A stretch of 24,185 bases of DNA from the IMG/VR virus record IMGVR_UViG_3300044237_001364, positions 1-24,185 of that record, one strand, 5' to 3'. Both the position numbers and the translations under genes were made by a program. Below are positions 1 through 24,185 of the stretch, piece after piece. Source of the DNA: a virus. Below the pieces are notes generated by a model, which ran no database searches, was not told where the DNA came from, and saw only the letters and a list, made by a program, of their open reading frames with translations. How positions within the stretch are numbered: the stretch's first letter is position 1; every line of letters begins with the position of its first letter.

Positions 1-2
1 AC

Positions 3-359
3 TTTAATATGTTGAAGGCTGCTTTAACAGATCCCGAAATGGGAAGGTACTTTATTGAGTTAGTTAGAACAGGAAAGCCGTTCAGTGCAGACCGTGAGCC
101 ACAATTTAGAAAAGCTTTACTAAGATCTGTTGCTGCACAAGGAATAATCCTAGAAGACCTGCAACTTGAAGAAACGTTCCAAGATAAGTTTGGGAGAGAT
201 TATGTCTTAAATCCATCCTACGACACCCTTCTTAGAAAAGAAGGCAGTAAAAAAGTCCCTGTAAAGACATTTAAGTCAGTCAAGGACTTTAAAAAGAATA
301 TACCCACTCAACCTTCAGGGTTTAGTGTATTTGATATAACTCCTACAATAGAGGAATAG
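3..359 (+). CDS. C-terminal part of an unknown phage protein (cut by window edge)
   Basis: The reading frame is already open at the first bases, so the ATG at 9 may be internal and the true start probably lies outside the window. About 118 codons are visible, ending at a TAG. The visible part is mixed helical and charged, has no cysteines or membrane segment, and ends in PTIEE. I do not recognise the family. It is followed after 4 bases by the next rightward gene, so the two are probably co-transcribed as the end of a rightward, possibly structural, operon. That role is inferred from position only. Confidence 0.6.
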   Translation, partial: FNMLKAALTDPEMGRYFIELVRTGKPFSADREPQFRKALLRSVAAQGIILEDLQLEETFQDKFGRDYVLNPSYDTLLRKEGSKKVPVKTFKSVKDFKKNIPTQPSGFSVFDITPTIEE

Positions 360-363
360 TGAG

Positions 364-708
364 ATGAAACAATATAACAATGGTCAGCGTAAAGCCATGT
401 CATATGGGGGTATGCCAATGCGTAAACCCATGATGAAAGGCGGTATAGCAAAGAAAAAGCCCCGCAAGAAAATGCAAATGGGGGGTATGTCTGCCACACA
501 ACAGCAGCAGAATATGCAACAGAATATGATGCCAATGACATCTGGGCAGATGAATCAGATGCAAACCGACATGATGCAGACTCCTAAGTTGCGGATGTCA
601 AAAGGTGGAGAGGCATTTGGTATGTTGAGTGTAAAGGCGGGGATAGACAACAACCCGAAACCAACGCAAGCTGATCGCATAGCCGGGGCAACAAAGAACA
701 AGCGTTAG
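364..708 (+). CDS. Met/Gln/Lys-rich small phage protein
   Basis: 114 residues of very biased composition. Residues 1-45 are basic and repetitive (MRKPMMKGG, KKKPRKKMQMGG). Residues 45-75 are almost only Met, Gln and Asn, and the tail is a more ordinary ADRIAGATKNKR. No cysteines and no membrane segment. It is probably disordered. A GAGG Shine-Dalgarno sequence lies 9 bases before the ATG, inside the end of the preceding gene. I do not know a function. Low-complexity Met/Gly/Lys-rich proteins occur near structural genes in marine phages, so a virion or DNA-associated role is possible but unproven. Its TAG overlaps the TAA of the opposing gene. Confidence 0.7.
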   Translation: MKQYNNGQRKAMSYGGMPMRKPMMKGGIAKKKPRKKMQMGGMSATQQQQNMQQNMMPMTSGQMNQMQTDMMQTPKLRMSKGGEAFGMLSVKAGIDNNPKPTQADRIAGATKNKR

Positions 709-926
709 ATATACCTGCTCGACTTGTCCATCATTTCATCTCCCATAGACTGCAAATAACGCAACAGGGATGCTACAGAGTGTGAACCTTCATACTCCGG
801 CATCCCTTTGTTCATGGTAGATTCAAACTCTTCAGGTGGCACACCATCCCAAGTCAGTTCGATGTTTCCATCTTGATTCAGATACACTGTGAATTGAAAT
901 AGATTAGCTTTGTGCTTCTTTGACAC
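705..926 (-). CDS. Small unknown protein, last gene of the leftward replication operon
   Basis: 73 residues starting at a GTG codon. The start is supported by AGGAG 7 bases upstream and by a 23-base overlap with the end of the upstream gene. Residues 8-30 read as a possible beta hairpin (FQFTVYLNQDGNIELTW), followed by acidic helices. No known motif. It is the promoter-distal gene of a long leftward operon, and its stop codon overlaps the stop of the rightward gene ending at 708. Function unknown. The GTG start and close packing argue that it is real rather than a chance reading frame. Confidence 0.65.
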   Translation of the reverse strand: MSKKHKANLFQFTVYLNQDGNIELTWDGVPPEEFESTMNKGMPEYEGSHSVASLLRYLQSMGDEMMDKSSRYI

Positions 927-1389
927 TATCTAGCTCCTGTATAGCTAGGTTATAGCAGTCGGCTTTAAAAACAAAACCGTTGGCAGGATCAACATCTCCT
1001 GTCCTGTATCGTGTCGCTTTCTTGTAAAACTCTGGCTTGGCTATCTCACCAAGTATCCACGCTTTACTGTGGTCGGTAAGTATGCGAACAAACACATAGC
1101 TGTCGCAATCCTGTTTGGTTCCGTGTGCTGCAACAGAACAATCGTAGTTTGGTGAGGGTGTGGTGTTGCACCGCTTGGTCTTCACATCCACACGCCGTTC
1201 GTCAACTAAGATATCAAAGTCCTTGCTGTTGGCCTCTGTGCCGCCTGTGTAGTCCTCTACAATAATCTCGCCTATAGCACCCACCACATTAGATAGACTG
1301 CCCGTTATGCTGCCCTGTAGTACCCCTACAGTGGCGGCTTTCTTTTTGGCACGGGCAATAATCTCAGGTGTTATCTTGATCTGTATCAT
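904..1389 (-). CDS. PD-(D/E)XK nuclease-like protein
   Basis: 161 residues. An acidic residue in a helix (GE at 40-41), then D59 and DVK at 68-70 (DFDILVDERR, then VDVKTK), fit the E...D...(D/E)xK core of restriction-endonuclease-like folds. The C-terminal half (YVFVRILTD, KAWILGEI) looks like the alternating strands and helices seen in predicted endonucleases of this fold. ATGA overlap with the ribonucleotide reductase gene indicates translational coupling; there is no strong Shine-Dalgarno of its own. A role in DNA processing or host DNA degradation is inferred from fold and operon. Four cysteines at 74, 84, 95 and 144 do not form an obvious metal site. Confidence 0.6.
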   Translation of the reverse strand: MIQIKITPEIIARAKKKAATVGVLQGSITGSLSNVVGAIGEIIVEDYTGGTEANSKDFDILVDERRVDVKTKRCNTTPSPNYDCSVAAHGTKQDCDSYVFVRILTDHSKAWILGEIAKPEFYKKATRYRTGDVDPANGFVFKADCYNLAIQELDSVKEAQS

Positions 1390-3314
1390 GCCACATTCAA
1401 ATCCACCACTTCACACACCCCAGCAGTACAGGCAAGCTCACGTGATCCACTCGTGTTATCTTCTTTTTCAAACTCTGTTAGTTTGTTCCAGTCGATGGTT
1501 ATGGTGCTGTACATCTGTTTCCACTCATTATACTCATCAGGTTCGATATCCTGATATGGTGCCTGTTGATACGTGTGATCACTGTAAGGAAGGAACGACA
1601 CGCCTGATGCCACATCAAAGTTGTCATACACCCACGCACCAACTTCCATCCACTCATGTTCCTTCACAGTCACTGTGATAGATGGTTTGTGCTCACACCA
1701 ATGCACAGCGTAGGTTTTCCATAGTTCTAGCTGTTGTATAGCCGTAGTTTGTGTTCGTGTAACCGCACCCTGTGGAGATTTCATAGGAAACGAAAACACA
1801 GTAACACTATCAGGCTTCATCATATCACGTTCATTGTGCACACCCTGTTCAATCAGGAACTGTGTCAAAGGATCTTTGTTATCCCCACGAACTGTGCGAA
1901 TGAAATAGTCGTTGTGTCGTGCATGAATGCCACTAGCTGCGTCCACGAGTTGAGATACAGTACCCGACGGCTTTACACAGGTGATTGCTGCACTCTGCGG
2001 TATTCCAAGCATAAGGGCAAATTTCTCGTTCGTATCCACTGCCTCTTGTCGCATTTCTTCTAGCCAACGTTTGCTGTCTACGTTCTTTGAAAGAACGGGA
2101 TGATCCATGATACCAGTCAAGGATACGCCTAGCAAGCGTTCTTCTTCTGTATTGTCCTTCCATACTTTCCTCAAATATTTAAAATCTGTTAAGGTAGATT
2201 GCAAAGTCCCAAGAATTGTAGCTAAACGAACTTTACGTTTCAGATCATTCAATGAATCGGATTCACGAACTACAACCTCTGACAAGTTACAAAACTGGTA
2301 ACCACGCAGGATAATTTCTGAACAGGGGTTTGTACCCCACATATGTCCCGTTTCACGCCGTCCATTACGAGCAACCTGTTTGTCTGCTGCCTCACGGTTG
2401 AACATACCACGCTCACCAGACTTACTATCATACAATGCAAGCCACTCACGCATGAATGTACCCATCTCAGGTTTTGACTTGTATGCCACAGAATTGTTTG
2501 CCAATGCTCGTTGTGGTTCTGTTTCCCACCACTGACCTGACTTAGCATGTGCCATCTGATCATCATTCAAGTTGGACAAGCTAATTAAGGCAGAGCGACG
2601 AACACCACCTACAACTACAACCTCACCAACCTTACACATGATGTCGTGACACTCAATCGGAAACAAGCGTCTGCCCTTTGCTTTCTTAAATACTTTGACA
2701 GTAAAATCAAACAAATCAAGTAATGGTTGTGGTCCACTTGCACGACCGCCCATAATTTTGAGACGGGCACCAGCTTCACGTATTTCGGATACGTCCCACG
2801 TCGGCACTTGTCCTGCGTATAGTAAAGCAATCAATTCCCTCAGTGCTTTTGCCCATCCCGGCTTGCTATCTGCTACCTTAATAACGGTGCTAGAATTATT
2901 AAAATTATCAGAAATTACGGGAAGTCTATCAACATTCTCTCTTTCCACACTAAAACCAACACCTGTGCCACACATAAGAATGTACATGCACTCATCAAAC
3001 GCACGGGGACTATCAACAGGAATATAGCTACAATTGTAGCCACAGATATTGTCACGAGCAAGAGCCGTACCTGCTGTCATCATTGCTCTCATACTTGGCA
3101 TAACATCTAAGTTCAACACAGCCTCACGTATTTCGTCTGCTGTGTCTTTATCTAACTTAATGTTACACTTTCCTTGAATATGATTATCCATAAAATTAAT
3201 ATATCTATCGACAGTCTCATCCCAGTTTTCACGACGCTCTTCATCATCAAGCCAACGAGCATACCGCGATTTGTGTATAAATTGTTGATAAGATGTTGGT
3301 AACATGTTGCTCAT
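1386..3314 (-). CDS. nrdJ: Adenosylcobalamin-dependent (class II) ribonucleoside-triphosphate reductase, monomeric type
   Basis: 642 residues. Converts ribonucleotides to deoxyribonucleotides for phage DNA synthesis, using a thiyl radical generated by coenzyme B12. Visible catalytic set: C95 (NCSYIPVD) and C342 (QFCNLSEVV) as the reducible pair, C331 with E333 in the NPCSEI motif as thiyl radical and proton donor, and the C-terminal shuttle pair C629/C634 (CTAGVC). Lone CGTGVGF and KPSGT segments also match the family. The C-x4-C tail and length resemble the monomeric Lactobacillus RtpR type (about 739 residues), here about 100 residues shorter. No small beta subunit or flavodoxin gene is seen, as expected for class II. 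Start chosen at 3314, with GGAG 7 bases upstream and ATGA overlap with the DUF3310 gene. Phages using it depend on host cobalamin and thioredoxin. Confidence 0.95.
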   Translation of the reverse strand: MSNMLPTSYQQFIHKSRYARWLDDEERRENWDETVDRYINFMDNHIQGKCNIKLDKDTADEIREAVLNLDVMPSMRAMMTAGTALARDNICGYNCSYIPVDSPRAFDECMYILMCGTGVGFSVERENVDRLPVISDNFNNSSTVIKVADSKPGWAKALRELIALLYAGQVPTWDVSEIREAGARLKIMGGRASGPQPLLDLFDFTVKVFKKAKGRRLFPIECHDIMCKVGEVVVVGGVRRSALISLSNLNDDQMAHAKSGQWWETEPQRALANNSVAYKSKPEMGTFMREWLALYDSKSGERGMFNREAADKQVARNGRRETGHMWGTNPCSEIILRGYQFCNLSEVVVRESDSLNDLKRKVRLATILGTLQSTLTDFKYLRKVWKDNTEEERLLGVSLTGIMDHPVLSKNVDSKRWLEEMRQEAVDTNEKFALMLGIPQSAAITCVKPSGTVSQLVDAASGIHARHNDYFIRTVRGDNKDPLTQFLIEQGVHNERDMMKPDSVTVFSFPMKSPQGAVTRTQTTAIQQLELWKTYAVHWCEHKPSITVTVKEHEWMEVGAWVYDNFDVASGVSFLPYSDHTYQQAPYQDIEPDEYNEWKQMYSTITIDWNKLTEFEKEDNTSGSRELACTAGVCEVVDLNVA

Positions 3315-3634
3315 GTTTTGTCTCCTTGTGTTTCGATTAGTTTGTTAAGGTACCATTGTGCTTTTTTGAGATCTTCAATTCCGTTTTTGTATCTGTACCG
3401 CCAGAGATACTTGATAATGTTTCCTTGCAGGTAGTATTGAAACCCATCGTCTGTCGCCGCCGCGATTGCTTCAATGCACTCGACACCTGCTTGATTGTAG
3501 TGTGCCGGATTGTTGACAAGATCTACACCCCCGTATGCTTCTTTACCTGCCTGTTCTGCAAAATCGTAAGATGGTGGGTAGTCCTCTATGTTATCTACAT
3601 CCATCTTAGATTTCATAAATTTCTCGTGTCTCAT
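3311..3634 (-). CDS. DUF3310 (SaV-like) phage protein
   Basis: 107 residues. Residues about 38-103 carry the hallmark of DUF3310: NPAHY, then ECIEAI, then GNIIKYLWRYRYKNG and EDLKKAQWYLNKLI. The first 35 residues are charged and variable. DUF3310 proteins are common in tailed phages. T7 gp1.7, a nucleotide kinase, is to my knowledge grouped with this family, so a role in nucleotide metabolism is plausible and fits the adjacent ribonucleotide reductase. No Walker A motif is visible. ATGA overlaps on both sides couple it to its neighbours. Confidence 0.85.
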   Translation of the reverse strand: MRHEKFMKSKMDVDNIEDYPPSYDFAEQAGKEAYGGVDLVNNPAHYNQAGVECIEAIAAATDDGFQYYLQGNIIKYLWRYRYKNGIEDLKKAQWYLNKLIETQGDKT

Positions 3635-3984
3635 TGCTTCTTTCCAAAATCCACTCTAACCACGTTATCCTTAACAAGTTTAACAACATTTTCATCGTCT
3701 ATATCTTCTTCTTCGATAATCTCTTCTCCTGTTATACGAAACTGGATAGTAGCCAACCCATTATCATATACATCATCCGTGTGATTCCGTATGAGATCTA
3801 TAGATCCCTCGTGCATCACCATAGCGGGATTATAATCCTCATCGTTCTCATACTTTTTGCCTGTTGTATCATACGCAGAAAGAGTAAACTCATTGTCCTC
3901 TGTGGGACGTAATATAATGTAGTATCTATCAGGGAGTAAAGACATTACTTCCATAGACTTTTCTATTTCATTAATATCACTCAT
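3631..3984 (-). CDS. Unknown acidic phage protein
   Basis: 117 residues, with a cluster of acidic residues at about 86-97 (EEIIEEEDIDDENV) and several predicted strands (YYIILRPT, FTLSAYD, TIQFRITG). No cysteines, membrane segments or catalytic motif that I can name. It sits between endonuclease I and DUF3310 with ATGA overlaps on both sides, so it is translated with the replication genes. Function unknown. Confidence 0.65.
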   Translation of the reverse strand: MSDINEIEKSMEVMSLLPDRYYIILRPTEDNEFTLSAYDTTGKKYENDEDYNPAMVMHEGSIDLIRNHTDDVYDNGLATIQFRITGEEIIEEEDIDDENVVKLVKDNVVRVDFGKKQ

Positions 3985-4457
3985 TTCTTACACCAATCTG
4001 TTGGAATAGAACCTTCAGCCCACTGAAAGTTGTGACGCTCACACCAAGAAGCATAGGTTGTCTTGCTGCCCTTGTAAATCTTATTGTTTGCTCTGACGAA
4101 CACAAAACGTATATCTTTGTCTGGATGTTGTTTCTTTACAAGTATCATCTTCACACGATCATCTTTTGTAAGGTGACCTTTCGCTTCGACATAAACATCA
4201 CTATCCGGCAAATAAAAGTCAGGTGTATAGTTGCGCGGTTGAGGTATATATTGAAACTTTATTGTTTCATACTCAAACTTCACACCGTTTTTAGTCAATG
4301 TTCTGGCTAACCCCAATTCAAATTGAGATCTATATCCTGCTTTTTTCAAAACTCTATCCCCACTGATGCCATTCTCTTTAGTAGATAACTTGCCAGTTTT
4401 GGTGATAGTCTTTCTATATTGGTGAGTTCCGTTGTTAAAGGGTGCATAGGCACACAT
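3981..4457 (-). CDS. Endonuclease I, Holliday junction resolvase (T7 gp3-like)
   Basis: 158 residues. T7 gp3 family enzymes resolve branched phage DNA before packaging and help degrade host DNA. The active-site set matches T7 E20/D55/E65/K67: E47 (YRSQFEL), D80 (YTPDFYLP), and E91 with K93 (VYVEAKG). DIRFVF (about 115-120) and KGSKTTY followed by WCE are also characteristic. T7 gp3 acts as a dimer with swapped strands. The ATG at 4457 has GGGGGA 6 bases upstream but gives an unusually long 112-base overlap with the preceding gene. A TTG overlapping that gene's TGA (about 4349) would leave only five residues before the conserved core, fewer than T7, so the ATG is preferred. Confidence 0.92.
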   Translation of the reverse strand: MCAYAPFNNGTHQYRKTITKTGKLSTKENGISGDRVLKKAGYRSQFELGLARTLTKNGVKFEYETIKFQYIPQPRNYTPDFYLPDSDVYVEAKGHLTKDDRVKMILVKKQHPDKDIRFVFVRANNKIYKGSKTTYASWCERHNFQWAEGSIPTDWCKK

Positions 4458-4726
4458 ACATATCCCCCAGTGTGAGAAGTTCTACCTATCTTTTGTAATT
4501 CCAATTCTACAGTCTTGATATCTCGTGCTTCCGTTTCAGAGGTAAGAGATCCGTCCAAGCTGTAGTTTTCAACTAAGGTCAGTGGTAAACCGTTATCATT
4601 CAAACGTATTTGACATATACGTCTCTCTCCACCACTCTTCTTAGCTGACTCGACATATATATGATACAGGTTCTTATTCATCTGCATCAACTCCACATCG
4701 TAATTCTTTACAAAAAGAAAGGGCAT
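4346..4726 (-). CDS. Unknown phage protein between Cas4-like nuclease and endonuclease I
   Basis: 126 residues from the ATG at 4726, which overlaps the TAA of the upstream nuclease gene (TAATG) and has AAGGAAC just upstream. A longer frame to 4759 exists but lacks that support. The N-terminal part is rich in beta-forming residues (MPFLFVKNYDVEL, NLYHIYVESAKK), and the C-terminal part is helical (LSPKLASYLLKRM). No motif recognised. The last third overlaps the start of endonuclease I in another frame. Function unknown. Confidence 0.65.
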   Translation of the reverse strand: MPFLFVKNYDVELMQMNKNLYHIYVESAKKSGGERRICQIRLNDNGLPLTLVENYSLDGSLTSETEARDIKTVELELQKIGRTSHTGGYVCVPMHPLTTELTNIERLSPKLASYLLKRMASVGIEF

Positions 4727-5589
4727 TATAGTTCCTTTTTCTTCAAGGAAGAATACCACACTTGCGGTGGAAATTTTGCTTTGGATGTAACACGGTCATA
4801 TAGAATAGCATCAGGCCAGCAATGATACCTATATCCACACATGGTGCACTCACGAGGAACTAATTTGTTCCCTGTTTGCATCTCTTCCCCGTTCTTTTTA
4901 TATGTTTCAGCTACGGATTTGTATGGTTTGAAAGGTTTTAAATCGGGATTAGCAAGGAAACGTATCCGCTCCGCTGCATCCTTCAAATAGTATTCTTTAT
5001 CATCCTGACACCAGTCAGGCACATCTACTACAGCAACCTGTCCGTTTGATTTGTTGACAACTATCCAACCACCAAAGGGTAGACCTGTTGCTTCAGAGTA
5101 CAAGAACCCTTGCATAAGATAACCAAAGGGGTCATCTAACTTTAATTTTTCATAACCACCCAATCCTGTGAACTTATAATTAAAAGACCAGTCACTTGCT
5201 GACTTCACATCCCATACTTTGTCTACACCCATTTCATCTTTTATGATGACATCTAAGGTGCCTCTAACAAGTTGATTAGCTATAGTTAATTCAACAGAGC
5301 GTTGGTAATCTACAATCTCAACCCCTGCCTCTTTCATAATAGCCATAAGTATAGATTCAGTTAAGTCACCAAACATAAATCTAAACAGAGTATTGTATTC
5401 CATCTCTTCCTTGACACCTTGTTTGTCAAGAACCTGCTGGCATAAGGGACGACCCAAGCCAGACATGCGGACACGATAATCACCACGTTGAGTGCCAAGT
5501 TGCTTTATTGCAGATTCTTTGCACTCTTGTTGAAAGGCAGAAATAGTCTCAGGGGAGACGGTAGTTTCCCCCCTGAGAGCCTTCGACAT
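4726..5589 (-). CDS. Cas4/RecB-like PD-(D/E)XK exonuclease with probable iron-sulfur cluster
   Basis: 287 residues from the ATG at 5589, chosen because AGGA lies 5 bases upstream and it falls just after the upstream stop; a longer frame to 5649 would overlap the SSB-like gene. Nuclease residues: E78 (GDLTE), D113 (RGTLD), D127-x-K129 (WDVKSAS) and the QxxxY motif at Q160-Y164. Cysteine C50 plus C248-x2-C251-x5-C257 (CTMCGYRYHC) match the four-cysteine 4Fe-4S arrangement of Cas4 and AddB nucleases. T7-like phages have a 5' exonuclease (gp6) in the comparable operon position, so this may supply recombination or host DNA degradation. No Cas1, Cas2 or CRISPR array is nearby, so an adaptation role is not supported. 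Confidence 0.85.
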   Translation of the reverse strand: MSKALRGETTVSPETISAFQQECKESAIKQLGTQRGDYRVRMSGLGRPLCQQVLDKQGVKEEMEYNTLFRFMFGDLTESILMAIMKEAGVEIVDYQRSVELTIANQLVRGTLDVIIKDEMGVDKVWDVKSASDWSFNYKFTGLGGYEKLKLDDPFGYLMQGFLYSEATGLPFGGWIVVNKSNGQVAVVDVPDWCQDDKEYYLKDAAERIRFLANPDLKPFKPYKSVAETYKKNGEEMQTGNKLVPRECTMCGYRYHCWPDAILYDRVTSKAKFPPQVWYSSLKKKEL

Positions 5590-5602
5590 GTAGTCCTGTA
5601 TT

Positions 5603-6463
5603 TTAAGCAGCGTCAACATCAACAAAGTCCGCTGCAAGATCGATGTCATCGTCGTCAGCGATAAGCTTTACAGCTTCCCGATGTTGATTCATTACACTTT
5701 CGTTATGGCCTTTAACAGTGTCAACAAAAGTAGCCATGAGATCTTTATCTTCCTGAGATATATCTACCTCTCTTGCAAGAGTAGGCACAGGAGTCCAGAA
5801 AGTTACGCTACCATTCTTCTGACGGTGCGTGGATAAAAATACTTCACACTTTTGCATGAGTTTCTTCTGCTTTGCCAAACCATTAATAAAGTCACCAATA
5901 GGCTTGAATCCAGACCGCTTGAAGTAAGCAACGACTGGTTGATCAGAAATTGCTACAGCGTTACCTGATGCATCCTTAAAGTCACCACTTATCTTACCAT
6001 AGATTACCTGATTACAAACGACAGCACGGGATGCAAGATATCTTGGGTCATCTTTATCCATAGCGTTTTCTTCATCACGAGTTAAGCGACCACACTTATT
6101 GCCACCAACTGTGTCGGGAAACATACCGGAGAAGGTTGGATTCTGGACAGACTTGGAAGCAAACGTTCCTGTCTCTTGATCCCACAAGCTGTATTCAAAC
6201 ATCCGTAAGATAAAACGAATTGTTACCGTTTCCGCGTAGATAAATCTACCGTCGAGATACATCTTCCACGAGCCACGAGGTAAGGTTTGACCATCCTCTG
6301 TCTCTGTATCATAATTAATATTCAAACGAGGCAAGCCAACTTGACGGTTTGTGTTACCGCCCTGTCCACTTGCTTCCATAAATGCTTCCATATCATCATT
6401 GTTAAATGCTGCTACGATTGCATCCATGCTATCTACATTTGCGATTTCTGTTCCTTGTTCCAT
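5603..6463 (-). CDS. Probable single-stranded DNA-binding protein
   Basis: 286 residues from the ATG at 6463. The chosen start has AAAGGAG about 10 bases upstream; an ATG at 6484 has no Shine-Dalgarno. The middle of the protein is strand-rich with aromatic residues (GSWKMYLDGRFIYAETV, FRYT-like segments), which would fit an OB fold. The C-terminus is strongly acidic (IADDDDIDLAADFVDVDA), the hallmark by which phage SSBs such as T7 gp2.5 contact polymerase and helicase. It lies between polymerase and exonuclease genes, the usual neighbourhood. I recognise the type rather than a specific family. A recombination annealing protein is the main alternative. Confidence 0.65.
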   Translation of the reverse strand: MEQGTEIANVDSMDAIVAAFNNDDMEAFMEASGQGGNTNRQVGLPRLNINYDTETEDGQTLPRGSWKMYLDGRFIYAETVTIRFILRMFEYSLWDQETGTFASKSVQNPTFSGMFPDTVGGNKCGRLTRDEENAMDKDDPRYLASRAVVCNQVIYGKISGDFKDASGNAVAISDQPVVAYFKRSGFKPIGDFINGLAKQKKLMQKCEVFLSTHRQKNGSVTFWTPVPTLAREVDISQEDKDLMATFVDTVKGHNESVMNQHREAVKLIADDDDIDLAADFVDVDAA

Positions 6464-6503
6464 ACTTTTAATGCTCCTTTGCATTAGGGTTACAAAATGT
6501 ATT

Positions 6504-8018
6504 CTACAGGCTTACTTCTTCCAAGTCAAGCCAATTCTTACCTATTTTTAATTCAATTCCAACGGGCATGTCATACTCCACACCATACCTGTTCAAAGTC
6601 TCTTCAGGTAATGATTGCATAGCGTAAGACAACAGGTTGATACAGCCCTCTTTTTCATCAGGGTGTACGTCCAACACAATAGAATCGTGCACTGTGTTGC
6701 ATATTACAGACTTCATTTCTCTTGTCTTCATCATCCTGTTCAAACGAACGAGAGCAGCAGGTAATAGGTCTGCAGTGGCAAATCCCTGCACAGGGTAGTT
6801 ACAGATAGCAGTACGGTTCGTTGCCGTTCCCCACTCTGTCCACCTCACACCGGGGAACGCATACTGTCTACCACTAGGCAGGGTAATCATCTTCTCTCTA
6901 ACAGCCTCTTTCTGCAGTTCTTTATGCCATTCAGTAACGCCCTCATACTTATCCTTAAACGCTCTGTAATATCTTTGCTGCGATTCAGTTCCCGTGACAC
7001 CACCATATAGGGGCTTGAAAGTATGGGCTTTTGCTTCTTGGCGTGAGCATCCGATAACACTTGCAGTATAGCTATGAACATCTGTACCATCCTCTACATC
7101 TTTATATGCCTGACTGTCTTTTGCAAGAAATCCAGCCACCCTAAACTCTAATTGCGAGTAATCCCCCTCAAGTATAAGCCCATCCTTGAAACGGCTCTCG
7201 ACCACCTTCCGTATAGCGAAGGTATTTCCACGTGGCATATTTTGAAAGTTAGGATTGCGAGACGAAAGGCGACCCGTCGCCGTAATACACTGCATGAACT
7301 CTGGGTGGATGAAACTATCCTCGTCAACATTGTTTTTCATTCCCTCTACAAAGGTGTTCAAGTAAGTACGCAACGCACTGTATCTTGTGTATGCGGTTAC
7401 AAACTCTCGTGCGTCACCAGACAAATCAGTCAACCTGTTTTCCAACGTGGATCTGTCTGTCTTGAATCCAGCCGATGCTGTATCCATTGGATCACGAGGT
7501 ACAAGTTTGAACCCAGCAACCTCGCGGGTTGGCATATAGATCACCCCGGCACCCCCGCAGGGTTTACACACACGAAGTATCTTACTTGGTTTACCATTTT
7601 TATTGACAGGTCTGACCTTGCCAAAGCCAACACACCCGGCACACTGTGATCCACGTGTTTTATACACAACCTCTGTCATGTTCTTGACAGCAGACTTGAA
7701 CTCCCCACGCTTCATACGAGTACGCATCTTAGGCTTCATTGTGTTGCCCCGCATCTCATGCCCCAAATTAAAGACACGTCGTGAATAGAGCAACGTGCTC
7801 CTGTCATCAGGGCTAGACAAGTTTATGGGGGTATCCCCCACAGCATCACGTGCAAGCCGCTCTAGGTGAACCTCAAGCTCATCCATCTCCTGCTGATACT
7901 CTTGTCGTATCTGTTCTAGTGTGTCTAAGTTAATCTTTAAACCGTTCTGCTCCATACGAGCAAGAACGTCAGTCATCTCAAGCGACAACCTCAACGTTGG
8001 TAGTAAAATCCGATGCAT
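6504..8018 (-). CDS. DNA polymerase family A, polymerase subunit with DnaJ-like zinc finger insertion
   Basis: 504 residues. The polymerase core is complete: TGRLSSRNPNFQN (248-260), motif A with D286 (EGDYSQLEFR), O-helix motif B at K330-G339 (KAHTFKPLYG) and motif C H444-D445 (VHDSIVLD). There is no 3'-5' exonuclease domain; that is encoded by the overlapping upstream gene. An insertion in the thumb region holds two CxxCxGxG-like knuckles, C126/C129 (CAGCVGFG) and C151/C154 (CKPCGGAG), resembling half of a DnaJ central zinc domain. As I recall, this was reported for phage HMO-2011. Start at 8018 is supported by GAGG 9 bases upstream and by homology beginning soon after (EMTDVLARMEQNG). A start at 7976 would lose part of this helix. 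Confidence 0.93.
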   Translation of the reverse strand: MHRILLPTLRLSLEMTDVLARMEQNGLKINLDTLEQIRQEYQQEMDELEVHLERLARDAVGDTPINLSSPDDRSTLLYSRRVFNLGHEMRGNTMKPKMRTRMKRGEFKSAVKNMTEVVYKTRGSQCAGCVGFGKVRPVNKNGKPSKILRVCKPCGGAGVIYMPTREVAGFKLVPRDPMDTASAGFKTDRSTLENRLTDLSGDAREFVTAYTRYSALRTYLNTFVEGMKNNVDEDSFIHPEFMQCITATGRLSSRNPNFQNMPRGNTFAIRKVVESRFKDGLILEGDYSQLEFRVAGFLAKDSQAYKDVEDGTDVHSYTASVIGCSRQEAKAHTFKPLYGGVTGTESQQRYYRAFKDKYEGVTEWHKELQKEAVREKMITLPSGRQYAFPGVRWTEWGTATNRTAICNYPVQGFATADLLPAALVRLNRMMKTREMKSVICNTVHDSIVLDVHPDEKEGCINLLSYAMQSLPEETLNRYGVEYDMPVGIELKIGKNWLDLEEVSL

Positions 8019-8559
8019 TATATAGTTCCTCAAAGGTAGTGCCAAAGGCATCAAGCTGTTTAAGTGCAATCTCTTCAGTAGCAAGTACGTCAGCTATACC
8101 GTACTCTTCTACTATCTCCCACGGTATATCGTAGAAGGTCTTACCATCCTTGAGATACGGCGCGACAAGGTCTTTTTCCTTTTTGGTAACGTCATACTTT
8201 TCTGCAAGAGCAGCAAGTCCAAGAGGCCAACGTTGGGATTTGGAAAGAATGTATTCAGCCACCATCGTATCGTAGATCTCACCATCATAAACAAAACCAC
8301 ACTCCCGTATCCACGATAGATCAAACTTGATGTTTTGTCCCACAACAATGTCAGCACAGTCAAGTTCCTTTTGGAAAGTCTTGAAGGCGTTGACGTGAGG
8401 CTCTCTGTCTGCATGGTAGTAGCATTGATAGTGAACACTACACCCTAGCCACTTGTATCCAATAGAGACAAGACGATTACCAAAGTATGGTAAGGCAGTG
8501 GTGCTGCCATTTTCTTTCTCCACGTGGGTTGTTTCCACATCAAACGTTAGTATGTTCAT
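7978..8559 (-). CDS. DNA polymerase 3'-5' exonuclease subunit (split proofreading domain)
   Basis: 193 residues. The DEDD exonuclease motifs are all present: Exo I D7/E9 (TFDVETT), Exo II N76 and D80 (GQNIKFD), and Exo III Y153-x3-D157 (YGIAD). Proofreading during replication is the expected role, presumably in complex with the polymerase subunit encoded next. In T7 gp5 both domains are one protein; here the reading frame ends after residue 193 and overlaps the polymerase gene by 41 bases. The start at 8559 has GAGGG 7 bases upstream and overlaps the HNH gene by 20 bases. The separate ribosome-binding site for the polymerase argues for a real split rather than a sequencing frameshift. Confidence 0.92.
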   Translation of the reverse strand: MNILTFDVETTHVEKENGSTTALPYFGNRLVSIGYKWLGCSVHYQCYYHADREPHVNAFKTFQKELDCADIVVGQNIKFDLSWIRECGFVYDGEIYDTMVAEYILSKSQRWPLGLAALAEKYDVTKKEKDLVAPYLKDGKTFYDIPWEIVEEYGIADVLATEEIALKQLDAFGTTFEELYNASDFTTNVEVVA

Positions 8560-8932
8560 CTTCGTCCCTCTGATTCTTGCTGTGTATAGCATGACAGTTA
8601 GCACAAAGCACCCTGCATTTGCGAACTTCTGCTATCAACTTCTTTAGATTACCCTTTTTCATGTTTGATATATCCATAATTTTATCTGCTTTATTAAGGT
8701 GATCAAACTCTAAAGCAACAGGATGCTCTTTGTATCCACAAATTTCACACCCCTTACTCATCTTATACAGGTCAAGCCACCTGCCACGAATATCCCTAAG
8801 TTTCTTGTTTCTGTTACGTCTTTTGACCACAGATACACAAAAAGAGGATGGTTTACGCCAGTCTTCCTTACCTTTATGATAGCCCCAGAACATGCGACCA
8901 TCAGATTGTCTCAAGTCCCCACGCTTTGGCAT
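8540..8932 (-). CDS. HNH homing-type endonuclease
   Basis: 130 residues. The HNH/zinc core spans 61-119: C62-x2-C65, FDHLN with D77-H78, then C110-x2-C113-H114 (CRVLCANCH). The N-terminal about 30 residues (DGRMFWGYHK, then W25) are followed by a basic stretch at 36-52 likely to contact DNA. Free-standing HNH genes of this size often spread between phages as homing endonucleases and sit beside DNA polymerase or helicase genes, as here. Start and helicase stop overlap (TGATG) and its end overlaps the exonuclease start. It is therefore neatly fitted into the operon rather than disrupting it. Confidence 0.88.
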   Translation of the reverse strand: MPKRGDLRQSDGRMFWGYHKGKEDWRKPSSFCVSVVKRRNRNKKLRDIRGRWLDLYKMSKGCEICGYKEHPVALEFDHLNKADKIMDISNMKKGNLKKLIAEVRKCRVLCANCHAIHSKNQRDEDEHTNV

Positions 8933-10161
8933 CAGTAATAGATCCCCCGATCAATGTCTATCTGTCCGTGCACCATACCATGATATCCATTAAGTTTGTT
9001 TTTGGATATGCAGATGTGACGCGCAGTGTTTTCTATTTCACTCGACCCTGTCTTACCAATGCCTATGATTATGTCAGCCTCACCTGCTTTACCTGTGCGT
9101 GAATTATCCATCATCGAGTAATCAATCCACTGTCTGTCATGTGCTTCATAGTTTGCCTGACTCACAGCCCATACTAACACCTTGTTTCTTTTAGCTATTT
9201 CTCGTGCGTACACGTAGGTTTCTTTAAGCCGCTCATCACCACGATTGAACTCACCAGCAATACGAAATTTGTCAAGCTGATCACAGAACATAATGTCAGG
9301 TTTGTTAAGCTTGGCGTAATCGTCAACCTCTTCTACAGAAGTGCCAACAGAATCCATGATTGTAAGCAGAGGTGCTATCTCATCTGCATACTTTGCACAC
9401 AGGGCAACACGATCATCTTCCATCTCTTTACGTGTCAAGCCAAAGTATGATTGTATCAAGCGAAGTTTAATCTTTGGTGCAGGTTCTTCATTTGCCCAGT
9501 ATACAACCTTGAAGCCCTGCTTGATGTAAGATGCAGCAAGAAAACAACAGAAAGTTGTCTTGCCCGACTCTGGTCTTGCAAATAGTATACCCAAGTTACC
9601 TCTGTCCAGACCTGACACGTTTTCCGAAATCAGGTCATAAGCGAAAGGGAAGTCGGGTTCACCAGCCTCATTGTCCAACAGGGACTCAAGATCATCCTCT
9701 ACCTTTGTGTAGGTAGTTTTGTCACTGATACGACCATCTTCTACAGTTTCTATCAGGCGGCGTAACTCCCCAAACTCGTCACTGTCACCTGTAAAAATGT
9801 CAATGGCTTTCTCACCTATCTGCCGCGCACGATCACGTAACCAGAAGTTGTGTACAAGATCCAAATGTAGTTCAAAGTTGTCAGCGTTACCAACGTCTAA
9901 GGATTGGATAGTCTCCTGCACCTTTCTTCGGGTAGCTTCTGGCATGGCAGGGTTACGATCATTGAACAAACTAATCAGTTCGTTTATCGTCAAGTCCTTT
10001 TCATACTTTGTGTGGGAGTATGTCAGCGTGTCAAATATGTCACGCATCTCTTTTTCAAACATGGTTCTGTCTATTATATTCTTCACGCGACCAAAGAAGT
10101 CGGCGTTGAGACAGAAACCTAGTATCTGTTTATCGATTGATATGGGACTGTATGAAGTCAT
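8932..10161 (-). CDS. DnaB-like replicative DNA helicase
   Basis: 409 residues. RecA-type motor: Walker A ARPESGKTT (195-203, K201), catalytic glutamates in WANEEPA (E225/E226), Walker B around PDIMFCDQLD (288-297) and a VSQAN segment at 333-337. An N-terminal helical domain of about 150 residues precedes the motor. It unwinds DNA at the fork and would work with the primase encoded immediately upstream; in T7 the two are fused in gp4, here they are separate genes. The start at 10161 has AGGAACGAG directly upstream and overlaps the primase end by 32 bases. Confidence 0.92.
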   Translation of the reverse strand: MTSYSPISIDKQILGFCLNADFFGRVKNIIDRTMFEKEMRDIFDTLTYSHTKYEKDLTINELISLFNDRNPAMPEATRRKVQETIQSLDVGNADNFELHLDLVHNFWLRDRARQIGEKAIDIFTGDSDEFGELRRLIETVEDGRISDKTTYTKVEDDLESLLDNEAGEPDFPFAYDLISENVSGLDRGNLGILFARPESGKTTFCCFLAASYIKQGFKVVYWANEEPAPKIKLRLIQSYFGLTRKEMEDDRVALCAKYADEIAPLLTIMDSVGTSVEEVDDYAKLNKPDIMFCDQLDKFRIAGEFNRGDERLKETYVYAREIAKRNKVLVWAVSQANYEAHDRQWIDYSMMDNSRTGKAGEADIIIGIGKTGSSEIENTARHICISKNKLNGYHGMVHGQIDIDRGIYY

Positions 10162-10933
10162 CTCGTTCCTCGTTCGTCAGGTTTTTTAAATCACGGTCAA
10201 GCACCATCAATTTTGTAGGTACTTTTCTACAGAGTATCTTCACCATGTCAAGTGCTTTGTCAGTGGCATCTTTGTCAAGAGCCACAAAAATCTTCTGGTA
10301 ATTAGACAGGTAAGGCAGGTGTGTGTCTAGTAAGTTTGTACCTAATAACGCTACACCTGTAGTGATGTTACTAATTGCACAAGCACTTGCTGCATCTTCT
10401 ACAACTATAGCTTTGTCAGTTTGCCCACACTTAAATGGATATCCTGAATTAGAATACCTATACCACTTCGCTCCTTTTCCATCCAATGATCTACCTACCG
10501 CATCAACTACCTTGCCCTCATGTTTGACTAAATAAACAACACGATTCGACTTGAAATCGTACCGTATATCTGCACGACCTGACAAATACGCATCGTATGC
10601 ATGTACAGATCTTACATAAAGTTCGGCATCCAAGTTACGGGAAATACTAACAAATGTGTTTGGCAACTCGTAAGTGTTACTAGTACGGGGAACAGGCACA
10701 TCTGCCTGTGACCGTTTGAATGCCAAGTTTGCATGGTCACGGGACAATGTCAGTCCTGTTTTACCCGACACATTGCAGTCTGCATGAAAGCAGAACCACA
10801 GTCTTTGCATACCTTCATCTGTCACGCTGAATGTATTGGATCTACCACAAACAGGACAATCAGATCGATAGCGTCCCATTGGCTGGATGTCCAGCGATTC
10901 AACATAACCTTTTAGCCAGTTCGGTGATTTCAT
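10130..10933 (-). CDS. DNA primase (zinc-binding and TOPRIM domains)
   Basis: 267 residues from the ATG at 10933. An N-terminal zinc motif C26-x2-C29 and C48-x4-C53 (CPVCGRSN, CFHADC) reads the template trinucleotide in T7-like primases. The TOPRIM catalytic residues are E179 (IVVEDAAS) and D220/D222 (VALDKDAT), with a further LDRDLK at about 245. It makes RNA primers and is the first gene of the leftward replication operon. The open frame extends to 11233, but that extension overlaps divergent genes and is hydrophobic, so it is rejected. An ATG at 10975 is possible. Neither start has a clear Shine-Dalgarno; a promoter placed right before 10933 suggests a leaderless message. Confidence 0.9.
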   Translation of the reverse strand: MKSPNWLKGYVESLDIQPMGRYRSDCPVCGRSNTFSVTDEGMQRLWFCFHADCNVSGKTGLTLSRDHANLAFKRSQADVPVPRTSNTYELPNTFVSISRNLDAELYVRSVHAYDAYLSGRADIRYDFKSNRVVYLVKHEGKVVDAVGRSLDGKGAKWYRYSNSGYPFKCGQTDKAIVVEDAASACAISNITTGVALLGTNLLDTHLPYLSNYQKIFVALDKDATDKALDMVKILCRKVPTKLMVLDRDLKNLTNEERDDFIQSHINR

Positions 10934-10940
10934 GTCAGCC

Positions 10941-10969
10941 GTTGTAATCTGTATGGCAAACCTTGTCAA
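10941..10969 (-). promoter_or_regulatory. Candidate sigma70-type promoter for the leftward replication operon
   Basis: On the minus strand TTGACA (10969-10964) is followed after 17 bases by TACAAC (10946-10941). The -35 is perfect; the -10 matches four of six TATAAT positions. The predicted transcript start falls within a base or two of the primase ATG at 10933. The prediction rests on motif and spacing only. Confidence 0.45.
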
Positions 10970-10975
10970 CAGCAT

Positions 10976-11045
10976 TTTTATTGTTGACAGGACTTGACAG
11001 GCTGTGTTACCTAATATGTAACCTACCCTATGGGGATAACCTATT
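10976..11045. promoter_or_regulatory. Divergent spacer between the leftward and rightward operons
   Basis: Seventy bases separate the two transcription directions. TTGACA occurs twice on the plus strand (10984-10989 and 10994-10999), inside TTGTTGACAGG. It is followed by a small inverted repeat GTTAC-7-GTAAC (11006-11022) that contains TAATAT. No -10 box lies at ideal spacing from either TTGACA, so a rightward promoter is likely by position but not defined. The inverted repeat could be an operator. Confidence 0.4.
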
Positions 11046-11195
11046 ATGAAAATTATTAATAAAATTAACCCTGTAGCTAAACTATTAGGGGACAAGAAGT
11101 ATAGTAAACAGGTTATCCCAAACAAGAAGAAAAAGAAATTGGATAAACTATCTGAAAAGGAAGTGCGGGATGCCAAGACCACCAAAGATTCTTGA
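11046..11195 (+). CDS. Small basic phage protein (NPVAK type)
   Basis: 49 residues, beginning MKIINKINPVAKLLG and containing a run of lysines (PNKKKKKLDK). It resembles the very small basic proteins with an NPVAK segment that are found in many tailed phages, a family of unknown function. That is recalled, not searched. It is the first gene of the rightward cluster, and its last 26 bases overlap the next gene. A chance frame is possible because it is short, but the family likeness and position favour a real gene. Confidence 0.6.
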   Translation: MKIINKINPVAKLLGDKKYSKQVIPNKKKKKLDKLSEKEVRDAKTTKDS

Positions 11196-11379
11196 ACCCA
11201 CAAAAACGTATAATCTATTGTTGAAAGAATCACAATACGACAAGTTAGCTATTGCTGCTGATCAGATGCAGAAATCTGCACGTGAACAGGTAGCAGTTGC
11301 TGACCTAATACGTGAAGCTATCGACATCTACATTGAAGCGTGGGAGAACGATGATGTCACTGAAGACAAAGAAGCTTGA
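11170..11379 (+). CDS. Ribbon-helix-helix-like DNA-binding protein
   Basis: 69 residues. A short strand (TYNLLLKESQ, residues 13-22) is followed by two helices (YDKLAIAADQMQKS and VAVADLIREAIDIYIEAW), the layout of CopG/Arc-type ribbon-helix-helix regulators that dimerise through the strand. AAGGAAG lies a few bases before the ATG. As the second gene of the rightward cluster, beside the divergent spacer, it could regulate that spacer; this is inference. The acidic tail (NDDVTEDKEA) overlaps the next gene. Confidence 0.6.
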   Translation: MPRPPKILEPTKTYNLLLKESQYDKLAIAADQMQKSAREQVAVADLIREAIDIYIEAWENDDVTEDKEA

Positions 11380-11605
11380 AATAGAAGTACTAGAACGTGG
11401 TGATGGTATGTGGATGCTTTGTGTCCCTGCTTCATCTGTTCGTATTGGTGAGACAGACCGTGAACTGGTGAAGAAGAAAGATTGTGTAGACTATTTGCGG
11501 CACGTTGCTTTATTTGTCGGAAAAAGTCGATGGGATTGCAAAATGTGGCTTGACAGAAACAAACAGGCGGTGCTAAAACTGGGGATACCTTACGAGGTGT
11601 CGTAG
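11354..11605 (+). CDS. Unknown small protein
   Basis: 83 residues from the ATG at 11354, chosen for GGGAG 7 bases upstream; it overlaps the preceding gene by 26 bases. Starts MSLKTKKLEIEVLERGDG with alternating strand-like residues, followed by helices rich in charged residues and tryptophans (KSRWDCKMWLDRNKQ). Three cysteines with no recognisable motif. It is the last gene before a strong terminator. Function unknown. Confidence 0.55.
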   Translation: MSLKTKKLEIEVLERGDGMWMLCVPASSVRIGETDRELVKKKDCVDYLRHVALFVGKSRWDCKMWLDRNKQAVLKLGIPYEVS

Positions 11606-11631
11606 GGTTGTTTCGTTCGTTGGTTGGGGAA

Positions 11632-11668
11632 CGGGGTTGGATTAATTTCCAGCCCCGTTTCTTTTTTT
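11632..11668 (+). terminator. Intrinsic terminator after the first rightward gene group
   Basis: The stem CGGGGTTGG (11632-11640) pairs with CCAGCCCCG (11649-11657), including one G-U pair, with an 8-base AT loop. It is followed by TTTCTTTTTTT (11658-11668). It sits 26 bases after the stop at 11605. Confidence 0.85.
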
Positions 11669-11669
11669 G

Positions 11670-11698
11670 TTGACAGGGTGTTTGGTTATCGATATTGG
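11670..11698 (+). promoter_or_regulatory. Candidate promoter for the 11732 gene group
   Basis: TTGACA (11670-11675) directly follows the terminator T-tract and, after 17 bases, meets TATTGG (11693-11698), a weak -10. The following leader GTTAATCAATGAAGGGAACG is similar to the leader before the gene at 14775. The placement between terminator and gene supports a promoter; the exact -10 is uncertain. Confidence 0.45.
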
Positions 11699-11731
11699 TT
11701 ATGTATCGTTAATCAATGAAGGGAACGAAAG

Positions 11732-11944
11732 ATGAAGTTTGATTCAGATAAATCTTACAGCGTACTCGTATGGGATATGCCTGTCGCTGTAGTTGACAAC
11801 GAACTGGATGACTACATTCGTAATGAAGATGGCACAGTAAAGCTGTTCAACATATTCAACTATGATTATTCATATATCTGTGACGGTGTGGATGTAGATG
11901 AACTACAGGAACGTGAAAAGGGAGATGACTACAGTGACAAGTAA
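11732..11944 (+). CDS. Unknown small acidic protein
   Basis: 70 residues, strongly acidic (IRNEDGTVKL, DGVDVDELQEREKGDDYSDK), with a strand-like start (SYSVLVWDMPVAVVD). The Shine-Dalgarno is GAAGGGAACGAAAG just before ATG. No known motif. It is the first gene after the 11670 promoter. Small acidic proteins of this kind in early phage regions are sometimes host or defence inhibitors, but nothing in the sequence shows that. Confidence 0.6.
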   Translation: MKFDSDKSYSVLVWDMPVAVVDNELDDYIRNEDGTVKLFNIFNYDYSYICDGVDVDELQEREKGDDYSDK

Positions 11945-12113
11945 GGAAATCAATTTTATCAAAGGGATGCAGTTATCCCAAGCAGTTGAGTGGAGTGGGC
12001 AGGACATCTTTGAGATAGCGTATGCCGCCTTTGAGGATGCCAACTACCACAGTTTTAATGAGGTATTTATTGCCGCATGGAATGAGTTTCAAAAGGAGTC
12101 ACAAGATGGCTAA
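11925..12113 (+). CDS. Unknown small protein, helical
   Basis: About 62 residues. Three starts are possible: ATG 11898 (no Shine-Dalgarno), ATG 11925 (GGAG directly abutting) and GTG 11934 (GGGAG 9 bases upstream, perhaps the best). The conserved-looking part begins TSKEINFIKGMQLSQAV and ends AWNEFQKESQDG. The ending resembles that of the protein at 12748 (EAWGEFWSS), a possible distant paralogue. No motif recognised. It overlaps the previous gene by about 20 bases. Confidence 0.5.
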   Translation: MTTVTSKEINFIKGMQLSQAVEWSGQDIFEIAYAAFEDANYHSFNEVFIAAWNEFQKESQDG

Positions 12114-12393
12114 AAAACTAGAGAACATGACGATTGATGAACGCATAGCCTATTGGGAAAACCAACGGGCAAAGGAGACTGCTGATAGATGGCGCAGAAT
12201 GAATCATTTAACCCATGACCAACGTGCTACTGTCTTGGACACACAAAGATTGTTGCAAGAGATGCTGGACACTGCATTAGATGTGGACATGGGTGGCATC
12301 AAGGCAGTTACTGTGTATGACTTGCAGAAGTTGCAGGAAATGGCAGACAAATTACACTATCATTTCAACATGGGTAATGATGAAAATAACTAG
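12106..12393 (+). CDS. Unknown helical protein
   Basis: 95 residues from the ATG at 12106, supported by AAGGAG 7 bases upstream and an 8-base overlap with the previous stop. Predicted almost entirely helical and highly charged (ERIAYWENQRAKETADRWRRM, in part; later DLQKLQEMADKLHYHF), possibly a short coiled coil. No cysteines. Function unknown. Confidence 0.6.
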   Translation: MAKKLENMTIDERIAYWENQRAKETADRWRRMNHLTHDQRATVLDTQRLLQEMLDTALDVDMGGIKAVTVYDLQKLQEMADKLHYHFNMGNDENN

Positions 12394-12655
12394 ACCCAAA
12401 GAAGCCACGTGGGACAACGCTAAGCTGTACCGCGTGGATTTCTTCGACATGAGATTACCAGTATCCGGCACACGGCTCGTGTGGGCTGTTGTCGGTTACA
12501 AGTGGGTTCGCATTTGCACACCAGTACAAAACAAGAAGTTTCGTATGCGGCGTGGCGAATGGGACAAAATGTCAACACAGTTAATAAAGGAAACCGACGA
12601 TGAACGTACCGACATTCAAAGAACTGAAGCGGGACTTACAAATCCTAGAGATTGA
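12377..12655 (+). CDS. Unknown small basic protein
   Basis: 92 residues starting at ATGATG (12377 or 12380), overlapping the preceding gene by 17 bases. Strand-rich core with tryptophans (LVWAVVGYKWVRI) followed by a basic segment (NKKFRMRRGEWDK). The end overlaps the next gene by 56 bases, which is longer than usual, so the last residues are less certain. No motif recognised. The Shine-Dalgarno is weak (GGGTA). Confidence 0.5.
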   Translation: MMKITRPKEATWDNAKLYRVDFFDMRLPVSGTRLVWAVVGYKWVRICTPVQNKKFRMRRGEWDKMSTQLIKETDDERTDIQRTEAGLTNPRD

Positions 12656-12755
12656 ACCAGAATATGATCGGATGGGGCGAATCAAGTTAACAGGTAATCG
12701 CCCAGTTAATGACAAGATTGCTGAGTTAATGATAAAGGAAAAAAAGAATGGGTAA
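12600..12755 (+). CDS. Unknown mini-protein
   Basis: 51 residues (starts MNVPTFKELKRDLQILE, ends MIKEKKNG), charged and helical at both ends. AAAGGAAACCGACG precedes the ATG, the same ribosome-binding pattern as neighbouring genes, and the stop overlaps the next ATG. Those two points are the reasons to accept so short a frame. Function unknown. Confidence 0.55.
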   Translation: MNVPTFKELKRDLQILEIEPEYDRMGRIKLTGNRPVNDKIAELMIKEKKNG

Positions 12756-12951
12756 GATGAAAGCACTGGCAATGGACAACGAAGACGAATGGTTTGACAT
12801 TGCTTCTTTAACGATTGGTGGTTGTGAATTTGTCGGTGAGTTTACACAACAAATGGAACCACACAGAAACTTGATGGCACACTACAACGATCAAGAGTTG
12901 CACGAGATATCCCACGAGGCATGGGGTGAGTTTTGGAGTAGTAGAACATGA
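12748..12951 (+). CDS. Unknown small acidic protein
   Basis: 67 residues, acidic N-terminal half (MDNEDEWFDIASL), then a helical end (DQELHEISHEAWGEFWSS). AAGGA lies about 10 bases before the ATG, and the stop forms ATGA with the membrane protein gene. The C-terminal similarity to the 11925 gene product (AAWNEF) hints at duplication, but it is short. Function unknown. Confidence 0.6.
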   Translation: MGKMKALAMDNEDEWFDIASLTIGGCEFVGEFTQQMEPHRNLMAHYNDQELHEISHEAWGEFWSSRT

Positions 12952-13241
12952 GACAAACTATTCACACTGGCTGGCATCTTATCATGGATAGTCGATACAA
13001 TCCGTTGCGACACATACCTGACATGAACACACGACACTTTGTCATGCAGGTTCTGGCGTGGATGTGGTGCATTATCTTCTCTATGTATCTTGGTTCAATT
13101 ATTGCTTTCGGTATTAGTGCAGTTATTCACGCAATACTGATTGCAGGTATTGTCATCACTGTGGCAACGTTTGAAACGGCAAAGCATAAACCCGAATATT
13201 TTGGGGGGCTTGGACGGGGAAACGGTGGGGAGCATGAATAA
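12948..13241 (+). CDS. Small membrane protein with two transmembrane helices
   Basis: 97 residues. Two hydrophobic segments at about 33-50 (MQVLAWMWCIIFSMYLG) and 52-75 (IIAFGISAVIHAILIAGIVI) form a hairpin in the inner membrane. The N-terminal 30 residues are basic, the C-terminal end is polar and Gly-rich. It is followed by a second membrane peptide with an overlapping start. A holin or a superinfection-exclusion protein would both look like this, and no lysis gene is nearby to decide. Confidence 0.6.
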   Translation: MRQTIHTGWHLIMDSRYNPLRHIPDMNTRHFVMQVLAWMWCIIFSMYLGSIIAFGISAVIHAILIAGIVITVATFETAKHKPEYFGGLGRGNGGEHE

Positions 13242-13377
13242 ATCTTGGCAAAAGGTTAGACACTACTATCTCACGCATGATGGTATTGAGATGCTATTGT
13301 TTGTCTGTATCTTTGGATTCTTTGGCTGGATGGCCTACCATGCAGTAGTTGGAATTGTAGAGAGGGTGGTGGGATGA
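13234..13377 (+). CDS. Small single-helix membrane protein
   Basis: 47 residues from the ATG at 13234 (starts MNKSWQKVRHYYL), overlapping the previous stop by 8 bases, with one transmembrane helix at about 19-40 (EMLLFVCIFGFFGWMAYHAV). A longer frame from 13141 overlaps the previous gene extensively and is not favoured. GGGGAG lies very close to the ATG. The pairing with the two-helix protein upstream suggests they act together; inference. Confidence 0.5.
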   Translation: MNKSWQKVRHYYLTHDGIEMLLFVCIFGFFGWMAYHAVVGIVERVVG

Positions 13378-13595
13378 GTGATTTTGTCAGCCATAATTTT
13401 GTCAGCCATAATTTTGTCAGCCATAATTTTGTCAGCCATAATACTAAAACGACGTTGTCCCTCGATTATCCATGTGATGATTGTGGGGAGCCGTCGATGG
13501 TTTATGTGGGCAATTTGCTTTATTGTCCTAAATGTTATCTAAAAAAACAGGGTGCCAAAATAAAACCGCTTGACCATCGCGGGTTTTATCCGTAA
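13374..13595 (+). CDS. Zinc-ribbon mini-protein with FVSHN tandem repeats
   Basis: 73 residues. The N-terminus is four consecutive FVSHN pentapeptides (residues 4-23) encoded by a 15-base tandem repeat. The rest carries C34-x2-C37 (CDDCGEP) and C51-x2-C54 (CPKC), a zinc ribbon with GNLLY before the second knuckle. The start overlaps the previous stop (ATGA). The repeat may be a recent expansion, and the functional unit is probably the zinc ribbon. Function unknown; nucleic-acid or protein binding would be typical. Confidence 0.6.
   Translation: MSDFVSHNFVSHNFVSHNFVSHNTKTTLSLDYPCDDCGEPSMVYVGNLLYCPKCYLKKQGAKIKPLDHRGFYP
13381..13440 (+). repeat. Four perfect tandem copies of a 15-base unit
   Basis: The unit ATTTTGTCAGCCATA is repeated exactly four times with no spacers or mismatches. 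It is in frame with the zinc-ribbon gene. The core TTTGTCAGC recurs outside genes at 14551-14582 and 16898-16911. Confidence 0.97.
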
Positions 13596-13631
13596 CGTTT
13601 GCAAACCAACAAACGAAAAGGAACCGACAAC

Positions 13632-13865
13632 ATGAAAAAACGTATCCACATCAATCAGCACGTCATTCGTGCAAATAAAAAGAACGGCGAAGCAAACCCG
13701 CCGATCACTGTTAAAACCAGTAAAAGCAATCATTATACCTATGCAGCAGAAATTGACGGGTTGTCGCGGGTTGTCTATTCACCGGACAAACCTTTATCAT
13801 GTGGTGCTAAAGTGTGGATAGAAACCGACGCGCCAGTCTGGATTCATACGGGTGAGGTGATATGA
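13632..13865 (+). CDS. Conserved unknown protein (NQHVIRAN type)
   Basis: 77 residues from the ATG at 13632, with AAAAGGAACC 6 bases upstream; a longer frame from 13599 lacks this support. Starts MKKRIHINQHVIRANKK and contains PPITVKTS, then SPDKPLSCGAKVWIETDA. I recall proteins with this NQHVIRAN and PLSCGA pattern in alphaproteobacterial phages and plasmids, without known function. Likely a small beta-rich fold. TGA overlaps the ATG of the next gene, so both are probably coupled. Confidence 0.65.
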   Translation: MKKRIHINQHVIRANKKNGEANPPITVKTSKSNHYTYAAEIDGLSRVVYSPDKPLSCGAKVWIETDAPVWIHTGEVI

Positions 13866-14548
13866 TGAAAAAAGCAGATACAAACAAACCCGCCGCGACT
13901 ATGTACCCAAAGAGTCGCCGCACGGTTGCCGAATCTAATTCGGTTTTGAAGCAATCCAAAAACAAAAAACTAAGCAAAGATAAATTGCCTGTAATTAAAA
14001 AGGGCAAGTTTAAAGGCTATGTCATTTATACTTTGACATTAGAGGAACGCGCAACCTGTCCCCGCTATTGCTATCACTGGGACGATTGCTACGGTAATAA
14101 CATGATGTTCGGGCATCGCATACAGCACGGGGCAGAACTTGAAGCTGCATTGCAAAAAGAAGTTGCGGAATTGTGCGGACTGTATCGTGGGGTGATTATT
14201 CGATTGCATGTGCTGGGTGATTTCTATTCGGAAAAATACGTCATGCTGTGGGGTCATCTGTTGGCTAAATTTAAGAACTTGGCTATTTGGGGATTCACTG
14301 GGCATAGTACGCTTTCAGATATTGGCAAAGCTATATTCTGGGTAAATAAGAGATTTGGGGAACGGTTCGCGGTTCGGTTCAGCAATGCGCCCGAATACCA
14401 GTTTAGCGCAAATAGTGCCGACCTATTCAAACCAATCAAAAATCAATCGGTAATCTGTCCTGAACAAACCGGACAAACCGAATCGTGTGCGACGTGCACA
14501 ATTTGCTGGGCTGCAAAAGATATGCAGGTTTTATTTCAAACGCACTAA
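13862..14548 (+). CDS. GP88-like cysteine-rich phage protein
   Basis: 228 residues. Two cysteine clusters: C66-x3-C70-x5-C76 (TCPRYCYHWDDCYG) and C199 with C209-x2-C212-x2-C215 (ESCATCTICW). Between them are RLHVLGDFYSEKY (114-126) and WGFTGHS (143-149). The pattern resembles the phage GP88 / DUF7227 group, uncharacterised proteins with a TCPxxC...CY segment and a later GDF motif; this is recognition from memory. The clusters suggest zinc or iron-sulfur binding. The N-terminal 45 residues are basic and probably disordered. GAGG lies 4 bases before the first and 7 before the second of two adjacent ATGs. Confidence 0.65.
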   Translation: MMKKADTNKPAATMYPKSRRTVAESNSVLKQSKNKKLSKDKLPVIKKGKFKGYVIYTLTLEERATCPRYCYHWDDCYGNNMMFGHRIQHGAELEAALQKEVAELCGLYRGVIIRLHVLGDFYSEKYVMLWGHLLAKFKNLAIWGFTGHSTLSDIGKAIFWVNKRFGERFAVRFSNAPEYQFSANSADLFKPIKNQSVICPEQTGQTESCATCTICWAAKDMQVLFQTH

Positions 14549-14550
14549 TT

Positions 14551-14582
14551 TTGTCAGCGGCTAACTTTGTCAGCGGCTAACT
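14551..14582 (+). repeat. Two direct copies of a 16-base unit after the GP88-like gene
   Basis: TTGTCAGCGGCTAACT occurs twice in tandem, starting two bases after the TAA at 14548 and running into a T-tract. The TTGTCAGC core is shared with the 13381-13440 array. There is no hairpin, so it is not an ordinary terminator. Confidence 0.9.
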
Positions 14583-14622
14583 TTTTTGGGGTGTCTTGCC
14601 TCTTCGGTTTGTTGGTTTTACT

Positions 14623-14683
14623 GGGGGCGGGGGCATCATCGGGTCAGTTGAGTTGGGGGCTGATCCATCGGGGCGGGGCGGGG
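14623..14683 (+). other. G-run cluster, possible G-quadruplex, upstream of the DUF932 gene
   Basis: Seven runs of three to five G fall in 61 bases. The last four (14655-14659, 14670-14673, 14675-14678, 14680-14683) have loops of 10, 1 and 1 bases, compatible with a four-tier structure. An A/T-rich tract follows directly. This lies within the 226-base gene-free stretch 14549-14774. Confidence 0.5.
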
Positions 14684-14703
14684 ATCAAAATAAAATAATT
14701 TTT

Positions 14704-14735
14704 TTGGTTCCCGTCGCGTCAATTCTGTATATACT
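14704..14735 (+). promoter_or_regulatory. Promoter for the DUF932 gene group
   Basis: TTGGTT (14704-14709), then 18 bases, then TATATA (14728-14733), running into TATACTTGTGTT. The same 12-mer TATACTTGTGTT follows the promoter at 17314. The leader ends in GAAAGGAACGAAACGA before the ATG at 14775. Confidence 0.6.
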
Positions 14736-14774
14736 TGTGTTATTGTTAATCAAACAACGAAAGGAACGAAACGA

Positions 14775-15785
14775 ATGTTTGATTTAATCGAGCCTGAATA
14801 TAAGCGCGAAGGCGGCGCAACCTACTATCACCACAACGACGTATCAGACACCCAGCTATTTCAAGATATGGGTTCAGTGCGGCGGGTGCCAATCGAAGCA
14901 ATCACAACCACAAGATTGTTAGATAATTTATGCGAATCAACACCAATGCCCAACTATTCAGCTTTGCAAAATACCGCAACGGGTGAATTACTGGACACGC
15001 GGCCAATTGGCAAAACTTACAATCTGGTTCCGCATGATGAACTATTCGCCAACCATGCGGATATATTGGCGGGTTCAGATTTACCCGTTAGCAATGTAAA
15101 GGTGTTAGACCGCATTTATGATGATGGACTCCGTGCCCATCGCACTGTGCATTTTCTGGACTTGCAACATGCAGTCGGTGAAAAACAGGACAATGTTGTC
15201 TGCCGGATGGATATATTCAACAGCATAGATATGTCGTGGGCTTTCCAAATATTCAGCGGGGCATATCGTGACTTGTGCCGCAATACCCTAGTTTTTGGCG
15301 GTGAAAAGGCTTATCACCAGAAATCAAAACATACCAAAAACCTTGAGCCAACCGCATTGATTAGCAAGGCGGCAATGGGTTTGAACATGTGGGAAAACCA
15401 GCTTGATTTGATGAATACATGGCGGGGTGCCAAATTATCGGATGAACAATTCGGAGAAATCTTGGCGCAAACTGTTTGCTTCAAAGGCGGGGCAGCAGCC
15501 GAACAAGGCAAGGTAAAACCAGTAAACGAACGGCTGTTTAACTACCTAATGCATCAATTCAATGCTGAAAAGCAAGAATTGGGGCAAACCATGTGGGCGG
15601 CTTATAATGCACTAACGCATTGGTCAACGCATACCAATGTCACATGGGAAGACGAAAAAGGAACCACGCGGCAGACTGGCAGGGATACAGCCAACCAGCA
15701 CATGGTGCAACGAACTCGCAATGATAAGGTGCGGGATGTCATAACCAGCCCGTCATGGCAATATCTTGAGGGGTTGGCGGCATAA
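14775..15785 (+). CDS. DUF932 phage/plasmid-like protein
   Basis: 336 residues. Matches the DUF932 layout: an N-terminal AxxNTATGELLDTRPIGKTY-like strand region (about 66-85), NLVPHDELFA, a central sheet ending VVCRMDIFNSIDMSW, then the diagnostic CRNTLVFGG-like segment at 168-176 and a long helical C-terminal half. DUF932 proteins are encoded by phages and plasmids, often as early, abundantly expressed genes near recombination or conjugation functions; the biochemical role is unknown. It has its own promoter and a good Shine-Dalgarno (AAAGGAACG). The last 60 residues include a basic QTGRDTANQHMVQRTRNDK-type stretch. Confidence 0.85.
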   Translation: MFDLIEPEYKREGGATYYHHNDVSDTQLFQDMGSVRRVPIEAITTTRLLDNLCESTPMPNYSALQNTATGELLDTRPIGKTYNLVPHDELFANHADILAGSDLPVSNVKVLDRIYDDGLRAHRTVHFLDLQHAVGEKQDNVVCRMDIFNSIDMSWAFQIFSGAYRDLCRNTLVFGGEKAYHQKSKHTKNLEPTALISKAAMGLNMWENQLDLMNTWRGAKLSDEQFGEILAQTVCFKGGAAAEQGKVKPVNERLFNYLMHQFNAEKQELGQTMWAAYNALTHWSTHTNVTWEDEKGTTRQTGRDTANQHMVQRTRNDKVRDVITSPSWQYLEGLAA

Positions 15786-15786
15786 C

Positions 15787-15864
15787 ATGGCAGAGTTTAT
15801 TGCATCCGCTTACAAGCTTGTTTGGATCATCGTGCTTGTAACTATTCTTCTAATGATCTTATAA
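15787..15864 (+). CDS. 25-residue single-helix membrane peptide
   Basis: Begins MAEFIASAYKLVWIIVLV and ends LLMIL, so nearly the whole peptide is one transmembrane helix. It starts one base after the DUF932 stop. No strong Shine-Dalgarno is seen. A chance frame cannot be excluded, but other one-helix mini-proteins occur in this region. Confidence 0.4.
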   Translation: MAEFIASAYKLVWIIVLVTILLMIL

Positions 15865-15891
15865 CGCTCATAGAGCAGGAAAGAAAAACCA

Positions 15892-16287
15892 ATGACCGGA
15901 ATCATCAACAACGACCACATCCGTGAACTTTGCAACAATCTTGTGCTGGCGGTAGAGCAAGACGTAAAACAGCGTTTGATCACCCGCTGGCAAGCAGAAC
16001 AGCAATTTCAGACTGGGATGCACGGGGAACCATTGGAACCAGTCGCACGGCGGCGCGGCGAACGGGGAAAAGATCGTAAACCGTGGCGGCAGGGTTCAAA
16101 GATTCATAAACTGTTTCGTGCACTGGCAACCCGTAAACATGGTTTGAACATCAAGAGCCTTGCCCGTGAATCTGGCATGACTGAAAAGAGTGTTCATCAG
16201 GCCATTAAAACATTGCGGGGGCAGGGTTACAAAATCCAATGTGATCGGGTTGGATATAGTAGGCCAAAATATAAGCTTGCCAGCTAA
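15892..16287 (+). CDS. Winged helix-turn-helix DNA-binding protein
   Basis: 131 residues. Residues 67-130 form the DNA-binding part: helix IHKLFRALATRK, then a turn, then HTH (NIKSLARESGMTEKSVHQAIKTLRGQGY, here split over 86-113), then a wing (KIQCDRVGYSRPKYKL). The N-terminal half is helical followed by a very basic segment (ARRRGERGKDRKPWRQG). AGGAAAG precedes the ATG. A transcriptional regulator of this gene group is likely; DNA replication initiation is a possible alternative. A terminator follows 20 bases after the stop. Confidence 0.75.
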   Translation: MTGIINNDHIRELCNNLVLAVEQDVKQRLITRWQAEQQFQTGMHGEPLEPVARRRGERGKDRKPWRQGSKIHKLFRALATRKHGLNIKSLARESGMTEKSVHQAIKTLRGQGYKIQCDRVGYSRPKYKLAS

Positions 16288-16307
16288 TCCGAAATGAACT
16301 AATAATG

Positions 16308-16335
16308 AACGGGCAGGGCGATCTTGCCCGTTTTT
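16308..16335 (+). terminator. Intrinsic terminator after the winged-helix gene
   Basis: AACGGGCA (16308-16315) pairs with TGCCCGTT (16325-16332), with a 9-base loop and TTTTT through 16335. It argues against the longer frame starting at 16305 for the next gene. Confidence 0.85.
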
Positions 16336-16355
16336 CTAGAGAAGGAACCAACGAG

Positions 16356-16601
16356 ATGAAATCTACAATTGCAATTGATCATGGTAATTTTGAAAGCGAC
16401 TCTAAGCGAATGATTGTTTTAACTACGATTGAGGCGGCATTGATCTTGCAGTCTATTGAAGCACTCGAAACACAGGCATCGGCGGCTAAATCGTTGCTTC
16501 GAACATTCGGCTTTGATCATTATACCCACGCAACAGATAATCCCCGCACCATTGCAAGGTTGAACCTGACAGTTAAAGAGGCCAGCGATGACAATAGCTA
16601 A
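16356..16601 (+). CDS. Unknown small protein
   Basis: 81 residues from the ATG at 16356 (MKSTIAIDHGNFESD), chosen because GAAGGAACCAACGAG lies immediately before it and a terminator occupies the upstream extension. The middle is helical (TIEAALILQSIEALETQASAAKSLL, over about 23-47). No catalytic motif or cysteines. Overlaps the following membrane peptide by 14 bases. Function unknown. Confidence 0.6.
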   Translation: MKSTIAIDHGNFESDSKRMIVLTTIEAALILQSIEALETQASAAKSLLRTFGFDHYTHATDNPRTIARLNLTVKEASDDNS

Positions 16602-16695
16602 TGTGATCATGCTTGTGTTGCTGGCATGGGTTCTTATTGCTTGCGGGTGCCTATTTACGGCACTGTGGGATCTTGCAAAGCGCGATCTAGAATAA
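16588..16695 (+). CDS. 35-residue single-helix membrane peptide
   Basis: Starts MTIANVIMLVLLAWVLIAC, one transmembrane helix at about 3-27, then a basic end (AKRDLE). GAGG lies 6 bases before the ATG and the start overlaps the previous gene, which supports expression. The LIAC segment might suggest a lipobox, but a cysteine at 19 with no charged N-terminus makes lipoprotein processing doubtful. Last gene before two hairpins. Confidence 0.55.
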   Translation: MTIANVIMLVLLAWVLIACGCLFTALWDLAKRDLE

Positions 16696-16708
16696 CCTTT
16701 CCTCCAGA

Positions 16709-16737
16709 GGGGCAGCTTTTCTCCCTTGTGCTGCCCC
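16709..16737 (+). terminator. Hairpin downstream of the small-gene cluster
   Basis: GGGGCAGC (16709-16716) pairs with GCTGCCCC (16730-16737), 13-base pyrimidine-rich loop. There is no T-tract after it, so it may be an RNA-stabilising hairpin rather than a terminator by itself. Confidence 0.6.
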
Positions 16738-16744
16738 CAACTTG

Positions 16745-16778
16745 ACCCCGCTTGGCTAGTCTGGCGGGGTTCTTTTTT
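16745..16778 (+). terminator. Intrinsic terminator ending the small-gene cluster
   Basis: ACCCCGC (16745-16751) pairs with GCGGGGT (16764-16770), followed by TCTTTTTT. It comes directly after another GC-rich hairpin. Confidence 0.88.
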
Positions 16779-16897
16779 GCCAGTGTTCTAGATTCATGTG
16801 CTGTGGTTTGTTATTGCGGGATAAAAGGTGGGTTTGATCTGTGCGAATGTGTGCGCAAATCTGCCAGTAAAACACAACACTTTTTATTTTCGATATG

Positions 16898-16911
16898 CAT
16901 AATTTGTCAGC
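16898..16911 (+). repeat. Isolated copy of the TTTGTCAGC element
   Basis: CATAATTTGTCAGC matches the junction of two units in the 13381-13440 array (CATAATTTTGTCAGC) except for one missing T. It continues CGGG, closer to the 14551 family (CAGCGG). Confidence 0.6.
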
Positions 16912-17059
16912 GGGACATTGTGCACGGGCGCGGGTGCGCATATATCCGGCGGGTTATTGCGAGGGGGTTCATCCTGTCCGCTTGTTTTGGCGGTGTCCTT
17001 GGGCATCAATGATGGGAAATCCCGATACGGGGTCAGTAGGGCCACCCGGGGGGTACCCG

Positions 17060-17115
17060 TACCTGTATGCAATGGCGACAGCAATTTTATATTATTGGAG
17101 TTACCCATACAGGTA
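17060..17115. repeat. 10-base perfect inverted repeat, 36-base spacer
   Basis: TACCTGTATG (17060-17069) and CATACAGGTA (17106-17115) are exact reverse complements. The spacer includes the A/T-rich TTTTATATTATTGG. It could be a pair of protein-binding half-sites or a looped operator. Confidence 0.75.
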
Positions 17116-17156
17116 TAAAACAACGTTGTAGGGGGATACTCCCAAGAGAATTAGAT

Positions 17157-17190
17157 AAAAAAATACCCCGCAGGGTACTCCCTACGGGGT
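17157..17190 (-). terminator. Leftward intrinsic terminator
   Basis: Read on the minus strand, ACCCCGTAGGG pairs with CCCTGCGGGGT around an AGTA loop, with one internal mismatch, followed by ATTTTTTTA. On the plus strand the A-tract precedes the hairpin, so it is directional to leftward transcripts. No leftward gene lies to its right. Confidence 0.7.
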
Positions 17191-17290
17191 GGCGGGGGGA
17201 TATGTAGTGTATCTCCCGGCAGGACTTAGTCCCATTGTACAGTCCAAATACGGATTTGTCAAGAAAAAAACACCCGATTGCACTTTTTTG

Positions 17291-17319
17291 TTGACTTACA
17301 TGATCCTAAACGCTATACT
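17291..17319 (+). promoter_or_regulatory. Strong sigma70-type promoter for the terminase operon
   Basis: TTGACT (17291-17296), spacer of exactly 17, TATACT (17314-17319), each 5/6 to consensus. Predicted start about 17326, leaving a leader of about 113 bases before the ATG at 17439. It is the best promoter match in the window. Confidence 0.8.
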
Positions 17320-17321
17320 TG

Positions 17322-17419
17322 TGTTGTGGGGCAAGGTTTACCTAGCACATCCCGACAAAAACCAACACAATATGCTTGACATCAGGGGTTTGAGGCTACA
17401 AACTAACCTTCCCACAACA
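17322..17419 (+). promoter_or_regulatory. Structured 5' leader of the terminase operon
   Basis: TGTTGTGGG (17322-17330) pairs with CCCACAACA (17411-17419), and AAGGTT (17333-17338) pairs with AACCTT (17405-17410). Together this makes 15 pairs with a 2-base bulge around a 66-base loop. About four outer pairs lie at or before the predicted transcript start. The Shine-Dalgarno AAGGA follows at 17424. It may protect the 5' end of the message or control translation. Confidence 0.55.
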
Positions 17420-17438
17420 AAATAAGGACAAAATAAAC

Positions 17439-17711
17439 ATGTTTGAGTCTTGGATACTTGTTTGTTTAGCCGTTGGACCCGATCTATGTCGTGAAATAAA
17501 AGACACAGAAGGCCCATATCGCACAGAAAAAGAATGCATGCTCCGAAATGACGAAATGGCAACGTTCGTTTACGAACGACAGGTCTTTGAAGTCAATATA
17601 AAAAGCCGATGCAAGGTTGTTTTAGAAAAAAACGATGAATCTACTCCCCCAAACACACAAAAAGAAGGAATTGAGTCCTCAACAGGAACAATTCTTGGAA
17701 CTTCTATTTGA
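17439..17711 (+). CDS. Unknown small cysteine-containing protein, possibly membrane-anchored or exported
   Basis: 90 residues. The short hydrophobic start (MFESWILVCLAVGPDLC) could be a signal or anchor segment, followed by spaced cysteines C17, C33 and C58 (DLCREIK, KECMLRN, SRCKVV) with GPYRTEKEC. Small proteins with this GPY...C layout are common in marine phages, function unknown. The C-terminal 20 residues are low complexity and overlap the start of terS by 77 bases. AAGGA lies 10 bases before the ATG. First gene of the packaging operon. Confidence 0.65.
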   Translation: MFESWILVCLAVGPDLCREIKDTEGPYRTEKECMLRNDEMATFVYERQVFEVNIKSRCKVVLEKNDESTPPNTQKEGIESSTGTILGTSI

Positions 17712-18039
17712 AAACGGTGGTCAGGTAACTGCTGCTGCCGTAGATGCAGGGTATTCACGTGGATCAGCCGCTTGGTTGAAGTCCACCCTTGCTGATGAGA
17801 TAGTTGAACGAACCAAAACCATCCTAGCTACCAACGCAATGAAGGCAGCTAATCGTGTTATTTCAACTATAGACAACCCCGCCCCCGAAAGAGGTGATGA
17901 TCTTCGCCTCAAAGCCGCTGAATCGCTCCTCAACCGCGTAGGGGTGGCAAAGCAGGAACAAATCAACCACAACGTACAGGCAATACACGGTGTAGTCCTG
18001 TTGCCGCCTAAGAAAGAGGTCGTGATCGATGGCTCTTAA
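17635..18039 (+). CDS. terS: Terminase small subunit
   Basis: 134 residues. Recognises phage DNA for packaging and hands it to the large subunit. The N-terminal HTH (VTAAAVDAGYSRGSAAWLKS, residues 31-50) matches terminase small subunits, as does the helical RLKAAESLLNRVGV segment (about 90-103) and the C-terminal tail VVLLPPKKEVVIDGS. Position two genes before terL supports this. The start overlaps the previous gene, and its Shine-Dalgarno is poor. The coding sequence for its last ten residues is duplicated at 18516-18548, as described for the repeats there. Confidence 0.85.
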   Translation: MNLLPQTHKKKELSPQQEQFLELLFENGGQVTAAAVDAGYSRGSAAWLKSTLADEIVERTKTILATNAMKAANRVISTIDNPAPERGDDLRLKAAESLLNRVGVAKQEQINHNVQAIHGVVLLPPKKEVVIDGS

Positions 18040-18499
18040 TAGTAAGGAAAAAGAAGCAGTAGCTTACGCCGCAACCTTAGTTGGTGGAGCGGCAGCGATA
18101 CTTGGCAGTGAAGCTGCTAGTGAAAGACGAAAGAACAAGCGTCACAGAAAACTACAAGAAAAGAGTCGTGAACGTGTTCAAGCCCGCAGAGAAAAAACTT
18201 CTCAAGGAAGAAACCAAGCTAGAAAAGCTGCTGCAGAAACACGCCTGACACAATTACAAAGAATCAGACCATCTGATCTTAGTAAAGAAAACCGTAAAGT
18301 ACGAACTGCCTACATACAAGAACAAAAGAACATACTAAAAGACTTGAAGCCGAAGACAGCCACAAGCATAGCAAAAAGTATCGGCTTGAAGGCTATACCC
18401 GGATTAACTGCGTTCCTAACTGCATTTAGCAGCAGCCCTGCATATCAGCAAGGTGGAAGGGTTCATCGTGGCAGAAAAGCAGACGGCTCAAAAGCCTAA
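18029..18499 (+). CDS. Unknown basic protein in the first terS-terL slot
   Basis: 156 residues. A hydrophobic Ala/Gly-rich N-terminal segment (AATLVGGAAAILGSEAA, 14-30) is followed by a long very basic helix (about 32-70, RRKNKRHRKLQEKSRERVQ in part). Near the C-terminus is another Ala/Leu-rich segment (IPGLTAFLTAFSSSPAY). The final HRGRKADGSKA is encoded by DNA that in another frame is a copy of the terL start. The ATG overlaps the terS end and uses AGAGGT within terS. Function unknown; packaging or head-related by position. Confidence 0.65.
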   Translation: MALNSKEKEAVAYAATLVGGAAAILGSEAASERRKNKRHRKLQEKSRERVQARREKTSQGRNQARKAAAETRLTQLQRIRPSDLSKENRKVRTAYIQEQKNILKDLKPKTATSIAKSIGLKAIPGLTAFLTAFSSSPAYQQGGRVHRGRKADGSKA

Positions 18500-18522
18500 A
18501 CGAACCTACCAACTGTCCACCG
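18464..18522 (+). repeat. Direct repeat copy A of the terL start region
   Basis: Aligns with 18818-18882 at all but three positions over 59 bases, apart from one 6-base gap. Includes the GTG start and codons for AEKQT and KRTYQLST. It ends at CCACCG, where the match to terL stops and a match to the end of terS begins. Confidence 0.95.
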
Positions 18523-18542
18523 AAAAAAGAAGTAATAATTGA
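18468..18542 (+). pseudogene. Relic: start of terL fused to the end of terS
   Basis: From the GTG at 18468 the frame reads VAEKQTAQKPKRTYQLST, the terL N-terminus, then switches to EKRSNN and stops. In another frame the bases 18516-18548 read PPKKEVIIDG-stop, a second version of the terS tail PPKKEVVIDGS. The join occurs at CCACCG, shared by both genes. The fused frame is 24 codons and unlikely to be functional. Confidence 0.85.
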
Positions 18543-18859
18543 TGGCTAAACGTCCTGAATGGCTAACACGGGCTATGGACCCTTCTACACCAACAACCTA
18601 CGCAAATGAAACAATGCGTACTATCGACTTTGAAGCAGACGGTGTAACTTACATTGCCCCGACTATAAGAAGATCACAAGAAGGGCTGGAACGTCTGTCA
18701 AATGAAGAAGCAATAAAAGAAGCTGTTCGAAGAGGAGATGCTATTCCTGTACCAGAAGGAATGACTGGAACAGAGTTTTCAAAACACCTTAGTGATATGG
18801 TAAATCAAGCAAGGAAGCATCGTGGCAGAAAAGCAAACGGTTCAGCCGAAAAAGACTAA
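18542..18859 (+). CDS. Unknown protein in the second terS-terL slot
   Basis: 105 residues from the ATG at 18542 (MAKRPEWLTRAMDPSTP); a TTG three bases earlier is less likely. Contains FEADGVTYIAPTIR and an acidic/basic helical section (LSNEEAIKEAVRRGD), then PVPEGMTGTEF. The C-terminus HRGRKANGSAEKD overlaps the terL start in another frame, as in the gene before it. Apart from this tail the two slot genes show no similarity to each other. Its ribosome-binding context is the relic terS tail (AAAGAAGT), weaker than the original AAAGAGGT. Function unknown. Confidence 0.65.
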   Translation: MAKRPEWLTRAMDPSTPTTYANETMRTIDFEADGVTYIAPTIRRSQEGLERLSNEEAIKEAVRRGDAIPVPEGMTGTEFSKHLSDMVNQARKHRGRKANGSAEKD

Positions 18860-18882
18860 ACGAACCTACCAACTGTCCACCG
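18818..18882 (+). repeat. Direct repeat copy B of the terL start region (functional copy)
   Basis: 65 bases spanning the GTG start and first codons of the intact terL. Differs from copy A by three substitutions and a 6-base insertion (GCCGAA). The divergence indicates the duplication is not a sequencing or assembly artefact of identical repeats. Confidence 0.95.
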
Positions 18883-20492
18883 CTGAACGTGCCCGTCGTG
18901 GGGCACAGAAACGTTTGAGGACAGCAAAGAAAAAAGCTACACAAGCTACAAAAAAAGCAGAAGCACAAAGAACCTATGCCCGAAATCTGGAAAAGACGAT
19001 TGGAAGAGTCGAGAAGGGAGTTACTGGAAGCGGAACGAATGTCATCGATGAGGGAGATCTCGCCGTTTTACCCCCATCCGTTTCCGACCTTGTTGGCGAT
19101 TCTGAAGTTGTTTTCCAAGCTAACCCCGGACCTCAAGAAGAGTTTCTTTCGGCAGGTGAGCGAGATGTCCTATATGGGGGAGCGGCTGGCGGTGGCAAGT
19201 CATTTGCTTTACTTGCTGATCCCTTACGCTATTGCCATAATTCCAATCATAGGGGTCTTCTCCTAAGACGCACCCTAGACGAACTAACCGAACTTATAGA
19301 CAAGTCACGACAACTGTACCCCAAAGCATTTCCCGGTGCAAAGTTTCGTGAATCAAAATCCACATGGGTGTTTCCGTCAGGTGCCACCATGTGGTTTACT
19401 TACCTAGACAGAGACAAAGACGTTACCCGTTTTCAAGGGCAAGCTTTTAACTGGATAGGCATAGATGAAATAACACAATATCCAACACCCTACGTCTGGG
19501 ACTACCTACGCTCCAGACTACGTGCCACAGATCCCGAATTACAAAACAGTCTATATATGCGTTGTACAGCCAACCCCGGCGGTGTAGGTGGCTGGTGGGT
19601 TAAGAAGATGTACATCGATGTGCAAAAGGACAACTCTCCTTTTCCTGCATATGACATAGATACAATGAAGCCTTTTGTATGGCCTGACGGTCACGGTAAG
19701 GCAGGTCAACCGTTGTTCTACCGCAAGTTCGTTCCTGCACGGTTGACTGATAATCCCCACCTCATGGCTGACGGACAATACGAAGCCATGTTGCGTTCGC
19801 TCCCAGAAGTTGAGCGGAAGAGACTTCTTGACGGGGATTGGGATGTGGCAGAGGGAGCAGCCTTCCCAGAGTTTTCACGAGAGCGTCATGTGGTCGAACA
19901 TTTTGAGCTTCCCACCAACTGGCCCCGCATACGTGCCGCCGACTATGGTTACGCGAGTCCGTCGTGCGTTCTGTGGGGGGCTATTGACTGGGATAACAAT
20001 ATCTGGGTTTATCGTGAGCTTTATGCAAAACACTTGACAGCGGAAGATTTAGCCGCTAAAATACTAGAAGCGGAACAACTTGACCCGCTACCTCACTATA
20101 CTGTATTGGATTCTTCCTGCTGGAACAAGACGGGCATGGGTCCGTCCATAGCAGAAACCATGATGCGATCCGGTGTTAGGTGGACACCATCTGATCGTAA
20201 TCGCATTCAAGGTAAGATGGAAGTGCACCGTCGTTTAGGGGATGATCCTTATACAAATGAACCACGTCTTCGTGTATTTTCTTCCTGCCAGCATATCATC
20301 AAGCAACTTGCGGGGATACCTCTCTCTAAAACCAATAGTGAGGATGTGGACACAAAAGCAGAAGATCACGCTTACGATGCATTGCGATATATGGTGATGA
20401 CACGCATGAGCGGATACGCTGCAATACACCAGCAACTAGGTGCAATCAAGAACCACGTACATAAAGTACAAGACGAAGTATTCGGATACTAG
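18822..20492 (+). CDS. terL: Terminase large subunit (packaging ATPase and nuclease)
   Basis: 556 residues from a GTG start. ATPase: Walker A GGAAGGGKS (119-127, K126), Walker B WIGIDE (211-216), and a TANPGG coupling segment (249-254). Nuclease: D374 (AADYGYAS), D430 (TVLDSS) and D515/D519 (EDHAYDALR) in a RNase H-like domain. It pumps DNA into the prohead and cuts it. The first about 95 residues are a very basic extension (KRLRTAKKKATQATKK, then YARNLEKTI) before the usual start FQANPGPQEEFL. The start overlaps the preceding gene by 38 bases, and the GTG start is preserved in the relic copy, which supports it. Confidence 0.96.
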   Translation: MAEKQTVQPKKTKRTYQLSTAERARRGAQKRLRTAKKKATQATKKAEAQRTYARNLEKTIGRVEKGVTGSGTNVIDEGDLAVLPPSVSDLVGDSEVVFQANPGPQEEFLSAGERDVLYGGAAGGGKSFALLADPLRYCHNSNHRGLLLRRTLDELTELIDKSRQLYPKAFPGAKFRESKSTWVFPSGATMWFTYLDRDKDVTRFQGQAFNWIGIDEITQYPTPYVWDYLRSRLRATDPELQNSLYMRCTANPGGVGGWWVKKMYIDVQKDNSPFPAYDIDTMKPFVWPDGHGKAGQPLFYRKFVPARLTDNPHLMADGQYEAMLRSLPEVERKRLLDGDWDVAEGAAFPEFSRERHVVEHFELPTNWPRIRAADYGYASPSCVLWGAIDWDNNIWVYRELYAKHLTAEDLAAKILEAEQLDPLPHYTVLDSSCWNKTGMGPSIAETMMRSGVRWTPSDRNRIQGKMEVHRRLGDDPYTNEPRLRVFSSCQHIIKQLAGIPLSKTNSEDVDTKAEDHAYDALRYMVMTRMSGYAAIHQQLGAIKNHVHKVQDEVFGY

Positions 20493-22466
20493 ATGGAAAC
20501 GGCAGAATTTAAAGCATTAGCTGAATCTGGTAACTTGACTATAGGTCAAGCTATAGATCACGCCATGACTATGCCAAAAGCTGGTAGTCGCATAGAAGAT
20601 TTAAAGACAGCCATCTCTGCAGGAAAACTAGGAGAAACTACTTTAGATACTCCTTTAGTTGAAGCATTCAAAAGCGAAAGTTTTCTTACAAATGTAGACA
20701 CACCAAGAGCTAATTACTATGTGAGCGTACAAGGACTTGAAAATTCCTTAAAAACAGCATTTGTACGGGCAAAACTTCCATATTTATCTACGTTGGGTCT
20801 TGAAACAGAGTTAGCAGGTGCTAAAGGGCTACTGCAAACAGGCGGGTATTCAGAGGGCCAACTTAGACGCACTCGACAAATGGAGGGTTTGATTCCCTCT
20901 GCAGATTTAGACAAAGCTTACGCTGATGCTTTTACAAATATGGAAGACAACGTATCTAACGATACTAAAAGGTTTCTATTTTTCCATAAAAACACTGTGG
21001 CTCGTGTAGAAACAATTTTAGGAGCACCTGCTACTAAAAAAACACCTGCAAAGCCACCAATGACCCTTGCTGATGTTATCATAAGCTCAGATCCTGATAG
21101 CGGGGAACCAACAGTTACATTAAAAGGTGAAACGAGAGTAAACAAAACTAGGTTGGCTGTTACTTATAAGGGCACTATGGCAGCCTTTTTAAAAGAACAG
21201 TTTGATGTGGCAAAAGCACGAGGTGGAGACAAAGCTCTAAAAGATATTAAGCTGTTTGATACTACAAAAGCGAAGACAGATGCTGCTCACAATAAATATA
21301 TTAAACCGATTGTGGAAGAAAGATTTCCAACTCAAATACCTATCGATCCTAAAACTGGAAAATCTGGATGGCGACCAACAGATATACGGTCAGCAGTTCA
21401 GGACCAACTAGAAAAAGAATTTAGAATAGACCGTGTTTTAGCAGAGGATTATGCAGGACATAAAGTAAAAGATGCGTATAAGTCTGCTGGTGCGAATCCA
21501 GAGACTATTGGTGAAATATCTGAAAACTTAGTAAGACAAAGCGCAAAAAATTTAGGAATAAGTACAACCAACAGTTTAATTACAACCAGTTTTAACATAC
21601 AGTCTCCTGCGTTATCCACACAAAACGCCCCTGCATTTCCTGCTTTGACAGATAACTATAGAGGCGCAGGACAAACTCTACAACCTTCCAAACCTCTTAC
21701 AGAACTTGATGTAAAAGAAATAGAAAGTGCACAGCGTGTTAACATAGCACAGCTAGAACAACAGGCATTAGACTTACAAAAAGCTAACATAGAAAAAGGG
21801 GCAGCACTGGATGTTGATCAAGCAAGGACTGCTGCTGAAAGACAAAGTCAACTTGCAGATATAAAAGCTCAAGTTAAAGATGAAAAAACTGCAGACGCTG
21901 GAAATGAATTACGTAAAAAGATACGTAACAGATTTACAACTCTTGGTCTAGCAACTGCAGGAGTTTTGGGAGCAACTCCCGGCCCGGTAGGAGACTTAAT
22001 TGGTTTAGGTATCGAATCTGCACTTGCTGATAAAACAGATGGACCAGACAGATTTGATGTAGCAGAAGAAAGAGGACGACAGGGTTTTGCAGAGCTATTT
22101 GGTATGGAAAGAGAACCCGGAGAAAAGAGTTTAGCAACATCCCCCGGTGCGCTAGTAGGCACAGCAGCAGAGCTATTTGGAGTCGGACTACCGCCAAAAG
22201 TTCCAACAGACATAGCTCGTATGAGAGCGACACAACCTGATGCTCCCGCTGCCGCTCCACCTGCAGTCCCATCACTCGCACCCCCTGTACCATCTTTACA
22301 GCCAAATACAACTAACCTGCCAAAAATACAGATTACAGAAAGTAAACCTTTTCAAAGAAGTCAGGGTATGCTCTCAGCAGAGGGAGCAAAAGACAGAGTT
22401 AACCAAGCAAGAAGTGCCGCACTTGCTGGTGAAGAAACAACACTTCGCGGCTCGTTTTTAAACTAA
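20493..22466 (+). CDS. Large unknown protein between terL and portal
   Basis: 657 residues, beginning directly after the terL stop. Mostly helical, Ala/Lys/Glu-rich. Residues about 410-460 are strongly helical with heptad-like hydrophobics (ELDVKEIESAQRVNIAQLEQ, then ALDLQKANIEKG). A hydrophobic Gly/Ala segment lies at about 487-510 (LATAGVLGATPGPVG), and the C-terminus is Pro-rich (PAVPSLAPPVPSLQP). No cysteines and no enzymatic motif that I can name. It could be an internal or ejection protein, or a head assembly component; this is a guess from position and composition. Shine-Dalgarno weak, so translation may be coupled to terL. Confidence 0.75.
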   Translation: METAEFKALAESGNLTIGQAIDHAMTMPKAGSRIEDLKTAISAGKLGETTLDTPLVEAFKSESFLTNVDTPRANYYVSVQGLENSLKTAFVRAKLPYLSTLGLETELAGAKGLLQTGGYSEGQLRRTRQMEGLIPSADLDKAYADAFTNMEDNVSNDTKRFLFFHKNTVARVETILGAPATKKTPAKPPMTLADVIISSDPDSGEPTVTLKGETRVNKTRLAVTYKGTMAAFLKEQFDVAKARGGDKALKDIKLFDTTKAKTDAAHNKYIKPIVEERFPTQIPIDPKTGKSGWRPTDIRSAVQDQLEKEFRIDRVLAEDYAGHKVKDAYKSAGANPETIGEISENLVRQSAKNLGISTTNSLITTSFNIQSPALSTQNAPAFPALTDNYRGAGQTLQPSKPLTELDVKEIESAQRVNIAQLEQQALDLQKANIEKGAALDVDQARTAAERQSQLADIKAQVKDEKTADAGNELRKKIRNRFTTLGLATAGVLGATPGPVGDLIGLGIESALADKTDGPDRFDVAEERGRQGFAELFGMEREPGEKSLATSPGALVGTAAELFGVGLPPKVPTDIARMRATQPDAPAAAPPAVPSLAPPVPSLQPNTTNLPKIQITESKPFQRSQGMLSAEGAKDRVNQARSAALAGEETTLRGSFLN

Positions 22467-22485
22467 TCATAGGGGAGAGAAACCT

Positions 22486-22719
22486 ATGGCGAATGCAACA
22501 ACTGGTAATTACAACTACGGTGCTGCTTACATTATGAACTCTGACAAGGAGTCTGTTGATGATCAAGCAGGTGTAAACAAGCTTTACCGTGAAGGTCTGG
22601 AGTTTCAAACTCGTGTACAGACTGCACCTATCTATGAAGATATGCCTAAAAAGCAAACAAAGCCAACAGTTGAAGCTTCTTTCAACACAATGGCAGAAGA
22701 TAGAAACTACTTTAGCTAG
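22486..22719 (+). CDS. Unknown small protein before the portal gene
   Basis: 77 residues (starts MANATTGNYNYGAAYIMNSD), polar and without cysteines or hydrophobic segments, ending AEDRNYFS. GGGGAGAG lies about 6 bases before the ATG. The tight spacing between the 657-residue gene and portal suggests a structural accessory role. Family not recognised. Confidence 0.65.
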   Translation: MANATTGNYNYGAAYIMNSDKESVDDQAGVNKLYREGLEFQTRVQTAPIYEDMPKKQTKPTVEASFNTMAEDRNYFS

Positions 22720-22727
22720 GAACTAGC

Positions 22728-24185
22728 ATGTCTGAAAACTTTCTTGAGCCGCCTGATGATACTCAGGTGCCACTGGTCGAACCTGCAGAGGCTATGCCGG
22801 GTCTTGCCGGGCACATTCGTTCTAAGTTTGAAGATGCTGAAAATGGAAGATATACTTACGAGCAACGTTGGCTAAAAGCTTTCAAGAATTTTCGTGGTAT
22901 ATACGATTCATCTACACAGTATCGTGACAGCGAACGGTCCAGAGTATTCATTAAAATAACCAAAACAAAAGTTCTTGCTGCATACGGACAGATAATTGAT
23001 ATCCTGTTTGCAAACAAGAAGTTTCCGTTGGTTGTTGAACCTACTCCTGTACCAGAAGGTATAGCAGAGTTTGCTCACATGAAAACACCATTGGATGATA
23101 TAGTTGATCCGTATGGCTTTGAGGGAGACGGACGAACGTTAGAGCCGGGATCTATACAGGCATCACCTCAAGAAAGAGATTTTTTGGGTGGGTTGCAAAA
23201 CAGATATAACGGAATGCCTATAGCTGAAGGGCCAGCACTCATGGGAGAGCCACAAATATCTCCCGCTCAAAAAGCTGCCCTTAATTTAGAAAAAACAATA
23301 CACGATCAGCTTTTGGATACAAGTGCTGTAAATGTATTTCGCAGTGCGATATTTGAATCTGCACTGCTTGGCACGGGCGTTGTAAAGGGGCCATTCAACT
23401 TTTATAAAAGAGTCCACCAATGGAAGCGGGATGAAAATGGAGATAGGGCGTATCAACCTTATGAAAAGGTTGTGCCTCGTATTGAACATGTTTCTGCTTG
23501 GGACTTTCATCCAGACCCGTCTGCTACGAGCATAGAAGACTGTGAATATGTAATTCAACGACATCGTTTGAATAGGCAACAGCTTCGTGCTTTGATAAAT
23601 CTTCCGTACTTCTATGCTGATGCAATCGAAAATGCGTTAGCAAAAGGATCAAATTACGAAGACAAGTATTATGAGGATACAATTCGTGAGGATGAAACGG
23701 AAGCTTATTATCAGGAAAACCGCTTTGAAGTATTAGAGTATTGGGGTGTTCTTGATAGATATTTCGCTGATGAAGTAGGGATGGATCTGCCGGAAGAAAT
23801 GTCTGGCTTGGAGCAGATACAGGTAAACGTCTGGGTATGTGGTCCATTTGTTTTACGATGTGTTCTCAATCCGTTTACACCAGCAAGAATACCTTATCAT
23901 GTGTTTCCGTATGAAATCAACCCATATCAAATGTGGGGTGTCGGTATTGCAGAAAACATGGAAGATGCACAGATGCTAATGAACGGTCACGTTCGTATGG
24001 CAATTGATAACTTGGCTCTTGCAGGTAATCTAGTATTTGACGTGGACGAAGCAAGCCTAGTCCCCGGTCAGAATATGGATATATTCCCCGGAAAGATTTT
24101 CCGTCGTCAATCGGGGGTAACGGGCACAGCCATCAATGGACTCAAGTTTCCTAACACGGCACCTGAAAACATACAGATGTATCAT
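22728..24185 (+). CDS. Portal protein (N-terminal 486 residues, cut by window end)
   Basis: The frame from the ATG at 22728 stays open to the last base, so the C-terminus is outside. AGGAACTAGC precedes the ATG. Early part: YEQRWLKAFKNFRG and a helix KVLAAYGQIIDILFANK, typical of podovirus portals. A LGTGVVKGPF segment follows, then HVSAWDFHPDPSA, and ARIPYHVFPYEINPYQMWG with GIAENMEDAQ and later NMDIFPGKIFR. This order (DFHPDP, then PYEINP..WGVGIAENM) is characteristic of large portals that form the dodecameric DNA channel at the head vertex. Its place after the terminase supports the call. Length implies a portal larger than the roughly 500-residue T7 type. Confidence 0.88.
   Translation, partial: MSENFLEPPDDTQVPLVEPAEAMPGLAGHIRSKFEDAENGRYTYEQRWLKAFKNFRGIYDSSTQYRDSERSRVFIKITKTKVLAAYGQIIDILFANKKFPLVVEPTPVPEGIAEFAHMKTPLDDIVDPYGFEGDGRTLEPGSIQASPQERDFLGGLQNRYNGMPIAEGPALMGEPQISPAQKAALNLEKTIHDQLLDTSAVNVFRSAIFESALLGTGVVKGPFNFYKRVHQWKRDENGDRAYQPYEKVVPRIEHVSAWDFHPDPSATSIEDCEYVIQRHRLNRQQLRALINLPYFYADAIENALAKGSNYEDKYYEDTIREDETEAYYQENRFEVLEYWGVLDRYFADEVGMDLPEEMSGLEQIQVNVWVCGPFVLRCVLNPFTPARIPYHVFPYEINPYQMWGVGIAENMEDAQMLMNGHVRMAIDNLALAGNLVFDVDEASLVPGQNMDIFPGKIFRRQSGVTGTAINGLKFPNTAPENIQMYH

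Follow-up and report, generated by a model that had tools for sequence, protein, structure and literature searches.

Between the small and large terminase subunit genes (terS and terL) of the phage studied here lie two small genes, A and B, and between A and B lies a sequence that reads like the beginning of terL fused to the end of terS. This locus raises the question of how such an arrangement came about and what role small genes ending in nearly the same peptide might have in this place. The window, that is, the whole stretch of DNA analysed here, is an IMG/VR virus record of 24,185 bases. On the left, the interval is bordered by a terS-like small terminase gene (17635–18039, plus strand, 134 aa; phrog_51, terminase small subunit, E-value 6e-6), for which the score of Pfam Terminase_2 is under its cut-off, and on the right by terL (18822–20492, plus strand, 556 aa; phrog_979, E-value 4e-58, and Pfam Terminase_6N), which starts with the GTG codon at 18822. 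The best phage matches of the window TerL are CRP, HTVC and HMO-2011 phages, with about 50–57% identity to Roseobacter phages CRP-2 and CRP-603, Pelagibacter phage HTVC115P, and Puniceispirillum phage HMO-2011. With this related TerL, and with terS and the portal (families SU10_portal and phrog_1216) encoded nearby, the window phage is, by sequence, a member of the HMO-2011-type group of marine phages. The P22-like coat protein PF11651, which is annotated in HMO-2011, was not found in nine relatives in a search with a working positive control; this result covers the relatives alone, and no coat gene was recognised in the window.

The terS gene ends with PPKKEVVIDGS (18004–18039, plus strand), a stretch that holds the ATG of gene A at 18029. 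Gene A (18029–18499, plus strand, 156 aa; family F6) and gene B (18542–18859, plus strand, 105 aa; family F1) were delineated as open reading frames and by comparison with relatives. The initial annotation claimed that the terL start has an earlier, diverged copy that runs on from CCACCG as a second terS end, and alignment confirmed both statements. The upstream copy (18464–18522, plus strand), which forms the left half of the scar, is identical to 18818–18882 in 56 of 59 positions with one 6-nt gap: 18464–18489 matches 18818–18843 in 24 of 26 positions, 18490–18522 matches 18850–18882 in 32 of 33, and 18844–18849 is missing from the upstream copy. At CCACCG (18517–18522, plus strand), a 6-bp microhomology that is also found in terL (18877–18882) and in the terS alleles of relatives, the copy departs from terL and then reads CCACCGAAAAAAGAAGTAATAATTGATGGCTAA (18517–18549, plus strand), which encodes PPKKEVIIDG followed by a stop codon, that is, a second, diverged terS 3' end that forms the right half of the scar. 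The two terS ends share 22 of 30 nucleotides and 9 of 10 residues, with nearly all differences at third codon positions, as would be expected of two coding alleles. When matched without gaps, the two pairs of repeats are identical in 39 of 59 and 23 of 35 positions (maxima in shuffled sequences, 32 and 19, respectively).

The terS alleles of three relatives (L047, L138 and L046) contain the required GCCACCGAAAAAAGAGGT, which makes the proposed joint at CCACCG plausible. Together with the scar itself, these alleles support the earlier proposal that recombination joined two slots carrying different genes end to end. Simple tandem duplication within one phage was rejected, given that A and B are unrelated and that the second terS end is a different allele. 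The contig is metagenomic, and an assembler, too, could join two related phages at a short microhomology, but such a chimera is extremely improbable because the whole interval from A through the scar to B is present, identical, in three more IMG/VR contigs that come from other data sets (3300044228_000788, 3300044219_002777 and 3300044303_000211); moreover, the reading frames are intact, and the start of B keeps a UGAUG overlap. An assembly artefact is thus largely refuted for this interval. What is left of the terL/terS fusion is an open reading frame of 24 codons (18468–18542, plus strand, starting with GTG at 18468), the TGA of which (18540–18542) overlaps the ATG of gene B (18542–18544) to form UGAUG, so that B may still be translationally coupled across the joint. 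A and B are also neighbours in L199 and the L023/L126 group, where the linkers differ, and therefore the scar in the window need not be the sole or the original event that brought these genes together.

The comparison with relatives was based on 80 terL loci along with loci gathered through B, A and the C-terminal tail described below, and comprised 106 distinct intervals after identical ones were dropped (one of these, a composite of 14 loci in which terS is incomplete, was left out of the slot analysis). These intervals contain 53 different gene arrays, some of which rest on single contigs, and 155 slot genes in 34 families, or 27 after merging at the profile level; gene calling was mechanical, and families may be split or merged. 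By automatic calling, the 89 slots with full TerL comprise 14 empty ones, 34 with one gene, 30 with two, 7 with three and 4 with four, and the L194 slot, read by eye, holds five. Among the phage pairs with TerL sequences from 98% to under 100% identical, only 11 of 47 have the same array. Phages with a single one of the two genes, sought as a check on the initial annotation, do exist: B alone is present in L025, L111, L128, L129 and L132, and A alone in L156. L126, which carries both A and B, differs from L156 by one gene, cleanly and exactly at the terL start codon, with nearly identical flanks and with the first dozen terL codons replaced. Thus, the terS–terL interval is indeed a variable cargo slot, and a hypervariable one, in which the small and for the most part unrelated genes number from none to four, or five in one contig. 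No slot family was found inside larger proteins of these loci, and a description of the slot or the tail was not found in openly licensed papers. In the empty slots (L044, L067, L040 and others), terL follows the terS end immediately, and the first residues of TerL form an AT-hook-like stretch, for example RRGRPKKDPNAPK or MAGRPKKDPNAPK.

Gene A is predicted to encode a long basic helix with a flexible C-terminus (a low-confidence model, with mean pLDDT 68, and below 50 for the tail), and gene B, a small strand-helix domain followed by a flexible tail (mean pLDDT 84, pTM 0.71). For B, structure comparison yielded matches, weak by E-value, to parts of large phage proteins, including a 1219-residue transglycosylase-domain protein and a 1232-residue polyvalent protein, and no match in a PDB fold search. 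BLAST searches of annotated phages with A or B produced no match; neither protein had a convincing match in Pfam, PHROG or NCBIfam, and none was found in Pfam or PHROG for representatives of ten other families.

What most slot proteins have in common is the C-terminus. The strict pattern [RK]GRxA, most commonly in the form GGKxCRGRKA, ends 141 of the 155 slot proteins, in about 27 families, compared with 15 of 3028 open reading frames in 12 phage records, the slot genes of those records counted in. In the window, the tails are GGRVHRGRKADGSKA in A (18452–18496, plus strand) and HRGRKANGSAEKD in B (18818–18856, plus strand), the latter overlapping the terL start in another frame. In HMO-2011, CRP-2 and HTVC115P, as in the window phage, the terS–terL interval holds one or two small genes, but those of the three isolates lack the tail, which was not seen anywhere in the scanned parts of CRP-2 and HMO-2011 (about 50 of 54–55 kb) or HTVC115P (7 kb). 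The copies of A in L023, L126 and L156 also lack the tail, which can thus be dispensed with.

In the initial annotation, the ends HRGRKADG and HRGRKANG had been taken for by-products of the overlap with terL. This interpretation did not survive the codon and position evidence: inner slot genes, far from terL and free of the overlap, bear the tail; many last slot genes stop ahead of the terL start; and the tail codons vary synonymously. The third arginine and the alanine are invariant in all 143 recognised tails, and the codons of this arginine agree between families in a fraction of 0.24 of comparisons, against 0.23 expected from codon use. Most other tail positions have a moderate excess of codons shared between families, so that some exchange of tail DNA by recombination contributes as well. 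In IMG/VR, searched with a degenerate DNA pattern for GGK[AV][CHYR]RGRKA, all 67 matching viral contigs have the match at the C-terminus, 12–20 residues from the stop codon; in 61 of these, terS or terL of this group contains or adjoins the match, and the other 6 have it in other phages near a lysozyme gene or a coat-like gene. The same pattern had 11 matches in bacterial genomes, none of them at a gene end. These observations show conservation of the tail at the protein level. In other phages, the tail was observed on further small late genes close to the lysozyme or coat-like gene (L157:3629–4422, L184:2160–2926, L160:6573–6830, L170:3316–3861, L201:6120–6392 and L221:813–1358, in coordinates of the strand that carries the tail), in two cases on a pair of adjacent genes. 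Derivation of the tail from a scaffold C-terminus was considered and rejected: the L194 gene upstream of the coat-like gene ends without RGRxA, as judged by eye.

A more general form of the by-product idea is that the tail is a DNA-level footprint, which encodes the signals for starting translation of terL or the following gene (ribosome-binding site and start codon) and also acts as a recombination anchor, the peptide being incidental. The residues that follow RGRxA depend on the position in the array, SAEK in last genes and NYKA or GNKD in most inner ones; ends such as SAEK, NKD and NYKA contain AAGG or GGAG-like sites, and this stretch looks like the ribosome-binding site of the next gene. 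Furthermore, in some last genes the RG codons, CGTGG, contain the GTG start of terL, and some tail DNA is identical across unrelated families. We nevertheless regard the footprint explanation as quite improbable: inner genes retain RGRxA where no start codon overlaps it, the third arginine and the alanine do not vary although the arginine codon is effectively random, and in other phages, genes located outside the slot end in the tail as well.

Alternatively, the tail could be a DNA-binding arm, similar to an AT-hook with its RGR core, and the slot proteins could act with terminase in packaging. The location of the slot between terS and terL is compatible with this possibility, as are the occurrence of RGRP and RGRK forms, the AT-hook-like start of TerL itself in empty slots, and the pI above 9 of half of the family cores. 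Against it, the canonical RGRP core with flanking basic residues is not the rule, the residue after RGR being K in 86 of the 143 tails, S in 28, P in 14 and Q in 11; several cores are acidic (F17, F23 and F32); and slots can be empty, which argues against an essential role in packaging. On balance, this interpretation appears unlikely.

By their position between terS and terL, the slot genes are expected to be expressed late, together with packaging. Small, diverse, dispensable late proteins that share one terminal peptide, predicted to be flexible on both A and B, seem to be best explained if this peptide is a docking tag that attaches otherwise unrelated proteins to one conserved phage component. 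Such docking would most likely serve loading into the virion and delivery with the DNA, and the fast turnover of the slot might then be driven by host defences. A tentative extension, which we hold to be possible rather than probable, is that [RK]GRxA is a C-terminal virion-loading code, such that any small protein fused to it would be carried in the particle and delivered; with the same reservation, the open row of genes in the packaging operon could be conceived of as a bay for exchangeable payloads, enlarged by recombination between slots. If the tail does load virions, the slot would directly list proteins that abundant ocean phages inject, most of them without a known function and some of them possibly inhibitors of host defence. 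The system also offers a simple test for a shared targeting peptide.

The obvious precedent is provided by the T4 internal proteins (Ip1/IPI, Ip2 and Ip3), which are packaged in the head, are injected and act against host nucleases (PMC3012670, PMC12373910). Like the slot proteins, these are diverse small proteins from variable loci that have only a short terminal signal in common, and the slot genes are evidently non-essential and highly diverse, as indicated by the empty slots and the 53 arrays. The T4 capsid targeting sequence, however, is N-terminal and is removed by proteolysis, whereas the slot peptide is C-terminal, the N-termini differ between slot families, and the slot proteins are no more than candidates for loading into the virion. 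Prohead proteases of the families PF03420 (S77) and PF04586 were not found in nine records, several of which are fragments (the PF03420 search was run without a positive control). By analogy, the slot proteins possibly work like the T4 internal proteins but are no members of that kind.

Joining of slots is not confined to the window. In L194 (on a contig shared with L113), the tail of one gene is cut after GGKACR, and terS sequence takes over at TCGC. Further on, the opening codons of an F4 gene (MEFFGNIYQSA) are fused to another terS end, of a different allele; both scars come from a single contig. Short stretches resembling the terS end, GTAGAGGTAGTTATCGATGG and GTGGGGTAGTTATCGATGG, precede the two inner genes of L199. 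In L166/L203 and L215, a tail of the type typical of last genes (SAEK and onward) runs directly into a terS-like end. By a position-specific score for the terS end, the scar starts in these loci rank above 98% of 336 control starts, except that of the two starts in L194, one with additional bases ahead of the ATG scores low. These scars show that end-to-end joining recurs; most other inner starts are ordinary by this score and most inner junctions have no scar, so that joining frequently goes without a trace.

The overall picture that we favour, and consider reasonably probable, is that of a slot for gene cassettes in which the tail is under selection and slots become joined to one another. 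Each unit would consist of a ribosome-binding and start region derived from or resembling the terS end, a small gene, the [RK]GRxA tail and the next start site, and recombination at the terS end, at start codons and at the terL start would add, remove or exchange such units. End-to-end joining of two slots would retain both genes and leave a scar, in which the tail of the last gene or the terL start is fused to a terS end; the window provides a fresh example of this process. Illegitimate or homeologous recombination in phage mosaicism (PMC2327257) likewise involves joints at a few matching bases between diverged relatives; compared with that general account, the joints here recur at one slot, add genes in tandem and leave readable scars. 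The hotspots of P2 and P4 (PMC9122126) are fixed spots in the phage genome with fast-changing antiviral genes, resembling this slot in the fixed site and the rapid change of accessory genes; those hotspots carry antiviral systems, whereas the slot holds a tandem row with one C-terminal tail, in which no known domain was found. The slot can accordingly be read as a stepwise record of the collection of accessory genes by phages.

Several other features of the window were observed. Between terL and the portal gene, at 20493–22466, there is a 657-aa open reading frame with no Pfam, PHROG or convincing NCBIfam match; in L194, the same position is occupied by a different-looking open reading frame of 605 aa, and hence this interval may be a second variable site. 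The PolA-type DNA polymerase (6504–8604, minus strand) is split into two overlapping open reading frames that are out of frame with each other, one for a 208-aa exonuclease-like part and the other for a 526-aa polymerase part. The split and the frame change are also present in the relatives L086, L090, L093 and L102, but HMO-2011 and CRP-2 encode the two parts in a single frame; the window gene would correspond either to two proteins or to one produced by programmed frameshifting. Finally, a small open reading frame at 13374–13595 opens with four tandem FVSHN repeats.
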